Source: Pedobacter hartonius
Lineage (GTDB): Bacteria; Bacteroidota; Bacteroidia; Sphingobacteriales; Sphingobacteriaceae
Direction: 5' to 3'
DNA: 64,000 nt
Assembly (NCBI RefSeq): GCF_900107535.1
Contig: NZ_FNRA01000002.1
Location: forward strand, 124,001 to 188,000
A program made the translations under genes and the position numbers. Each line of letters starts with the position of its first letter. Position 1 is the stretch's first letter. The notes beneath the pieces were generated by a model. It saw only the letters and a list, made by a program, of their open reading frames with translations. It had not been told where the DNA came from and did not search any database. Positions 1 through 64,000 of this stretch are shown here, in pieces.

Positions 1-1
1 C

Positions 2-301
2 GTGGTAGAGAACGGGAAAGAAGCACTCGATAAACTCGCGGAAAACGACTATGACATTGTGCTCATGGACACGTTTATGCCCGTAATGAATGGCCTGGAG
101 GCCACGAAACTGATCAGAGAAGGTCATATCGAAGGTAAAAAAGATATCCCCGTAATCACCTTCTCTGCTGCCGTTATGGACAATGATAAAAAAGCAGCTA
201 AGGAGGCAGGAGCGGATGACGTACTGAGCAAGCCATTTGAACTGGGGGTCTTACATGAGAAGATCCAGCAGTATACAGGAAAAAAACCGATAGGAGGCTA
301 A
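2..301 (+). CDS. Response-regulator receiver domain, C-terminal part (5' truncated)
   Basis: This is the last 99 residues of a protein whose beginning lies before the window. It reads as the C-terminal two thirds of a CheY-type receiver domain. The phospho-acceptor Asp is in VLMDTFMPVMNG (about residue 23 here), the conserved Ser/Thr is in ITFSAA, and the conserved Lys is in LSKPF. The protein ends shortly after the last helix, so there is no output domain after the receiver. That fits either a single-domain regulator or the C-terminal receiver of a hybrid histidine kinase; the latter is common in Bacteroidota but cannot be decided here. Its stop lies 7 nt from the convergent pth stop. Confidence 0.85.
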   Translation: MVENGKEALDKLAENDYDIVLMDTFMPVMNGLEATKLIREGHIEGKKDIPVITFSAAVMDNDKKAAKEAGADDVLSKPFELGVLHEKIQQYTGKKPIGG

Positions 302-308
302 GTCAGGA

Positions 309-869
309 TCATTTATTAAAGGCCGTCATGGTTTGTGCCGGCCCTATCGTAACAAAACTTTTAATCAGCTCCACGCTCCGGTCAATCAATGCCGGTAATT
401 CCGGTTGTTCTTCTTTACCGAACCTGTCAAGCACATAATCAGCCTGACGGCCTTTGGCAAAGTTGTCACTGATACCGAAGCGCAGACGCGGGTAGGCTTG
501 CCCGCCGCAGATGGCCTCAATGCTTTTGAGCCCGTTATGCCCTGCACTGCTGCCCTGCAATTTGAGGCGCAGTTTACCCAGCGGGAGGGCCAGGTCATCT
601 ACAATGACTAGTACGTTTTCTAATGGGATATTCAGGTCATGCATCCAGTAATTTACGGCCTTGCCGCTCAGGTTCATGAAGGTTGTAGGTTTGATCACAT
701 GGAGCTTTCTCCCTTTAAAGGAAACTTCTGAATAATAGGCCAGCCGCAGATTGGAGAATGATCCGTCCAGTTGTCTCACCAGTTCGTCTGTGATATTAAA
801 ACCAATATTATGTCTTGTATTGGCGTATTCCGGTCCTATATTTCCCAGGCCAACTATTAAATATTTCAT
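309..869 (-). CDS. pth: Peptidyl-tRNA hydrolase
   Basis: This 186-residue protein has the full length of bacterial Pth. It cleaves the ester bond of peptidyl-tRNAs that drop off the ribosome and recycles the tRNA in the cytoplasm. The start KYLIVGLGNIGPEYANTRHN contains Asn10 and the catalytic His20. TFMNLSGK supplies Asn66, VIVDDLALP the conserved Asp pair (91-92), and SSAGHNGLKS the tRNA-contacting Asn112. It lies downstream of rplY on the same strand. The rplY terminator and a TAnnTTTG box in between suggest separate transcription. Confidence 0.97.
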   Translation of the reverse strand: MKYLIVGLGNIGPEYANTRHNIGFNITDELVRQLDGSFSNLRLAYYSEVSFKGRKLHVIKPTTFMNLSGKAVNYWMHDLNIPLENVLVIVDDLALPLGKLRLKLQGSSAGHNGLKSIEAICGGQAYPRLRFGISDNFAKGRQADYVLDRFGKEEQPELPALIDRSVELIKSFVTIGPAQTMTAFNK

Positions 870-922
870 CTCCTATTACTTATGATTACAGCAGAACATT
901 GAAGCGTAGTATACTGCCGCTC

Positions 923-930
923 CAAAGATA
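923..930 (-). promoter_or_regulatory. Putative -7 promoter element for pth
   Basis: TATCTTTG on the minus strand matches the Bacteroidota -7 consensus TAnnTTTG and lies about 53 nt before the pth start. No TTG at the usual 19-nt spacing is visible, so the call rests on the -7 box alone. Confidence 0.4.
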
Positions 931-972
931 ATGGTTTCTGCCAAAACTCTCTCTGCCGAAAAGAACACGCAT

Positions 973-1003
973 AAAAAAACAGCACTGAATGACCAGTGCT
1001 GTT
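973..1003 (-). terminator. Intrinsic terminator after rplY
   Basis: On the minus strand AACAGCACTG and CAGTGCTGTT form a perfect 10-bp stem with a 6-nt loop, followed by a run of seven U. It starts 25 nt after the rplY stop and ends the prs-rplY transcription unit. Confidence 0.9.
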
Positions 1004-1027
1004 CCTGAATTGCTGACAAAGATCAGC

Positions 1028-1606
1028 TTATTTTTTACCGCCTTGTTGTTCGGCTTGTTTCAATGCTCTTGACATACCTACAGAAACGATTGTATCTTCA
1101 GGAGTGTTTGTAACTGTGTAAACACCTTCTCCAAGATCACGTACACGGAACAGGTTACCTACTTCAAGTTTAGCAATGCTTACCTCAACTACCTGTGGCA
1201 TATCTTTCGGGAAAGATCTAACACGCAGTTTACGTAGTTTCTGAACAAGTTTACCACCCATTTTAACACCTGGAGAAGTACCGGTTAATTTGATAGGGAT
1301 CTCCATAACGATTTCTTTGTCGTCAAATAACTGAAGAAAATCTACGTGTAATAATACGTCTGTTAAGGGGTGAAATTGTAACTCTTTTATGATTGCTTTG
1401 GTTTTTGTACCATTAATATCAATTTCTAAAAAGTTGGCTTCAGGAGTATAGATAGCATCCTTTAATTCAGTTATTACTACAGCAAAATGTGCTTGTTCTT
1501 TACCACCATACAATACTGCAGGAACTTTACCTTCATAGCGAAGCTCTTTAGCATCGCGTTTCCCTACGTTCTCTCTTGGAGAACCGCTAATTGCGATTGT
1601 TTTCAT
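1028..1606 (-). CDS. rplY: 50S ribosomal protein L25/general stress protein Ctc
   Basis: This 192-residue protein is the two-domain long form of L25 (TL5/Ctc). It has an N-terminal 5S rRNA-binding beta-barrel (about residues 1-95) and a C-terminal beta-rich domain, and it ends in a basic EQQGGKK tail. Typical features are SGSPRENVGKRDAKELR at the start, VPAVLYGG, and LHVDFLQLFDDKE before the second domain. It binds 5S rRNA in the large subunit. It follows prs at 76 nt, and prs-ctc is a common bacterial pairing, so the two are probably co-transcribed. A strong terminator follows. Confidence 0.96.
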   Translation of the reverse strand: MKTIAISGSPRENVGKRDAKELRYEGKVPAVLYGGKEQAHFAVVITELKDAIYTPEANFLEIDINGTKTKAIIKELQFHPLTDVLLHVDFLQLFDDKEIVMEIPIKLTGTSPGVKMGGKLVQKLRKLRVRSFPKDMPQVVEVSIAKLEVGNLFRVRDLGEGVYTVTNTPEDTIVSVGMSRALKQAEQQGGKK

Positions 1607-1682
1607 TTGTTTTCTATTTGTTTTTTAATTGTTATTATTATCTTTATCAGAACGATACAAGGCCTGCGCCGGCTCTCGTTCC

Positions 1683-2627
1683 CTATTCTATTTTAAAAAG
1701 ATCGCTAATTGACCCGTGCTCATTTACATTGGCTATAGCCTTTGCAAACAGCTCTGCAGTACTCAGTACCCTGATCTTCGAACTTTCCTGTTTCAGTGGA
1801 ATAGAATCAGTTACGATCAGTTCCGTCAGCACCGAGTTTTCAATCGTTTCATATGCTTTACCTGATAAAACAGGATGCGTACAAACCGCTCTGACACTTT
1901 TTGCCCCTTTTTCCATGATCAGTGCTGCTGCTTTGGCCAATGTGCCTGCAGTATCACAAATATCATCGATCAGCACGATATCCATATCTGTCACGTCCCC
2001 GATGATCGACATCGATTCGATCTCATTGGCGCGTTTACGTCGTTTATCACAGATTACAACCTCTGCATTAAAGAACTTTGCGAAGGTACGTGCCCTGTAA
2101 GAACCGCCCATATCCGGAGATGCAATGGTCAGGTTGTCCAGCTTCAGGCTCTTGATATAAGGAACAAAGATGATTGAACCATCAAGGTGATCTACGGGAA
2201 TATCAAAGAATCCCTGTATCTGTGCCGCATGGAGATCCATGGTCATGATCCGGTGGATACCTGCAGACTTCAGCAGATTGGCTACAAGTTTTGCACCTAT
2301 CGCCTGCCGGGGCCTGTCTTTCCTGTCCTGTCTGGCCAGACCATAATAAGGAACAATAGCAGTAATGTAATGTGCTGAAGCTCTTTTTGCCGCATCAATC
2401 ATCAGGAGTAATTCCATTAAATTGTCTGAAGGCTGGTAGGTGGACTGGATGAGAAATACGTCACATCCTCTTACAGATTCATCATATGCTGGCTGAAATT
2501 CACCATCGCTAAACCTGCTTAAGGAAACACTACCAAGGGGCCTGCCGTAACTTTCGGCAATCTTGAGGGCTAATGCTTTTGTACCGGTACCGGCAAAAAG
2601 TTTAACGGGGTTGAATTGCAATGGCAT
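1683..2627 (-). CDS. prs: Ribose-phosphate pyrophosphokinase
   Basis: PRPP synthetase makes 5-phosphoribosyl diphosphate from ribose-5-phosphate and ATP for nucleotide, His, Trp and NAD synthesis. The 314 residues match the normal length of class I enzymes. Visible motifs are SRFSDGEFQP near the N-terminus, ARQDRKDRPRQAI (ATP region), TMDLHAAQIQGFFDIPVDHL (signature), CDKRRKRANE (flexible loop) and VLIDDICDTAGT (PRPP-binding loop). It is transcribed toward rplY. The tRNA-Gln gene and its terminator lie just upstream on the same strand. I could not identify a separate prs promoter in the 26 nt between the terminator and the start. Confidence 0.97.
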   Translation of the reverse strand: MPLQFNPVKLFAGTGTKALALKIAESYGRPLGSVSLSRFSDGEFQPAYDESVRGCDVFLIQSTYQPSDNLMELLLMIDAAKRASAHYITAIVPYYGLARQDRKDRPRQAIGAKLVANLLKSAGIHRIMTMDLHAAQIQGFFDIPVDHLDGSIIFVPYIKSLKLDNLTIASPDMGGSYRARTFAKFFNAEVVICDKRRKRANEIESMSIIGDVTDMDIVLIDDICDTAGTLAKAAALIMEKGAKSVRAVCTHPVLSGKAYETIENSVLTELIVTDSIPLKQESSKIRVLSTAELFAKAIANVNEHGSISDLFKIE

Positions 2628-2653
2628 GATTAGACGGGTATCAATGCTGGGTT

Positions 2654-2691
2654 AAAAAAAATCGGATTGCGTATTTCAACTCACAATCCGA
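2654..2691 (-). terminator. Intrinsic terminator after tRNA-Gln
   Basis: On the minus strand TCGGATTG and CAATCCGA form an 8-bp stem around a 14-nt loop, followed directly by eight T. It lies 10 nt after the tRNA 3' end and upstream of prs. Confidence 0.75.
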
Positions 2692-2701
2692 ATATATTTA
2701 G

Positions 2702-2772
2702 TTGCCCGACCAGGATTCGAACCTAGACAAACGGTACCAAAAACCGTTGTACTACCTTTATACTATCGGGCA
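2702..2772 (-). tRNA. tRNA-Gln (anticodon UUG)
   Basis: Read on the minus strand, the acceptor stem is TGCCCGA paired with TCGGGCA plus discriminator A. The D-arm contains AAAGGTA. The anticodon stem ACGGT/ACCGT encloses the loop TTTTGGT, giving anticodon TTG. The T-arm has the GGTTCGAATCC signature. U1-A72 at the acceptor end is typical of bacterial tRNA-Gln. CCA is not encoded. A promoter and a terminator flank it, so it is a single-tRNA unit. Confidence 0.96.
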
Positions 2773-2814
2773 ATCTTCCTACAAATCAACAAAGGGTTGC
2801 TTTGAAATGGAATG

Positions 2815-2845
2815 CAAATCTACGCAGATTTTTGATAATTGCAAA
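2815..2845 (-). promoter_or_regulatory. Promoter of tRNA-Gln (-33 TTTG, -7 TAnnTTTG)
   Basis: On the minus strand TTTG (2845-2842), 19 nt, then TAGATTTG (2822-2815) match the Bacteroidota primary-sigma consensus in both boxes and in spacing. The box ends 42 nt before the mature tRNA 5' end, leaving a short 5' leader for RNase P. Confidence 0.8.
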
Positions 2846-3002
2846 TCCTCCGGTAAAAAATTTGAAAATAATTCTAAAAACGCGTTTGAAGGCCATTTGG
2901 CGGGTTAATTTTTGTTAAACTATAATGATGTATGTACTTATGTCAATCTTATTGATTATTTTCGGCTGCATTTTTATAGCCAATTTATATATCAAGATCA
3001 AA

Positions 3003-6000
3003 ATGAATTATTCAAAAATTAATAACATTACAGGATGGCTGTGTTTTTTCGTTGCCACAGTTACCTATATACTCACTTTAGAGCCCTCAGTTAGTTTCTG
3101 GGATTGCGGAGAGTTTATAGCTTCGGCCTTTAAGATGCAGGTAGTGCATCAGCCCGGAGCCCCATTGTTCTTAATGATACAACGCTTTTTCTCCATATTT
3201 GCTATGGGCGACATCCATAAAATCGCTTACTTTATGAATGTAGGCTCTGCCCTGGCAAGTGCGGCAACCATATTATTCCTGTTCTGGACCATTACGGCCC
3301 TCGCCAAGAAAATGATCCTGAAACGCAATGAAGACCTGACCACAGGAGACCTGATTACGATCATGGGTGCCGGTGTAGTAGGAGCTCTTGCTTATACTTA
3401 TTCTGACAGTTTCTGGTTCTCTGCTGTAGAATCCGAGGTATACGCCCTTTCCTCACTGTTCACGGCAATCGTATTCTGGGGTATTTTAAAATGGGAGTCG
3501 CATGCTGATGAGCCGCGTGCCGACAGATGGTTGCTGTTCATTGCCTATATCATGGGGCTATCCATCGGTATTCACCTGCTGAACTTACTGACTATTCCTG
3601 CCATTGCCTTTGTTTACTATTTCAAGAAAGAACGCAACCCCACAAATTTGGGAATATTCAAAACTTTCGCCGTAGGTATCCTGATCCTTGCATTTGTTCA
3701 GTACGGCATTATCCAGTATGTAGTTTCCTTCGGGGCATATTTCGATCTGTTCTTCGTCAATACTTTAGGTATGGGCTTCGGAACGGGAGTGATCTTTTTC
3801 GCTATCCTGCTGATCGTTGGTTTTACCTGGGGTATCCGTTACTCTATCAAAACGCAGAAAAAGGTTTTAAACCTGGCACTGCTGTCCACTGTACTGATCA
3901 TTTTTGGCTATTGTTCCTTTGCAATGATCATTATCAGGGCTAAAGCAAATCCAAACCTGAACAACAGTAACCCGGATAATGCTTTTTCATTCCTGAGTTA
4001 CCTGAACAGGGAACAATACGGAGACAGGCCTTTATTATTCGGCCCGAATTACAATTCCGAGAAAGTAAGCCTTAAGGAAGGCAAAAACATCTATAGGAAA
4101 GGCGATACCAAATATGAAGTGGCCGGCAAAAAAACCGATTACGAATATGACAGGACTACTGTATTTCCAAGGATGTATAGCGATGAGCCAAGACACGTAG
4201 AAGAATATAAAAGCCTGATGGGTTTTGACGACAGTCATTTTCCTGGTCTGTTTGATAACATCAATTACCTGTTCAAGTACCAGATCGGAAATATGTACAT
4301 GCGTTATTTCATGTGGAACTTTGTAGGCCGCCAGAATGACGATCAGGGTGCAGGCATTTACCAGGGGCAGTTCCTCAGCGGAGTAAAACCTATCGATGCG
4401 ATCATGCTGGGAGATCAGTCACACCTTCCTCCCTCTATTGTAGAAAGCAGCGCCTATAACCGCTTTTTCTTCCTTCCGCTGATCATTGGATTGCTTGGTG
4501 CAGTATGGCACTTCAAACGCAACCAGAAGGATGCGGGTATTGTAGGCCTCCTGTTCTTCTTTACCGGTCTGGCCATCGTGCTTTACCTGAACCAGAAACC
4601 ACTGGAACCAAGAGAAAGGGATTATGCCTATGCAGGATCTTTCTATGCTTTTGCCATCTGGATAGGCTTTGGCGTATTTGCTATCAAAGACTGGGTATTT
4701 AAAAAAGTAAGCGCACAAAATGCGGCTGTCATTGCAACTGTAGTTTGTTTACTGGGGGCACCAGTAATTATGGGTGCCCAGGGATGGGATGACCATGACC
4801 GTTCATCCAAACTGGTTGCACACGATATTGCCGTTGATTACCTTGAATCCTGCGCACCGAATGCAATCCTGTTCACCTATGGTGATAATGACACCTATCC
4901 GCTCTGGTATATACAGGAAGTGGAAAACGTAAGACCGGATGTTCGTTTAGTGAACCTGAGCTTATTTGACACCGATTGGTACATTGATGGGATGAAACGC
5001 AGGCAGAATGAATCTGAACCGCTTCCGATCAGCATGAAACCCTCACAATATGTACAGGGTGTAAGAGACGTCATGTATTACCAGGATTATAAAATTGCAG
5101 GTGCTGTTGAATTGAAAAACATCCTGGCCGTATTGCTGTCCGATGATGATGATGACAAAATTCCTTTGCAGAACGGAACAAAGGAAAACTTCATTCCTAC
5201 TAAAAACTTCAAAATGACCATCAACCCTGAAGAGGTAGTGAAAACAGGAACGGTAAGTGCAGCAGACTCTGCCAAGATCACCCCTGTAATGCAGTGGACT
5301 TTCAATAAAGGATATGTAACCAAAGGTACGCTGGCAATGCTGGACATTCTGGCTAACAACAACTGGAAGAGACCTATCTATTTTGCAAGTACAGTACCCT
5401 CAGACCAGTTTAACGGTCTGGACAACTATTTGTATACCGAAGGCCTGGCTATGCGCCTGCTGCCTCTTAAAATTGATACAGCCGCAGGAAGGAATGAGCT
5501 CGTCAATATTGACATCCTGTACCGTAACATGTATAACAAATTCAAATGGGGTAACGTAAAGGAATCCAAATATCTGGACCCTCAGTCCTCAGATGACATC
5601 TCTATCTTCAACAACGTATTCAACACCACGATCTCCGGCCTGATCAAAGAAGGAAAGATCGCCGATGCCAAGAAAGTAGTTGCCCGCTATTTCGAAGTAA
5701 TGCCTGATAAATTCTACGGCATGCGTTCAATGATGGGTACCTACTTCCTTGCCGAAAACCTGTACACCCTCGGTGATACACAGCGTGCAAATGCGCTGAT
5801 GGAAAAATCTGCAGACTACATCCAGAAAGAACTCACTTACCTTGCAGATGTATCCAAAAGCAGAAACCGCTTTATCGGCGGGCAGAACGTACAACTCGGC
5901 CTGCAATTCCTCAACCAGATGGTCAAAACTGCCACCGAGCAAAAACAGACTAAGCTGGCACAGCAGTTAACCCAGCGGTTCCAGGGCCTTGAAGCCCGGT

Positions 6001-6035
6001 TCTCGGTTTACTTCTCCCAGGCACCGCAGCAGTAG
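3003..6035 (+). CDS. DUF2723 membrane protein (GT-C-like)
   Basis: This is a large polytopic inner-membrane protein of the DUF2723 family, widespread in Bacteroidota and related in topology to GT-C (protein O-mannosyltransferase-like) glycosyltransferases. The N-terminal half has many hydrophobic segments. The family hallmark SVSFWDCGEFIA is in the first periplasmic loop, followed by HQPGAPLFLM. A second membrane block follows around 4450-4780. The soluble C-terminal third contains LFTYGDNDTYPLWYIQE and ends in a helical, TPR-like region. I prefer the start at 3003 (MNYSKINNITGW), where homologues as I remember them begin. An in-frame ATG at 2925 would add 26 hydrophobic residues. The substrate is not known from the sequence, and a glycosyltransferase role is an inference. 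A very strong terminator follows. Confidence 0.88.
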   Translation: MNYSKINNITGWLCFFVATVTYILTLEPSVSFWDCGEFIASAFKMQVVHQPGAPLFLMIQRFFSIFAMGDIHKIAYFMNVGSALASAATILFLFWTITALAKKMILKRNEDLTTGDLITIMGAGVVGALAYTYSDSFWFSAVESEVYALSSLFTAIVFWGILKWESHADEPRADRWLLFIAYIMGLSIGIHLLNLLTIPAIAFVYYFKKERNPTNLGIFKTFAVGILILAFVQYGIIQYVVSFGAYFDLFFVNTLGMGFGTGVIFFAILLIVGFTWGIRYSIKTQKKVLNLALLSTVLIIFGYCSFAMIIIRAKANPNLNNSNPDNAFSFLSYLNREQYGDRPLLFGPNYNSEKVSLKEGKNIYRKGDTKYEVAGKKTDYEYDRTTVFPRMYSDEPRHVEEYKSLMGFDDSHFPGLFDNINYLFKYQIGNMYMRYFMWNFVGRQNDDQGAGIYQGQFLSGVKPIDAIMLGDQSHLPPSIVESSAYNRFFFLPLIIGLLGAVWHFKRNQKDAGIVGLLFFFTGLAIVLYLNQKPLEPRERDYAYAGSFYAFAIWIGFGVFAIKDWVFKKVSAQNAAVIATVVCLLGAPVIMGAQGWDDHDRSSKLVAHDIAVDYLESCAPNAILFTYGDNDTYPLWYIQEVENVRPDVRLVNLSLFDTDWYIDGMKRRQNESEPLPISMKPSQYVQGVRDVMYYQDYKIAGAVELKNILAVLLSDDDDDKIPLQNGTKENFIPTKNFKMTINPEEVVKTGTVSAADSAKITPVMQWTFNKGYVTKGTLAMLDILANNNWKRPIYFASTVPSDQFNGLDNYLYTEGLAMRLLPLKIDTAAGRNELVNIDILYRNMYNKFKWGNVKESKYLDPQSSDDISIFNNVFNTTISGLIKEGKIADAKKVVARYFEVMPDKFYGMRSMMGTYFLAENLYTLGDTQRANALMEKSADYIQKELTYLADVSKSRNRFIGGQNVQLGLQFLNQMVKTATEQKQTKLAQQLTQRFQGLEARFSVYFSQAPQQ

Positions 6036-6050
6036 TAGAACATACGGCAT

Positions 6051-6092
6051 AAAAAAGCGGCCTGCAAATTTGAATTTGCAGGCCGCTTTTTT
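6051..6092. terminator. Strong bidirectional terminator after the DUF2723 gene
   Basis: AAAAAAGCGGCCTGCAAATT and its exact reverse complement flank a 2-nt spacer, giving a 20-bp perfect stem that ends in T6 on either strand. It starts 16 nt after the stop of the DUF2723 gene. Confidence 0.92.
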
Positions 6093-6104
6093 ATAGATAT
6101 ATTT

Positions 6105-6239
6105 TCGGGATTTTGCTTTAGACTGTGATCGGGATTTTACTTGATATTTAATCGGGATTTTGCTTGAGCTTTAGACTGTGATCGGGATTTTTCTTGAGCT
6201 TTAGATTTGATCGGGATTTTGGTTATTTGGGATCTTGCT
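6105..6239. repeat. Degenerate tandem repeat, about 24-30 bp unit
   Basis: TCGGGATTTT recurs at 6105, 6129, 6152, 6182 and 6211, with a decayed sixth copy near 6227. Spacings are 24, 23, 30 and 29 bp. The longest unit is about 30 bp: ATCGGGATTTTGCTTGAGCT followed by TTAGACTGTG. The array lies between convergent genes, after one terminator and before a long hairpin, and has no coding potential I can support. Confidence 0.75.
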
Positions 6240-6284
6240 ATTTATACTCCCAGTTAGATTATCCCCCGGATCTCCCCCCTTAGA

Positions 6285-6370
6285 GATAAATAAAGGCAAT
6301 GTGGTTTTGCTGCCTTCCCTGCTGCGCTTCAGCAGCAGGCAGCATCAAAACCACATTGCCTTTATTTATC
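6285..6370. repeat. Long hairpin element A downstream of accA
   Basis: The arms 6285-6309 and 6346-6370 are a perfect 25-bp inverted repeat. The 36-nt centre holds TGCCTTC, CTGCTGCGCTTCAG and GGCAGCA, which can pair further. The centre closely matches those of the elements at 46435-46537 and 57489-57587. It begins 2 nt after the accA stop and may act as its 3' end or terminator, although there is no clean T-run. Confidence 0.8.
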
Positions 6371-6371
6371 C

Positions 6372-7334
6372 TTATTCATTCACCACCCCCATTGAACAAA
6401 ACTTGTCAATCCGCGTAGCGATCATTTTATCTGTTTTCTCTTTACCAAGTTCTTTCAGGTCTTTCAGGATCTGGGCTTTTAAGGTCTCCCCCATTACTAC
6501 CGGATTCTGGTGTGCTCCGCCAAGCGGTTCTTTGATGATACCGTCAATCAGCTGGTTCCGGTACATATCATTTGACGTCAGCTTTAAACATTCCGCTGCT
6601 CTTTCCTTGTAATCCCAGCTGCGCCATAGGATAGATGAGCAGGATTCAGGTGAGATCACCGAATACCAGGTATGTTCAAGCATATATACTTTATCACCGA
6701 TACCGATACCCAATGCGCCGCCGGATGCACCTTCACCAACGATGAAGCAAACGATCGGCACTTTCAGTATTGACATTTCGAGCAGGTTTCTTGCAATGGC
6801 TTCACCCTGTCCGCGTTCTTCAGCTTCTATTCCGGGATAAGCACCCATCGTATCGATAAAAGAGATCACAGGTTTATTGAACTTTTCAGCAAGGCGCATT
6901 AATCTCAAAGCTTTGCGGTAACCTTCAGGGTTTGCCATTCCGAAGTTGCGGTACTGGCGTTCCTTTGTATTTTTACCTTTCTGGTGCCCTATGATCATTA
7001 CTGTTTGCCCGTCAATAGTAGCAAAACCACCGATAATTGCTTTATCGTCTTTTACGGTACGGTCACCGTGCAGTTCGATGAAGTCATCGCAGATCATACT
7101 GATATAATCCAGGGTCTGCGGTCTTTCAGGGTGGCGTGACAATTGAACTTCCTGCCATCCTGTGAGGTTGGTATACAGGGCGTTCTGAGTTTTGGATAAT
7201 TTATCTTCCAGCTCTATTAGTGTAGCAGACATATCTACTTTTGTTTTATCAGCAACCTGTTTAACCTTTTCAATTTGCTGCATCAATTCAGCAATAGGTT
7301 TTTCAAAATCAAATGACGTTTTTATCTGTTCCAT
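6372..7334 (-). CDS. accA: Acetyl-CoA carboxylase carboxyltransferase, alpha subunit
   Basis: AccA and AccD together transfer the carboxyl group from carboxybiotin-BCCP to acetyl-CoA, giving malonyl-CoA for fatty acid synthesis. The 320 residues are standard length. The N-terminal helical part contains [20 protein letters not shown]. The crotonase-like core contains [64 protein letters not shown] and [19 protein letters not shown]. It lies just downstream of the sugar transporter (39 nt) but is probably an independent housekeeping unit. accD is not in the window. A long hairpin follows the stop. Confidence 0.97.
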
Positions 7335-7373
7335 AAGTGGGCGGTAAAAGTAGCTAAATTATTTAAAATTTCC

Positions 7374-8723
7374 CTATTTCTCTTTAGCATTCCGGATATA
7401 AAGAACAGATATTGCACCGAGGATCATAAATATACCGGCAAGTACAATCGCATAGATCGCTTCACCATGATAAAATTTCTTTACAATCAGTCCACCAAAC
7501 AGGCCATTTACGATCTGGGGCATGGTAATAAAGAAGTTAAATATCCCCATATAAACACCCATTTTACGCGCAGGGATAGCGCTGGACAGGATCGCATAGG
7601 GCATAGAGAGGATACTTCCCCAGGCAAGGCCGATACCGATCATGGAATAGATCAGGTGATCCGGGTTGCTGATAAAATAGATGGACAGCAGACCTGCACC
7701 ACCGGCCAGCAGTGAAAAAGCATGTGCAATTTTCCGGCTTGTAGCCCTTGCAATTGACGGCAGTACCAGTGCATATAGCGCAGAGACGCCATTATATACC
7801 CCAAATAAGATGCCTACCCAGTTGCCTGCATCGGCAAATTTCACAGAGGAAGTATCTCCGGGAAGCACTTTATAGATATGCTGTGCGATGGCGGGAGTGG
7901 TAAACACCCACATCGAGAACAGCGAAAACCAGGAGAAAAACTGTACCAGTCCCAGTTGTTTCATGGTTAAAGGCATATTGGAGAAATCCGTAAGGATAGA
8001 AAGTACGCCTTTCTGTTCTTCTGTTTCCGCTTCAGCAGCATGGTATAAAGCCATTTCTTCCGGCGGATATTCCTTCGTATTCAGTACTGTCCACAAAATA
8101 GTGCCCAGCAAAATAGCTGCCCCGGCATAAAAAGAGTAGATCACGTTATTGGGCACCTGTCCTGCCGCAGCCACTTTGGAAGCACCCAGGTATGCTGAAA
8201 ATATATAGGGCAGCCATGATCCCGATATCGCCCCTGCGCCAATCAGGAAAGTTTGCATGGAGAAGCCGAAACTTCTCTGGCTTTCAGGCAGTTTATCGCC
8301 CACCAAAGCCCTGAAAGGCTCCATTGCCACATTGATTGAAGCATCCATGATCATCAGCATTCCTGCCCCGATAATGATGGGCGGCAGGAAGCTGGCCATG
8401 GCTCCTGCATTGGGCATCAGTATAAGCGCGATCGCCGTTAAGATTGCACCAACCAGGAAATATGGCCGTCTTCTGCCAAAACGGTTCCAGGTACGGTCGC
8501 TGTAATAGCCGATGATCGGCTGTACGATCATCCCGGTTAACGGAGCTGCGAGCCAGAACAGGGACAGGTGTTCTACATCGGCCCCGAAGGTTTGCAGGAT
8601 CCTTGAAGCATTACCGTTCTGTAAGGCAAAACCAAACTGTATCCCGAAAAAGCCGGCACTCATGTTAAAGATCTGGAGGTTTGATAGTTTCGGTTTAACA
8701 GCAACAACTTTGTTTGGTTCCAT
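7374..8723 (-). CDS. MFS sugar transporter (SLC45-like, probable maltose importer)
   Basis: This is an inner-membrane major facilitator of about 449 residues with some 12 hydrophobic segments. The loop between helices 2 and 3 reads GYYSDRTWNRFGRRRPYFL, the GRRRP signature seen in the SLC45/sucrose-maltose branch of MFS. I chose the start at MEPNKVVAVKPKLS, 26 nt after the alpha-amylase stop. An upstream in-frame start would overlap the amylase gene by 40 nt and add a non-conserved leader. As the last gene of the malto-oligosaccharide cluster, its likely job is to bring maltose or short maltodextrins from the periplasm to the cytoplasmic GH65 phosphorylase. The substrate is inferred from context. 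Confidence 0.9.
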   Translation of the reverse strand: MEPNKVVAVKPKLSNLQIFNMSAGFFGIQFGFALQNGNASRILQTFGADVEHLSLFWLAAPLTGMIVQPIIGYYSDRTWNRFGRRRPYFLVGAILTAIALILMPNAGAMASFLPPIIIGAGMLMIMDASINVAMEPFRALVGDKLPESQRSFGFSMQTFLIGAGAISGSWLPYIFSAYLGASKVAAAGQVPNNVIYSFYAGAAILLGTILWTVLNTKEYPPEEMALYHAAEAETEEQKGVLSILTDFSNMPLTMKQLGLVQFFSWFSLFSMWVFTTPAIAQHIYKVLPGDTSSVKFADAGNWVGILFGVYNGVSALYALVLPSIARATSRKIAHAFSLLAGGAGLLSIYFISNPDHLIYSMIGIGLAWGSILSMPYAILSSAIPARKMGVYMGIFNFFITMPQIVNGLFGGLIVKKFYHGEAIYAIVLAGIFMILGAISVLYIRNAKEK

Positions 8724-8749
8724 AACGGGATATATTGGTTTGATAGATG

Positions 8750-10522
8750 TTAAAAGACCAGGATCTGGGCAGTCATTGGCAATACCCATACAGGTATCGT
8801 ATTTTCATTAATATCATTTATTTTTAAATCCGATAGCTGGTCCCTGACATCCTTTACGGGATTGCCCTGCAGGACAACCTCAGGAACCTGTACCTGGCTT
8901 TCCATCCTGTAATGGCGGTCGAAATTCACGAGAATCAGCAAGCGCTGATTTGCAGTATAACGTACATAACCGTACATTTTAACATTCATGTTGCCCGCTA
9001 CGGGTATTTCCCAGAACTCCCCTCTGGCAACAGCTTCTGATGTGCCTGCCAGCCGGAGTAACTTTACATAGTAATCCCGCAGTGCTTTCTGTTCCGTACT
9101 TAAACGGCCTCCGTCAAAAGCACCCTCGTTCATCCATTTCTGATGTTCGGGTGTTCCCCAGTAATCAAAGATCGACGTGCGGTTATCCTCACCCCCAAAT
9201 CCTTCCGATCCCCTGGCGGGCTCACCTACTTCCTGACCAAAATAGGTCATCACCGGGCCTCCTGATAAAGTGGCCGACACGACCATTGCCGGCAGTGCAA
9301 GTTCTGCCCTTCCGGCGAATCCGGCAGAGGCAATACGTTCTTCATCATGGTTTTCCAGGAAGCGCAGCATATGATCGCCAAAACCGGCGCTTTCCACCTG
9401 CCATACTTTGCGGATATCATTCACATCAGCATGGTCTTCGCTCCTGATCAGTCTTTTCAACCCGTCATACAGCCCTACTTTATCATACAAATAATCAAAC
9501 TTACCGGTGGTAAGGAATGACTTATATTTAGAGGGGTCATAGGCTTCACCAATAAATATCAGGTCGGGATTTACCTTTTTCAGCTCGGGGATCATCCAGC
9601 TCCAGAAAGCCAGGGGAACCATTTCAGCCATATCACAGCGGAAACCGTCAACTCCTTTATTTGTCCAGAAGGTCAGGATGTCCCTCATTTTTGTCCACAC
9701 TGCCGGGACGGGATCAAAGTACTGCTTATCATGGTCCAGGTAATCCACCCCGTAATTCAGCTTCACGGTCTCGTACCAGTCGTCTGCAGAGGGTTGCTCA
9801 GAGAAAACATTGTTACCGGTTGCCTTCGCGGGAGATTCTGTATATTGTTTTTGCTGCAATGCAGTTAAAGGGGTTTGTCTGTCCGATTTCGGTGCGGGCA
9901 CCACAAAGTCCTTTCCGGGAACATAATAATAGTCGTTTCCCGGGCTGAAGCCTACGTGCACATCATCGTCTTCGCCAAAATCCTTAACGCCGGCAGGTTT
10001 CATGGTGGAATGATATTCCCGGGCCACATGGTTAGGTACAAAGTCGATAATCACCTTCATGCCCTTGTTGTGTGTCCTTTTTACCAGCGCCTCAAATTCG
10101 GCCATCCTGCTTTTTACATCCCTGGCCAGATCAGGATCTACGTCGTAATAGTCCCTCACCGCATAGGGCGATCCAGCCCTTCCTTTTATCACATTCGCAT
10201 TATTTGCCGGGAGCCCTTCAGCACTATAGTCAGTCAGCGTACCATGGGAGATTACCCCTGTGAACCACACATGTGTAGTCCCCAGTTCCTTTATCCCGTC
10301 CAGCGCCTTATCGTTTATATCGGCGAACTTGCCGCTTCCATTCTGTTCAATTGTTCCATAGGGAACATTGTTTTGCTGCTTATTGCCAAATAACCTTGGC
10401 AAAAGCTGGTAGATCATTATCTTTTTATTCGTGTGTTCGTTAGTATTCTGAGCCATACCTGTATCCATAATTCCTGAAACCAGTGAAATAATTAAGACAA
10501 TAGTGCGGCATTGGTTTTTCAT
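8750..10522 (-). CDS. Alpha-amylase family GH13 glycosidase, exported
   Basis: This 590-residue protein has an N-terminal signal peptide (hydrophobic stretch to about residue 24, ending GMAQ), so it should act in the periplasm or outside. The GH13 barrel motifs are complete: region I DFVPNH (160-165), region II GFRCDMAEM with nucleophile Asp297, region III IFIGEAYD with acid/base Glu326, and region IV FLENHDEE with Asp393. A beta-sandwich C-domain follows. It hydrolyses alpha-1,4-glucans; exact specificity cannot be read. The start codon overlaps the stop of the GH65 gene by 4 nt, which suggests translational coupling within the maltodextrin operon. Confidence 0.94.
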   Translation of the reverse strand: MKNQCRTIVLIISLVSGIMDTGMAQNTNEHTNKKIMIYQLLPRLFGNKQQNNVPYGTIEQNGSGKFADINDKALDGIKELGTTHVWFTGVISHGTLTDYSAEGLPANNANVIKGRAGSPYAVRDYYDVDPDLARDVKSRMAEFEALVKRTHNKGMKVIIDFVPNHVAREYHSTMKPAGVKDFGEDDDVHVGFSPGNDYYYVPGKDFVVPAPKSDRQTPLTALQQKQYTESPAKATGNNVFSEQPSADDWYETVKLNYGVDYLDHDKQYFDPVPAVWTKMRDILTFWTNKGVDGFRCDMAEMVPLAFWSWMIPELKKVNPDLIFIGEAYDPSKYKSFLTTGKFDYLYDKVGLYDGLKRLIRSEDHADVNDIRKVWQVESAGFGDHMLRFLENHDEERIASAGFAGRAELALPAMVVSATLSGGPVMTYFGQEVGEPARGSEGFGGEDNRTSIFDYWGTPEHQKWMNEGAFDGGRLSTEQKALRDYYVKLLRLAGTSEAVARGEFWEIPVAGNMNVKMYGYVRYTANQRLLILVNFDRHYRMESQVQVPEVVLQGNPVKDVRDQLSDLKINDINENTIPVWVLPMTAQILVF

Positions 10523-12840
10523 ACGGTTAATCCCTTATAGGCAATTACCGTTTCCCCTTCCGGAATATTGTACAATTGGCTAAAGATATTAATGTCCATC
10601 AACTCTTTTGCAGGATTAACGATAGTGATCTCCTCCTTTTTCACCTTTACCTTTAACTGCACTCCACGGAAGCCTATATTAAAAGAAAAAGAATTCCATT
10701 CTTCGGGCAGAAAAGGTGTGAATGACAACTTGCCGTTACGTACCCTCATTCCTGCAAACCCTTCCACGATGCTCATCCAGGTACCTGCCATCGATGTGAT
10801 ATGCAGTCCGTCTTCAGTATCATTGTTATAGTCGTCCAGGTCTAAACGTGCGGTACGCAGATAAAATTCATAGGCTTTCTCACCGTCGTTCAGTTTTGCG
10901 GCAAGGATGCTGTGCACACAGGGCGACAATGAGCTTTCATGCACGGTGCGGGATTCATAGAAATCAAAATTCCTGCGCAGGGATTCCAGGTCATAATTAT
11001 CTTCAAAGAAGTACATGCCCTGCAGCACATCTGCCTGTTTAATAAAGCAAGATCTCAGTATCCTGTCCCAGCTCCATTTTTGATTGATTGGCCGCTGTGA
11101 AACCGGCAATTCGCTCACCAGGGTCTGCTCCTTATCCAGGAATCCGTCCTGCTGAAGGAAAATTCCTTTTTCCTCATCATAGGGAAGGTAAATATTTTCT
11201 GCAACGGATTTCCATGCGCCAAACTCTTCCTCTTCCTGTAAAGAAGTTTTTTTGACAATCTCAGCATATCTTGCAGGATCTTCTTTCTTCACGATGGCTG
11301 CAGCCTCCGCAGCATACCTTAAACACCAAGCCGCAAGGGTATTGGTATACCAATTGTTGTTTACGTTATTTTCATATTCATTCGGCCCGGTCACTCCGAG
11401 CATCACATACTGCTGCCGGGCGTCACTCCAGTTTACGCGCTGTTTCCAGAAGCGGGCAATTCCGATCAGTACTTCCAGCCCATATTCCTGCAGATAAACC
11501 TGGTCGCCGGTGTAACGGACGTAGTTGAATATCGCAAAGGCGATAGCTCCGTTCCTGTGGATTTCTTCGAAGGTGATCTCCCATTCATTATGGCATTCTT
11601 CGCCATTCATCGTCACCATCGGGTATAAGGCGGCGCCTTTGTCAAAACCTAACTTTTGCGCATTTTCAATCGCCTTTTCCAGGTGTTTGTACCGGTAGAT
11701 CAACAGATTTCTTGAAACTTCCTGCGGGGCGGTAGACAAATAAAAGGGGATGCAGTAAGCTTCTGTATCCCAATAGGTGGAACCGCCGTATTTCTCACCT
11801 GTAAAACCTTTTGGCCCTATATTTAAGCGGGCATCTTTACCGGTATAGGTCTGGTTCAACTGGAAAATATTAAAGCGGATAGCCTGCTGTGCGGCAATGT
11901 CTCCTTCAATGATAATATCTCCCTCCTCCCATTTTGTAGCCCATGCAGCAGTCTGTTCTTCCAGCAACGCGGAAAAACCTTTTAGTATCGCGGCATTCAA
12001 TATCTCAGCAGCCTTTTCCGTCAGCTCTGCCGGGGCAAGGTTCTGTGAAGACAGGTTAGTGGCGATCTTGTAAATATCAATCAGTTCCCCTTCAGCGATA
12101 TCCACTGAAACCAGTTCGGCCAGGTATTTATCCTTCACAGCAGGATCTGCTGTAACCTGAAGCTGGTCATTGTTTTTAAAAACTAAGGTCTTTACTCCTG
12201 TAATTACCTCAAATTCTGTTTTTTTGGTGCGCATGGTCAGGTAAGAACCACTTTCATTTTGTGTTCTGCTGACCTCATCCCAGAACTTCTCATCGTAGTT
12301 GGAATCCTGGTTTTTCACATCCCCGTCAATGAATGATGAGACGGAAAGCTTCCCGGAGCAATTGAGTGTTTTAAACTGGTAATGTAAAGCCGCAACCTCA
12401 TCATTGGCAATGCTGAAGAAACGTTTTGCGGTTACCATTACTTGTTTGCCGGATTTCAGCTCTGCTGTAAAACTGCGTTCCAGATAACCCTCCTTCATAT
12501 TCAGTTGCCGCCTGAAATCTGTAACCTTACACAGGTTCAGGTCCAGCTCTTCGTTATCAAGTTTTATGCTGAGGCCCATCCAGTTTGCTGCATTCAGTAC
12601 TTTGGCAAAATATTCCGGGTAGCCATTTTTCCACCAGCCTACACGTGTCTTGTCAGGATAATATACGCCTGCAACATAATTTCCCTGCAGGGTATCTCCT
12701 GAATAGCTTTCTTCAAAATTTGCGCGCTGCCCCATGCGTCCGTTACCGAGGCTGAACAAACTTTCCGATATTTTATTTAGATGAGGATCAAAACCTTCCT
12801 CTATGATGTTCCACTCTTCTGCTTGTATATAGTTCTTCAT
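10519..12840 (-). CDS. GH65 disaccharide phosphorylase (probable maltose phosphorylase)
   Basis: This 773-residue cytoplasmic enzyme has no signal peptide. It has the GH65 layout: N-terminal beta-sandwich, linker helices, (alpha/alpha)6 barrel and small C-terminal sheet. Motifs are GGSTYWDTEAY (352-362), the general acid Glu488 in VTGPNEYENNVNNNWYTN, and the phosphate-binding region TVHESSLSPCVHS. Phosphorolysis by this family gives glucose and beta-glucose-1-phosphate, which matches the beta-phosphoglucomutase gene 21 nt upstream. Maltose is the likely substrate given the GH13 and SusCD neighbours. Kojibiose, nigerose or trehalose phosphorylase are same-family alternatives that I cannot exclude. 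Confidence 0.93.
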   Translation of the reverse strand: MKNYIQAEEWNIIEEGFDPHLNKISESLFSLGNGRMGQRANFEESYSGDTLQGNYVAGVYYPDKTRVGWWKNGYPEYFAKVLNAANWMGLSIKLDNEELDLNLCKVTDFRRQLNMKEGYLERSFTAELKSGKQVMVTAKRFFSIANDEVAALHYQFKTLNCSGKLSVSSFIDGDVKNQDSNYDEKFWDEVSRTQNESGSYLTMRTKKTEFEVITGVKTLVFKNNDQLQVTADPAVKDKYLAELVSVDIAEGELIDIYKIATNLSSQNLAPAELTEKAAEILNAAILKGFSALLEEQTAAWATKWEEGDIIIEGDIAAQQAIRFNIFQLNQTYTGKDARLNIGPKGFTGEKYGGSTYWDTEAYCIPFYLSTAPQEVSRNLLIYRYKHLEKAIENAQKLGFDKGAALYPMVTMNGEECHNEWEITFEEIHRNGAIAFAIFNYVRYTGDQVYLQEYGLEVLIGIARFWKQRVNWSDARQQYVMLGVTGPNEYENNVNNNWYTNTLAAWCLRYAAEAAAIVKKEDPARYAEIVKKTSLQEEEEFGAWKSVAENIYLPYDEEKGIFLQQDGFLDKEQTLVSELPVSQRPINQKWSWDRILRSCFIKQADVLQGMYFFEDNYDLESLRRNFDFYESRTVHESSLSPCVHSILAAKLNDGEKAYEFYLRTARLDLDDYNNDTEDGLHITSMAGTWMSIVEGFAGMRVRNGKLSFTPFLPEEWNSFSFNIGFRGVQLKVKVKKEEITIVNPAKELMDINIFSQLYNIPEGETVIAYKGLTV

Positions 12841-12861
12841 GTCCGCGTTATTTCAAAATTC

Positions 12862-13533
12862 TTAACCTTTCTTTTTTGCGACCAGATCAATCAGTTGCTG
12901 CACGGTTACACCGGTCAAATCTTTAATAAACAGATCCGCTCCCGGCAGGTTTGCCGCTTCTCCAACACCAACAACAGCCATATGTGCAGCTATCGCCGCT
13001 TCTATACCTGCCGAGGCATCTTCAAAGACAATGCAATCTTCAGCCGCAGCGTTTAACAGCTCTGCTCCCTTAACAAAAACTTCGGGATCCGGTTTTGAGG
13101 TAGTCACCGCATTACCGTCCACAATTGCATCGAAGAAATGTGTAAGGTTGGTTCTTTCCAGGATTAGTCCTGAGTTCTTGCTGGCAGAACCAAGGGCGAT
13201 CTTAATATCCCGATCATGCAGGTCCTGTAACAACTCCAGTGAGCCCGGCAGTACTTCAGAGGCCGACATCCTGCTGATCATATCCACATACCAGGTGTTT
13301 TTCAATGCTGCCAGTTCTTCTTTTTCCTCCTGGCTCTTTACAATGCCGCCCCAGTCCAGGATCTTATCTAAAGAACGCATGCGGTTCACACCCTTCAGCT
13401 GTTCGTTTTGGGCATGGCTAAAATCAAATCCCAGAGAGTTTGCGAGTTTTTTCCATGCCTGATAATGATATACTGCGGTGTCTACCAATACCCCATCAAG
13501 GTCAAAAATGCATGCTATCGTTGTATCCTTCAT
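12862..13533 (-). CDS. pgmB: Beta-phosphoglucomutase
   Basis: This is a HAD-superfamily enzyme of 223 residues. IFDLDGVLVDTAVYH gives nucleophile Asp11 and acid/base Asp13. GSASKNSG is motif II, TSKPDPEVF has the motif III Lys, and FEDASAGIEAA is the acidic Mg-binding motif. It converts beta-glucose-1-phosphate to glucose-6-phosphate through a bisphosphate intermediate, completing cytoplasmic maltose breakdown. The gene starts 1 nt after the upstream GH13 stop and is followed at 21 nt by the GH65 phosphorylase, the standard functional pair. Confidence 0.95.
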   Translation of the reverse strand: MKDTTIACIFDLDGVLVDTAVYHYQAWKKLANSLGFDFSHAQNEQLKGVNRMRSLDKILDWGGIVKSQEEKEELAALKNTWYVDMISRMSASEVLPGSLELLQDLHDRDIKIALGSASKNSGLILERTNLTHFFDAIVDGNAVTTSKPDPEVFVKGAELLNAAAEDCIVFEDASAGIEAAIAAHMAVVGVGEAANLPGADLFIKDLTGVTVQQLIDLVAKKKG

Positions 13534-13534
13534 A

Positions 13535-15388
13535 TTAATTCAGTTCTAGTACCAGTGTAGTTTTGGCCGGCACAGTGATATCTTTAATTGTATTCAGCTT
13601 TTCTCCGCTGATCACATTGATCAGGCTGTTCGTATTTTTCATCTGGGCGGCAAACCTTGCCGTGTTCAGCATTTTAGCCTTATCCTCAGGATTCAGGATC
13701 ACCATCACATCCTTATTTCCGTTTGTCCCCGCGGCCAACCTGAAGTAAACATACATACCGTCTTCAGGGACATACTGGATCAGCTTTCCCTCTTGCAGGG
13801 CGGCACTTTTCTTTCTGTAATGTGCCAGCCTGCTGACAAAGTTAAAAGCTTCATTCTCCTGTGACGTACGGCCTGCAGAAGTAAACTTACTCATTTTATC
13901 TCCAGTCCATCCACCGGGGAAGTCTGAACGTACCAGCCCGTCAGGATTAGAATAGTTTTTCATCAGTATCTCGGTACCATAATACAACTGAGGAACACCA
14001 CGCATGGTCATCAGCAGGGCTATTCCTGATTTGTATTTGTCTATATCCTCATTGATCATCGAATAAAAACGGCTCATGTCATGGTTATCCCAGAAGATTA
14101 CGTTCCGTGTAGCGTCCTGGTAAAGAAAATCCTGGGACACGATATTGTATAACCTGAATACACCATCTGTCCATCCGGCTTTACCGTTCAGGGCCTCATA
14201 GATGGTATTTTTCATCATATTATCGGTTACTCCCGGCAATTGTGTATCAAAGCCCCTGTTTACGGTATTGCCCTGTGTAAAATAGGCCTGCGAGGCCACA
14301 GAGTTCACCAGGGTTTCTCCAAAGATAGAGAGCGTTGGGAATTCGGCCTTCAGCTTCGCCGCCCAGTCGGCCATATACGCAGGATCATTGTAAGGATAGG
14401 TATCTAATCTCAGGCCATCTATTCCTGCATATTCGATCCACCAGATGTGGTTTTGCGTAAGGTAGTTCTGTACATAAGGGTTCCGCTCATTCATATCCGG
14501 CATGCTCGGCACAAACCATCCGTCCAGCATTTTCTTTTTGTCGGCTTCTGCGGCATGGGGGTCCATCACTGGTTCATCGCGGTAGCTGCTCTGCGTATAT
14601 ACTGGCCATTCGTTTACCCAGTCTTTCATTGGCATATCCTTAAAGATCCAGTGTCCTGTTCCCATATGGTTATGTACGATATCCTTAATAATCTTTAAGC
14701 CGTTTGCATGTGCTTTTTCAACATAAGATTTATACAGTTCATTGGTACCGAAGCGGGGATCTATCTTGTAGTGGTCAGTTACTGCATAACCATGATAGGA
14801 AGCCTTAGGCATATCATTTTCAATCTCGGGAGTCATCCAGAGCGTAGTTACGCCCAGGTCTTTGAAATAATCGAGATGGTTCATCACCCCCTGAATATCC
14901 CCGCCATGGCGGTAATACATGGAGTCACGGTTTAAGGTCTGTTCAGCAAGTCCCTTTACTTTATCGTTCTTACTGTCGCCATTGGCAAAGCGGTCCGGCA
15001 TCAGCAGGTAGATCAGGTCTTTGCTGGTTACTCCCTGGATACGGGATGGGGATGTATCCCTGGTTTTCAGCTCATAGCTGTAATCGAATTTCTTTTTGCC
15101 GTTTTCCAGAAAGATGATCGGGAATTTACCTGCTTTTGCGTCGGCAGATATTTCCAGGTCGAGGAACAGGTAATTGGGGTTTTCAACTTTATGCAGTTCC
15201 AGCAGTTTTACCCCCGGATAGTCCAGTTTTGCCGTATAGCCTGCAATATTTTTTCCATGGACCAGCAGCTGCAGTTTAGGGTTTTTCATTCCTGTCCACC
15301 AGAACATTGGTTCTACATGATCAAACTTTGATTGTGCCCAGGCATTTGCAGAGAGCAGAACAAATAATATAATGTATATCTTTTTCAT
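13535..15388 (-). CDS. GH13 cyclomaltodextrinase/neopullulanase-like enzyme, periplasmic
   Basis: I chose the start giving MKKIYIILFVLLSANAWAQS, a clean signal peptide, and 617 residues. A longer in-frame start would put the start codon inside the terminator behind susD. An N-terminal Ig-like domain (about 20-115, as in bacterial cyclomaltodextrinases) precedes the GH13 barrel. Catalytic motifs: IVHNH (237-241), GLRLDTY with nucleophile Asp329, IFGETL with Glu358, and FWDNHDMSR with Asp437. A C-terminal beta domain closes the protein. It plausibly degrades imported maltodextrins in the periplasm in the role SusA plays in Bacteroides. It is first in the enzyme operon, separated from susD by a terminator. 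Confidence 0.94.
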   Translation of the reverse strand: MKKIYIILFVLLSANAWAQSKFDHVEPMFWWTGMKNPKLQLLVHGKNIAGYTAKLDYPGVKLLELHKVENPNYLFLDLEISADAKAGKFPIIFLENGKKKFDYSYELKTRDTSPSRIQGVTSKDLIYLLMPDRFANGDSKNDKVKGLAEQTLNRDSMYYRHGGDIQGVMNHLDYFKDLGVTTLWMTPEIENDMPKASYHGYAVTDHYKIDPRFGTNELYKSYVEKAHANGLKIIKDIVHNHMGTGHWIFKDMPMKDWVNEWPVYTQSSYRDEPVMDPHAAEADKKKMLDGWFVPSMPDMNERNPYVQNYLTQNHIWWIEYAGIDGLRLDTYPYNDPAYMADWAAKLKAEFPTLSIFGETLVNSVASQAYFTQGNTVNRGFDTQLPGVTDNMMKNTIYEALNGKAGWTDGVFRLYNIVSQDFLYQDATRNVIFWDNHDMSRFYSMINEDIDKYKSGIALLMTMRGVPQLYYGTEILMKNYSNPDGLVRSDFPGGWTGDKMSKFTSAGRTSQENEAFNFVSRLAHYRKKSAALQEGKLIQYVPEDGMYVYFRLAAGTNGNKDVMVILNPEDKAKMLNTARFAAQMKNTNSLINVISGEKLNTIKDITVPAKTTLVLELN

Positions 15389-15415
15389 CTTAAATATTTT
15401 AAAAAGGTATCGGCT

Positions 15416-15450
15416 AAAAAAAGGCACCCTGATCAGGGGATCAGGATGCC
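15416..15450 (-). terminator. Terminator between susD and the GH13/pgmB/GH65 genes
   Basis: On the minus strand GGCATCCTGATC, a 4-nt loop and GATCAGGGTGCC form a 12-bp stem (one G-U pair), followed by seven T. It lies 27 nt after the susD stop and 27 nt before the next start. It probably reduces read-through so that SusCD are made in excess over the enzymes. Confidence 0.85.
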
Positions 15451-15477
15451 CGGGTGTGTTTGAGTTATAGTATTGTT

Positions 15478-17046
15478 TTAATATCCCGGGTTTTGGGTCA
15501 GATTTGTATTGGCGATGATATCAGCCGTTGGCAAAGGGAAAATGCTGCGTGTGGCATCTACGGCACGGCCGGCTTTTATACCCCCTTTGAAGGGCCATAA
15601 ATAAGAAGCATCAGTAAACTTACCAAAGCGGATCAGGTCAGTACGCCTGTACCCTTCCCAGTAGAATTCTTTTGCTTTTTCCGCTAATACATCATCTAAG
15701 CTCAGCGCAGTTACATTTCCCGAATCATCACCATAGGCGCGGTGGCGCAAACGGTTCACATAAGTAACCGCATCATTGATTGTACCACCGGTACCGCCAC
15801 GAAGCACAGCTTCTGCATAATTCAGATATGCTTCAGGCAAACGGAACAGGGGGAAATCCACTGAAGTAAACGTGCCGTTTGTTGAAGACGCCGTCACACC
15901 GGCCTGGTTGATATTTTTAAATTTCGTGATGCGAAGGCCATCGGTAAATACACCTATATCGTCGTTCGCTGCTTTATTACCCGTAAACATATAACGCTGG
16001 TCTTTGGTAGGTAGCGTACCAAACATGGCAGGCAGGGTAGAACTGGCGTGGATACCACCCCATCCTCCATTTGGAACACCAAAAGATGAAGGGTTCATAT
16101 CGCCATTGATCGAAGCATTGATGATGAACGTTGTTCCGCCATAGTTCTGCGTATTATTTCCATCGTAGTTGATGGCAAAGATAGTTTCATGATTATTCAG
16201 GTCATTATCAGCAAGGAACAAGTTTTTGTATGCTGTATGGAGGAAATAACTTCCGGCAATCACTTTACTTGCATAAGTAATGGCCTCCGTGTATTTAGCA
16301 GTACCTGTATATACTGCTGCATTGAGATACAAACGGGATAACAGCATATCGGCAGCACCTTTAGACGCTCTTCCGTATTCGGGCAAAGTCAGTAACTCAG
16401 GCTCAATTGCCAGTAATTCAGACTCCACGTATTTGAAAAGGTCTGCACGTTTGATCTGTTGAGGAGAAACGATCCCGATGGTATTTTCTTCAGTCAGGAT
16501 TGGCGGGTTACCGAACAAGTCCATCAGCACCCAGTACTGGTAGGCGCGCAGAAATCTTGCTTCTGCTCTGTAGGCAGCGATGTTAGTGGCATCAGATCCT
16601 GTAATATTACGTGAGGCCAGTTTTTCTGGTGTACTTTCACGAAGAAATTCATTCGCTACGGTGATCTGGTACAGGCTTCTGGTGTATAATCCTCTCAGAA
16701 TAATGTTATCAGCGCTAAAAGTAAGATAATTCAGGTCATATACACCCGGGTCGTTCCAAACGCAAAGGCCTTCATCTGTTGGCAGCTCCTGGGCATTCCA
16801 GTAGAGGCGGATAAAATCGGACGTCCCTGCGTCTATACCACCCAGGTCGCTCTTGTCGGACCCCAGTCCGCTGGTTGTTGCAAAACTGGCATATACCTTT
16901 GCCAACACTTGTTTATATCCCGCCGGAGTAGCATAAACCACGTCAGAGGTAAGGTCATTTGTAGGCGTTAAGTTCAGGTCTTTTTTACAAGACGAGAGGG
17001 TAGCCAGTAAAATGGCTGTTGCCGTAAATATTTTAGATATGTTCAT
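15478..17046 (-). CDS. susD: SusD/RagB-family glycan-binding lipoprotein
   Basis: This 522-residue outer-membrane lipoprotein has a signal peptide ending ATLSSC, with the lipid-attached Cys about residue 20, followed by KKDLNLTP, a typical SusD start. The SusD N-terminal helical domain and the RagB C-terminal region (EKAKEFYWEGYRRTDLIRFGKF, ending TQNPGY) are present. SusD proteins cap the SusC barrel and bind the glycan for import. The gene is 18 nt behind susC and is followed by a terminator. Starch/maltodextrin specificity is inferred from the adjacent GH13 and GH65 genes. No SusE/SusF-like gene follows. Confidence 0.95.
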   Translation of the reverse strand: MNISKIFTATAILLATLSSCKKDLNLTPTNDLTSDVVYATPAGYKQVLAKVYASFATTSGLGSDKSDLGGIDAGTSDFIRLYWNAQELPTDEGLCVWNDPGVYDLNYLTFSADNIILRGLYTRSLYQITVANEFLRESTPEKLASRNITGSDATNIAAYRAEARFLRAYQYWVLMDLFGNPPILTEENTIGIVSPQQIKRADLFKYVESELLAIEPELLTLPEYGRASKGAADMLLSRLYLNAAVYTGTAKYTEAITYASKVIAGSYFLHTAYKNLFLADNDLNNHETIFAINYDGNNTQNYGGTTFIINASINGDMNPSSFGVPNGGWGGIHASSTLPAMFGTLPTKDQRYMFTGNKAANDDIGVFTDGLRITKFKNINQAGVTASSTNGTFTSVDFPLFRLPEAYLNYAEAVLRGGTGGTINDAVTYVNRLRHRAYGDDSGNVTALSLDDVLAEKAKEFYWEGYRRTDLIRFGKFTDASYLWPFKGGIKAGRAVDATRSIFPLPTADIIANTNLTQNPGY

Positions 17047-17064
17047 CTTCTTAAATTATAAATA

Positions 17065-20049
17065 TTAAAATCCAACATTGACACCAAGGCTATATGTTCT
17101 TGGCCTTGGGTACAGGTTATAATCTATACCTAAAGCATTCTCCGGGTCTATCCCTTTATAGCTGGAGATCACAAATACATTCTGAACGTTTGCGCTAAAA
17201 CGCAGTGTTGTTGCCCGGTTTGGAGAGATCCTTCCGAAATCATAAGCGAGGCCGGCATTATCCATTTTCAGGAAGGAGGCTTTGCGGACGTAATAATCAC
17301 TCAGGAACTGGTTGGCAACAAAATTGGTAGTCAGCAATGAGGTAGCGGCATTATTGATCAGTCCGGCTGGACTCAGTACATTTCTGCTGACCCCTAAGTT
17401 TGAAGAGACATTATCGTAGATATAATTGCCAAGGTTTCCGCGAAGTACGGTACTTAAGGTCCATTTTTTATAGTTAAATGACGTAGTGAAACCCAAAATA
17501 ACTTTAGGCTGCGGCGATTTATAGAAATATCTGTCCTGATCATTTACTACCCCGTCATTGTTCAGGTCTTCATATACACCTTCCAGTGGCGCACCATTTG
17601 CATTATACGTCTGTTTGTATACATAGAAAGAGCCAGGGTTATAACCCGCAGCATTCCATTTCAGTGTGGTACCGGTAGCACCGGTGATATCGCCGGCTCC
17701 GATCTTATAGTTGGGATCAGGGTTCAGGGATAAGTTGGTCACTTTATTTTTATTATAGGTGACGTTGAAACCCATATCCCAGTTTACATCATCACTTTTA
17801 ATGAGCCCTATGTTGACGCTTGCCTCAATACCTTTGTTCTCCATGTTACCAACGTTGGTCAGCAACAAGTTACTGAAGTTCGTTCCCACCGGAATCGGCA
17901 CTGTGCTCAGCAGGTCTTTGGTTTTTTTATAGTAGACATCTACGCTACCGAAAACCCTGCCTTTGAACAAACCATAATCAATACCGGCATTATAGGTGGT
18001 AGAGGTTTCCCATTTCAGGTTTCTGTCATACGCAAGGGGAGTATAAAAATGATAGTATTGACCACCAATATAATATTGCTGCTCGTTTGTACTGTTGTAA
18101 TAGTTAGATAGATAACTGTAGTTGGCAATCCCGTCCTGCTGACCGGTGATACCGTAGCTCAAACGCAGTTTCAGATCTGAGAACACTTTGCTCTCTTTTA
18201 AGAAAGACTCATTGATGGCTTTCCAGGTAAAACCTGCTGAAGGGAAATAACCCCATCTGTTATCTTCACTGAATTTTGAAGAACCATCGGCGCGCATGGT
18301 ACCTGACAGGATATATTTATCGGCCAGTGTATACACTACACGTCCGTAATAAGAAAGCAACCTGTTCTGCTGCTTGTCAAAAGGAAATACAGGGTTACTG
18401 ATCACCGAGCCTAAAGCATTATAGCTGGTGAAATTATAGGTGGTAGTGGCATTGTCGTAATAACCATAACCTGCGGTAGCGTTGATATTACTGTTGATAC
18501 CTTTCAGGTCTTTGGCATAATTGAAATAGACCTCCGCCAATTTGTTGTGCTGAACAGCATCATAATGAGTTGCCGAACCATTTGTAGAAAAACTTTGTGC
18601 TGCATAGGCAGGGATATTGACACTGCCGTATCCCTTAGATACATCATAACCTGCATTCGCATTCAGGTGCAGTTCAGGAAGGAAATGGAAGGAGTAATCC
18701 AGTCTTAAGTTACCAAAACTTCTATCCGCTTTTCCAAGATCAGTTTTCTGTTCGATCAGTCCGAGCGGGTTTCTCGGGGCATTCGGATTCAGCTGACCGG
18801 TAGAGCCGATCCATTCGAAATACCCTCCATACTGGTTATTGGCATAGACAGGTTGTGTTGGGTCAAACTGTATCGCTGCTTTTACCGCATCCTGGTTTGC
18901 AAAACGCGATTCGCTCAGTGTACCTTTTAAGTTCAGGTCTACCTTTAAATGGTTATCAAAAAATGTTGGGTTTAAGGTCAGCGCGGCAGAAGAACGTGTC
19001 AGGTTATCTGTACGCAACAGGCCATTCTGATCGAGGTAACCTGCAGAGAAACGGTAGGGTACTTTCTTGAAAGTTCCGGCAATGCTCAGGTTATTATCTG
19101 TACTGAATGCACTGTTATAGATCACGTCCTGCCAGTCCGTATTTGCCGTTCCCAGCAAAGCTTTCTGATCGGCATTACCATTTGCGTTTACGTAGGAGCG
19201 TATCTGACCGGCCGATAAAACATTTACCTTCTTTGCCACTGTTGCATAAGAGTTAACGGTGCTGAAGTTAATAACAGGAGCGCCTGACTTACCTTTTTTG
19301 GTGGTGATCAGGATGACGCCGTTTGATGCTCTGGAACCATAGATTGCAGTGGCATTTGCATCTTTCAATATGGTAAAAGTTTCAATATCGTTAGGATTGA
19401 TCAGACTCAGGGGGTTACCTACGCCTGCAATCACATTACTGCTGATTGCACCGGGTAACAGGTTACTGCTGAAAGGGACACCATCCACCACGATCAGAGG
19501 ATCGTTACTGGCATTCAGTGAAGCGCCTCCCCTTACACGGATCGTGCTTCCTGAACCTGGCGCACCACCGTTCGAAGTAATGGACACACCGGCAACTTTA
19601 CCAGCGATCAGCTGTTCCGGAGACGTGATATTACCCGTCTGAAATTCTTTTGCACCAACCGTAGTGATAGAACCGGTAAGGTCTTTTTTCTGTGCAGTAC
19701 CATAACCGATCACCACTACTTCATTTAAATTCTGTGAATCGGGTTTCAGGGAGAAGTTGGCTACGGTATTACCGTTTACCACTATATCCATATCAACAGA
19801 GCGGTAACCGATATAACTTGCTGTTAAGGTAGCAGATCCGTTTGCTACGCCTGTTATCCTGAAGTTACCTTTTACATCTGTACTTGAAGTTTTAGACAGA
19901 CCTTTCACCTGGACGGAAACGCCCGGAAGGCCCTGCCCGGTTTCGTCAACAATTTTGCCGGTTATGGAACCGGTTTGTGCCTGTACGGCAAGTGCGGTGA
20001 AGGTAAAAACCAGCATCAAAACTTGCCTCATCACGTAAAATACTCTCAT
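17065..20049 (-). CDS. susC: SusC/RagA-family TonB-linked outer-membrane transporter
   Basis: This 994-residue protein has a signal peptide (VLMLVFTFTALAVQAQ), then a carboxypeptidase-regulatory-like domain (GSITGKIVDETGQGLPGVSV to about residue 110). The plug domain begins ALNEVVVIGYGTAQKKDLTGS and includes the SusC signature VRGGASLNASNDPLIVVDG. A large beta-barrel follows, ending in YSLGVNVGF with the C-terminal Phe typical of outer-membrane barrels. It imports maltodextrins energised by TonB/ExbBD encoded elsewhere. The start could be Met1 or Met7. The long leader contains a TAnnTTTG box and, further upstream, a LacI-type palindrome. Confidence 0.95.
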   Translation of the reverse strand: MRVFYVMRQVLMLVFTFTALAVQAQTGSITGKIVDETGQGLPGVSVQVKGLSKTSSTDVKGNFRITGVANGSATLTASYIGYRSVDMDIVVNGNTVANFSLKPDSQNLNEVVVIGYGTAQKKDLTGSITTVGAKEFQTGNITSPEQLIAGKVAGVSITSNGGAPGSGSTIRVRGGASLNASNDPLIVVDGVPFSSNLLPGAISSNVIAGVGNPLSLINPNDIETFTILKDANATAIYGSRASNGVILITTKKGKSGAPVINFSTVNSYATVAKKVNVLSAGQIRSYVNANGNADQKALLGTANTDWQDVIYNSAFSTDNNLSIAGTFKKVPYRFSAGYLDQNGLLRTDNLTRSSAALTLNPTFFDNHLKVDLNLKGTLSESRFANQDAVKAAIQFDPTQPVYANNQYGGYFEWIGSTGQLNPNAPRNPLGLIEQKTDLGKADRSFGNLRLDYSFHFLPELHLNANAGYDVSKGYGSVNIPAYAAQSFSTNGSATHYDAVQHNKLAEVYFNYAKDLKGINSNINATAGYGYYDNATTTYNFTSYNALGSVISNPVFPFDKQQNRLLSYYGRVVYTLADKYILSGTMRADGSSKFSEDNRWGYFPSAGFTWKAINESFLKESKVFSDLKLRLSYGITGQQDGIANYSYLSNYYNSTNEQQYYIGGQYYHFYTPLAYDRNLKWETSTTYNAGIDYGLFKGRVFGSVDVYYKKTKDLLSTVPIPVGTNFSNLLLTNVGNMENKGIEASVNIGLIKSDDVNWDMGFNVTYNKNKVTNLSLNPDPNYKIGAGDITGATGTTLKWNAAGYNPGSFYVYKQTYNANGAPLEGVYEDLNNDGVVNDQDRYFYKSPQPKVILGFTTSFNYKKWTLSTVLRGNLGNYIYDNVSSNLGVSRNVLSPAGLINNAATSLLTTNFVANQFLSDYYVRKASFLKMDNAGLAYDFGRISPNRATTLRFSANVQNVFVISSYKGIDPENALGIDYNLYPRPRTYSLGVNVGF

Positions 20050-20191
20050 ATTTATTGCTCTTTTTGGGTTATATATTTGGATAATATCTTAGTGTGTATT
20101 ACACTCCTGGTAAATTTACATTCAAGGTTGATATTTCAAAATTTTATATCAAAATAAAATTTAACACAATATTTTATATGTGAAATCGACG

Positions 20192-20199
20192 CAAATCTA
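20192..20199 (-). promoter_or_regulatory. Putative -7 promoter element of susCD
   Basis: TAGATTTG on the minus strand is a perfect TAnnTTTG box 142 nt before the susC start. No clear TTG at 19 nt upstream is seen. It lies about 143 bp from the LacI-type palindrome, so repression at this box would need looping or another promoter. Confidence 0.4.
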
Positions 20200-20341
20200 T
20201 CAATAAATTTGTGTGTCACATTTTTGTTGTCGAAATTAAATCAATATTAAAATATTCATATACAGATATATACATCTATTTTCACCTCAATTAAAGTGTT
20301 AAATGTACACTAAGCAAAATATACCACATTCTACGGGAACG

Positions 20342-20363
20342 ATACCGGGAACGTTCCCGGTAT
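20342..20363. promoter_or_regulatory. LacI-family operator upstream of susC
   Basis: ATACCGGGAAC followed by GTTCCCGGTAT is a perfect 22-bp palindrome centred on CpG, the hallmark of LacI-family operators. A repeated half-site CGGGAACG sits at 20334-20341, 12 bp from the same octamer in the palindrome. The lacI gene ends 177 bp away. The natural reading is that this regulator binds here to control susCD. Confidence 0.8.
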
Positions 20364-20539
20364 TACTGACTATTTTATAGAATCTGTCAGAAATAAACCC
20401 CCAGATTCTGCGTATTTTCGTTCAGACCGTGATTTTATTTTCAAAAAAAGATTGATTTTCCCTTGCAAATACCGGTGGATTTCCGTTGCAAGCAGGAGTG
20501 TTTTCCAGTATGGTTTTCAAGCCTGGAAGAGGCTCATTT

Positions 20540-21556
20540 TTATTGACCTTTCGCAGTGGAATTTCGCTTGATCAGTTTCGAATCCAGGATGATCTTTTCA
20601 TTGATATTTACCTGCTCAGGAAACTCCAGCATTTTAAATAAAAGTGAGGCTGCCTCAATCCCTATCTGTGTGGCCGGCTGCGTAACGGTAGTCAGGGAAG
20701 GGTTTAGCAGTGGCGCGATCACCAAACTGGAGAACCCCACCACTTTCACATCCCGAGGTATGGATATGTTCATATCATAACAGGCGTAATAGGTAGCAAA
20801 TGCCAAACGCTCTACAGAGGTGAATACACCGTCAGGTTTTAGTTTTCTGAACATCTCCTTCAGGATCGCATTATTTCTCTTGTAGCTGTTGGTACAATCC
20901 ACGATCAGATGATCGTCGAACGGAATATTATATTTTTCCAGTGCATCCAGGTACCCCTGCATTCTGGTCTTTCCGATAGAAAGGTTTTTATTGATCACCA
21001 GGTAGGCAATCCGCTTGCACCCTTGTTTAATCAGGTGCCGTGCAGCGGCGAAACTGCTGTCGTAATCATTAGTGATCACACGGGGGGTAATAATATCTTC
21101 GTATACCCTGTCGAAAAATACCAGTGGCAACCGCTGCTGATTGAGTTCGTTCAGGTAGGTATGATCATTCGCCTCCCCCGATACGGACATAATGATACCA
21201 TCTGCCCGTCCATTGTGCAAATGCCTGATAAAAGACACCTCTTTTTCATAATCATCATCAGTCGCATAGATGAGGATATGGTACCCTTTTCCCCTGGCTA
21301 TACGTTCAATCCCGTGGATGGCCTGTGAAAAGAAGTTATTTCCCAGTTCAGGCACGATCACAGCGATAGTTTTACTGCGTTGTTCCCTCAGGTTACTGGC
21401 ATAGTGGTTGGGCTGATAATTATGCTCCTTTGCGGCAGCCAGTATCTTATCCTTGGTTTCTTTGCTAATATCACTATTGTCCCGGAACGCTCTCGAGACA
21501 GTCGAAGTTGATAAGTTCAGCACTTTAGCCAGTTCCTTGATATTGATATTACTCAT
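20540..21556 (-). CDS. LacI-family transcriptional regulator (malto-oligosaccharide locus)
   Basis: This 338-residue protein has an N-terminal LacI helix-turn-helix (INIKELAKVLNLSTSTVSRA, hinge helix HYASNLREQRSKTIAVIVPE) and a periplasmic-binding-protein-like effector domain (GRADGIIMSVSG, PLVFFDRVYED, TVTQPATQIG). Its position directly upstream of susC and the CpG-centred palindrome between them make it the probable regulator of the maltodextrin genes. The inducer, maltose or a derivative, is inferred. The gene starts 41 nt after the M28 peptidase stop and could be co-transcribed with it. Confidence 0.93.
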   Translation of the reverse strand: MSNINIKELAKVLNLSTSTVSRAFRDNSDISKETKDKILAAAKEHNYQPNHYASNLREQRSKTIAVIVPELGNNFFSQAIHGIERIARGKGYHILIYATDDDYEKEVSFIRHLHNGRADGIIMSVSGEANDHTYLNELNQQRLPLVFFDRVYEDIITPRVITNDYDSSFAAARHLIKQGCKRIAYLVINKNLSIGKTRMQGYLDALEKYNIPFDDHLIVDCTNSYKRNNAILKEMFRKLKPDGVFTSVERLAFATYYACYDMNISIPRDVKVVGFSSLVIAPLLNPSLTTVTQPATQIGIEAASLLFKMLEFPEQVNINEKIILDSKLIKRNSTAKGQ

Positions 21557-21597
21557 ACACAGCCTTAATTATTGTTAATGCAGCCCTAACTAATTTG

Positions 21598-23049
21598 TTA
21601 ATCCTTCCAGCGCCATTCTCCCGCTATCTTCAGGGGCGTTTCCAGTTTATTCTCTATCAGGAAGGCTTTGAGGATTTCTTCAGATTGCCTGCCCACAGGA
21701 ATGCTGCCCGTATTGGCCAGTGCATCGATCAGCATACTGCTGTAACGGACCGTGTTCTTTAGCTGCTGTTCGTCTACCAGGCTAAACTGATCTCCGTCAG
21801 AATGATAGAACTGTCCCGACTGCTTAGGCAATTCACCTCCTGCACCACCGCCGGTAGGAATTCCCTCCAGCATAAATGGCTGATGATCGCTATGCAGTCC
21901 TGCACCTGCGCGAAAAACATTCTTAAACCCTGTATCGATCTGCGCGATCTGGCTTCCCCAGCCTGTAAAAAGGTTTTTCATCTCCTTACGGCTTGTGGCA
22001 AAACCTTTAGGATCGTTTGTCATATCATAGTTCAGCATAAATTGCAACTGATCAAGTTCATTCTTTTCCCTTGCAGATTTGATATAGGCCTTCGATCCAA
22101 GCAACCCCTGCTCTTCACCCATGAACAATACAAATTCTACAGTTCGCTTTGGCTTCAAATTTAAAGATTTGAATGTCCTTGCCATATCTACAACGGCAAA
22201 AGAGCCGATACCATTGTCTATAGCCCCCGTTGCAAGGTCCCAGCTGTCCAAATGACCGCCTACAACAATTTTTTCTTTAGGAAAGATACTTCCTTTCAGG
22301 GTAGCAACTACATTCCTCGCTTTAATCATACCCGAGAAATTGGTCATGTTTAAACTGGCAAACTGTGGTTTCAACTGCAGCTGCTCCCTGAGCTTCATGC
22401 CGTCTTCCAGTCCGATACATACTGCAGGAACAGGAATTAATTTACCGGTAACAGAAGCGGTACCGGTGAGTAAAACCCCACCTTTCACACCATTGATGAT
22501 GATCACTCCTACAGCTCCGTATTTAGTAGCGACAGCCGTTTTTTCAGAACGGTGCAGCGTTGGTGTGCCAGCAGGAGATCCCGGCAATACACCCAGGTAA
22601 ACCAGGGCGATCTTACCTTTCACCTTGTCCTTCTCTTTCAGATAATCTTCTTCCAGACCGTTTCCCATATCTGCAAGTTCCGCAGTAACCGACGCCTTTA
22701 CGGGAGAATGCGCCAGCGTAACTGACTTCAAGGTGTTCAGACCGGATGGAGAATCGCCAATTTTCGTTTCATTTGTCAGCCGGCTCCAGCTTTCTACTTC
22801 GAAGGGCTGATAATGCACTGCGTATCCATATGATTTTAACAGCTGGAAAACATATTCTTCTGCTTTAGCACCATTGGATGATCCTGTTAAACGGTGTCCA
22901 ATAGTTTCAGTAGCAAACTTCAGCGTTTCATACGCTTTAGAATTTACCTGAACTTCAGTGTTTATTTTTTTAAAATCGGAATTAAAATCATCCTGGGCAT
23001 AAGCTGAAAAAGCCAGCCCGGTAAACAACAAAGATAAAGAAAGCTTCAT
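21598..23049 (-). CDS. M28-family zinc aminopeptidase, exported
   Basis: This 483-residue protein has a signal peptide (MKLSLSLLFTGLAFSAYAQ). A protease-associated domain (about 115-245) is inserted before the M28 catalytic core, as in carboxypeptidase Q-like enzymes. Zinc and catalytic residues are visible: GGHLDSWD (His266), GAIDNG (bridging Asp278), MGEEQG (catalytic Glu312, ligand Glu313), LNYDM (Asp342) and SDHQPF (His). It likely trims peptides in the periplasm. It is not obviously part of the sugar locus despite its closeness to lacI. Confidence 0.92.
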   Translation of the reverse strand: MKLSLSLLFTGLAFSAYAQDDFNSDFKKINTEVQVNSKAYETLKFATETIGHRLTGSSNGAKAEEYVFQLLKSYGYAVHYQPFEVESWSRLTNETKIGDSPSGLNTLKSVTLAHSPVKASVTAELADMGNGLEEDYLKEKDKVKGKIALVYLGVLPGSPAGTPTLHRSEKTAVATKYGAVGVIIINGVKGGVLLTGTASVTGKLIPVPAVCIGLEDGMKLREQLQLKPQFASLNMTNFSGMIKARNVVATLKGSIFPKEKIVVGGHLDSWDLATGAIDNGIGSFAVVDMARTFKSLNLKPKRTVEFVLFMGEEQGLLGSKAYIKSAREKNELDQLQFMLNYDMTNDPKGFATSRKEMKNLFTGWGSQIAQIDTGFKNVFRAGAGLHSDHQPFMLEGIPTGGGAGGELPKQSGQFYHSDGDQFSLVDEQQLKNTVRYSSMLIDALANTGSIPVGRQSEEILKAFLIENKLETPLKIAGEWRWKD

Positions 23050-23133
23050 TTATATTTTTTTTGATCAAATTAAGCTTAATAATAAAACCAAAGAAATTAT
23101 TTTACAATAAAAAACACTTTTACTAATAAAAAG

Positions 23134-24105
23134 CTATTTTTTTCGTTCGGTAGTATAACGGACCAGCTGCTCCAGCCCTGTCCTTGCTTCACTTTCCTCA
23201 AAAGTATATAAGATATCAAAGGCTTCCTGCTGATACTGTGCCATCTTCTCCCGGGCATAATGCACACCATCGTTCTTATTCACGAAATCGATGATCTCCT
23301 GAATTTTGGCAGGTTCATCATTATGATTTTTGACCAGGTTAATGATTCTTTTCTTTTCTGCTTTATCGGTACGGTTCAATGCGTAAATCAGGGGAAGGGT
23401 TACTTTTTTCTCCTTAATATCTATGCCGAGTGGTTTACCCACATCATCGGTACCGAAATCAAAAGTATCATCCTTAATCTGGAAGGCTATGCCCACCTTT
23501 TCACCAAACAAACGCATTTTTTCGATAGTTTCTTCATCAGCACCTGCCGAAGCTGCACCACATGCACAGCAGGAAGCGATCAGGGAAGCCGTTTTCTGAC
23601 GAATGACATCGAAATACAGATCTTCGCCGATATCCATTCTTCTTACTTTCTCTATCTGCAGCAATTCACCCTCGCTCATCTGCTTCACCGCTTCAGAAAC
23701 GATCTGCAACAGCCGGAATTCATTGTTATTTACAGAGAGGAGCAAACCTTTGGCCAGCAGGTAATCACCCACCAGTACCGCAATCTTATTCTTCCACAAG
23801 GCATTGATAGAGAAGAAACCCCGGCGCTCATAAGCGTTGTCTACCACATCATCATGAACGAGGGTAGCGGTATGCAGCAATTCTACGAGCGCGGCGCCAC
23901 GGTGGGTAGATTCAATGATTCCCCCGCAAAGTTTCGCGGCAAAAAAAACGAACATAGGTCTTATTTGCTTGCCTTTTCTTTTTACAATATAGTGCGTGAT
24001 ACGGTCCAGTAAAGGTGCATCACTGTGCATTGAGGCTTTGAATTTTTCTTCAAAAACTTCTATATCTGCGGCTATGGGTTTCTTAATCTGATCTATTCCT
24101 GGCAT
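23134..24105 (-). CDS. Trans-isoprenyl (polyprenyl) diphosphate synthase
   Basis: This 323-residue all-helical enzyme condenses isopentenyl diphosphate onto an allylic diphosphate. The first aspartate-rich motif is LVHDDVVDNAYERRG and the second is KDDTFDFG; KGKQIRPM and the LLHTATLVHDD context fit long-chain (octaprenyl/solanesyl type) synthases that make the quinone side chain. The sequence does not fix chain length. It is downstream of ypdA with a 65-nt gap that contains its own TAnnTTTG box. Confidence 0.93.
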   Translation of the reverse strand: MPGIDQIKKPIAADIEVFEEKFKASMHSDAPLLDRITHYIVKRKGKQIRPMFVFFAAKLCGGIIESTHRGAALVELLHTATLVHDDVVDNAYERRGFFSINALWKNKIAVLVGDYLLAKGLLLSVNNNEFRLLQIVSEAVKQMSEGELLQIEKVRRMDIGEDLYFDVIRQKTASLIASCCACGAASAGADEETIEKMRLFGEKVGIAFQIKDDTFDFGTDDVGKPLGIDIKEKKVTLPLIYALNRTDKAEKKRIINLVKNHNDEPAKIQEIIDFVNKNDGVHYAREKMAQYQQEAFDILYTFEESEARTGLEQLVRYTTERKK

Positions 24106-24126
24106 TCAGGTATTAAAATTTGTGTG

Positions 24127-24134
24127 CAAACTTA
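24127..24134 (-). promoter_or_regulatory. Putative -7 element for the polyprenyl synthase gene
   Basis: TAAGTTTG on the minus strand ends 21 nt before the start codon. No convincing -33 is seen, so the call rests on the -7 match and position. Confidence 0.4.
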
Positions 24135-24170
24135 ATTAAATTCAGGTAAAAGCCTGCCTTAATGAAAAAT

Positions 24171-25172
24171 TTAAATGATAGGTGATGCCGTTACAGCAGG
24201 GCGCTGTATTTTTGCTCCAATATGTTTGAAGATCTGTTCTGCATGTATTCTGGAGTTTTCAATGAACCATTTATGCGTGTCCATCCCACCGCAAACTACT
24301 CCGGCAAGGTACAGGCCAGTCAGGTTTGTTTCCATCGATTCAGGATCATAAACAGGTACATTGGATTGCTCGTCTGCCACCTGCACGCCCAGTTTTTTCA
24401 GCATCTCAAAATCGGGTTTATACCCTGTCATTGCGATTACAAAATCATTCTCAACTTTCAGCTCGCCTTCCGGCGTTTTTATCGTTACGCTCCCTTCTTC
24501 GATAGCAGTGACCTCAGAATTGAACCAGGCTTTAACCGATCCTTCTTTGATTCTGTTTTCAATATCCGGGCGTACCCAATATTTTACGTGAGGACCCAGT
24601 TCCGGACCGCGGATTACCAGCGTAACGTTCGCGCCTTTGCGGTAAGTTTCCAGTGCGGCATCAACGCCGGAATTATTTGCACCAACTACAACTACATTCT
24701 GGAAGGCATACAAGTGAGGGTCTTTATAATAGTGGGTAACTTTCGGCAGTTCCTCGCCGGGAATGTTCATCAATACGGGCACATCATAAAAACCCGTGGA
24801 AATCACTATATTTTTAGCCTTATAGGCATTCTTTGTAGTCAGCACTTCGAAAACCCCTGCAGGGGTTTTCCCGATCGTTCTCACTTCTTCAAAAAGACGC
24901 AGTTTTAAATCAAATTTTTCTGCCACCCGGCGATAATATTCTATTGCCTCATTTCTATTGGGCTTGGGATTAATGCTGACAAAAGGAACGCCGCCTATCT
25001 CCAGTTTCTGTGAAGTGGAAAAGAAGGTCATGAAAACCGGATAATTATACAGGCTGTTTACTAAAGCACCTTTGTCTACAATTACATATGTCAGCCCGGC
25101 CTTTGCTGCCTCTATACCACACCCCAGTCCAATCGGACCAGCACCTACGATCAGTACATCATATTCTTCCAT
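24171..25172 (-). CDS. ypdA: YpdA-family bacillithiol disulfide reductase (putative)
   Basis: This 333-residue flavoprotein resembles thioredoxin reductase in fold but lacks a CxxC active site. The FAD-binding start is DVLIVGAGPIGLGCGIEAAK and the second nucleotide-binding motif (NADPH) is VVVVGANNSGVDAA. TGYKPDFEML and the late YLAGVVCGGMDT match the YpdA/Bdr family, which reduces bacillithiol disulfide with NADPH. bshA and a YtxJ-type bacilliredoxin in the same window support a bacillithiol role. It lies 7 nt downstream of the persulfide dioxygenase gene, so the two form an operon. Confidence 0.9.
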   Translation of the reverse strand: MEEYDVLIVGAGPIGLGCGIEAAKAGLTYVIVDKGALVNSLYNYPVFMTFFSTSQKLEIGGVPFVSINPKPNRNEAIEYYRRVAEKFDLKLRLFEEVRTIGKTPAGVFEVLTTKNAYKAKNIVISTGFYDVPVLMNIPGEELPKVTHYYKDPHLYAFQNVVVVGANNSGVDAALETYRKGANVTLVIRGPELGPHVKYWVRPDIENRIKEGSVKAWFNSEVTAIEEGSVTIKTPEGELKVENDFVIAMTGYKPDFEMLKKLGVQVADEQSNVPVYDPESMETNLTGLYLAGVVCGGMDTHKWFIENSRIHAEQIFKHIGAKIQRPAVTASPII

Positions 25173-25179
25173 CAGGCAA

Positions 25180-26592
25180 TTAGCTCCTCAATTCTTGTGG
25201 TAATACATTATCTGTTCTTTTTAATTGCGTCGCCCTGAGGGCGGCATAACCGCCGGCAATATCAATCACATGCGCTGCACCCCTGGCTTTTAGAATGGAG
25301 GCAGCGATCATCGATCTGTAACCTCCCGCACAATGCAGGTAATAAGTTTCAGCAGTATTGATCTCATTTGTCCATTCATTGATATAATCCAGCGGACGGC
25401 TGGAGGCGCACTCCAGGTGGCCGGTTTCATATTCGCCAGGCTTGCGGACATCCAGTACGTGCATATCCGGACGTTGATGTACCTCTGCCTCAAATTCGGC
25501 CACAGAGACCGAGGAAATCGTATCCAATTCTTTGCCGGCATCCTTCCATGCGGCAATTCCGCCTTCCAGGTAACCAATGGTATAGTCGTAGCCTACTCTT
25601 GCCAGTCGTGTAATCGCCTCTTCGGCCATGCCTTCTTCCACAATGAGTAATATAGGTTGTTTCAGATCTGTGATCAATGCGCCTACCCAGGGAGCAAACT
25701 GCCCGCCAAGCCCTATGTTAATAGAATGGGGGATAAATCCTGCAGCAAATTGCTGCGGATCCCTGGTGTCTAACAGCAATGCCCCGCTATGATTCGCCGT
25801 GGCCTCAAAATCTTCAGGAAGAAGCGGGACCAATCCTTTCTTCTGTACTTCAGCAAAGCTGGAATAACCATATTTATTGATTGCTGCGTTTTTAGCAAAA
25901 TATTGTGGCGGAGGCAGTATCCCATCTGTCACCTGCTCAATGAATTCTTCCCTGCTGGCTGCCTTCAGCGCATAATTAACCGCCTTCTGATTACCCAGGG
26001 TATCAAAAGTTTCTTTGCTCATGTTCTTACCGCAGGAAGATCCTGCTCCATGTGCAGGATAAACCAGAATATCATCCGCCAATGTCAGGATCTTGTGATG
26101 AAGGGAATCATACAGTGTACCCGCCATCTCTTCCTCCGTCATCGCGCCTTGTTGTACCAGGTCAGGCCTGCCTACATCTCCAATGAACAGGGTATCACCG
26201 GTAAAGATACAATAGGGCCTGCCATCACCGTCACTCAGCAGGTAAGTAGTGGATTCTGGTGTGTGGCCAGGTGTATGCAGCGCCGTAATGCTCAGCTCCC
26301 CCACCTTGAAAACTTCGCCATCTGTGGCAATATGTGAATCGAAATGGGTTACGGCAGTTGGCCCGTAAATGATCTTTGCACCGGATTGCTTTGCAAGGTC
26401 TACATGGCCCGATACAAAGTCAGCATGGAAATGCGTCTCGAAGATATATTTGATGCTGGCACCAGCCAGTTTTGCTTTTCTTAAATAGGGCTGAACTTCA
26501 CGCAGCGGATCTATGATCGCTGCCTCACCATTACTCTCGATATAATAAGCTGCTTCAGCAAGACAACCTGTATAAATTTGCTCTATCTTCAT
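25180..26592 (-). CDS. Persulfide dioxygenase-rhodanese fusion (CstB-like)
   Basis: This 470-residue, three-part protein starts with a metallo-beta-lactamase-fold domain (1-240) carrying ETHFHADFVSGH (His54, His56, Asp58), HTPGHTPEST and FTGDTLFIGD. A first rhodanese-like domain (about 265-365) starts LLLDTRDPQQF but has no Cys in the active-site loop (IVEEGMAEE). A second rhodanese domain has the active Cys in HCAGGYRS. This order matches CstB-type proteins that oxidise low-molecular-weight thiol persulfides to sulfite or thiosulfate. With ypdA 7 nt downstream, bacillithiol persulfide is the probable substrate; that is an inference. Confidence 0.92.
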   Translation of the reverse strand: MKIEQIYTGCLAEAAYYIESNGEAAIIDPLREVQPYLRKAKLAGASIKYIFETHFHADFVSGHVDLAKQSGAKIIYGPTAVTHFDSHIATDGEVFKVGELSITALHTPGHTPESTTYLLSDGDGRPYCIFTGDTLFIGDVGRPDLVQQGAMTEEEMAGTLYDSLHHKILTLADDILVYPAHGAGSSCGKNMSKETFDTLGNQKAVNYALKAASREEFIEQVTDGILPPPQYFAKNAAINKYGYSSFAEVQKKGLVPLLPEDFEATANHSGALLLDTRDPQQFAAGFIPHSINIGLGGQFAPWVGALITDLKQPILLIVEEGMAEEAITRLARVGYDYTIGYLEGGIAAWKDAGKELDTISSVSVAEFEAEVHQRPDMHVLDVRKPGEYETGHLECASSRPLDYINEWTNEINTAETYYLHCAGGYRSMIAASILKARGAAHVIDIAGGYAALRATQLKRTDNVLPQELRS

Positions 26593-26652
26593 GATTAATA
26601 TTCGTTTTTACAGGAACCTGCCTGCAGGTTTTTCCGGCAGTAGGCATTACAA

Positions 26653-26660
26653 CAAAAATA
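26653..26660 (-). promoter_or_regulatory. Putative -7 element of the cstB-like/ypdA operon
   Basis: TATTTTTG on the minus strand is a TAnnTTTG match 60 nt before the start of the persulfide dioxygenase gene. No TTG at proper spacing is seen. Confidence 0.4.
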
Positions 26661-26713
26661 AGTTAATTATTTCTTAACTCATGTTTTAACTTTCCTTCTT
26701 ACAGAAATTTTAC

Positions 26714-27730
26714 TTAAGCGCTCAGCTCTCCCCGTAACGACTGTTCCATCAGAAATGCGATCTGGGTATGTGTGAGATCCTGTCCCATCAGGTACATGAG
26801 TTTAGTTACCGTGGCCTCGAAAGTCATATCGAATCCACTGATGATCCCCATCTGCTGCAATTTTTTGCTGGTCTCATATTTACCCAGTTCTACAGAACCT
26901 CCCTGGCATTGTGAAATATCCACAATGAGTTTCTGCCGGTCCAGCGCCTCCTGCAGACTGTCAATAAACCACCGGGCAGTGCTGGTATTGCCGGAGCCAA
27001 AAGTTTCCAGCACAATGGCGTCAACCGAAGATCTGGTGATGGCCTGTACAGCCTGAACAGTGATGCCCGGGTATAATTTCAGGACACCGATATTGGCATT
27101 GAAATTAGACCGTACCCGAAGTTCTTCCTGCGGATGGTCATTGATATAGTTGGAGTAAAATGACAAGTTCACACCTGCCTCTGCCAGGATATGGTAATTG
27201 GGCGACTGAAACGCCTCGAATTTCTCAGAATTATACTTGATCGCCCGGTTACCCCGGAAAAGCTGATAGTCAAAATAGATGCATACCTCCGGCACCATCG
27301 CCAGCCCCCTGTTCTTCGTGGCTACAATCTCCAGTGCCGTGATCAGATTCTCCTTTGCATCCGTTCTGATCTCCCCGATTGGCAGCTGTGATCCCGTCAG
27401 CACCACAGGTTTGCTCAGGTTTTTCAGCATAAAGCTCAGTGCTGAGGCAGTGTAGGCCATGGTATCAGAACCGTGCAACACTACAAAACCATCATAATCA
27501 TGATACCTGCGCTCAATAATATCCGCCAGTTCCGCCCAGATGACCGGATCCATATTGGAAGAATCAAGTATGGGATCAAAAGAATGAACATCCAGCTGAT
27601 AGTTCAGGCGGGCAAGTTCGGGTACATTCTGCTGAATTTGTTTGAAATCAAAAGGGATCAGTGCACCGGTCAGCGGGTCGTTCACCATACCAATGGTACC
27701 CCCTGTGTAGATGATAAGAATTTTAGTCAT
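26714..27730 (-). CDS. ansA: Type I (cytoplasmic) L-asparaginase
   Basis: This 338-residue enzyme hydrolyses asparagine to aspartate and ammonia. The first catalytic Thr is in IYTGGTIGM near the N-terminus. The second is in VLHGSDTMAYTASAL, with the Ser-Asp-Thr triplet. There is no signal peptide, which fits the cytoplasmic type I family. ITALEIVATKNRG and VLETFGSGN are other family blocks. It follows tatD by 6 nt in the same direction, so the two are co-transcribed. Confidence 0.95.
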   Translation of the reverse strand: MTKILIIYTGGTIGMVNDPLTGALIPFDFKQIQQNVPELARLNYQLDVHSFDPILDSSNMDPVIWAELADIIERRYHDYDGFVVLHGSDTMAYTASALSFMLKNLSKPVVLTGSQLPIGEIRTDAKENLITALEIVATKNRGLAMVPEVCIYFDYQLFRGNRAIKYNSEKFEAFQSPNYHILAEAGVNLSFYSNYINDHPQEELRVRSNFNANIGVLKLYPGITVQAVQAITRSSVDAIVLETFGSGNTSTARWFIDSLQEALDRQKLIVDISQCQGGSVELGKYETSKKLQQMGIISGFDMTFEATVTKLMYLMGQDLTHTQIAFLMEQSLRGELSA

Positions 27731-27736
27731 GCAGTT

Positions 27737-28504
27737 TTAGACGTTAAATATTTTGACAGAGTTGGCTGTCGTCACTTCAGCCACTTCTCCGATAGAGATG
27801 TTATAAATATCTGCCACTCTTTGGGCAATATGTACAAGATAACTACTCTCATTGGGTTTGCCCCTGTATGGCACAGGTGCCAGGTATGGAGAATCCGTTT
27901 CCAGTACAATATGTGCCAGGGGAACCTGCATCAGCACTGCGTCCAGACCGGCCTTTTTGTATGTCACCACACCCCCAATGCCCAGGTAAAAGCCCAGTGC
28001 TATTGTCCGCTCTGCCTGCTCCAGGTTACCCGTAAAACAATGCATGATGCCTCTCAGGTCATCTCCTTTTTCCTCTTCAAGGATTTCAAAGACCTCATCA
28101 AACGCTTCGCGGCAGTGGATAACAATAGGGAGCTTCCTTTCCTTTGCCCATTTGATCTGTTCCCTGAAAGCAGCCTGCTGCATACCTAAAGTGCTTTTAT
28201 CCCAGTAAAGATCTATACCGGTCTCACCTACGGCATAGATCTTCCTGCCCTCCATACTTTGAAGGATTTCCGCCAGAACCTCTTCATAACCCTCTTTTAC
28301 ATCGCAGGGGTGTAATCCCAGCATACCGAAACAATTGTCCGGATATTTTTTTACCAGATCGTCAATTTTAGCAATTGAAGAAATATCAACGTTTGGCAAA
28401 AACAAACGGTTTACCTGGCTTTCAAAGCAGCGCTGAAAAAGTAATGCCTGTTTTTCCTCATCTGTTTCATAGTACAAATGCGTGTGTGTATCTGTTAAAA
28501 GCAT
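27737..28504 (-). CDS. tatD: TatD-family metal-dependent hydrolase/DNase
   Basis: This 255-residue TIM-barrel protein has the metal ligands in LLTDTHTHLYYE at the N-terminus, GETGIDLYWDK (Glu), IVIHCREAFDE (His), IMHCFTG and VLETDSPYLAP (Asp). TatD proteins are 3'-5' exonucleases and deoxyribonucleases linked to repair and nucleic-acid turnover. It is first in a two-gene operon with ansA. A TAACTTTG box ends only 4 nt before the ATG. Confidence 0.94.
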   Translation of the reverse strand: MLLTDTHTHLYYETDEEKQALLFQRCFESQVNRLFLPNVDISSIAKIDDLVKKYPDNCFGMLGLHPCDVKEGYEEVLAEILQSMEGRKIYAVGETGIDLYWDKSTLGMQQAAFREQIKWAKERKLPIVIHCREAFDEVFEILEEEKGDDLRGIMHCFTGNLEQAERTIALGFYLGIGGVVTYKKAGLDAVLMQVPLAHIVLETDSPYLAPVPYRGKPNESSYLVHIAQRVADIYNISIGEVAEVTTANSVKIFNV

Positions 28505-28508
28505 AAAA

Positions 28509-28516
28509 CAAAGTTA
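28509..28516 (-). promoter_or_regulatory. Putative -7 element of tatD-ansA (near-leaderless)
   Basis: TAACTTTG on the minus strand ends 4 nt before the tatD ATG and sits beside the FKBP terminator. If used, the mRNA would begin at or next to the start codon. No -33 is seen. Confidence 0.45.
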
Positions 28517-28518
28517 AT

Positions 28519-28549
28519 AAAAAAACCCCGTCCGAAATCGGACAGGGTT
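28519..28549 (-). terminator. Intrinsic terminator after the FKBP lipoprotein gene
   Basis: On the minus strand AACCCTGTCCG, a 4-nt loop and CGGACGGGGTT form an 11-bp stem (one G-U pair) followed by a T7 run. It begins 22 nt after the FKBP stop. Confidence 0.85.
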
Positions 28550-28570
28550 GATCATGATGATTAAATCAGA

Positions 28571-29563
28571 TTATCGTTGAGCAGCCGGAGCCATTACAGG
28601 CGCTGCAGCAACAGGTGCTCCTGTAGCTTTTTTAATGTCTGTGATCTCTACTTCAAAACACAACGGAGAGAATGGAGTGATACCACCTTGTGGCATTCCA
28701 CCTTCACCATAACCCAGGCTGGAAGGAATGATCAAGGTAATCTTTCCACCTTTACCGATTAATTTAAGACCTTCATCAAATCCCGGAATTGCTCTTCCCA
28801 AGGTAAAAGGACGTGGGCCGTATTGTGCCATCGGACTGAATTTACCATTGTCTTTAGCTACTTTCTCTACACTTGTATCAAATATGTTTTCTTTACCGTC
28901 AGATTTTTTTGTCAGCAATTTACCCGTGTAATTTACCATCAAAGTATCAGATGGTGTTGCTCTTTGTGCATCTCCAGGAGCAGTGATCACATACTGCAGT
29001 CCGGAAGCAGTAGTCTGTACTTTCAGTTTGTTGTCATCAATAAAGTTTTTGATCTTTCCTGCTTCAGCAGCTTTATGTTTTGCAACAGTAGCTTTGAAAT
29101 CAGCCTGGAAGAATTCAGTAGCTTTCTTCTGGAAAGTTGAGTCAGCTTCACCAGCAGCTTTGTGCATTACTTTTTCAATCTTCACAGTAAAAACCATGTA
29201 TTTATCTTTTTGTGTAGCTGGTTTTGGCTGGTTAGAATATTTTGCCATTGAATCCAGATCAATTTTGAAAGTAGCACTGTCACCTTCAGCCAATAACATC
29301 AGGGCATCAGAGATATCACCTGCCCATTGTTTTTTAGAAACAGGGAATACAGCAGGCTGCTGAATATCATACGTACTGCTGGTTACTGAATCTTTCTCAG
29401 TTTTTTGGATCGCATTGATCTTGATGATATCGCCTTCAACGATTTTATCTTTTCCGTCAGTTTTGTGAATCTGGTACATTAAGCCTCCCGGCCCTTTTTT
29501 GTAGTTGTTACAAGCTGCTAAACCAAGCGTAGCTGCAAAAAGAATTACTAATGTTTTTTTCAT
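28571..29563 (-). CDS. FKBP-type peptidyl-prolyl isomerase, lipoprotein
   Basis: This 330-residue protein has a lipoprotein signal (LVILFAATLGLAAC, Cys about 18). An N-terminal domain (about 30-140) is rich in Lys and Asp. The C-terminal FKBP domain (about 180-310) has TASGLQYVITAPGD, DTLMVNYTGKLL, PFTLGRAIPGFDEGLKLI and IIPSSLGYGEGG. The final segment is Ala/Pro-rich (APVAAAPVMAPAAQR). It should assist protein folding in the periplasm from a membrane anchor. It has its own terminator. The next gene upstream on the strand, nrnA, ends 51 nt away. Confidence 0.93.
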   Translation of the reverse strand: MKKTLVILFAATLGLAACNNYKKGPGGLMYQIHKTDGKDKIVEGDIIKINAIQKTEKDSVTSSTYDIQQPAVFPVSKKQWAGDISDALMLLAEGDSATFKIDLDSMAKYSNQPKPATQKDKYMVFTVKIEKVMHKAAGEADSTFQKKATEFFQADFKATVAKHKAAEAGKIKNFIDDNKLKVQTTASGLQYVITAPGDAQRATPSDTLMVNYTGKLLTKKSDGKENIFDTSVEKVAKDNGKFSPMAQYGPRPFTLGRAIPGFDEGLKLIGKGGKITLIIPSSLGYGEGGMPQGGITPFSPLCFEVEITDIKKATGAPVAAAPVMAPAAQR

Positions 29564-29614
29564 CTTTTGTTTAATTGTTTGTTGTTTATAACCTGGTGCA
29601 GGCTTATTTATATT

Positions 29615-30625
29615 TTATTGTAATAATTGCGTTTTATACTCCGGCAATATAGATTTAAAATAACTGATCGTATCTTCCAGGTTCTTTTCCGAATATCCGC
29701 CGGCAGCATTCCTGTGCCCTCCGCCGTTAAAATATTTCTTACAAATCTCATTCGCAGGAAAATCTCCCGTGGAGCGCAAAGATAATTTAACTTTATCAGT
29801 TCTTTCAATAATAAAGGCCGCCAGTTTAATCCCGTTAATGGAAAGCGCATAATTCACGATTCCCTCAGTATCACCTGTTACGATCTCAAAACGTTTCAGT
29901 TCTTCTGCAGTGACAGAGATAATGGCCGTGTTCAGTTCCCTGATGATCTCCAGTTTATTGGTCAGGCAGTTCCCCAGAAAACGTAAACGGTTTTCAGTGG
30001 CATTATCGTATACCAGCTGATGAATACGCCAGTGTTCAGCACCTGCATCGATGAGGTCAGCACCAATACGGTATACCTCAGAAGTGGCCGAAGCAAACCT
30101 GAAAGAACCTGAATCGGTCATGATACCCGTATATAAACAGGTAGCGATATCTTTATTCATCATTTCTCCTTCTTCCAGTTCATTGACGATAAAATCATAC
30201 ACCAGCTGTGCTGCAGCGCAGGCATTGATACTCCAGTGTCTGTAATCATCAAAATCTTCAGGATCCAGGTGATGGTCTATCATGACCTTATACGCTGATG
30301 AATTACGGATCACTTCACCCAGCTCATTGATACGGCTGAGCGTGTTGAAATCGAGACAAAAAACAAGTGCCGCCTCAGCAACATATTGTTCAGATTTCTC
30401 TTTTTCTTCAGTATAGATGATCACATCAGCATTATTTGGCAGCCAGTGCAAAAAATAAGGATAATCAGTAGGGGTAATTACTTTTACATGATGTCCTCTT
30501 TGGATCAGGTAAGCGTATAAGCCCAAAGACGAGCCCATCGCATCACCATCAGGCTTATGATGTGTCGTAATTACAATTTTCTGCGGCGTTGCCAGCAATG
30601 ATTTTAGTTCAGAAAGGGATAGCAT
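29615..30625 (-). CDS. nrnA: DHH/DHHA1 phosphoesterase, NrnA-like oligoribonuclease/pAp phosphatase
   Basis: This 336-residue cytoplasmic enzyme has a DHH N-terminal domain with THHKPDGDAMGSSLG and VMIDHHLDPEDFDDY. FCLDFNT and GIMTDSGSFRFASA supply further metal ligands. A DHHA1 C-terminal domain holds the substrate motif FNGGGHRNAAGG. NrnA proteins degrade short RNA oligomers and dephosphorylate 3'-phosphoadenosine 5'-phosphate. It is transcribed divergently from ndk. Confidence 0.94.
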   Translation of the reverse strand: MLSLSELKSLLATPQKIVITTHHKPDGDAMGSSLGLYAYLIQRGHHVKVITPTDYPYFLHWLPNNADVIIYTEEKEKSEQYVAEAALVFCLDFNTLSRINELGEVIRNSSAYKVMIDHHLDPEDFDDYRHWSINACAAAQLVYDFIVNELEEGEMMNKDIATCLYTGIMTDSGSFRFASATSEVYRIGADLIDAGAEHWRIHQLVYDNATENRLRFLGNCLTNKLEIIRELNTAIISVTAEELKRFEIVTGDTEGIVNYALSINGIKLAAFIIERTDKVKLSLRSTGDFPANEICKKYFNGGGHRNAAGGYSEKNLEDTISYFKSILPEYKTQLLQ

Positions 30626-30633
30626 ATTCGCTG

Positions 30634-30641
30634 CAAAGCTA
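30634..30641 (-). promoter_or_regulatory. Putative -7 element of nrnA
   Basis: TAGCTTTG on the minus strand ends 8 nt before the nrnA start, predicting a very short or absent leader. No -33 is evident. Confidence 0.4.
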
Positions 30642-30701
30642 ATAATTTAATGATTAAATGATTCCTTTATATTTGATGTTTAATATTAACAGCAGAAAAT
30701 G

Positions 30702-30709
30702 TAGTTTTG
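30702..30709 (+). promoter_or_regulatory. Putative -7 element of ndk
   Basis: TAGTTTTG matches TAnnTTTG, ends 19 nt before the ndk ATG, and faces away from the nrnA box. A TTTG lies 26 nt upstream, longer than the usual spacing. Confidence 0.5.
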
Positions 30710-30728
30710 CAGAACAAATAAAACTAAG

Positions 30729-31148
30729 ATGAGTACAAACAGAACATTTACAATGATTAAGCCGGATGCAGTAGCAAACGGACATATCGGTGCGATTATT
30801 AATGACATTACGGCTGCTGGTTTCAGGATCATTGCTTTAAAATACACAAAACTGACGGCAGAAACTGCTGGTAAATTTTATGAAGTGCATAAAGACCGTC
30901 CGTTTTACGGAAACCTGGTTACTTTTATGTCTTCAGGACCTATCGTAGCTGCTATTCTTGAAAAAGACAATGCAATCGAAGATTTTAGAAAACTGATCGG
31001 TGCAACAAACCCGGCACAGGCTGAAGACGGAACTATCCGCAAAAAATATGCAGAATCTATTGAAGCAAATGCTGTACACGGATCTGACTCAGATGAGAAT
31101 GCTGCAATTGAAGGAGATTTCTTCTTTACAGCTGCTGAACGTTTCTAA
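30729..31148 (+). CDS. ndk: Nucleoside diphosphate kinase
   Basis: This 139-residue enzyme transfers the gamma-phosphate of ATP to NDPs through a phospho-histidine. Lys11 is in [12 protein letters not shown] and the active His117 is in [15 protein letters not shown]. The fold-defining [15 protein letters not shown] and [12 protein letters not shown] are present. Length and motifs are normal. A T-rich hairpin terminator follows the stop. Confidence 0.97.
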
Positions 31149-31180
31149 TCCCTGTTCATGATCTCAAAATAAGATTACTT

Positions 31181-31211
31181 AAGCACCCCTTAAAAGGTGC
31201 TTATTTTTTTT
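31181..31211 (+). terminator. Intrinsic terminator after ndk
   Basis: AAGCACC and GGTGCTT pair (7 bp, extendable through the CC/AA-flanked loop) and are followed by a run of eight T. It is 32 nt after the ndk stop. Confidence 0.8.
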
Positions 31212-31237
31212 AAACCTTACCAACCGAAATTAAATCC

Positions 31238-31954
31238 ATGAAGAAATTATTGATTACGCTATTGGTTCCCTGCTGCAGCCTTGCAGTGAATGCACAAACC
31301 AAAAAACCTGCAGCAAAGAAAACCACCAGGACAGCAGTGGCACCGGTAAAATTTGCGGGCACGCTGGATTCAGCAAGTTATGCATTCGGGATGTCAATGG
31401 CTTCAAGCCTGAAGAACGGCGGACTCAAAACGCTGAACTATGAGTTTCTGATGAAGGGGCTGAAGGATGAATTTGCCGGCCAGAAGACCCTTTTAACCCA
31501 ACAATCTGCACAAAAAGCAATTGAAAACACCTTCAAAACCGTAAGCCAGGCTAAATTCTCAGCCAATATTGCCGAAGGAAAAACATTCCTGGAGAACAAC
31601 AAAAAGAACTCCGGTGTACAAACTACGGCAAGCGGATTACAGTATATGGTACTCACACCGGGTACTGGCACTAAACCAAAGGAAACTGATTCTGTACTGG
31701 TACATTACAAAGGCACCTTACTGAACGGAAAGCAGTTTGACAGTTCATATGACCGCGGCGAGCCCATCACATTGACACTGGACAGGGTGATACCGGGATG
31801 GACAGAAGGAATGCAGCTGATGTCTGCAGGTTCGAAGTTCAGGTTCTTTATTCCATATCAGCTGGCTTACGGCGAACGTGGCGCAGGTCCGGATATTCCT
31901 CCCTACAGCACACTGATCTTCGAAATTGAACTGCTTAAGGTAAAGGGTAAGTAA
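31238..31954 (+). CDS. FKBP-type peptidyl-prolyl isomerase, periplasmic (Mip/FkpA-like)
   Basis: This 238-residue protein has a signal peptide (MKKLLITLLVPCCSLAVNAQ), a short basic linker (TKKPAAKKTTR), an FKBP N-terminal dimerisation domain (SYAFGMSMASSLKNGG to about 125) and a C-terminal FKBP domain. The FKBP motifs are TASGLQYMVLTPGTG, VLVHYKGTLLNGKQFDSSYD, LDRVIPGWTEGMQLM and PYQLAYGERGAG. The layout is that of Mip/FkpA folding factors. It is transcribed after ndk but behind its terminator. Confidence 0.94.
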   Translation: MKKLLITLLVPCCSLAVNAQTKKPAAKKTTRTAVAPVKFAGTLDSASYAFGMSMASSLKNGGLKTLNYEFLMKGLKDEFAGQKTLLTQQSAQKAIENTFKTVSQAKFSANIAEGKTFLENNKKNSGVQTTASGLQYMVLTPGTGTKPKETDSVLVHYKGTLLNGKQFDSSYDRGEPITLTLDRVIPGWTEGMQLMSAGSKFRFFIPYQLAYGERGAGPDIPPYSTLIFEIELLKVKGK

Positions 31955-32016
31955 CATTTGTCCCAAACCATTCCATGATTAGTTTGTTGTGATCACATAA
32001 ATTAAATCAAACTATC

Positions 32017-32199
32017 ATGAACATCAAAAAACACACCCCCCTGGCATTAATTGCTTTATTGGTTACAACCCTTTCCAGCTGTTCGTTGGTAGAAGGCATA
32101 TTTAAAGCAGGCGTATGGTCTGGTATAATCGTAGTCGTGGTAGTGCTTGCCCTGATTATCTGGGTGATCAGCAAGATCTTTGGCGGCGGCAAAAGCTAG
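32017..32199 (+). CDS. Small lipoprotein with one transmembrane helix
   Basis: This 60-residue protein begins MNIKKHTPLALIALLVTTLS and has a lipobox-like LSSCS (Cys about 22). A short amphipathic stretch (LVEGIFKAGVWSG) leads to a strongly hydrophobic helix of about 18 residues (IIVVVVVLALIIWVISK) and a KIFGGGKS tail. Similar small proteins are common in Bacteroidota and have no known function. It stands alone, 2 nt from the convergent dciA stop. Confidence 0.75.
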   Translation: MNIKKHTPLALIALLVTTLSSCSLVEGIFKAGVWSGIIVVVVVLALIIWVISKIFGGGKS

Positions 32200-32201
32200 T
32201 C

Positions 32202-32492
32202 CTACAAAAATATAATTTCATTGATGACTTCAGAACCGGCGCGCTCATTCAATTTCTGGATGATGCCGGTTCTCACCATCAGCAGTTCATTTTTAATTAC
32301 TGATGATTCAATCCGTACAAACAGCTTCCTGTGTGCAATATAGATCTGCGTGGTCCTGTTGCCAATAGCAGTGCCCATGATCTCAGGCCACATGGCCACA
32401 ACCCCTGTTTCATCAAATTTCCCTCTTAACCTGTATACAGACAACATCTTTGTAATGGCATCTTTCAGGGTCATATCATTTGGTTTACGCAT
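32202..32492 (-). CDS. DUF721/DciA-like protein
   Basis: I chose the start MRKPNDMTLKDAITKML, which overlaps the recF stop by 8 nt and matches where family members begin; an upstream in-frame start would overlap recF by 35 nt. The 96 residues form the compact DUF721 domain (MWPEIMGTAIGNRTTQIYIA, KLFVRIESSVIKNELLMVR, ending GSEVINEIIF). DUF721 includes DciA, the loader or operator of the DnaB replicative helicase in many bacteria lacking DnaC. The recF neighbourhood fits a replication/repair role. Confidence 0.85.
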   Translation of the reverse strand: MRKPNDMTLKDAITKMLSVYRLRGKFDETGVVAMWPEIMGTAIGNRTTQIYIAHRKLFVRIESSVIKNELLMVRTGIIQKLNERAGSEVINEIIFL

Positions 32493-33588
32493 GCTGTATA
32501 GATCCGTTAACGACCTCAAACAAAGTTACGGGAACTTTGATCTGATTGAAAATATTTAATACTCTTTCTTTCCCTGTATCTGTAATAAAGATCTGCCCGA
32601 AATCGTGATGTGAAACCATTTCCATCAGCTTGTGCATCCTGTGGTCGTCAAGCTTATCGAAAATATCATCCAGCAGCAATAAGGGTTTAAAACCTTTATA
32701 TTTTTCCACATAGGCATACTGTGCCAGTTTCAGCGCAATAAGAAAAGACTTCTGTTGCCCCTGTGAACCAAATTTTTTCAGCGGCATATCCGCAATACTA
32801 AAGATCAGGTCGTCTTTGTGTATCCCCGTGGTCGTCCGTTCCAGGATTTTATCTTTTTCTACCGACTGCCGGAGTAAAGTTTCAAAGGCGGTATCATTTA
32901 ACTGCGACTGATAAACAAGGCTTACCTTTTCAGCAGCTGTAGTAAGGTACTGATAATATTTATTGAATAACAGGATATAGTCCTGCATAAACTGCTTGCG
33001 TTTTTCAAAAATTTTCTGCCCGGAGCTCACCAGCTGCTCGTCAAATATCTCCAGCAGCGTCGGATCATAACGTCTTGTAACAGCAATTTGCTTCAGTAAA
33101 GCATTCCTGTTCAGCAAGTGGCGGTTATAGGTGATCAGCTCATCCAGGTACTGCGCATCTGTCTGGGAAATCACATTGTCCATAAACCGGCGCCGTTCTT
33201 CACTGCCGTCCATAATGATCGTCACGTCATAGGGAGAGATCATTACCAGCGGAAAAAGCCCGATATGTCTTGCCAGTTTATCGTATTCCTTTTTATTCCT
33301 TTTGAATTGTTTCTTCTGGTTTTTCTTTACGCCGCAGGTGATCTTTTCGTTCTTCTCCTGGCGGTCAAAATCTCCCTGAATCAGGAAAAGCTCTTCTGCT
33401 GTTTTGATCTGCTGACTATCAATAGGATTGAAATAACTCTTACAAAGGCACAGGTAGTGGATCGCATCCAGAAGATTGGTTTTACCGGCGCCATTATTCC
33501 CAACAAACGCATTTACGGTTTTGGAAAACCGCAGATCAGCATCAGAATAATTTTTGAAATTGAGCAGAGTAATATTTTTTAACCACAT
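32485..33588 (-). CDS. recF: DNA replication/repair protein RecF
   Basis: This 367-residue SMC/ABC-type ATPase has the Walker A VGNNGAGKTNLLDAI (30-38), the family block CLCKSYFN, the signature FGSQGQQKSFLIALKLAQ and the Walker B PLLLLDDIFDKLDDHR. RecF loads RecA at gaps during recombinational repair. I use the start MWLKNITLLNFKNY; a slightly longer in-frame start would add five residues and fall next to the TAACTTTG box. It is followed by the overlapping DUF721 gene. Confidence 0.95.
   Translation of the reverse strand: MWLKNITLLNFKNYSDADLRFSKTVNAFVGNNGAGKTNLLDAIHYLCLCKSYFNPIDSQQIKTAEELFLIQGDFDRQEKNEKITCGVKKNQKKQFKRNKKEYDKLARHIGLFPLVMISPYDVTIIMDGSEERRRFMDNVISQTDAQYLDELITYNRHLLNRNALLKQIAVTRRYDPTLLEIFDEQLVSSGQKIFEKRKQFMQDYILLFNKYYQYLTTAAEKVSLVYQSQLNDTAFETLLRQSVEKDKILERTTTGIHKDDLIFSIADMPLKKFGSQGQQKSFLIALKLAQYAYVEKYKGFKPLLLLDDIFDKLDDHRMHKLMEMVSHHDFGQIFITDTGKERVLNIFNQIKVPVTLFEVVNGSIQHA
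32521..32528 (-). promoter_or_regulatory. Possible internal -7 element for the DUF721 gene
   Basis: TAACTTTG on the minus strand lies inside the end of recF, 28 nt before the preferred DUF721 start. It matches the same octamer seen before tatD, recF, lipA and the OstA-like gene. Being inside a coding region it may be chance. Confidence 0.25.
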
Positions 33589-33600
33589 AGTATGAGCAGT

Positions 33601-33608
33601 CAAAGTTA
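33601..33608 (-). promoter_or_regulatory. Putative -7 element of recF
   Basis: TAACTTTG on the minus strand ends 12 nt before the recF start, predicting a leader of a few nucleotides. No -33 is seen. Confidence 0.4.
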
Positions 33609-33735
33609 CCGTTTAGCTTTGTTAAAATAACCTGATCTGCAGATTTGTTTCCCTCCGGATGCTATCCCTATCAGATTCAGGAAGTTCTAAACTTCGGGCT
33701 TCCGCTAAAATTTTACTGAAATACTAAAAAAGGGG

Positions 33736-33765
33736 TTGATACTTTAATCGAAAAATGTATTTTTG
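33736..33765 (+). promoter_or_regulatory. Promoter of the TPR-protein gene
   Basis: TTG (33736-33738), 19 nt, then TATTTTTG (33758-33765) match both boxes and the spacing of the Bacteroidota primary promoter. The start codon at 33790 leaves a leader of about 20 nt. This also rules out the upstream in-frame start at 33763, which falls inside the box. Confidence 0.8.
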
Positions 33766-33789
33766 CAATCCTTAATTTTTTTAAATAAA

Positions 33790-34461
33790 ATGTCCACAAC
33801 AGAAAAAGAAGTAAATCATAATGTTAGAAAAGGTTCATTTTTAGAAGAAAACTCTAAAAGCCTTTTATTCATTGCCGCTGCGGTAATCTTATTAGTGATC
33901 ATATACTTTTGGTATCAGAATGTATATTTAAAGGACAGGGCTCAGGAAGCTTCTGCAAAAATGTACAAAGCAGAACAATATGTTGGCGTAGACTCACTGG
34001 CTAATAAAGCGGTTAACGGAGATTCAGGTTATCCGGGATTTGAAAAGATCGCTGAAGAATATAACAATACAAAATCGGCAAATTTAGCGAACCTTTACCT
34101 TGGCGGAATCTATTTACGTAAAGGTGAATACAAAAAGGCAGCTGATGTATTGGGCAAATATGCTGAAACAGGAAGCCCCGTTGCAGATCCATTAGCATTG
34201 GGAATGCTGGGCGATGCTTACAGCGAGCTGAAAGATTACAGCCAGGCGATTACCTATTATAAAAAAGCGGCTGACAAATCGAGCAACAAGTTTACTTCTC
34301 CTATGTTCCTTAAAAAATTAGGTTTGGTTTATGAAGCTCAGAAAGATTTTGATAATGCTGAAAAATCGTATACCAAGATCAAAACAGAATTCCCGGCCAG
34401 CCAGGAAGCTACAATGATCGATGAATATATTGCCCGTGCTGCTGCAGCTAAGGGAAAATAA
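33790..34461 (+). CDS. TPR-repeat membrane-anchored protein
   Basis: This 223-residue protein starts MSTTEKEVNHNVRKGSFLEE. One transmembrane helix follows (LLFIAAAVILLVIIYFWYQ, about 33-52). The rest is periplasmic TPR repeats: GFEKIAEEYNNTKSANLANL, YLGGIYLRKGEYKKAADVLG, LGDAYSELKDYSQAITYYKK, GLVYEAQKDFDNAEKSYTKI. The layout resembles YfgM/DUF2133-like proteins that help outer-membrane protein biogenesis. The function here is not certain. A terminator separates it from ribH. Confidence 0.87.
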   Translation: MSTTEKEVNHNVRKGSFLEENSKSLLFIAAAVILLVIIYFWYQNVYLKDRAQEASAKMYKAEQYVGVDSLANKAVNGDSGYPGFEKIAEEYNNTKSANLANLYLGGIYLRKGEYKKAADVLGKYAETGSPVADPLALGMLGDAYSELKDYSQAITYYKKAADKSSNKFTSPMFLKKLGLVYEAQKDFDNAEKSYTKIKTEFPASQEATMIDEYIARAAAAKGK

Positions 34462-34476
34462 AATAAAATATTTTGA

Positions 34477-34509
34477 CAAAGGCCTGCATTTTATGCGGGC
34501 CTTTTTTTA
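34477..34509 (+). terminator. Intrinsic terminator after the TPR-protein gene
   Basis: AAAGGCCTGCAT and ATGCGGGCCTTT form a 12-bp stem (one G-U pair) with a 3-nt loop and a following T-run. It starts about 15 nt after the TPR gene stop. Confidence 0.88.
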
Positions 34510-34519
34510 TACTAATACT

Positions 34520-34527
34520 TACATTTG
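34520..34527 (+). promoter_or_regulatory. Putative -7 element of ribH (near-leaderless)
   Basis: TACATTTG ends 4 nt before the ribH ATG. The -33 position would fall in the preceding terminator stem and shows no TTG. Confidence 0.4.
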
Positions 34528-34531
34528 TGCT

Positions 34532-35023
34532 ATGGCAACAAATTTAAAGAACCTCTCTGATTTCTCGCATACAACTGTTCCTGACGGAAGTGCTTACAAA
34601 ATAGCTATAGCTGTGGCTGAATGGAATGCAGATGTAACAGGGAGTCTGTACAAAGGAGCATTTGAAACCCTTCTGAAACATGGTGTGAAAGAAGAAAACA
34701 TCCTTTCTGTACCTGTTCCCGGAAGTTTCGAACTAACCGGTGCAGCTGAAATTCTGCTGAATAAACATGCTGAACTTGATGCCGTAATCTGTTTAGGCTG
34801 TGTAATCCAGGGAGATACCAAACATTTTGATTTTATCTGTGATGCCGTAGCAAATGGTGTAACACAGGTTGGAATCAAATACAGTAAACCCGTTATTTTT
34901 GGGGTGCTGACCACAAACGATCTGCAGCAGGCATTGGACAGATCCGGAGGCAAACACGGAAATAAAGGAGACGAAGCAGCAATCACCGCTATTAAAATGG
35001 CTCATTTACTGGCAACTGTATAA
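34532..35023 (+). CDS. ribH: 6,7-dimethyl-8-ribityllumazine synthase
   Basis: This 163-residue enzyme performs the penultimate step of riboflavin synthesis, condensing 5-amino-6-ribitylamino-uracil with dihydroxybutanone phosphate. Motifs are IAVAEWNADV (Trp31), KGAFETLLKHG, PGSFELTGAAE, LGCVIQGDTKHFDFIC with catalytic His98, and FGVLTTNDLQQALDRSGG with GNKG. A longer in-frame start exists but would run back through the upstream terminator, so MATNLKNLSDF is the real start. No FMN riboswitch is visible before it. Confidence 0.96.
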   Translation: MATNLKNLSDFSHTTVPDGSAYKIAIAVAEWNADVTGSLYKGAFETLLKHGVKEENILSVPVPGSFELTGAAEILLNKHAELDAVICLGCVIQGDTKHFDFICDAVANGVTQVGIKYSKPVIFGVLTTNDLQQALDRSGGKHGNKGDEAAITAIKMAHLLATV

Positions 35024-35147
35024 TATCAGCTTTGTTTTTTTTCTTAAATAGCGTAGCTTAGCAAAAAGAAAAACAAATTTAAGCCAGTTAGATGAAACCA
35101 TCATGATCATGATAGCTTCATGGCCGCTGAACAACAAACAGAATCAT

Positions 35148-35267
35148 ATGAAAAAGGTAGCGATCGTATTACTTGGCGCATTTTTTGCAATAACAGTCTT
35201 AGAGTCATGCGGATCGCGGATCTGCCCTGCGTATCAGTCCTATCCAAAAGGCAGCCGGAGAAAGTAA
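35148..35267 (+). CDS. 39-residue lipoprotein
   Basis: This short reading frame starts MKKVAIVLLGAFFAITVLES, with a lipobox-like VLESC (Cys21). The mature part is only about 19 residues (GSRICPAYQSYPKGSRRK). The CPAY element recurs, from memory, in other tiny Bacteroidota lipoproteins. It lies 23 nt upstream of the bacilliredoxin gene in the same direction, so they may be co-transcribed. Function unknown. I saw no strong promoter before it. Confidence 0.6.
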   Translation: MKKVAIVLLGAFFAITVLESCGSRICPAYQSYPKGSRRK

Positions 35268-35290
35268 GCTTTTAAAAATTAACGAAGAAG

Positions 35291-35623
35291 ATGGAGTGGA
35301 AGAACATTACTGATCTGAACCAGATCAGCGATATTAAATCGAGTACGGGATATAGTTTGATCTTTAAACACAGCACCCGCTGTTCAGTGAGTTCAATGGC
35401 CAAAAGGCGTTTTGAATTGGATTGGGAAATTATTCCCGAAGAAACAAAGCTGTATTTTCTTGATTTAATCAGCCATCGTGCAATCTCAGCGAAGATAGCT
35501 GAAACATTCCAGGTTCTCCATGAATCTCCGCAGATCCTGCTGATTAAGGATGGTGACTGCATACTGGATGCCTCACACAGCGACATTTCGGCCGACGAAG
35601 TGGCTGAAGTGATCAAGAATTAG
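35291..35623 (+). CDS. YtxJ/BrxC-type monothiol bacilliredoxin
   Basis: This 110-residue thioredoxin-fold protein has the family active-site region IFKHSTRCSVSSMAKRRFE, with Cys31 and the CxxS arrangement C-S-V-S instead of CxxC. The second half has HESPQILLIKDGDCILDASH, the cis-Pro region. YtxJ proteins remove bacillithiol from S-bacillithiolated proteins. With bshA and ypdA in the window, the pathway is consistent: BshA makes the thiol, this protein de-bacillithiolates proteins, and YpdA reduces the disulfide. It follows the small lipoprotein gene. Confidence 0.87.
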   Translation: MEWKNITDLNQISDIKSSTGYSLIFKHSTRCSVSSMAKRRFELDWEIIPEETKLYFLDLISHRAISAKIAETFQVLHESPQILLIKDGDCILDASHSDISADEVAEVIKN

Positions 35624-35684
35624 AAATATCTTTTTTTAATGGTAACATGACATTTCATCTTTATAACAATTCAAACCTATTGCT

Positions 35685-35692
35685 TAACTTTG
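35685..35692 (+). promoter_or_regulatory. Putative -7 element of lipA (near-leaderless)
   Basis: TAACTTTG ends 4 nt before the lipA ATG, predicting an mRNA that starts at or beside the start codon. No clear -33 is visible. Confidence 0.45.
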
Positions 35693-35696
35693 CTGT

Positions 35697-36575
35697 ATGA
35701 TCGAACTTCCGGTTGTTTCAGCAAACACAGTACAACGTAAACCAGACTGGCTTAGAGTTAAGCTACCTGTAGGGAAAGAGTATGCACAAGTACGCAGCCT
35801 TGTAGATACCCATAAGTTACATACCATTTGTGAAAGCGGCAATTGCCCTAATATGGGTGAGTGCTGGGGAGCTGGTACAGCAACCTTTATGATCCTTGGT
35901 AATATCTGTACCCGTTCCTGCTCTTTCTGCGCAGTGGCGACAGGCAGGCCGAAGGCTGTGGATACTGATGAACCTAACCGCGTGGCAAACTCGGTAAAAC
36001 TCATGCAGGTAAAACACTGTGTAATTACTTCTGTAGACCGGGATGACCTTAAAGATGGTGGTTCAATCATCTGGGCAGAGACTTTACAGGCTATCAGAAG
36101 GGAAAGTCCTGAAACTACGCTGGAGACATTGATTCCTGATTTCAGAGGTATTTGGGATAACCTGTACCGTGTATTGGAAGAACGCCCTGAAGTAATGTCA
36201 CACAATATCGAAACTGTACGCAGGTTAACCAAACAGGTTCGCGTACAGGCAAAATATGACAGAAGCCTGGAATGTCTGAAAAGAATTTCTGACTTCGGAC
36301 TCAGAACCAAAACTGGTATTATGCTGGGCTTAGGCGAAACCGAAGATGATGTACTGGAAGCAATGGATGATCTGGTAGCAAACGGCGTACACATCCTTAC
36401 ACTCGGACAGTATTTACAACCTACCCGTAACCATCATCCGGTACTGGACTGGATCCATCCGGATCAGTTCGCAAAATACAAAGAAATTGGCCTGGCCAAA
36501 GGGTTAAGATATGTGGAAAGCGGCCCTTTGGTAAGGTCATCGTATCATGCTGAAAAACATCTTTTTGATTTTTAA
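35697..36575 (+). CDS. lipA: Lipoyl synthase
   Basis: This 292-residue radical-SAM enzyme inserts two sulfur atoms into octanoyl groups on lipoyl-dependent proteins. The auxiliary cluster ligands are [13 protein letters not shown] (Cys45, Cys50, Cys56) and the radical-SAM cluster ligands are [10 protein letters not shown] (Cys71, Cys75, Cys78). The C-terminal Ser motif is [28 protein letters not shown] is the other typical block. It is a single gene with a TAnnTTTG box directly before the start. Confidence 0.97.
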
Positions 36576-36637
36576 AAGGGCTCCAAGTTCAAACAAAACA
36601 TGTCTGAACTTGTTAGACTTTCTGTATATTAGCAACA

Positions 36638-37189
36638 TTGGCAGCGACTAAAAAAATATCCCTCACAGAAGTAGACCTGGTGCGAGCACTCAGAGGTCAC
36701 GAAACTATTGCGATACAAGCACTGTACGATATGTATTCTGGTGCATTATTAGGCGTAATTTCAAGAATCGTACAGCAACCAGAAGTCGCTGAAGATTTAT
36801 TACAGGAAACATTTATAAAAATATGGAACTCAGCCGACAGCTACGATAGCTCCAAAGGCCGTTTGTTCACCTGGATGATCAACGTTGCCCGTAACATGGC
36901 CATAGATAAACTTCGCTCGAAAGATTTTCGAAATGCCAACAAAAACCAAGACATAGAAAATAACGTAGATTTTATTGACTCGCAAAAAAAGATCACTTTC
37001 AATGCTGATACACTTGGTTTAAGAGATATGGTTACTGCACTTAAACCAGAATTCAATGATGTATTAAATATGGTATATTTTAAGGGATATACACATGTTG
37101 AGGCAGCAGAAGAACTGAATTTACCATTAGGTACGGTGAAAACCAGAATCAGAATGGCTATTATGGAATTAAGAAAGCATTTTAATTAA
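36638..37189 (+). CDS. ECF-type RNA polymerase sigma factor
   Basis: This 183-residue sigma-70-family protein has region 2 from ETIAIQALYDMYSGALLG through LLQETFIKIWNSADSYD and RLFTWMINVARNMAIDKLR (promoter melting and -10 recognition). Region 4 is RDMVTALKPEFNDVLNMVYF then YTHVEAAEELNLPLGTVKTR. The best start is a TTG codon (MAATKKISLTEVDLV); no ATG upstream keeps the frame. The anti-sigma gene follows with no gap. The target genes are not known. Promoter unclear. Confidence 0.92.
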   Translation: MAATKKISLTEVDLVRALRGHETIAIQALYDMYSGALLGVISRIVQQPEVAEDLLQETFIKIWNSADSYDSSKGRLFTWMINVARNMAIDKLRSKDFRNANKNQDIENNVDFIDSQKKITFNADTLGLRDMVTALKPEFNDVLNMVYFKGYTHVEAAEELNLPLGTVKTRIRMAIMELRKHFN

Positions 37190-38035
37190 GTGGAAGAATC
37201 AAAGGCATACATCGAAACAGGCATACTCGAACTTTACGTGTTAGGGCAGTTAAACGCCCAGGAACAACTGGAGGTTGAGGATATGTCGGTTAAATACCCT
37301 GAAATCAGTAAGGAGATTAATGCCATAGAGATTGCTATGGAGAAATATGCCGTAAGCCATTCAATAAAGCCCACGGCCAGTTTAGAGAAACAAATCTTTG
37401 ACGAGATTGGTGCTACGCCTGCTGAACAGCTTCCAGCTGCAACTGCAGGCAAAATAGTTCCCCTGCATCCAGACAATTCCTCCTCCGCAATCAGAACATT
37501 AAGATTTGCACTCGTAGCCTGCGTTGCCCTGCTGCTGATCAGTGTTGCAGCGCTTTATTCTGCGCATAATAAACTAAACCTCGCCAACCAGCAAATTGCT
37601 TCTTTAAGTACTGACAAAGAAAAATTTGCTGCTACAGTAAGTTATATAAAAGACGAGAACAAAGATCTGCAGGAAATCGCTGCAATTTCATCCGATCCTA
37701 CATGGATACCTGTTAAGCTTGCCGGAACTAAAATTTCTCCACAGGCCAACATGATGGTGTACTGGCATAAAAAAGGGCAGCACGTCATGGTAGATAATAC
37801 CAAAATGGCACTCCCCGAAAATGATGCCTCACATCAGTACCAGTTATGGGCTATGGTGGATGGCAAACCAGTAGATCTCGGCGTATTTGACGCCCAGACA
37901 CAACCTAAGAAATTGCTGCTTGCCATGAAGGAAGTGGGTAATGCACAAGCTTTTGCCGTTACGCTTGAAAAACGCGGCGGAAGTGTAAACCCTACTATGG
38001 AAAAGATGGTAGCTCTTGGCGCCGTGTCTATTTAA
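37190..38035 (+). CDS. Anti-sigma factor (RskA-like), membrane-anchored
   Basis: This 281-residue protein starts with GTG immediately after the sigma stop codon. A cytoplasmic N-terminal domain (about 1-100: AYIETGILELYVLGQLNAQE, then helices) lacks the HxxxCxxC zinc motif. One transmembrane helix is at about 105-124 (RFALVACVALLLISVAALYS). A periplasmic RskA-type domain follows, with PQANMMVYWHKKGQHVMVDN and HQYQLWAMVDGKPVDLGVFD. It should hold the adjacent sigma factor at the membrane. The 3' end overlaps the convergent NAD(P)HX repair gene by 8 nt. Confidence 0.9.
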   Translation: MEESKAYIETGILELYVLGQLNAQEQLEVEDMSVKYPEISKEINAIEIAMEKYAVSHSIKPTASLEKQIFDEIGATPAEQLPAATAGKIVPLHPDNSSSAIRTLRFALVACVALLLISVAALYSAHNKLNLANQQIASLSTDKEKFAATVSYIKDENKDLQEIAAISSDPTWIPVKLAGTKISPQANMMVYWHKKGQHVMVDNTKMALPENDASHQYQLWAMVDGKPVDLGVFDAQTQPKKLLLAMKEVGNAQAFAVTLEKRGGSVNPTMEKMVALGAVSI

Positions 38036-39518
38036 TTAATCCTTTTAGCGTTTTGGAAACGCGGCCCGTTAAATCAGAAGCGGAAATGCTTACCTGTGTT
38101 TCAGCCAGTTCATCACCAGCTTTCCCGTGCAGGTAACAAGCAATACATGCTGCCTCATTAGCAGTATACCCCTGGGCTGCAAATGAAGCTATCAAACCCG
38201 TAAGTACATCACCCATTCCTCCTTGTGCCATACCAGCATTTCCTGTCGTATTAACCGTAACCTTTCCGGTCAGATCAATGATAAAGGTATACTGGTTCTT
38301 GAGGACGATCACACAGCCCAGTTCCAAAGCTTTTTCCCTTGCGGTCTCTAAACGTTCCCACCAGGAATCATGATCGCCAAACAGGTGGTCAAATTCTTTC
38401 ATATGGGGCGTCAGTACAGATCCTGAAGACAACTGTTTAAGCAGCTCCGGCTTGTCGCCCATCATATTTAAGGCATCTGCATCAAGAATCAGGGGAACCT
38501 TCAGCTTAAGAAGGCCCTGTAAAATCGCAATACTTCCTTCGGCTGTCCCCAATCCCGGTCCTGCGGCAATTGCGCTAAACTTGTTCGTCTTCTCAGGGAT
38601 CAAATCTGCCCTGTCAAGGTACATCACCTCCGGTAATCTTGTATTCAGGGCAGTGAGTCCACTTTCAGGAATGGATAAAGTAGTTAGGCCAGCGCCTGCA
38701 TGCAGACAGGCATGGGCAGAGAGCAATGCAGCTCCCATAGTTTGCTGCTGCCCGGCAACGATCAGTGCATGCCCATAGGTGCCTTTGTGACTAAATGGCG
38801 CTCTCGGTTTTACCAGGCCTGTAAGATCCGGCCCCTCTATCAGCCGGTAAGGAGAATCACAGTTTTGTATAAATTCTTCATCCAGCCCTATCGGAACAAC
38901 CGTAAAACGTTTCAGGGCCTGCACAGACTCCGGAAAGAAAAAGTTAATCTTGGGCCGCTGAAAACAGATCACAAGATCAGCCTTCAGGTAAACACCTTCT
39001 TTTTTCAAGGGGCCTTCAGCAGGAAATCCTGTAGGTACATCTACTGCAATCACCTGCCTGTTCAGGGCATTAACAGATTCTACCAGCTGGAGATAGGGAC
39101 CTTCCAGCACAGCATTTAAACCTGACCCCAGAATAGCATCTATGATTACCTTTTCTTTCAGATCAGGTAAATCTGCAGCTGTATTTACCGCGGTTAAAGG
39201 GAACCACAGGTCTTCCAGCCGTTTCAGATTAATTGTATATTCTTCAGTTTCTTTTGCAGAGAAGTTAACGAGGTAAACAGAAACTCCGGAATACCCGCTG
39301 TCTTTCAATATCCTCGCAATAGCCAGTCCATCACCCCCGTTATTGCCCTTCCCGCATAAAATAGCTATTGAGGTAGCTTTTTCAGGTACTTCCTGCAGGA
39401 ATGCTTTTACAAAAGCCCGGGATGCGGATTCCATCAGGTCTACGGATAATATCTCCTTGTTCTTGATCGTAAATGCGTCTGCGGAACGCATCTGTTTCTG
39501 ATTCAGCAGGTTTTTCAT
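38028..39518 (-). CDS. nnr: Bifunctional NAD(P)H-hydrate epimerase/dehydratase
   Basis: This 496-residue protein repairs hydrated NADH and NADPH. The N-terminal YjeF_N epimerase domain (1-215) has AILCGKGNNGGDGLAIARIL and VIDAILGSGLNA, ending with the VIAVDVPTGFPAEG block. The C-terminal ribokinase-like dehydratase domain (about 225-496) has HKGTYGHALIVAGQQQTMGA, AAGPGLGT, LDADALNMM, LTPHMKEFDHLF and TGNAGMAQGGMGDVLTGLIA. The fusion is the common bacterial form. It is encoded convergently with the anti-sigma gene. Confidence 0.95.
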   Translation of the reverse strand: MKNLLNQKQMRSADAFTIKNKEILSVDLMESASRAFVKAFLQEVPEKATSIAILCGKGNNGGDGLAIARILKDSGYSGVSVYLVNFSAKETEEYTINLKRLEDLWFPLTAVNTAADLPDLKEKVIIDAILGSGLNAVLEGPYLQLVESVNALNRQVIAVDVPTGFPAEGPLKKEGVYLKADLVICFQRPKINFFFPESVQALKRFTVVPIGLDEEFIQNCDSPYRLIEGPDLTGLVKPRAPFSHKGTYGHALIVAGQQQTMGAALLSAHACLHAGAGLTTLSIPESGLTALNTRLPEVMYLDRADLIPEKTNKFSAIAAGPGLGTAEGSIAILQGLLKLKVPLILDADALNMMGDKPELLKQLSSGSVLTPHMKEFDHLFGDHDSWWERLETAREKALELGCVIVLKNQYTFIIDLTGKVTVNTTGNAGMAQGGMGDVLTGLIASFAAQGYTANEAACIACYLHGKAGDELAETQVSISASDLTGRVSKTLKGLIK

Positions 39519-39620
39519 CAGTAAATATTTGTTTTTATCGGTTATGAAGCTATCATATTGGTGTCAGCACCAGGATGCCTTTGGCAGTTAAAGGTTATAT
39601 TTTCATTTAAAGATACAATA

Positions 39621-39665
39621 TCTTAACTGATTCACTCAGCAATCCTGATGGTAAATCAGTTAAGA
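39621..39665. repeat. Inverted repeat spanning the uvrA stop
   Basis: TCTTAACTGATT (39621-39632) and AATCAGTTAAGA (39654-39665) are exact reverse complements, 12 bp each with a 21-nt loop. The stem includes the uvrA stop codon. There is no T-run, so it may be a weak terminator, a 3'-end stabiliser or chance. Confidence 0.45.
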
Positions 39666-42509
39666 TCTGATATTCATTTCTTTCTTCAAAAATTTTCCGG
39701 TAAGGCTGATCGGGTTCTGGATCAGTCCTTCAGGTGTTCCTTCGAAAATGATCCTTCCACCACCGGCACCACCTTCTTCACCGAGGTCAATTACCCAGTC
39801 GGCCACCTTAACGACATCCAGGTTGTGCTCAATTACAAGCACCGTATTTCCTTTATCAACCAGCTCATTGAGTACGCCCAACAAGACACTGATATCTTCG
39901 AAGTGAAGCCCTGTAGTGGGTTCATCCAGGATATAAAATGTTCTTCCCGTATCTTTTTTAGAAAGTTCCGTAGCCAGTTTAACCCTTTGGGCTTCTCCGC
40001 CGGACAGGGTAGTTGACGACTGGCCAAGGGTGATATATCCCAGACCCACATCTTTAAGTGTCTTAATTTTCCTGTAAATAACAGGCATATTCTCAAAGAA
40101 GTCGCAGGCATCTTCGATACTCATGTCCAGTACATCACTGATGGATTTACTACGATAGCGAACTTCAAGTGTCTCCCTGTTATATCTTCTGCCTCCGCAT
40201 TCTTCACAAGGTACGTGTACATCCGGCAGAAAATTCATCTCTATCACCTTCATTCCTGCGCCCTGACAGGTTTCGCACCTTCCTCCTTTAACGTTAAAAG
40301 AAAAACGTCCGGGTTTGTACCCTCTGATCTTGGCTTCAGGAAGCTGTACATATAAATTCCTGATATCCGAGAAAACACCAGTATAGGTGGAAGGGTTTGA
40401 CCTTGGCGTCCTCCCTATCGGGGCCTGGTCAATTTCAATTACCTTATCTATTTCCTTCAGTCCGTTGATCTTTTCATATGCCAGGGGATGTTTCTTGGCC
40501 CTGAAAAAATGATGGTTCAGAATGGGGTATAATGTCTCTGTGATCAGGCTCGACTTTCCACTGCCCGAAACACCGGTTACCGCAATGAATTTACCAAGGG
40601 GAAAGTCTACCGAAACATTCTTCAGGTTATGTCCGCTGGCTTTAAGGATGGACAGCTTATGTCCGTTTCCTTTTCTTCTTTTCTTAGGCACCGCTATCTC
40701 CTTTTCTCCGTTGAGATAGGCGGCAGTGAGCGTACTCGATTTCAGGATCTGCGCAGGAGTTCCCTGTGCAACGATCTGCCCTCCGTGTAAACCTGCAGCA
40801 GGACCAACGTCAATCACATAATCGGCTTCCAGGATCATCTCCTTATCATGCTCTACTACAAGGACTGTATTTCCAAGATCACGGAGGTTCTTCAAAGCGC
40901 CGATCAGCCTTTCGTTGTCGCGCTGGTGAAGTCCGATACTGGGCTCATCCAGGATATACATGACGTTCATCAGTTGTGAACCTATTTGTGTGGCCAGACG
41001 TATCCGCTGTGCCTCACCACCCGAAAGCGTTCTTGCAGTACGGTCAAGGGAAAGATAATTCAGCCCTACATCAGACAGGAAACCCAACCGGATGCGGATC
41101 TCTTTCAGGATCTCCTTTGCAATGGTATTCTGACGTTCAGTTAAACGGCTCTCCACATCAACGAACCAGCTCTTCAGGCTGTTGATATCCATTTCTGCCA
41201 GTTCAAATATATTCTTTCCGTCCACCTTAAAATGCAGGCTTTCCTTTTTCAGTCTTGCGCCTTCACATACCGGGCATGTTTTAAGCTTGCGGAAATTTTC
41301 CATATCATCAACCGCACCTTCACCCTTCTTCTCATTTTGCTCTTCCAGTAATTTGATGATTCCGTCAAAGGTGATCTGATAATTCTGTACATTCCATTTA
41401 TTGTATTCCACAGCTACCGAAAGTAGTTCAGGAGTACCATTGAGAATGATATCTATATGTTCCTCTGTTAATTTCTCTATCGGGGTAGAAAGGGAAAAAT
41501 TGTATTTTTTAGCCACTGCCTTGATCACCTGGAACAACCAGATATCGCGGTATTCACCCAGCGGGGCCAGGCCTCCGTTGATGATACTCAATTTTGGGTT
41601 GGGCATCACAGACTCCCTGTCTACCACAAAAATATAGCCCAGCCCGTCACAGCGCTCACATGCACCATAGGGTGAGTTGAAAGAAAAACTGTTTGGCTGA
41701 GGCTCATCATAGGAGATCCCTGTTGTGGGGCACATCAGAAACCGGCTGAAGTGAGAAACATTATTTTCTTTATCACTGATCTTGATAATCCCTTTACCCA
41801 GGCGCATTGCGGTTTGTACAGAATCGATCAGTCGTTTATGGTCCTTACGGTCCACCAGCAGCCGGTCTACCACAATTTCTATATCATGGATCTTGTACCT
41901 GTCCACCTGCATTTTGGCAGTCATATCCTGGATCTCTCCGTCAATCCTTACTTTTACATATCCTTGTTTACGGATCTGTTCAAATAATTCGCGGTAATGT
42001 CCCTTGCGTCCTTTTACAACCGGTGCAAGGATGTTCACTGCCAGTCCGTCATATTTTGTATAAATATTATTGAGGATCTGGTCTTCGCTCATACGTTCCA
42101 TCTTCTCTCCTGTGTTATAGGAGAAAGCATCGGCCGTACGGGCATACAGCAAACGCATGAAATCATAAATCTCAGTGATAGTTCCTACGGTAGACCTTGG
42201 ATTTTTGCTGGTAGTTTTCTGCTCAATGGCAATTACCGGGCTCAGTCCGGATACTTTATCTACATCAGGCCTTTCCATTCCGCCCATAAACTGACGGGAA
42301 TAGGCACTGAAGGTTTCCATATAACGGCGTTGTCCTTCGGCGTATATCGTATCAAAAGCCAGGGAAGACTTTCCGCTGCCGCTTAATCCGGTGATCACCA
42401 CCAACTGGTTACGCGGAAAAGATATATCTATATTTTTAAGGTTGTGGACCCTGGCACCATATACTTCAACATCCTTTTGCTCGCCCAGGTCAATGGTATT
42501 TTTGCTCAT
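39660..42509 (-). CDS. uvrA: Excinuclease ABC subunit A
   Basis: UvrA is the damage-sensing ATPase of nucleotide excision repair; a dimer loads UvrB at lesions. The 949 residues carry two ABC modules: Walker A GLSGSGKS (41-48) and GVSGSGKS, signatures LSGGEAQRIRLA and LSGGEAQRVKLA, and Walker B LDEPSIGLHQRD and LDEPTTGLHFED. Zinc-binding pairs are CERCDGLGY, CPVCEGARL and the conserved CETCQGAG finger. Length and motif order are complete. No partner uvr gene is adjacent. Confidence 0.98.
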   Translation of the reverse strand: MSKNTIDLGEQKDVEVYGARVHNLKNIDISFPRNQLVVITGLSGSGKSSLAFDTIYAEGQRRYMETFSAYSRQFMGGMERPDVDKVSGLSPVIAIEQKTTSKNPRSTVGTITEIYDFMRLLYARTADAFSYNTGEKMERMSEDQILNNIYTKYDGLAVNILAPVVKGRKGHYRELFEQIRKQGYVKVRIDGEIQDMTAKMQVDRYKIHDIEIVVDRLLVDRKDHKRLIDSVQTAMRLGKGIIKISDKENNVSHFSRFLMCPTTGISYDEPQPNSFSFNSPYGACERCDGLGYIFVVDRESVMPNPKLSIINGGLAPLGEYRDIWLFQVIKAVAKKYNFSLSTPIEKLTEEHIDIILNGTPELLSVAVEYNKWNVQNYQITFDGIIKLLEEQNEKKGEGAVDDMENFRKLKTCPVCEGARLKKESLHFKVDGKNIFELAEMDINSLKSWFVDVESRLTERQNTIAKEILKEIRIRLGFLSDVGLNYLSLDRTARTLSGGEAQRIRLATQIGSQLMNVMYILDEPSIGLHQRDNERLIGALKNLRDLGNTVLVVEHDKEMILEADYVIDVGPAAGLHGGQIVAQGTPAQILKSSTLTAAYLNGEKEIAVPKKRRKGNGHKLSILKASGHNLKNVSVDFPLGKFIAVTGVSGSGKSSLITETLYPILNHHFFRAKKHPLAYEKINGLKEIDKVIEIDQAPIGRTPRSNPSTYTGVFSDIRNLYVQLPEAKIRGYKPGRFSFNVKGGRCETCQGAGMKVIEMNFLPDVHVPCEECGGRRYNRETLEVRYRSKSISDVLDMSIEDACDFFENMPVIYRKIKTLKDVGLGYITLGQSSTTLSGGEAQRVKLATELSKKDTGRTFYILDEPTTGLHFEDISVLLGVLNELVDKGNTVLVIEHNLDVVKVADWVIDLGEEGGAGGGRIIFEGTPEGLIQNPISLTGKFLKKEMNIRS

Positions 42510-42592
42510 ATATATTTATAAACGCTATTGAAATCTTTGAAATTAAGACAGCAAATTTGCAGCCACAAAAATGCTAAAAATTTTATCATCAA

Positions 42593-42612
42593 AAAAGCCT
42601 TTTGAGGCTTTT
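42593..42612 (-). terminator. Second terminator-like hairpin after the lytic transglycosylase gene
   Basis: AAAAGCCT and AGGCTTTT form an 8-bp stem with a 4-nt loop, followed by a T-run of up to six on the minus strand. It lies downstream of the first hairpin and upstream of uvrA. Confidence 0.55.
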
Positions 42613-42646
42613 GACATCAGGACATTAAAAGAAAAGTTTTCAACGC

Positions 42647-42672
42647 AAAAAGCCGGCATCATGTGCCGGCTT
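42647..42672 (-). terminator. Intrinsic terminator after the lytic transglycosylase gene
   Basis: On the minus strand AAGCCGGCA, a 5-nt loop and TGCCGGCTT form a 9-bp GC-rich stem followed by T. It is 22 nt after the stop codon. Confidence 0.8.
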
Positions 42673-42694
42673 CCCCAATTGCATGTCAATATTA

Positions 42695-43480
42695 TTATTC
42701 CCTGTTCGTATTCATTGCCAGCACTCTTTTAGGTGCATGGAAACCATAACGTGCAGGATCTCTCAGGATCTGTTTCATCGAAATGAGTTTATACACATAA
42801 CCGCCTGTTTCACGGTTCAGCTTCATTTTGAAATAGTTATCCTGACTTTGCCTGTGGATCTGCTTTTTCATGTGGTTATCCCCTACATTATATGCAGCGG
42901 CTACTAATGTCCAGCTATCGAAAATCCCATAAAGTTCCTTGATGTATTTGCAGGCGGCGATGGTAGATTTCCGCAGGTTCTTGCGTTCGTCAATTTTCGA
43001 ATTTACCTTTAGTCCGTAACTCCTGGCCGTGCCAGGCATGAACTGCCAGAACCCGTTCGCTCCTTTAGGTGATGTCCCTCCCTGAATACCCGATTCAACC
43101 AGGGGAACATATTTAAAATCGTCAGGAATACCATAAGCTGCCAGGATCGGTTCAATAACCGGGAACCATTCAGCAGCTAAATGATGTAAACGATTGGTTT
43201 GAAGACTGCTGTAATTATGTGCAGCGAGAACTTTCTTCATTTTCCGCTCTACTTTCCTGTCTCCGAGAGGCAGGGATTCTTCCGCGAAATTCAACTGAGC
43301 CATTAAAGATGCCGGCTCTTTTTTTATGGTGGGTATTGTGGGTATTATAGTGTTTTTAACAGTGGTATTGACTTCTTTTTTTTGACTTTTTGCTGCTTGG
43401 GGCATGTAGTAAGCAAACACTTTTGCCATAACCAGTAATCCTAAAATTACTGAACATGTTATTATGTGTTTCTTTATCAT
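42695..43480 (-). CDS. Lytic transglycosylase (SLT domain), membrane-anchored
   Basis: This 261-residue protein from the start MIKKHIITCSVILGLLVMAK has a signal peptide or N-terminal anchor (about 5-25) and a basic/Thr-rich linker. The SLT domain (about 110-235) has the catalytic Glu in YVPLVESGIQGGTSPKGA and the fold motifs GANGFWQFMPGTARSYGL and AAAYNVGDNHMKK. It cleaves peptidoglycan between MurNAc and GlcNAc with 1,6-anhydro formation. An upstream in-frame ATG (43504) would add eight basic residues, whose codons contain an AGGAGG just before the chosen start. Confidence 0.9.
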   Translation of the reverse strand: MIKKHIITCSVILGLLVMAKVFAYYMPQAAKSQKKEVNTTVKNTIIPTIPTIKKEPASLMAQLNFAEESLPLGDRKVERKMKKVLAAHNYSSLQTNRLHHLAAEWFPVIEPILAAYGIPDDFKYVPLVESGIQGGTSPKGANGFWQFMPGTARSYGLKVNSKIDERKNLRKSTIAACKYIKELYGIFDSWTLVAAAYNVGDNHMKKQIHRQSQDNYFKMKLNRETGGYVYKLISMKQILRDPARYGFHAPKRVLAMNTNRE

Positions 43481-43483
43481 TTT

Positions 43484-43489
43484 CCTCCT
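43484..43489 (-). promoter_or_regulatory. Shine-Dalgarno-like AGGAGG before the transglycosylase start
   Basis: AGGAGG on the minus strand ends 3 nt before ATG 43480. Such motifs are rare in this window. It supports the shorter start, though the spacing is short and the bases could also be Arg-Arg codons of a longer protein. Confidence 0.35.
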
Positions 43490-43518
43490 TTTTTTGGTTA
43501 ACAATTATAAAACGCCTG

Positions 43519-43549
43519 CAAACATACAATATATAAAGCTAATTATCAA
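43519..43549 (-). promoter_or_regulatory. Promoter of the lytic transglycosylase gene
   Basis: On the minus strand TTG (43549-43547), 20 nt, then TATGTTTG (43526-43519) match both boxes. The leader to the start at 43480 would be about 33 nt. Confidence 0.65.
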
Positions 43550-43657
43550 GCTATTACGCGATTTAGGGTCAAAAGGCCGGTTTAAATGCCTGTAGAGCAC
43601 GATTTTAAATTTAACATCAGGATGAAAAATATAGGAGGTGAATTGAGCTATTTTTAT

Positions 43658-43665
43658 TAAATTTG
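43658..43665 (+). promoter_or_regulatory. Putative -7 element of the pseudouridine synthase gene
   Basis: TAAATTTG matches TAnnTTTG, 34 nt before the start at 43700. The -33 region has no TTG at usual spacing. Confidence 0.45.
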
Positions 43666-43699
43666 CACCCCGCATTAAGTATGTGGTTAACAGCGTATC

Positions 43700-45235
43700 A
43701 TGATAAAAAATAACAACAGGAACAGTCGGGATGACAAGTCCAAACCGGGAAACCGAAGCACAACAGGTAGAAGCCAGAGTGGAACAGATAGTTCTTACAA
43801 AGGTAAAAGCAAGTTTGAGGGGAAAGACGGGAACGATAAGAGTAAATCTGGAGCAGCAAAGGACAATTACAGGCCAAGAGCGGCAAAAGACGGGGATGCT
43901 AAGGATTTCAACAGCAGGCCGCCAAGAGATGGTGAAAGAAGCAGCTTCAGGCCAAGAGCAGGAAGAGAGGGGGATGCCAAAGATTTCAAAGGCCGGCCAC
44001 CAAGAGATGGCGAAAGAAGCAGCTTTAAACCAAGAGAAGGTGACAGCAGTAATTTCAGACCAGGAGCAGGAAGAGGCGGAGATGCCAAAGATTTCAAAGG
44101 CAGGCCGTCAAGAGACGGTGAAAGAAGCAGCTACAAACCAAGAGAAGGTGACAGCGGTAATTTCAGACCGCGAGAAGGCAGGGATGGAGAGAGCAGTACC
44201 TTCAGGCCTAAGAGTCCAAGAAGCTCAGGAGGTCCGTCAAGTTTCAAACCACGGGCATTCAAAGAAGGCAGTTCCAAAGAAATGCCGAGAAATGAAAGCC
44301 GCAGTTATGTAAAGAAAGATAATTTCAGTTCAGATGGTGAAAGACCATTCAGAACATTCGATAAAAAAAGCAGCACTTCAAGAAGTACTGACAGCAGGCC
44401 GTTCAGAAAAAGAGAAGAAGGAGGCCCCCTGTTATCAGGTGGAAAACCTTTCTCCAAAGACCGTCCTGCGGCAGCGCCGGTAATGCGCAGCAGGAAAGAA
44501 AGCAACAGTGTTGATGATGGCAAGATCCGTTTAAACCGCTACATCGCCAATTCAGGCATTTGTTCACGCCGGAAGGCCGATGAGCTGATTGCCGCCGGTG
44601 TTGTTTCAGTGAATGGCGTTCCGGTGTCCGAGCTGGGACATAAGGTAGATCCTGCAAAAGACGAAGTACGTTACAATGGTGAACTGCTGAAACGTGAAAA
44701 GAAAGTTTACGTTGTATTAAATAAACCCAAAGATTATATCACCACTACTGACGATCCTCAGGAACGCCGTACGGTAATGTCACTGGTAGAAAAAGCAAGC
44801 AGGGAGCGTATCTATCCTGTTGGGCGTTTAGACCGTAACACCACAGGTTTATTATTGATGACCAATGATGGTGATCTGGCAGATAAATTGTCACATCCCA
44901 AGAATGGCATTACCAAGATCTACCATGTTGAACTGAGTAAAAGTCTGAGTCAGGGTGACCTGAATAAAATTCAGTTCGGTCTGGAACTTGAGGATGGTAT
45001 TATCAAACCAGACTCGGTATCTTACGTTGCCGGCGGTTCAAAACGTGAAGTAGGCATCCAGATCCACAGTGGTAAAAACAGGATTGTCCGCAGAATATTT
45101 GAGCATTTGGGCTACGAAGTAGTTAAACTGGACCGTGTAGTATATGGTAACCTGACTAAAAAAGATCTTCCCCGCGGAAGATGGCGTCACCTGGAAGAAC
45201 ATGAACTGATTCAGATCAAACATCTGATCCAATAA
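43700..45235 (+). CDS. RluB/RsuA-family pseudouridine synthase with disordered N-terminal extension
   Basis: This 511-residue protein falls in two parts. The catalytic part (about 273-511) has an S4 RNA-binding domain (IRLNRYIANSGICSRRKADE) and the RsuA/RluB core, with the catalytic Asp in VGRLDRNTTGLLLMTNDGD and GKNRIVRRIFEHLGYEVVKL. It should modify a uridine in rRNA. The first about 270 residues are a low-complexity, Arg/Gly/Ser/Asp-rich region with imperfect repeats such as GDAKDFKGRPPRDGERSSF, absent from enterobacterial enzymes. Such a basic tail may bind RNA. The start is ATG; the gene stands alone between divergent and downstream genes. Confidence 0.92.
   Translation: MIKNNNRNSRDDKSKPGNRSTTGRSQSGTDSSYKGKSKFEGKDGNDKSKSGAAKDNYRPRAAKDGDAKDFNSRPPRDGERSSFRPRAGREGDAKDFKGRPPRDGERSSFKPREGDSSNFRPGAGRGGDAKDFKGRPSRDGERSSYKPREGDSGNFRPREGRDGESSTFRPKSPRSSGGPSSFKPRAFKEGSSKEMPRNESRSYVKKDNFSSDGERPFRTFDKKSSTSRSTDSRPFRKREEGGPLLSGGKPFSKDRPAAAPVMRSRKESNSVDDGKIRLNRYIANSGICSRRKADELIAAGVVSVNGVPVSELGHKVDPAKDEVRYNGELLKREKKVYVVLNKPKDYITTTDDPQERRTVMSLVEKASRERIYPVGRLDRNTTGLLLMTNDGDLADKLSHPKNGITKIYHVELSKSLSQGDLNKIQFGLELEDGIIKPDSVSYVAGGSKREVGIQIHSGKNRIVRRIFEHLGYEVVKLDRVVYGNLTKKDLPRGRWRHLEEHELIQIKHLIQ
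43877..44190 (+). repeat. In-frame tandem repeats in the pseudouridine synthase gene
   Basis: A block starting GATGCYAARGATTTCAA occurs at 43895, 43973 and 44081 (spacings 78 and 108 bp). It encodes GDAKDF(N/K)(S/G)RPPRDGERSS variants followed by PREGDS(S/G)NFRP. All spacings are multiples of three, so copy-number change would keep the frame. Confidence 0.8.
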
Positions 45236-45263
45236 TTAATATCCGGTAACGTAATATTAGAAA

Positions 45264-46379
45264 ATGAAGAAATTATTTTATCTGTTGGCTGCAGCAATGT
45301 GTACTTTATCCGTAAAAGCGCAAAAAGTAGATGATCACCTTGTCATAGGAACCTATACGGCTCCCGGAAAAAGTGAAGGGATCTACGTCTACGATTTCAA
45401 TCCTTCTACTGCTGCGTTTACACGTGTAAGCGTAAAGAAGAATGTCATCAACCCAAGTTTCCTGGCGGTAACACCAGACAGGAAATTTATCTATGCGGTG
45501 AATGAAGACGGCGATAAAAGTATGGTAAGCGCTTTCAGCTACGATGCAGCAACAGGTAAATTAGATTTTCTAAATAAACAAAAGTCCGAAGGTGCCGATC
45601 CCTGTTATCTCATCGCCGATGACAGAAATGTACTGATCGCCAATTATAGCGGCGGCAGCATTGCTGTATTCGGAAGAGATCAAAGCGGGGCATTAACCCC
45701 TGCAAAACAGGTCATTCAGCACACCGGATCAGGTATAGACAAAAACAGGCAGGAAAGCGCACACGTACATATGGTGCGCTTTACGCCCGACCACAAATAT
45801 GTAGTTTCCAACGACCTCGGTGAGGACAAGGTATACCTTTATACTTACCATAAGGATGCTGACGATGATGTACTGGTCCTGAAGGATACCATCAGCGTAA
45901 AACCTGGCAGCGGGCCAAGACATATCATCTTCAGCAATAACGGTAAATATGCCTATCTCATCCAGGAGCTGCACGGTGATGTAACCGCCTTCAGTTATCA
46001 TGATGGTACCCTGAAAAAGATTCAGGAAACCAGTGTCATTAACAGCGATTTCAAGGGCGAAAGCGGTGGATCAGATATCCAGCTTTCCGCAGATGGAAAA
46101 TTCCTGTATGTGAGCAACAGGGGAACAGCCAACACCATTACCACTTTTGCAGTCGGCAAAGATGGTAAACTGACTAAAAAAGGCCAGGTAAGTACCACCG
46201 GAAATGGCCCCAGGGCCTTTGCAATTGATCCCAGCGGCAACTGGCTGCTTGTGGGCCACCAGAAAACCAACGACATTACCATCTTTAAGCGCAATAAAGT
46301 GACAGGTGAACTTAAAGACAGCGGCAAGAAGATCGATATCGGTGCTCCTGTATGTTTCCTGTTCGTACCAACAAAATAA
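45264..46379 (+). CDS. Beta-propeller lactonase-family protein, exported
   Basis: This 371-residue protein has a signal peptide (KKLFYLLAAAMCTLSVKAQ) and then the seven-bladed propeller repeats of the 6-phosphogluconolactonase (YbhE/Pgl) family: LVIGTYTAPGKSEGIYVYDF, NPSFLAVTPDRKFIYAVNED, HVHMVRFTPDHKYVVSNDLG, GPRHIIFSNNGKYAYLIQEL, NGPRAFAIDPSGNWLLVGHQ. Export argues against a pentose-phosphate role. Many Bacteroidota encode such periplasmic lactonase-like proteins of unknown substrate. It is followed by hairpin element B. Confidence 0.88.
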   Translation: MKKLFYLLAAAMCTLSVKAQKVDDHLVIGTYTAPGKSEGIYVYDFNPSTAAFTRVSVKKNVINPSFLAVTPDRKFIYAVNEDGDKSMVSAFSYDAATGKLDFLNKQKSEGADPCYLIADDRNVLIANYSGGSIAVFGRDQSGALTPAKQVIQHTGSGIDKNRQESAHVHMVRFTPDHKYVVSNDLGEDKVYLYTYHKDADDDVLVLKDTISVKPGSGPRHIIFSNNGKYAYLIQELHGDVTAFSYHDGTLKKIQETSVINSDFKGESGGSDIQLSADGKFLYVSNRGTANTITTFAVGKDGKLTKKGQVSTTGNGPRAFAIDPSGNWLLVGHQKTNDITIFKRNKVTGELKDSGKKIDIGAPVCFLFVPTK

Positions 46380-46434
46380 GAATCTACGCAGGAGTCAGGA
46401 ATAGTTAAGCCATTTCAACGGCCAGCCTGCATCA

Positions 46435-46537
46435 GATGACCTCAAAAAAAAGGGAAGTCCTGTTTCGATGCCTTCTCGGCTGCCCTTCAGTAGCCGGCAG
46501 CACCGAAACAGGACTCCTCTTTTTTCAGCGAAGCCAG
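46435..46537. repeat. Hairpin element B (conserved core and flanks, variable arms)
   Basis: The element lies between convergent genes. It has a left flank GATGACCTCAAAAAAAA, an arm containing AGTCCTGTTTCG, a centre with TGCCTTC, GCTGC, CTTCAG and GGCAGCA, a complementary arm CGAAACAGGACT, then a T-run and GCGAAGCCAG. Element C (57489-57587) shares the flanks, the TGTTTC inner arm and the centre, but has a different outer arm that still pairs. It could work as a terminator for the lactonase gene. Confidence 0.8.
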
Positions 46538-46554
46538 ATAATTCCCTCTTATGC

Positions 46555-46587
46555 AAAAAGAGCGGCATCAACCTATTGACACCGCTC
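46555..46587 (-). terminator. Intrinsic terminator after bshA
   Basis: On the minus strand GAGCGGTGTCAA, a 4-nt loop and TTGATGCCGCTC form a 12-bp stem with two G-U pairs, followed by T5. It begins 38 nt after the bshA stop. Confidence 0.8.
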
Positions 46588-46624
46588 CATCTAAAAATTA
46601 CTCTAAAAGAGATGATATAATGAT

Positions 46625-47785
46625 TTACATATCAATCTGCGGTGCCATCACATGTGCCGGGCTCTTCGCAATGATCTTATTATAAAGTTCAATATAAAAC
46701 GGCAATATCTTTTTCAGGTCAAAGTCCTGAGCTCTTGTAAATGCATTTTCCTTGAACCTGTTCAGCACCTCGTCATCTTCAAGAATAGAAATTGCTTTAG
46801 CAGCCATATCCTCCACATCACCTACATTACTCATATAACCGCAGAACCCATCAACATTCAGTTCCGGCAAACCACCGGCATTAGATGTGATGATAGGCAC
46901 TTTGCAGGCCATAGCCTCCAGTGCTGCCAATCCAAAACTTTCCGTTTCAGAAGGCATCAGGAATAAGTCTGATACAGAAAGTATCTCTTCAATAGCATCC
47001 TGTTTCCCCAGGAAGCGAACCTGGTCGCAAATACCGAGATCCCTGCATAACTGTTCGTTATTGGCACGGTCTGGGCCATCCCCTACCATCAGTAAACGGG
47101 AAGGGATCTTATCATGGATCAGCTTAAACATCTTAATTACATCCGAGGTTCTTTTCACCTTACGGAAGTTAGAGGTATGGATAAGTATCCTTTCATTATT
47201 AGGTGCAATTGCCTTTTTAAAATGGTCCTTCGCCTTTAAGCTAAACCTGCTGAAATCTATAAAATTTGGGATTACCTCAATCTCGTTGGTAATATCGAAA
47301 TGTTTCTTCGTATCCTCTTTTAAATCGGCAGAAACTGTGGTTACCCCGTCAGACTTGTTGATGGAGAAGGTCACTACAGGCTTGTATGTCGGATCTTTCC
47401 CAACAAGTGTAATATCAGTACCATGAAGCGTGGTTACAAATGGGATATGGATACCGTAGGTTTCCAGGATCTGCTTCGCCATAAATGCAGCTGAAGCATG
47501 TGGAATAGCATAATGAACATGCAGGATATCCAGCTTTTCGAACCTTACCACATCTACCAGTTTACTGGCCAGGGCAGATTCATAGGGAGCATAGTCAAAC
47601 AGGGGATAATCTCTTACGGAAACCTCGTGGTAATAGAGATTAGCTGAGAAAAAGTCCAGCCTGGCAGGCTGGCTGTAGGTAATAAAATGAACCTGGTGCC
47701 CTTCATCGGCCAGTGCCTTTCCTAATTCCGTAGCAACAACACCGCTACCACCAAATGTGGGGTAACAAACAATACCTATCTTCAT
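46625..47785 (-). CDS. bshA: N-acetyl-alpha-D-glucosaminyl L-malate synthase
   Basis: BshA is the first enzyme of bacillithiol synthesis, a GT4 retaining glycosyltransferase that joins GlcNAc from UDP-GlcNAc to L-malate. The 386 residues match the family. The start is MKIGIVCYPTFGGSGVVATE, with FITYSQPARLDFF, DILHVHYAIPHASAAFMAKQ, FVTTLHGTDITLVG, HTSNFRKVKRTSDVI, MPSETESFGLAALEAMACKV and SNAGGLPELNVDG. Other GT4 enzymes share the C-terminal half, but the N-terminal blocks are those of BshA. bshB and bshC are not in the window. Confidence 0.95.
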   Translation of the reverse strand: MKIGIVCYPTFGGSGVVATELGKALADEGHQVHFITYSQPARLDFFSANLYYHEVSVRDYPLFDYAPYESALASKLVDVVRFEKLDILHVHYAIPHASAAFMAKQILETYGIHIPFVTTLHGTDITLVGKDPTYKPVVTFSINKSDGVTTVSADLKEDTKKHFDITNEIEVIPNFIDFSRFSLKAKDHFKKAIAPNNERILIHTSNFRKVKRTSDVIKMFKLIHDKIPSRLLMVGDGPDRANNEQLCRDLGICDQVRFLGKQDAIEEILSVSDLFLMPSETESFGLAALEAMACKVPIITSNAGGLPELNVDGFCGYMSNVGDVEDMAAKAISILEDDEVLNRFKENAFTRAQDFDLKKILPFYIELYNKIIAKSPAHVMAPQIDM

Positions 47786-47893
47786 TAATAATATTCTTAT
47801 ACAGTCACAATTTAACTGTTTTGCGAATGCAAATTACAGCACTAAACCTGAGCTTTATGTTAAATAATTGCAATTATTTCGTTCGCAGCAGAA

Positions 47894-48376
47894 TTATCTG
47901 CTCATTTCGTCCTGAATCACCAACAACATTTCGTTAGGCCGCTGTGTTCCAATATAATACATCAGCCCATCCCGGTCTGTTAATACAATAGCATCCTTCC
48001 CTGAAGAATAAAAACGGATACTTCCTTTACGGTGTAAATTGTAAACAGGATTGTTAAATAAGTAATTGCTATAGGTATCCTTTCTTACACTCACGATACT
48101 GTTCAAATCTATCTTTACCTTCTTTGCCGTCCACAGCCCGTCTATGATGATACTTTTGTTATGGATGATGATCTTGTACTGGATCATAAACAGCAGGATG
48201 ATCGAGATACCGATGATCCCGAAACCTACCACAAGAAAAAGGTCCTGTGTATTATCGCGGTCCCTTTCATAGACATAGGCACCAAAACAGAAAGCTGCCA
48301 TTAATAAACGGATACAAATCCTGATATAATCGCGGCCAATGTATTGTTTCTCAAGAAAAGCGTACTTATTGCTCAT
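47894..48376 (-). CDS. Small membrane protein with PH-like domain
   Basis: This 160-residue protein begins 0 nt after the tilS stop. Two hydrophobic segments (about 21-36 and 46-65) are followed by a beta-rich domain (KIIIHNKSIIIDGLWTAKKV, LNSIVSVRKD, AIVLTDRDGLMYYIGTQRP) that looks like the bacterial PH domain of membrane proteins. Function unknown. The tight spacing suggests co-transcription with tilS but not a shared function. Confidence 0.75.
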   Translation of the reverse strand: MSNKYAFLEKQYIGRDYIRICIRLLMAAFCFGAYVYERDRDNTQDLFLVVGFGIIGISIILLFMIQYKIIIHNKSIIIDGLWTAKKVKIDLNSIVSVRKDTYSNYLFNNPVYNLHRKGSIRFYSSGKDAIVLTDRDGLMYYIGTQRPNEMLLVIQDEMSR

Positions 48377-49708
48377 TTAATTAAATTTCTGTTCGAATAT
48401 AGCGACTTTTTTTGTGGTTGACGTCACTTTATATCGGTCATCCTGCCGCAGACCCGCCACCCATACAATATCGCCATTTCCGTTTATTAAAATCGGAATA
48501 TTCTCCTTTTGGGGCTGAGGTACTTTTTGATGGATAAAAAAATCGCTTACTTTTTTTAAATTCTTCATGCCCAGCGGCATAAAGCGGTCGCCCCTCTGCC
48601 AGTTTCTAAGCACCAGCGGAAAGATCAGTTTATCATGATCTACAAATGCCTTATCGGAGTTGCTTTCGAAAGTCACATCTTCCGTAAAAGTGATCCCGAT
48701 CAGTTGTCTGCCCAGTTTAACCACACTGTCTGCCGGGTGGATCATCTGATGGGCATATACCTCTTCAGTGATACGGCTGATGATCAGTGCCGTTCTGTCA
48801 ACCGTGATCCGGTGGGTACTACTGTAAAATGAGGTACCACTTAGTTTATTTAAAGAAGCGAGGAGTTGTTCTGTAACTATTTCCGTAAAACCGTAGTCCT
48901 TTAAGATCTCGACCAGCAACAGCCGCCTGGGGTATAATGCTGAAATCTTTTCCAGGGAGAGGTAAATGCCATCTGCCCTTTCTTCACAAATTTCCAGTCT
49001 GACCGCTGCTATCCGTTGCTGCAGGATGATTTCGGTATCAGCGAACCGCTCAATATTCCGCGCAAAGGTCTGTTCGAGGTTGGGATTAATTTCCTTAAGC
49101 CTGGGAACTACATCCAGCCGGAGTTTATTTCTCGCATAACCGGCACTCAGATTGGAACTGTCCTCCACAAACCGGATTTCATTTGCACTGATCAGTTTGT
49201 CAATTTCCTTCCTTGAAAGGAAAAGCAGGGGCCTCACCAGGTAATTGCGCTTTGGTAAGATACCATGCAGCCCTGCAATACCGGTTCCACGCACCAGGTT
49301 TAATAAAATGGTTTCTATGGCGTCATCCTGATGATGTGCTACGGCAATACAGTCGAACTGTTGTGTCCTCCTTAGTTCTTCAAACCAGTTATAGCGCAAG
49401 TCCCTCGCAGCCATCTGTGTTGATATTTTATGTTCAGCAGCATAAGCTTTGGTATCAAAATGCGTTATATACAACGGAGCCTCCATCGTAGCGGCAACTA
49501 AGCGTACAAAGTCTTCATCCCTTTGCGATTCCACACCTCTCAACCCGAAGTTACAGTGTGCGATTGCAAAATTAAAACCGGCCTGCTTAAAAAAATGAAC
49601 CATCAGCACAGAATCTTTCCCCCCGCTTACAGCAAGTAAAATTTTATGGTCAGGACCAAACAGCGCATGTTGACGTACGTACTCAGTGAAGCTTTGAAGG
49701 GGTAACAT
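48377..49708 (-). CDS. tilS: tRNA(Ile)-lysidine synthetase
   Basis: TilS modifies C34 of tRNA-Ile(CAU) to lysidine using ATP and lysine, so the tRNA reads AUA. This 443-residue protein has the PP-loop SGGKDS (28-33), IAHCNFGLRG, the ATP-binding core and the VAHHQDDAIETILLNLVRG block, then the TilS-specific substrate-binding and C-terminal domains (PLVLRNWQRGDRFMPLGMKN). The start MLPLQSFTEYVRQ is preferred. An upstream in-frame Met would add a non-conserved leader overlapping the -7 box. Confidence 0.94.
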   Translation of the reverse strand: MLPLQSFTEYVRQHALFGPDHKILLAVSGGKDSVLMVHFFKQAGFNFAIAHCNFGLRGVESQRDEDFVRLVAATMEAPLYITHFDTKAYAAEHKISTQMAARDLRYNWFEELRRTQQFDCIAVAHHQDDAIETILLNLVRGTGIAGLHGILPKRNYLVRPLLFLSRKEIDKLISANEIRFVEDSSNLSAGYARNKLRLDVVPRLKEINPNLEQTFARNIERFADTEIILQQRIAAVRLEICEERADGIYLSLEKISALYPRRLLLVEILKDYGFTEIVTEQLLASLNKLSGTSFYSSTHRITVDRTALIISRITEEVYAHQMIHPADSVVKLGRQLIGITFTEDVTFESNSDKAFVDHDKLIFPLVLRNWQRGDRFMPLGMKNLKKVSDFFIHQKVPQPQKENIPILINGNGDIVWVAGLRQDDRYKVTSTTKKVAIFEQKFN

Positions 49709-49711
49709 CTT

Positions 49712-49719
49712 CAAAGCTA
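49712..49719 (-). promoter_or_regulatory. Putative -7 element of tilS (near-leaderless)
   Basis: TAGCTTTG on the minus strand ends 3 nt before the tilS ATG. No -33 TTG at normal spacing. Confidence 0.4.
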
Positions 49720-49764
49720 CTAAAAAACAATTATTAACTATATGAATATTGGGAAGCAAAAAAC

Positions 49765-49772
49765 TAACTTTG
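49765..49772 (+). promoter_or_regulatory. Putative -7 element of the OstA-like gene
   Basis: TAACTTTG lies 43 nt before the preferred start at 49816, facing away from the tilS box. The -33 region is unclear. Confidence 0.45.
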
Positions 49773-49815
49773 TAAAGTGCAGAAAATTCACGTTTTTAAC
49801 ATTCATGGCGCTTTC

Positions 49816-52272
49816 ATGAATCCACTATATGCCATCACAGGAAAAACGCTTGCAGGTTTCGTCCTGCTTTTTTTATTTCCGTTCTGTCTTTCTGCCCAAC
49901 AGAAAACCAGGATCATTCTGCAAAGTTCAGAAAGAAGCCGTATCATCACCAAAACAGACATCACCTATTTAAGGAAACCTGTATTCAAACAGGACAATGC
50001 CATCCTTACCTGTGACAGCGCTGTTTTTTACACCGCAAAAAATTACTTTGAGGCCTATAAAAATGTACATATTAACCAGGCAGATACGATTAATATTTAT
50101 TCAGATTTTCTTACATACGATGGAAATGCCAAACTTGCGCATTTAACAAGCAACGTGCGCCTGGTGGACAAAAGCTCAGTATTGACAACAAATATACTGG
50201 ACTACAGTATGGTGCCAAAGGTAGGTACTTACGTAGAAGGCGGTAAAATCGTCAATAAAGATGCAACCATCACCAGTAAGAACGGCTATTATTTCGCAAA
50301 CAGCAGGGATGCCTATTTCCGTTATAATGTGCTTGTCGTGACGGAACAAAGTACCATTAAGTCTGATACGCTGAGATACAATACGCTAACCAACTGGGCT
50401 TATTTCTACGGGCCTACCAACATCAAAGAAAAAGACGGCGGTAACCTCTACACAGAAAACGGCGCTTACAATACCAAAACCAGGTATGCCTATTTCGGAA
50501 AAAACAATCTATACACCTCCGGCAGCAGATCGATGAAAGGGGACAGCCTCTATTATGATGGTATTGCTGGTTACGGCAGGGCTGTAAGGAACATTACCTT
50601 CAGGGATACGGTAGATAAAATGCTGATGAGGGGTCAGCTTGGTTATTATTATAAGAGCGATCAGCGCACGGTGGTTACCAAAAATGCCTATGCAGGTATG
50701 GGAACGAATGATTCCATCATGGTGAAAGATATAAAACAGCCTGACAGTCTGTGGCTTGGTGCTGACACCCTTGAAACACAAATGGTGCTTCAGAAATCGC
50801 TGAAACTGATCAAAGGCCCCGCAATTAAAAAAGACAATGAACTGGGTGAAGAAGATCGTGAAAGCAAGATGAACGGCGTCAGTAAAAAATCTGCCGAACC
50901 TGCTAGGAAACCGGGCGTTGCCGGCCCTGGCGGAAATAAACCCGGACAAAAGCCTGATGACAAGAAAAAACCACCTGCGGGAGCAAAACCTCTCCTGCCA
51001 GGAGCCAAGGACAGTTTGAAGAATGACAGTTTATTAAAGGAGAAGGTGCCGGCAAAAAAGGCAGATTCCCTGCTTAAAGGAACGGCTCCGATTGTTGCAA
51101 AGGCAGATTCTGCTCTAAAAACGCCCGTCCCCGGTATAAAAAAAGATGCGGTTGCGGCGCTTTCCGTACCAGTTAATAAAAAAGATTCACTGAAAACCGA
51201 TAGCCTGAAACTGCCGCCTGGAATGAAGAAAGCCATTCCGGATGTAAAGGATAAATTGCCACCCGGAATGAAAAAAGCCGTCGTCAAAAAAGACAGCCTG
51301 CCGGTCAGTCCGCTCGATACCCTGCGTACGCGGAGCATAAAGGCGTACAGGCATGTGAATGTGTATAAATCCAATATGCAGGCAAAAGCAGACTCACTTT
51401 TTTACACCAGTGCAGATTCTACCTTACGATGGTATAGAAATCCGATCATATGGGCACAGGGTTCACAGCAGACCGGCGATACCATTTATTTGCAGCTCAG
51501 AAACAAAAAAATAAATTCTATCCAGGTGATACAAAATGCCTTTGCGGTAAACGTAGACCCTATAGATACCACAAAATTCAACCAGATCAAGGGCAAGCTG
51601 ATCACAGGATTTTTCAAGGACGGAAAGCTGAACAGCATGTATGTAGACGGCAACTCGGAAAGCGTTTATTTTACCAAAACCGATGATGGAAAGAAATACG
51701 AAAAGATGAACCAGACCGTTAGCAGCAGGATTAAGATCCTGTTCAGAAATGCTGAGATCGGCGATGTGGTACCCATAAAAAATGTAGAAGGTGCAACGAC
51801 ACCTGTGGCCGACATTAAACAGGAGGTGATCTTAACCGGGTTTGTATGGAAACCAGAGTTGAGGCCACGCTCCAAGAGAGATGTGACCAACCCGAAAGCC
51901 ATCGCTAAACCCAAAAAGACAGTCCTTGCAAAAACCCCTGCTAAAGGTTCAGAAAAAGCAAAGAAAGCAGCAGAAAATTTAAAAGCCGCGCCGAAAGGCC
52001 CCTCTTCTGCAATGGAGGCATTGCAACAGGCGGGAGGCCTCATTCCATCCGGCACGATCAAGCAACTCGGGAATATCGGGCAATCCGGAAGTACCAAACA
52101 GTTGGGAAACATCCTGCAGCCGGGGAACATCAGTCAGCTCAAAAGCGCCGCAGATTCTTTAAAAAGTAAGATCCCTGCCCCACTGACCGATACCCTGAAA
52201 AAAGCCTTACCTGGTTTAATGAAAAAAGCAGATTCCTTATCTAAACAGCCTGTGCTTTTAAAAAAGCAATAA
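49816..52272 (+). CDS. OstA/LptA-like envelope protein with low-complexity insertions
   Basis: The start MNPLYAITGKTLAGFVLLFL gives a clean signal peptide cleaved near LSAQ; an upstream GTG in frame would bury it. The 818-residue protein has an OstA-like N-terminal beta domain (about 25-340) with repeats such as NAILTCDSAVFYTAKNYFEA and SNVRLVDKSSVLTTNILDYS. A Lys/Asp/Ser/Pro-rich insertion (about 350-505, with KKDSL and LPPGMKKA repeats) follows. A second OstA-like segment (VNVYKSNMQAKADSLFYTSA) comes next, then a Gly/Gln/Leu-rich tail. LptA/OstA proteins take part in LPS transport to the outer membrane. The 3' end overlaps rdgB by 32 nt on the other strand. Confidence 0.83.
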   Translation: MNPLYAITGKTLAGFVLLFLFPFCLSAQQKTRIILQSSERSRIITKTDITYLRKPVFKQDNAILTCDSAVFYTAKNYFEAYKNVHINQADTINIYSDFLTYDGNAKLAHLTSNVRLVDKSSVLTTNILDYSMVPKVGTYVEGGKIVNKDATITSKNGYYFANSRDAYFRYNVLVVTEQSTIKSDTLRYNTLTNWAYFYGPTNIKEKDGGNLYTENGAYNTKTRYAYFGKNNLYTSGSRSMKGDSLYYDGIAGYGRAVRNITFRDTVDKMLMRGQLGYYYKSDQRTVVTKNAYAGMGTNDSIMVKDIKQPDSLWLGADTLETQMVLQKSLKLIKGPAIKKDNELGEEDRESKMNGVSKKSAEPARKPGVAGPGGNKPGQKPDDKKKPPAGAKPLLPGAKDSLKNDSLLKEKVPAKKADSLLKGTAPIVAKADSALKTPVPGIKKDAVAALSVPVNKKDSLKTDSLKLPPGMKKAIPDVKDKLPPGMKKAVVKKDSLPVSPLDTLRTRSIKAYRHVNVYKSNMQAKADSLFYTSADSTLRWYRNPIIWAQGSQQTGDTIYLQLRNKKINSIQVIQNAFAVNVDPIDTTKFNQIKGKLITGFFKDGKLNSMYVDGNSESVYFTKTDDGKKYEKMNQTVSSRIKILFRNAEIGDVVPIKNVEGATTPVADIKQEVILTGFVWKPELRPRSKRDVTNPKAIAKPKKTVLAKTPAKGSEKAKKAAENLKAAPKGPSSAMEALQQAGGLIPSGTIKQLGNIGQSGSTKQLGNILQPGNISQLKSAADSLKSKIPAPLTDTLKKALPGLMKKADSLSKQPVLLKKQ

Positions 52273-52822
52273 GCTTGCCCATCGCAATTCCGCGGTGACT
52301 GATCAGGTTTTTTTCTACCATATCCATTTCGGCAAAGGTACGGTCATAACCGTCCGGCTGGAAAATAGGGTCATAGCCAAATCCGTTGCCACCGGTTGCG
52401 CTTTCCCGTATCGTTCCCTCAATAGCGCCTTCAAACAGGAACCGTTGTCCATTTTGGATCAGTGAAACCACGGTTCTGAACCTCGCCTTCCTGTTTGTGA
52501 TACCTTGCATTTTTTGCAGCACCAGATTGAGGTTCGCTTCATCACCCCGCTGTCCTGCATAACGCGCAGAATATATTCCGGGTTCGTTGTTTAATGCTTT
52601 CACCTCCAGCCCGCTGTCATCAGCGAAACAGTTGAGCTTAAAGTTCTCCGCCACGAAACTGCTTTTTAGCTCGGCATTTCCAGCAAAGCTATCTGCCGTT
52701 TCAGGGATATCAGTAGTACAGCCAATATCGCCCAGGTTGAGTATTTCATATTGACCGGAAAGCAGGTTCCTTACTTCGTTTGTTTTATGCTGGTTATTTG
52801 TAGCAAATACTAATTGTCTCAT
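52241..52822 (-). CDS. rdgB: RdgB/HAM1-family non-canonical purine NTP pyrophosphatase
   Basis: This 193-residue enzyme hydrolyses (d)ITP and XTP to monophosphates, keeping deaminated purines out of nucleic acids. The start LVFATNNQHKTNEVRNLL is the substrate-binding block, followed by FADDSGLEVKALNNEPGIYSA and FRTVVSLI. TGGNGFGYDPIF and SHRGIAMGKL near the C-terminus complete the site. The ATG overlaps the stop of the upstream gene by 1 nt, so the two are translationally coupled. Confidence 0.95.
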   Translation of the reverse strand: MRQLVFATNNQHKTNEVRNLLSGQYEILNLGDIGCTTDIPETADSFAGNAELKSSFVAENFKLNCFADDSGLEVKALNNEPGIYSARYAGQRGDEANLNLVLQKMQGITNRKARFRTVVSLIQNGQRFLFEGAIEGTIRESATGGNGFGYDPIFQPDGYDRTFAEMDMVEKNLISHRGIAMGKLIAFLKAQAV

Positions 52823-53397
52823 TAAAATGTAAGTTGTTTAAGGCTGCCCCATAATTTCTTTTTCCCTTCCTGGTCTGCCGTGAGCAGATCCAGCCTGCCC
52901 GAAAAAACAAGCTGTATATCTCCATGCCTGCCGATAGCGTGCTGGGGCTGTTCGTTTAATCCAAGCTGTACAGGGCTCACCCCAAATCCAAGCACAAGTC
53001 TGCTACTAAAGAATTTGATCAGATCCTCAAATTTTGACTGTTGATAATCAAAATAATTTAACAGTGCAAAATCGTTTGCCGTAAGCTGCATGGCTTTCAC
53101 GAGATTTCTTAACAGCTCTCTTCCACTTTCCGAGCTTACGTCATGTTCACCATCATTTACCAGGATCAAAATATTCTTCTGGTTTTTACCCAGATATTTA
53201 AATACAGCTGCCGGAGCGGCTAACGGTTCCGGAGCAGGAAGAACAGATTTTTGTGCTGACTCCGGTACAGTCATGCGCTCTGATTCCTGTTTAGCAGCAG
53301 TACTAAAAGCTGTAGCCTCTTCGTTTTTTACAAGGTAAATATCATCAGTAAAAAATAAACGGAGTGCTTCAGCGCTTGTAGTCAATTGTTCAGCCAT
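52822..53397 (-). CDS. Unknown protein, possible DNA polymerase III psi (HolD)-like
   Basis: I do not recognise this 191-residue protein from a clear family motif. An N-terminal stretch (1-25), a variable Ala/Pro/Glu-rich linker (26-65) and an alpha/beta domain (70-191) can be seen. The domain has a core strand KNILILVND, helix RELLRNLVKAMQLTANDFAL, a second helix (SKFEDLIKFF), strands RLVLGFGV and IQLVFSGRLD, and an end KKKLWGSLKQL. The strand-helix-strand order and the closing LW resemble HolD, the psi subunit of the polymerase III clamp loader. The evidence is pattern only. It is coupled to rdgB. Confidence 0.55.
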   Translation of the reverse strand: MAEQLTTSAEALRLFFTDDIYLVKNEEATAFSTAAKQESERMTVPESAQKSVLPAPEPLAAPAAVFKYLGKNQKNILILVNDGEHDVSSESGRELLRNLVKAMQLTANDFALLNYFDYQQSKFEDLIKFFSSRLVLGFGVSPVQLGLNEQPQHAIGRHGDIQLVFSGRLDLLTADQEGKKKLWGSLKQLTF

Positions 53398-53508
53398 GAA
53401 TGGTGCATATTTTTTGGGAATATTTTTGTGTTAAAATTAGTTAAATATCCTATTATAGCGCCTTAATTTATTACTTTTATAGCTTAAAAATACCATAGTA
53501 AATCTTTT

Positions 53509-54096
53509 GTGAGAAAAACCTGCTGTATCATTGTTCTCTGTTTTTTCTATTTCGGTACTGTTGCACAAAGCGTTGCTGTTGTAAACGGCAATCCGATCAG
53601 CCAGAAGGAATTTGTATGGGTCTATAAAAAACACCGTCCCGGAAATGCCAAACCGACAATTACTGACCTCATCTCATTTTTGAATATATACATTGATTTT
53701 AAACTTAAGGTAGAGGATGCAAGGGCAGCAGGGCTGGACAAAGACAGCACCTATCTGACAGAGACCGGTAACTATGTAGCTGCTTTAATGGCCGCTATGC
53801 CGCCTGAAGCCAGAAATGCGGATTATTCCCTGGTCATCAACGAGTATAAGGAAGCACTTCTGCTTTTCAACATCTCACAAATAAAGATATGGGACAGGAT
53901 AGGTGAAGATGAGGATACCATACGCGAATATTACAATACCCATAAAGAACAGTATTCGTCAAAACCTTTTGACGATATACAAACTGAGGTAGCCGCAGAT
54001 TATCAGAAGAAAATAGAGTGCGACTGGGTGATCTCACTGAGGAATAAATACAAAATAACCATGGATCAGGAACTGCTGCGCAAGCTGAGCAGATAA
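53509..54096 (+). CDS. SurA-like N-terminal domain protein without parvulin domain
   Basis: This 195-residue protein starts at GTG, with a signal peptide (CCIIVLCFFYFGTVAQ). The mature part reads as a SurA-type chaperone: AVVNGNPISQKEFVWVYKKH, then helices DLISFLNIYIDFKLKVEDAR and EYKEALLLFNISQIKIWDRI. After EEYYNTHKEQYSSKPF-like residues, where a parvulin domain would normally begin, it goes straight to a C-terminal helix. No frameshift is evident. It lies 63 nt before a full SurA gene and may be a partner chaperone. Confidence 0.72.
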   Translation: MRKTCCIIVLCFFYFGTVAQSVAVVNGNPISQKEFVWVYKKHRPGNAKPTITDLISFLNIYIDFKLKVEDARAAGLDKDSTYLTETGNYVAALMAAMPPEARNADYSLVINEYKEALLLFNISQIKIWDRIGEDEDTIREYYNTHKEQYSSKPFDDIQTEVAADYQKKIECDWVISLRNKYKITMDQELLRKLSR

Positions 54097-54123
54097 TACT
54101 GTATACAAATGGTTGAATAATAG

Positions 54124-54131
54124 TAAATTTG
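54124..54131 (+). promoter_or_regulatory. Putative -7 element of the surA-moxR operon
   Basis: TAAATTTG ends 28 nt before the surA start, in the gap after the SurA-like gene. No -33 TTG at normal spacing, so partial read-through from upstream is also possible. Confidence 0.45.
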
Positions 54132-54159
54132 CAAATAAAATATAATTGAAGAAAGTATA

Positions 54160-55530
54160 ATGAAAAAAGTTTTATTGATGGCAAGCGGGTTGCTCTTCTT
54201 GTTTATGATGAATGTACAGGCGCAAACAAAGAGCGTGGATAAAGTTATAGCCGTACTTGGAAGTGACGTAATCTTACTGTCTGAACTCAACCAGCAATAT
54301 GTAATGTACCTGAATTCAGGTAACCCTGTTGACGAGAAAGTGAAATGTTATATCTTACAGCAAATGCTTGTTCAGCACCTGTTAAAACAACAGGCAGACA
54401 TTGACTCTGTGATGGTGGACGACAAACAGGTGGATGATGAGCTTGACCGGAGAATGCGTTACCAGATCCAGCGTGCCGGTGGCCAGGACAAACTGGAAGA
54501 ATTCCTCAATAAATCTGTGCTGCAGTATAAAGATGAACTGAGACCAGATGTTAAAGATCAGCTGCAGGCCAATAAAATGCAGGGAACAATTACCGAGAAA
54601 GTAAGTATAACTCCTTCGGAAGTTACAAAATATTTTGAGTCCTATAAAAAAGACAGCTTACCGGATATCCCTGCAGAATACGAAGTGGGAGAGATTACAC
54701 TGAATCCCGAGCTGACTAAACTGGAGAAACAGAGGTTCCTGGATAAACTGGATGCGATCAGGCTGCGTGTAAAAAGCGGTGAAGACTTTGGCTTCTTAGC
54801 AAAAACCTATTCCGAAGATCCGGGATCTGCCGCTGAGGGTGGCGACCTTGGTTTCTTTGACCGTACCATGATGGCCAAAGAATTTACAGCCTGGGCCTTC
54901 AAACTTAAACCAGGTGAACTTTCCCCGGTGTTTGAAACTGATTTCGGTTTCCACATCCTGCAGGTGATTGAAAGAAGGGGAGAACAGGTTCATGCCCGCC
55001 ATATTCTGATCCGTCCTCAAACTACCCCTCAGAGTTTAGAGCGCGCGAAATTGCATGCTGATAGTATTTACACGAACATTCAGGCCAATAAACTCAGTTT
55101 CTCTACCGCTGCTTCGCTGTATTCTGCTGATAAGGAATCGAAATACAATGGTGGAATGATCCTGTTTTCTGATAATGTGACTGCAAGAACAACATTCATC
55201 CCTGCCGATAAGTTAGACCCTAAGGTTTACCAGGTGATTGATACCATGAAAGTGGGCGAGATCTCAAAACCGGTGCCTTTTACAGGACAGGATGGCAAAG
55301 AAGGTTACAAAATTGTATTGCTGAAATCCAATGTCCCTGCTCATAAAGGAAATCTCGACCAGGATTATACGAAATTCAAGGATAAAGCACAACAACAGAA
55401 AAGTGACCGTATCATGAGTGAATGGTTTGAAAAAAGAAGAAAGAACACTTACATTAGGATTGATAAAGACTATCAGGAATGCAGTGAACTGAAGATCTGG
55501 ACCAAGCCTGAAACGACAGAAGCAAAATAG
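54160..55530 (+). CDS. surA: SurA-type periplasmic chaperone/peptidyl-prolyl isomerase
   Basis: This 456-residue protein has a signal peptide (MKKVLLMASGLLFLFMMNVQ, cleaved after AQA). The N-terminal chaperone domain (about 22-165) has VDKVIAVLGSDVILLSELNQ. Two parvulin domains follow. The first is around EYEVGEITLN to FETDFGFHILQVIERRG, with DFGFLAKTYSEDPGSAAEGG. The second is around HARHILIRPQTTPQS to VPFTGQDGKEGYKIVLL. A C-terminal segment closes it. SurA helps outer-membrane proteins fold on the way to BAM. The MoxR gene starts with no gap after the stop. Confidence 0.92.
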   Translation: MKKVLLMASGLLFLFMMNVQAQTKSVDKVIAVLGSDVILLSELNQQYVMYLNSGNPVDEKVKCYILQQMLVQHLLKQQADIDSVMVDDKQVDDELDRRMRYQIQRAGGQDKLEEFLNKSVLQYKDELRPDVKDQLQANKMQGTITEKVSITPSEVTKYFESYKKDSLPDIPAEYEVGEITLNPELTKLEKQRFLDKLDAIRLRVKSGEDFGFLAKTYSEDPGSAAEGGDLGFFDRTMMAKEFTAWAFKLKPGELSPVFETDFGFHILQVIERRGEQVHARHILIRPQTTPQSLERAKLHADSIYTNIQANKLSFSTAASLYSADKESKYNGGMILFSDNVTARTTFIPADKLDPKVYQVIDTMKVGEISKPVPFTGQDGKEGYKIVLLKSNVPAHKGNLDQDYTKFKDKAQQQKSDRIMSEWFEKRRKNTYIRIDKDYQECSELKIWTKPETTEAK

Positions 55531-56496
55531 ATGACAACATACCATAACGACATAGCGGCAGTTGATGCCCTACACCAGTCTTATATTGATATAAAAAATG
55601 AGATAAGTAAAGTCGTTATTGGTCAGGATGAAGCTGTAAAAGCTGTACTCATCTCTATTTTCAGCAATGGCCACTGTTTATTGGTTGGCGTTCCGGGATT
55701 GGCTAAAACGCTCCTGGTTCAAACCGTTGCAGATGTGCTTGACCTGAACTTTAACCGTATACAGTTTACGCCAGACCTCATGCCGGGAGATATCATCGGG
55801 GCAGAGATCTTAGGAGAAGACAGGAACTTTAAATTTATTAAAGGCCCTGTCTTCTCTAATATAGTACTGGCGGATGAAATCAACAGAACCCCTCCCAAAA
55901 CACAGGCAGCTTTACTGGAAGCCATGCAGGAAAAGGCTGTTACCGCAGCCGGATATAGGCATATCCTGCCAAAACCATTCTTTGTTCTTGCTACTCAGAA
56001 CCCAATTGAACAGGAAGGCACCTATCCCCTTCCGGAGGCACAGCTTGACCGTTTCATGTTCAATATCCAGCTTACCTATCCCAGCTTTGCCGATGAGCTC
56101 ACCATTGTCAGAAACTCTACCGGCGGCGATAGTATGACGCTGAGAAAACTGATCAATGCCGATCAGATCCAGTTCTTTCAGCAGCTGATCAGAACGATCC
56201 CTGTAACCGATAACGTATTGGAATATGCAGTGAAACTTACCGGGAAAACACGCCCCGGAAGCCCGCTGGCAACACCTGAAGTAAAGCAGTATGTAAACTG
56301 GGGTGCAGGCCCGAGGGCATCGCAATTCCTGATCCTGGGTGCTAAATGCCACGCGGCGATATCCGGAAAATACTCACCTGACATCGAAGATGTACAGGCC
56401 GTGGCAGAAGCTATATTACGCCACAGGATCGTCAGGAACTACCGTGCCGAAGCCGAAGGTATTACGATCGAGAAGATCGTTAAGAACCTGCTTTAA
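55531..56496 (+). CDS. MoxR-family AAA ATPase
   Basis: This 321-residue AAA_3 ATPase has Walker A VGVPGLAKTLLVQT (53-60), Walker B VLADEINRTPPKTQ, sensor 1 ATQNPIEQEGTYPLPEAQLD with DRFMF, and a lid domain (AEAILRHRIVRNYRA). MoxR ATPases act as chaperones for metal insertion or complex assembly, often with VWA-domain partners. No DUF58 or VWA gene follows here, which is unusual: the downstream gene is on the other strand. The gene is fused in operon to surA at 0 nt. Confidence 0.94.
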   Translation: MTTYHNDIAAVDALHQSYIDIKNEISKVVIGQDEAVKAVLISIFSNGHCLLVGVPGLAKTLLVQTVADVLDLNFNRIQFTPDLMPGDIIGAEILGEDRNFKFIKGPVFSNIVLADEINRTPPKTQAALLEAMQEKAVTAAGYRHILPKPFFVLATQNPIEQEGTYPLPEAQLDRFMFNIQLTYPSFADELTIVRNSTGGDSMTLRKLINADQIQFFQQLIRTIPVTDNVLEYAVKLTGKTRPGSPLATPEVKQYVNWGAGPRASQFLILGAKCHAAISGKYSPDIEDVQAVAEAILRHRIVRNYRAEAEGITIEKIVKNLL

Positions 56497-56551
56497 CTGT
56501 AACTCTCTCAATTTAACCCTTATGACATGAACAGGAATGTATCTATAATAT

Positions 56552-57448
56552 CTACTTTTTCTTTGGCAACTCCAGGCGCATAAATAAATTAGGATAATCG
56601 GTAATGATCCCGTCCACACCCAGGCCAACCATATATTCCATATCCTTCAGGCTGTTTACCGTCCATGGAATGATCTTAATCCCTGCCGCATGACAGCGGT
56701 CCACCAACCCCTTACCCACCAGTACCGAATACGGGCTGTACACTGTAGGATTAAACCCAAGATCTCTGATGTTATTTTCAAAATCTTCCTTTTCATCAAT
56801 CATCAGCGCTGTTCTTATCTTCGGGTATTTTTCATGCACATACTGAAGGCTCCTGATATCAAATGCCTGAATAATGGTTCTCCTGCTCATTTTTTTTGCC
56901 TCTACAACATCCATCACCAACTGTGAGAATTCTGCCGGTTCGGGATGAAACACCAGGTCTCCCTTACGCACTGTTTTGATCTCAATCCCATAATCAGGCT
57001 TCGTTAATTTATGCAGCTTAACATAAGCCTCTACAGAATCGATCACCTCAGAAAGCAAGGGCTTATACGCTTTAAACTTTTGCTGCCCCGGAAACCTTTT
57101 GTGCACCTTACTCCCCACATCAAATTTCTTGATCTCCGTATAATCCATCTTATACATATTATAACTCTGTTCCTGCTTTAACGGAATAGGTTTCCCGGCA
57201 GGAGTCAGACTGATTTCATTGTTAAAATATGGCTCATGAGAAAGCACTACCTGGTTGTCTTTAGAGATCACCACATTCATTCCCAGTGTAGTTGCACCCA
57301 GATCCAGTGCCCTGAGCATTCCGGCAATGGTATTTTCGGGCATTAATCCACGGGCACCCCTGTCGCCCTGTTTGTCAAAAGTCTGTGCATGGACAACAGA
57401 ACCTGTTAGGGTAACCAGCAGCAATAGTATTTTGGTCTTCATCATCAT
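56552..57448 (-). CDS. GDPD-family protein lacking catalytic residues
   Basis: This 298-residue protein has a signal peptide (LLLLVTLTGSVVHAQ) and the TIM-barrel sequence of Bacteroidota glycerophosphodiester phosphodiesterases: PENTIAGMLRALDLG, ISKDNQVVLSHEP, DYGIEIKTV, and GIKIIPWTVNSLKDMEYMVG then GVDGIITDYP. At the start, however, GDRGARG stands where the family has GHRGARG (Asp29 for the catalytic His). LGMNVVI stands where LEMDVVI is expected (Gly56 for Glu, Asn58 for Asp). His71 and Glu156 are kept. It is therefore probably catalytically impaired. The frame is intact and full length. Confidence 0.85.
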   Translation of the reverse strand: MMMKTKILLLLVTLTGSVVHAQTFDKQGDRGARGLMPENTIAGMLRALDLGATTLGMNVVISKDNQVVLSHEPYFNNEISLTPAGKPIPLKQEQSYNMYKMDYTEIKKFDVGSKVHKRFPGQQKFKAYKPLLSEVIDSVEAYVKLHKLTKPDYGIEIKTVRKGDLVFHPEPAEFSQLVMDVVEAKKMSRRTIIQAFDIRSLQYVHEKYPKIRTALMIDEKEDFENNIRDLGFNPTVYSPYSVLVGKGLVDRCHAAGIKIIPWTVNSLKDMEYMVGLGVDGIITDYPNLFMRLELPKKK

Positions 57449-57488
57449 TCAAATAGGTTAGTAAATTTAAACAGCCACCCTGCTACAG

Positions 57489-57587
57489 GATAACCTTAAA
57501 AAAAATCGCCATGTGTTTCAAGGCCTTCCAGCGCACTTCAGCGGTAGACAGCCTTGAAACACATGGCGATTTTTTTCGCGAAGCCAG
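57489..57587. repeat. Hairpin element C (conserved core and flanks, variable arms)
   Basis: A perfect 26-bp inverted repeat (57499-57524 and 57551-57576) encloses a 26-nt centre with CTTCCAGCGCACTTCAGCGG. The left flank GATAACCTTAAAAAAAA and the right flank T-run plus GCGAAGCCAG match element B. It lies downstream of the NTF2-like gene and upstream of the GDPD-like gene and ends in T or A runs that could terminate on either strand. Confidence 0.82.
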
Positions 57588-57625
57588 AAAACACTCTTCT
57601 GACTAAAAATTAAACTGGTATAGTA

Positions 57626-58483
57626 TTAACGTTCAGTCGGCGTATAAATCTGCTCAATTAAGTTCCAGTTGTGATCAGGCTGACGTTCATAAATAAAAAC
57701 ATAGTTAAAGATCTCTCTAAGATCAGTTCTGTAATCTACCGTCGCCATGCCATAGGTATAAGCCAGGTCACCGCCATTCGCTTTATCTGCCTGTGTAGTT
57801 TTAAAACTGATCTTATCCACCACGCTATTGTAAAATGCTACAATTTTATCTTTACCAATGATCGGCTCGTATCCCGGAAAAAGAACACGTGCATCAGAGT
57901 TTAAGAAGCCGCCAAAAGCACCAATACCGTGTGATTTCAACATCGCACTCAGTGTTTTCTCTGTAGTCAGGATAATTTCCTTTCCGGCAGCAATTTGTTT
58001 AGGCCCGTTAAATTGTGGTTTGAAATAATCCTTAGGATCTACAAACTTATTCACTACCGGGTGCAGCGGCTTATTGTGCGTAGTTCCAAGGTCAAGTACC
58101 AGCTCCCATTTGCCATTGATGGCTTTCCAGACAGAAAGATATTGTCCATAAACCTTTTGGGTACCATCTACTACATAGCTGCCACTGGTGAAACCCCAGT
58201 CTGCACTACGTGAAACCTGTGCATAATCAGGAGTCCAGCTTAAATTTTTGTCGTTCGGCTGAGCAGCATAATAATTTCTTGCGTTTACCGGGTTCGGTCT
58301 GAAAACAAGTGCATTACCGGCACTAAAAGAGTTAAAGGCGGATCTTATACCATTTTTGGTTGCAGATTCGGCAAATTCCTGCTCTGCCTTTAACAATGAT
58401 TTTGTAGTGCCATCCGTACGCTGCGCGTAAGCGCCGAGGGTAATCGTTGCAGCCAACAGGGTGCAGATAAATTTATTGATCAT
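57626..58483 (-). CDS. Exported double NTF2/SnoaL-like (DUF4440-type) protein
   Basis: This 285-residue protein has a signal peptide (MINKFICTLLAATITLGAYA). Two cone-shaped NTF2-like domains follow in tandem. The first (about 28-145) has LLKAEQEFAESATKNGIRSA, DWGFTSGSYVVDG and VWKAINGKWELVLDLG. The second (about 170-283) has LSAMLKSHGIGAFGGFLNSD, GKDKIVAFYNS, TYGMATVDYRTD and PDHNWNLIEQIY. Function unknown; such domains bind small ligands or act as simple enzymes. Hairpin element C follows its stop. Confidence 0.8.
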   Translation of the reverse strand: MINKFICTLLAATITLGAYAQRTDGTTKSLLKAEQEFAESATKNGIRSAFNSFSAGNALVFRPNPVNARNYYAAQPNDKNLSWTPDYAQVSRSADWGFTSGSYVVDGTQKVYGQYLSVWKAINGKWELVLDLGTTHNKPLHPVVNKFVDPKDYFKPQFNGPKQIAAGKEIILTTEKTLSAMLKSHGIGAFGGFLNSDARVLFPGYEPIIGKDKIVAFYNSVVDKISFKTTQADKANGGDLAYTYGMATVDYRTDLREIFNYVFIYERQPDHNWNLIEQIYTPTER

Positions 58484-58513
58484 GTGATGTTATCGTATTT
58501 ATTTAGGGTTTCG

Positions 58514-59998
58514 TTAGATTTTATTCCAGGTAGTGCCTTCTTTACTGTCTTTTAGCTGAATACCAATGTCCTGAAGTCCTATACGGATCTTATCTGAAGT
58601 CACATAGTCCTTATTCTCTTTCGCGCTTTTGCGGATGTCGATCACCATATTCAGCACATCATTCAATTCAGTATTTGAGGTATCCTCATCCTTAAGACCA
58701 AAAATATCATATACAAAATCCTGCATCAGCTGTTTAAGGACCTCCAGTTCTGCGGACGAGATACGTCCTTTGCTGTCATACACCGTGTTAATGATCCGGG
58801 CTGCTTCAAACAATTCGGCAATCACTACCGGACTGTTAAAATCATCGTTCATTGCTTTTACGCAATTCAGCCTGATCGTTTCTATATCAAAATCGCTGGT
58901 ATCGGCAGGAACGAGTTTATCCAGCAGGCTGAGTGAGTTCATCAGTCTTCTGAACCCTTTTTCTGAAGCATCCAGTGCATCATTTGAAAAATCAAGCGTA
59001 CTGCGGTAATGTGCCTGAAGCATAAAAAACTTAACCGTCATCGGGCTGTATCCCTTTTTCAGTAAGGCATGTTCACCGCTAAAAAGCTGCAGTGGCATAA
59101 AACCGTTGCCGGCAGTCTTGGACATCCGCGATCCGTTAACCGTCAGCATATTCGTGTGCATCCAGTACTTTGCGGGATGTTTATGGTAACAAGCCTCAGA
59201 CTGTGCAATTTCATTGGTATGGTGGGTAGCAGCAAGGTCCATTCCGCCGCCGTGGATATCGAACTCAGCACCAAGATATTTTTCGCTCATGGCAGAGCAT
59301 TCAATATGCCAGCCCGGGAACCCTACTCCCCAGGGGGAAGGCCAGCGCATCAGGGTTTCAGGTTTGGCTTTTATCCACAGTGCGAAATCAAGCCTTCCGC
59401 GTTTCTCATCCTGCCCGTCAAGCTCCCTGGTATTGGCCATCATATCATCCAGGTTGCGGTTCGTCAGCACCGTATAATTATAATTCTGGCTATATTTTTC
59501 AACGTCAAAATACACTGTGCCATTTGTTTCATAAGCATAACCATTATCAATGATCTGGGTGATCATTTCGATCTGCTCAATAATATGTCCTGTAGCAGTT
59601 GGTTCGATGCTTGGCGGAAGCGTATTGAACATCCTGAGTACATCATGGAAGCCCAGGGTATACTTCTGAACAATCTCCATAGGCTCCAGCTGTTCCAGCT
59701 TTGCGCGTTTGGCAAATTTATCGTCGCCCTCGTCGCGGTCGCCCTCAAGGTGCCCGGCATCGGTAATATTACGCACATAGCGCACCTTAAATCCCAGATA
59801 TTTCAGGTACCTGAAAATCAAATCAAAAGAAATGAACGTACGGCAGTTACCCAAATGCACATCACTGTAAACAGTCGGCCCGCAAACATACATCCCTACA
59901 TGAGTACCATTCAGGGGTTCAAAATTTTCCTTCTTGCGGGTAAGGGTATTATATAGCTGTAAGCCGTGTTCCATTCGTATATATGATTTGTCGTTCAT
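58514..59998 (-). CDS. cysS: Cysteinyl-tRNA synthetase
   Basis: This class I synthetase of about 494 residues has the HIGH motif as HLGN (48-51) after the zinc Cys in MYVCGPTVYSD. Other zinc ligands are in GWHIECSAM and GGGMDLAATHHTNE. The KMSKS motif appears as GSRMSKTAGN, a conservative variant. The anticodon-binding C-terminal region is present. I chose the start MNDKSYIRMEHG; MEHGLQLYNTLTRK (59974) is equally possible. A still longer frame would start inside the promoter box. Cysteine is also a building block of bacillithiol, made elsewhere. Confidence 0.96.
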   Translation of the reverse strand: MNDKSYIRMEHGLQLYNTLTRKKENFEPLNGTHVGMYVCGPTVYSDVHLGNCRTFISFDLIFRYLKYLGFKVRYVRNITDAGHLEGDRDEGDDKFAKRAKLEQLEPMEIVQKYTLGFHDVLRMFNTLPPSIEPTATGHIIEQIEMITQIIDNGYAYETNGTVYFDVEKYSQNYNYTVLTNRNLDDMMANTRELDGQDEKRGRLDFALWIKAKPETLMRWPSPWGVGFPGWHIECSAMSEKYLGAEFDIHGGGMDLAATHHTNEIAQSEACYHKHPAKYWMHTNMLTVNGSRMSKTAGNGFMPLQLFSGEHALLKKGYSPMTVKFFMLQAHYRSTLDFSNDALDASEKGFRRLMNSLSLLDKLVPADTSDFDIETIRLNCVKAMNDDFNSPVVIAELFEAARIINTVYDSKGRISSAELEVLKQLMQDFVYDIFGLKDEDTSNTELNDVLNMVIDIRKSAKENKDYVTSDKIRIGLQDIGIQLKDSKEGTTWNKI

Positions 59999-60031
59999 TT
60001 TATTATGGGAAATTGTACATATCCCAGCTGG

Positions 60032-60039
60032 CAAAGGTA
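60032..60039 (-). promoter_or_regulatory. Putative -7 element of cysS
   Basis: TACCTTTG on the minus strand ends 33 nt before the preferred start, in the short gap behind the endonuclease/phosphatase gene. No -33 identified. Confidence 0.45.
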
Positions 60040-60055
60040 AAAATTTGCCGATATA

Positions 60056-61165
60056 TTAATTGATCCTTATGTCACTTCTTACAGGAAAATGGTCTGATAA
60101 TCTGGCCTGAATGATCCTGTGGTTAACTATTTTTATAGGCTTGGTTGCCGAGATATAATCTATCTGGAAATTAGGAAATTTTCCGTTATAGGTGCGGCCC
60201 AGCCCGATGCCTTCTTCAACAAAAGAATTATTCAGTGATTTGGTCAGCTGAGTCACTGCGTAAGAGGCCGGAGTATCGTTGAAATCCCCCGCAATCAGGA
60301 AAGGCGTAGTACATGTTTTCATATGTGCCTTCATGATATCCACCTGCCCGCTTCTCTTCACGAAAGCTGCTTTCAGCATTCTCAGGATCCTTTTGGACGG
60401 TGTAATCTTCGCATCCATTTCCGTTTTCACTTTATCAAGGTAGGTATAATCCTGTTTGTCAAATGATATCGATTGCAGGTGAACATTATAGACACGTATC
60501 TTTTTATCCTTCACCATAATGTCAACATAGATACTGGCATTGCCACCGTGGTTGGCGCTGAATATGATCGTTCCCTTGTCTACTATAGGATACCTGGAAA
60601 AGATGGCCAGCCCCATGGCTTCATAATTATTCTCTGAGCTGGGAATGAAATAATAATTAGGGCTCTTCAGCATATGCTTCAGGCTGTCGGTAATATCAAA
60701 AGGGCCTTTGCGCCGCGAGTAATATTCCTGAAAGCAGATAATGTCCGGATCTTCATTTTTTACTACGGCCAGCATCTGCTGTTTAACAGACTCATTGTTA
60801 TCCTCTCCATAAGGTTTAAAGCTATGCACATTATAAGTCATCATTCTCAGCAGATCAGGACTGGCTTTAGGGCCAACACCGTCTTCGCCCAGGAAACCTA
60901 TGGTAGCAATGAGTGCATGCCAGCCGGATGCAATGATCCCTGCAGTAAGCAGTGCGAAGATCAGTCTTCTCTGTAAAAGCCAGAAGATGATCATCAGGAC
61001 ATTCAGCAACAGGATAAAGGGGTAAGCCAGGCCAAAAAATGCGATCACAGCATGTTCACGAGGATCAAATTTACCTGCTACCATTCCCAGTACCAGTGCA
61101 AAGGCCAACACCACTGCGATGAGCACGTATATCCTGGTAAAAAATGTGGTTCTGCGTTTCTTCAT
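60056..61165 (-). CDS. Membrane-anchored endonuclease/exonuclease/phosphatase-family protein
   Basis: This 369-residue protein has three hydrophobic segments in the first 95 residues (about 11-30, 38-62, 68-90), then a soluble EEP domain. Motifs are MTYNVHSF, IICFQEYYS (metal Glu), VYNVHLQSI, LIAGDFNDTPAS (Asp, Asn) and RLSDHFPVRSDI at the end. EEP enzymes cleave phosphoester bonds in nucleic acids, lipids or sugars; the substrate here is unknown. The start overlaps the stop of the second rhomboid gene by 1 nt, so it is the last gene of the mutL operon. Confidence 0.9.
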   Translation of the reverse strand: MKKRRTTFFTRIYVLIAVVLAFALVLGMVAGKFDPREHAVIAFFGLAYPFILLLNVLMIIFWLLQRRLIFALLTAGIIASGWHALIATIGFLGEDGVGPKASPDLLRMMTYNVHSFKPYGEDNNESVKQQMLAVVKNEDPDIICFQEYYSRRKGPFDITDSLKHMLKSPNYYFIPSSENNYEAMGLAIFSRYPIVDKGTIIFSANHGGNASIYVDIMVKDKKIRVYNVHLQSISFDKQDYTYLDKVKTEMDAKITPSKRILRMLKAAFVKRSGQVDIMKAHMKTCTTPFLIAGDFNDTPASYAVTQLTKSLNNSFVEEGIGLGRTYNGKFPNFQIDYISATKPIKIVNHRIIQARLSDHFPVRSDIRIN

Positions 61166-62034
61166 TAACTTTTACTCGCCTTAAATAAGGTTTCCTTTTC
61201 CTCTTTACTCAATTTATCGTACCCTGATTTAGAAATCTTATCGAGGATCAAATCCACTTCTTTCTGGTTGACCTTATTGTTGATATTGTTCTTCGCCCCT
61301 GTTCCCGGTTTCTCATTTTTTACCACTTTCAGTTTCGGCTTTTTCTTAAAGATATTACTCCAGTCGTTCCCGTTTTGTAACAGCTTAATATAAAGAAAGC
61401 CCATAAATGCGCCTCCCAGGTGTGCAAAACTTCCGCCGGGATTAGCATACCCTATTCCAATCAGGTCAATCAGCAAATACACGAGCACCACATAACGCAG
61501 CTTTACGGTACCGATAAACATCAGTCCTATCGTATAATCCGGCAGAAGTGTGGTCACAGCAACGGCAATTGCCATCACTGAAGCTGAAGAGCCGATGATC
61601 TTAGCCGCATAAATAGTTGCTGAAAAAGGAGGAAATATATTGTAAGCCAGGGCAAAAAATACAGCCCCCATTACACCACCCGCAAGATATACAAAGTGGA
61701 ACTGCCTTGGTTTAAGGAAATCTATGAATATATTTCCCATCCAGAATAGCCACAACATATTAAACAGGATATGGAAAATATCCTCATGGAGGAACTGGTA
61801 GGTCAGTACCGTATAAAAACGAAAAGGAAGTTTTGGTAAAGCCGCGGGAAAGGCGAAATACTCCTTGGCATAGTCAAGAAACCTGATATTTGTATTACCG
61901 GCAAGAAAATAGGTGACACCAAAAAGTGCAACAGCTACAAAAACAATGGTATTGATCCCTATATAGAAAAACACCGGGTTCCCTGAACGGAAAACTTTAT
62001 ATTTTAGATCTGCTAAAAGATTATTCTTAGTCAT
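61165..62034 (-). CDS. Rhomboid-family intramembrane protease (second of tandem pair)
   Basis: This 289-residue six-helix membrane protein has HILFNMLWLFWMGNIF in the helix-2 region, the serine motif as IIGSSASVMAI (Ser150), where the common form is GASGAIFG, and the histidine helix GSFAHLGGAFMGFLYIK (His205). A soluble C-terminal tail follows (KKPKLKVVKNEKPG ... EVDLILDKISKSGYDKLSKE), which is common in this branch. It overlaps the preceding rhomboid gene by 8 nt. Ser and His are present, so activity is plausible; the Gly-to-Ala change in the GxSx motif is notable. Confidence 0.9.
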   Translation of the reverse strand: MTKNNLLADLKYKVFRSGNPVFFYIGINTIVFVAVALFGVTYFLAGNTNIRFLDYAKEYFAFPAALPKLPFRFYTVLTYQFLHEDIFHILFNMLWLFWMGNIFIDFLKPRQFHFVYLAGGVMGAVFFALAYNIFPPFSATIYAAKIIGSSASVMAIAVAVTTLLPDYTIGLMFIGTVKLRYVVLVYLLIDLIGIGYANPGGSFAHLGGAFMGFLYIKLLQNGNDWSNIFKKKPKLKVVKNEKPGTGAKNNINNKVNQKEVDLILDKISKSGYDKLSKEEKETLFKASKS

Positions 62035-62761
62035 AATAGTCGTAAAATGTATTTTTATCTTTCCAAATTTTCACTAAAATGAAGCCCAGCAGTGCTCCTC
62101 CGAGGTGTGCATAATGCGCTACGGAGTCTCCCGCCACACTGGCTACGCCCAAACTCAGTTCTATCAAAATATATACGGGGATAATGTACTTAGCTTTTAC
62201 CGGCACGGGGATGAACATGATAAACAGTTCCGCATTTGGATAAAGCATTCCAAAGGCAACGAGCAATCCGAATATCGCACCGGATGCACCGATCATAGGC
62301 CCGAAATAAATACCATATAAAGTTGAAGCCTGGGCAGGCGAAAACTGTGCGGTATTATAAAGCCTTTGTTCCAGAGATTCTAAAGAAAGGACACTATGGG
62401 CAAGAGGTGTCCCTGCAATCTGATAGATCTCAAATGCCTGTACGGCCCATTGTAATGCCAGCGCTCCCAGACCTGTAATCAGATAAAAGTTTATAAAACG
62501 TTTGGCGCCCCAATGCGCTTCCAGTACAGAGCCAAATGTATAAAGCGCAAACATATTAAAGATGATGTGCGACCAGCCCCCGTGCATAAACATATAAGTA
62601 ACAGGTTGCCAAACCCTGAAATAGGGAGAGTCTACATAAAAGGCACCAAGATACTCTGCAAGTTCAATTCCCTTACTTTCCATGATTAAAGTAGCGGCAA
62701 AGAACAGCCCGTTAATGATGAGCAGGTTTTTAACAACCGGAGGTATGTGAATAGTATTCAT
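62027..62761 (-). CDS. Rhomboid-family intramembrane serine protease (first of tandem pair)
   Basis: The start MNTIHIPPVVKNLLIING gives 244 residues and a 4-nt gap from the mutL stop; the longer in-frame start would overlap mutL. Motifs are MFMHGGWSHIIFNMFALYTF, the catalytic GASGAIFG with Ser160, and SVAHYAHLGGALLGF with His219. Rhomboids cleave transmembrane helices within the inner membrane. The gene is between mutL and a second rhomboid in one operon. Confidence 0.93.
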   Translation of the reverse strand: MNTIHIPPVVKNLLIINGLFFAATLIMESKGIELAEYLGAFYVDSPYFRVWQPVTYMFMHGGWSHIIFNMFALYTFGSVLEAHWGAKRFINFYLITGLGALALQWAVQAFEIYQIAGTPLAHSVLSLESLEQRLYNTAQFSPAQASTLYGIYFGPMIGASGAIFGLLVAFGMLYPNAELFIMFIPVPVKAKYIIPVYILIELSLGVASVAGDSVAHYAHLGGALLGFILVKIWKDKNTFYDYYD

Positions 62762-62765
62762 TTTT

Positions 62766-64000
62766 TTATTTATCAAATTTCTTATCCAGTTCTGTCAGCG
62801 ACATCGTCTGGATGACCGGTTTACCACTAATACTAAAATTTGGTGCTTTACAGGCAAACAATTGCTCAATGAGCATATTCATTTCTTCCTGCCCCAGCAC
62901 CACCCCACTTTTTATAGCGCTGTTCCTGGCCATGCTTCTGGCCAGTGCATCCCTTTTGTCAAGTCTCAGTTCCTGCTGGGAGTTTTTAAACCCCTCTATC
63001 AGGTGTTCAAAAAGCTGGGTCTCATTGATCTGGTTACTGCCCAGGTCAACAGGTATCCCTTCAATCACCAGCGTATTTTTTCCAAACTCGCGGACTTCGA
63101 AACCAAGGCTCTTGATATCATCAAGCAGGCTTTTGGCCAGCTCATAATCATTTGGGCTCAGCGTAACGGTTTGCGGGAAAAGACTCTGTTGGGAAGCTCC
63201 CTTCCTGTCTTCCAAATGCAGACTAAAACGCTCATAAAGAATTCTCTCGTGTGCCGCCTGCTGATCAATCAGCATCAGGCCCGATTTGATCTGCGAGATG
63301 ATATACTTGTTATGCAGCTGCATCAGCTGTTTCTGTACCGGTGCATATTTATCATCTGGCCCGTTTCCGGGCAATTCCATCGCTACCTGCTCAACAGGGT
63401 TGTGATTGGCGATCTCATAAAGTGATCCCCAGTTTTTGGTGCTCTGCTCCCTGTTTTCGCCACTCCTGAAAGCGGTAAAACCGCGCTCAGCCCGCTCGGG
63501 CGACTTCTCTTCACTGAACGGATTAAAGTCAGGATTAAAACTGATACTCGGAGGCACAATCTCATCAAGGGATTTAGGACTGATCATACCGCTGAAAGCC
63601 GTTTCCTGGTCAAAATCTATAGTCGGACTGATGTTAAACCGTCCCAGAGAGCGCTTTACCGCTGAGTGGATAATGGCATAAATAGACTTTTCATCCAGGT
63701 ATTTGATCTCCGTTTTAGTCGGATGCACATTCACGTCAATCTTAGCCGGGTCAATATCTATGAAAAGCACGTACAAAGGAAAGTTATCCTCTGCCAGCAG
63801 CTCCTCGTAAGCCTTATTCACGGCATGGTTCAGGTAAGCGTCCTTAATAAAACGGTTGTTCACAAAAAAGAACTGCTCTCCCCTTGTTTTTTTAGCAAAC
63901 TGCGGTTTACCAATAAAGCCTTTCAGGTTGATGATCGTTGTTTCTTCTTCCACGGGGATCAGTCTTTCATTATAGTTGTTACCAAACAAATGAACGATCC
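62766..64000 (-). CDS. mutL: DNA mismatch repair protein MutL (5' truncated)
   Basis: The N-terminal ATPase beginning lies beyond the window. Visible are the transducer part (GFIGKPQFAKKTRGEQFFFV with VNNRFIKDA, and DVNVHPTKTEIKYLDEKSIY), a linker and the C-terminal dimerisation domain. The C-terminal domain has LIDQQAAHERILYE where nuclease-type MutLs have DQHA-x2-E, and APNFSISGKP in place of the CPHGRP motif, so it probably lacks endonuclease activity. It couples MutS to downstream repair. The first codons inside the window read IVHLFGNN. The rhomboid genes follow in the same operon. Confidence 0.95.
   Translation of the reverse strand, partial: IVHLFGNNYNERLIPVEEETTIINLKGFIGKPQFAKKTRGEQFFFVNNRFIKDAYLNHAVNKAYEELLAEDNFPLYVLFIDIDPAKIDVNVHPTKTEIKYLDEKSIYAIIHSAVKRSLGRFNISPTIDFDQETAFSGMISPKSLDEIVPPSISFNPDFNPFSEEKSPERAERGFTAFRSGENREQSTKNWGSLYEIANHNPVEQVAMELPGNGPDDKYAPVQKQLMQLHNKYIISQIKSGLMLIDQQAAHERILYERFSLHLEDRKGASQQSLFPQTVTLSPNDYELAKSLLDDIKSLGFEVREFGKNTLVIEGIPVDLGSNQINETQLFEHLIEGFKNSQQELRLDKRDALARSMARNSAIKSGVVLGQEEMNMLIEQLFACKAPNFSISGKPVIQTMSLTELDKKFDK

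Follow-up and report, generated by a model that had tools for sequence, protein, structure and literature searches.

We have found that a gene of the GDPD family, located in a stretch of 64,000 nucleotides from Pedobacter hartonius (the window), encodes an intact protein with an altered active site, and that the site is altered in its orthologs throughout the genus. With a probability of about six in ten, we consider this protein to be a secreted pseudoenzyme with a non-catalytic role, most likely the binding of a ligand or partner at the face of the old active site. The loss of activity, the export and the ligand binding that make up this reading are inferred from sequence.

The protein and its active site

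The gene and the relevant positions are the following, in coordinates of the window:

56552 to 57448, minus strand, gene of the putative GDPD-fold pseudoenzyme, open frame with an ATG start, 298 amino acids
57386 to 57448, minus strand, probable Sec signal peptide, residues 1-21, read as ending in VVHA before QTFD
57362 to 57364, minus strand, codon 29, GAC, Asp (His in intact proteins)
57359 to 57361, minus strand, codon 30, Arg, kept
57281 to 57283, minus strand, codon 56, GGA, Gly (the metal ligand Glu in intact proteins)
57275 to 57277, minus strand, codon 58, AAT, Asn (the metal ligand Asp in intact proteins)
57236 to 57238, minus strand, codon 71, CAT, the second catalytic His, kept
56975 to 56983, minus strand, codons 156-158, Glu-Ile-Lys, with E156 and K158 kept

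Inspection of the frames showed many stops on the plus strand across 56552-57448. The protein belongs by profile to the Pfam GDPD family (PF03009), which it matched over residues 30-287 with an E value of 1.2e-28, covering positions 2-243 of the 244 in the profile with 101.3 bits against a cut-off of 23.6. An AlphaFold2 model built from 80 aligned sequences reached a mean pLDDT of 94.9 and had solved GDPDs as its top structural matches, pointing to the GDPD version of the TIM barrel. The best of these matches was 3ch0 (Z 41.4, rmsd 1.4 over 267 residues), also the nearest solved structure by sequence. This GDPD of Cytophaga hutchinsonii has the fold in common with the window protein and is 44% identical to it, but in the alignment it still has the HRG His and the metal-site Glu and Asp, which the window protein lacks. 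The putative signal peptide contains no Cys and the new N-terminus would be a Gln, a start that fits the Q-rule for exported Bacteroidetes proteins as stated in the available text of PMC10653852. The protein is thus predicted to be exported or secreted.

In the numbering of the window protein the intact site, HREDHEK, consists of His29, Arg30, Glu56, Asp58, His71, Glu156 and Lys158; we assign the roles of both His and of the acidic metal ligands as published for GDPDs (PMC4926365; PMC10404611). The window protein reads DRGNHEK and keeps four of the seven (R30, H71, E156 and K158). As an initial annotation of this DNA had claimed, three residues are lost, with D29, G56 and N58 in the place of His, Glu and Asp, and each change is one base away from the usual codon (GAC, GGA and AAT against the His, Glu and Asp codons). 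Regarding catalytic competence, the first His and both acids of the E-x-D metal site are therefore missing, and the second His, the third metal ligand Glu and the following Lys are present.

Distribution, descent and selection

Orthologs were collected by Pfam and protein searches of the genome of the window and its relatives, plus a scan of named genomes. Of 400 genomes examined in the order, matches came from 130 of the same genus, which places the gene in Pedobacter, and the best match outside the genus had 54% identity. Every same-genus ortholog among the matches listed was read. Second loci of the same gene (L001, L006, L007, L008 and L010), fragments (L100, L101 and L104) and five identical sequences (L125, L146, L149, L150 and L151) were left out before the counts, and 136 distinct proteins remained after removal of duplicates. 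All of them are 290-305 amino acids long and none was found broken.

HREDHEK is kept in none of the 136. Instead there are 26 different versions of the site, the largest being KAEDQEK (58 proteins), NRKEQEK (11), QRGNHEK (8), NRNNQEK (7) and HQNGHES (7). The comparison with homologs that the initial annotation had proposed gave HREDHEK in 54 of 54 proteins outside the clade; these came from other genera, from further families of the class and from paralogs in Pedobacter, and represent a sample of the matches in other genera. Among the 136, H29 is retained in 27, R30 in 63, E56 in 67, D58 in 71 and H71 in 30, with Gln or Ala at position 71 in 106; E156 and K158 are mostly kept. We looked at the seven sites for a residue lost in all 136 orthologs and found none, and neither was one shared inactivating substitution found among them.

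These numbers bear on the idea that the proteins are weak or partial phosphodiesterases, for example opening cyclic phosphates, or are active in some subclades only. According to the available text of PMC10404611, the E78A and H93A mutants of Staphylococcus aureus LpgD were deficient with a phosphodiester substrate and stayed folded, and E78A lost stabilisation by Mn2+. H51A, on the other hand, kept significant activity, and E78A and H93A were active on the cyclic intermediate, which would leave room for residual chemistry. Mapped by motif order, E78, H93 and H51 would correspond to positions 56, 71 and 29, so that the changes to G56 and N58 should weigh more heavily than the one to D29. Besides, both His and the three acids are kept in five orthologs (HQDDHEA/S), which might retain some activity, and in six others H71Q is the sole difference at the site. 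Against this, 50 of the 136, the window protein included, have one of the three acidic metal ligands left and are very unlikely to bind metal; 118 have lost one or both catalytic His, which would compromise acid-base catalysis. We therefore regard a partial phosphodiesterase as improbable.

In the tree all altered proteins group in a single clade nested within the intact family, with support 100/100 (96 rows) and SH-aLRT 99 (136 altered and 20 intact rows), in both cases with the seven catalytic columns left out. The minimum numbers of changes inside the clade at the seven sites were 11, 4, 18, 7, 3, 1 and 4, 48 in all. The intact rows of the 96-row tree showed no change at any of these sites, and the intact part of that tree was longer than the altered part (19.2 vs 11.4 changes per column). 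Either H71Q preceded the other changes, with later reversion in two subclades, or there were two or more separate initial losses. Grouping every Q71/A71 row in a single clade was not rejected (p-AU 0.186), which leaves room for either order.

Intact Pedobacter paralogs are about 38-49% identical to the window protein and keep HREDHEK. The search for other GDPD copies that the initial annotation had advised gave three other GDPD proteins in the genome of the window, together with a frame-broken remnant of a closer, intact-type paralog on contig C18 (L104:2663-3144), whose longer pieces are 67-78% identical to the intact-type paralog of another species (L097). Intact-type paralogs were broken in three genomes (L100, L101 and L104), as against 136 of 136 altered genes at full length. 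One Pedobacter genome carries two intact-type GDPD genes in tandem (L103:1995-3815), a duplicate pair of which one copy is on a long branch. That the altered protein is an obligate partner of a close intact paralog is not supported, since the genome of the window has only the broken remnant and six same-genus genomes gave one match each at E 1e-40 among the matches listed.

Selection on the altered gene was estimated by codon omega, which was 0.028 in the subclade of the window, 0.027, 0.019 and 0.028 in three other subclades, 0.023 for 44 KAEDQEK proteins and 0.030, 0.056 and 0.025 in three intact groups; since synonymous change is near saturation at these depths, the values show strong constraint and not fine differences. 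The six closest pairs within the subclade of the window gave pairwise dN/dS values of 0.04-0.08. The dN/dS comparison suggested at the outset has thus indicated strong constraint. These results dispose of gene decay, of a loss in the very recent past and of an error in sequencing, the last two of which the initial annotation had considered and which the single-base distance of every change in the window would favour. Independent genomes give the same picture, omega lies as low as for the intact relatives and the gene is at full length in every ortholog. None of the 16 proteins in the subclade of the window has E56 or D58, each of the 136 lacks some residue of the site, and other lineages carry changes at least two bases away (e.g., K29 as AAA or AAG). 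For the family as a whole we consider these explanations refuted, with hardly any weight left to them.

We compared the conservation of 94 clade and 40 intact rows, taking a column as relaxed when at least 95% of the intact proteins but less than 85% of the clade had one residue. Out of 51 near-invariant intact columns, 10 were relaxed, seven of them with radical swaps (29, 30, 56, 58 and 71 in the active site, and 194 and 216 at strand ends) and three with conservative ones. The replaced residues look maintained and not simply drifting: 16 of 16 proteins in the subclade of the window have Gly56 and Asn58, with all four Gly codons in use at position 56, and Ala30 appears in 59 proteins with all four Ala codons. 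Elsewhere drift was apparent, position 29 being Q, H, D, N or S within the same 16 proteins, and position 56 being N, I, V, T, S or L in the x-R-x-N-Q subclade. Another 31 positions are specific to the clade, with one residue in at least 95% of the clade proteins that fewer than 50% of the intact proteins share. With faces assigned from secondary structure, 24 of the 31 fall on the active-site face as we chose to define it, against a background of 148/263 (p 0.008), and 17 of the 31 in the loops of that face alone, against 109/263 (p 0.079). This modest enrichment is suggestive only.

Taken with the genus-wide alteration of the site and the strongly purifying selection, the clade-specific invariant residues make a function retained without catalysis, as the initial annotation had contemplated, appear well supported. 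Its label of pseudoenzyme holds regarding the lost essential residues and the retention by selection; the absence of activity is a prediction from sequence alone.

A retooled enzyme, with the old chemistry lost and a new reaction carried out by other residues in or near the pocket, would also account for part of this pattern. Several of the 31 clade-specific invariant positions are polar and on the active-site face, and clade-invariant residues such as E72, N76, D218, E219, Y240 and K246 are candidates for such a reaction. The strong purifying selection and the fixation of several own pocket residues in each large subclade would fit it as well, and a retuned enzyme would likewise keep E156 and K158 in most orthologs. 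We hold it unlikely, however, since with 26 versions of the pocket a shared reaction would have to use other residues only, and we have no candidate reaction.

We tentatively entertain, as a version that could well be wrong, that the non-catalytic role came first. Once the gene had been inserted where it now lies, new residues would have become conserved across the genus, and catalysis would have been lost afterwards at least twice (or once with back-substitution to His), each lineage re-specifying and maintaining the pocket as a binding site. Candidate re-specified pockets include the pair K29/A30, often joined by E194, and the pairs K56/E58 and G56/N58. If this were true, Pedobacter would offer a set of natural trials of how an enzyme becomes a binding protein.

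The locus and the origin of the gene

The surroundings of the gene contain the following features:

57626 to 58483, minus strand, upstream neighbour, gene of a secreted DUF4440 protein of 285 amino acids
55531 to 56496, plus strand, convergent neighbour, gene of a MoxR-type AAA ATPase
57501 to 57574, no strand assigned, perfect inverted repeat of 24 bp, flanked on either side by T runs, in the gap that separates the DUF4440 and GDPD genes

The GDPD gene is located directly downstream of the DUF4440 gene in 31 of 32 Pedobacter loci with long flanks, mostly with the convergent MoxR gene beyond, and by coordinates the two are adjacent, with the same orientation, in 67 of 69 genomes of the genus. 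The exceptions are G264, where they lie near the ends of different contigs, and G129 (L063 and L219), where 26 kb separate them; the ortholog of G129, the most divergent of all (NRKEAEK), is away from the usual place and on the strand opposite to DUF4440.

Such a constant neighbourhood might indicate that the two proteins work as a secreted pair, which we find doubtful. The DUF4440 protein is present in 278 of 301 genomes of the family, and at 16 DUF4440 loci of other genera there was no GDPD gene (0/16), with MoxR on the far side of DUF4440 in 12 of them. As DUF4440 stands in the same place there without GDPD, the adjacency is weaker as evidence of partnership and may only mark a landing site. 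The separation in G129 and the inverted repeat with T runs between the genes in the window also speak against a pair. This repeat is probably a two-way terminator and is found as a single copy in the genome; other hairpins were observed in the same gap in some relatives, and none in many.

The region 52241-63989 of the window corresponds to a block (RdgB-...-SurA-like-MoxR / DUF4440-CysS-EEP-rhomboid-rhomboid) that is kept across genera of the family. In some Pedobacter subclades (L064, L055, L058 and others) an M28-like protein is found between CysS and DUF4440, where the window has none; from its sequence, we presume that it is probably a glutaminyl cyclase.

As the DUF4440-MoxR block lacks GDPD in other genera, a single insertion of the GDPD copy near the root of Pedobacter is most likely. 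For the favoured reading of a secreted pseudoenzyme, we propose that this copy, which by synteny would have landed between DUF4440 and MoxR, took on a secreted, non-catalytic role. The metal-binding and acid-base residues, no longer needed for hydrolysis, would then have been replaced along several routes, with the barrel, most of the pocket and the new clade-specific residues held under strong purifying selection.

Comparison with known inactive GDPD proteins

Family profiles name this protein glycerophosphodiester phosphodiesterase across the whole genus, probably wrongly. We have found no report on a Pedobacter GDPD pseudoenzyme in the open-access literature, a scope outside which most subscription journals and bioRxiv fall. 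Free-living bacteria offer here many natural swaps of active-site residues on one scaffold, which are directly comparable and could address what the barrel does after catalysis ends, and whether the loss precedes or follows the new role.

There are previous examples of inactive GDPD proteins. Mycoplasma pneumoniae MPN566 and Treponema pallidum GlpQ are GDPD homologs in which essential residues are not conserved and for which no glycerophosphodiesterase activity is reported, and disruption of MPN566 gave no phenotype in a Mycoplasma that has a second, active GlpQ (PMC3178575). These earlier cases were reported without a function. Like the Pedobacter protein, they are GDPD-like and have lost essential residues; however, the bacteria that carry them belong to other phyla and are host-adapted, whereas the Pedobacter protein is found genus-wide with the site rewritten in many ways. 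Inactive GDPDs were therefore already known; the Pedobacter case is unusual in that it extends over a whole genus, that the site was lost by many routes and that the changed residues are maintained.
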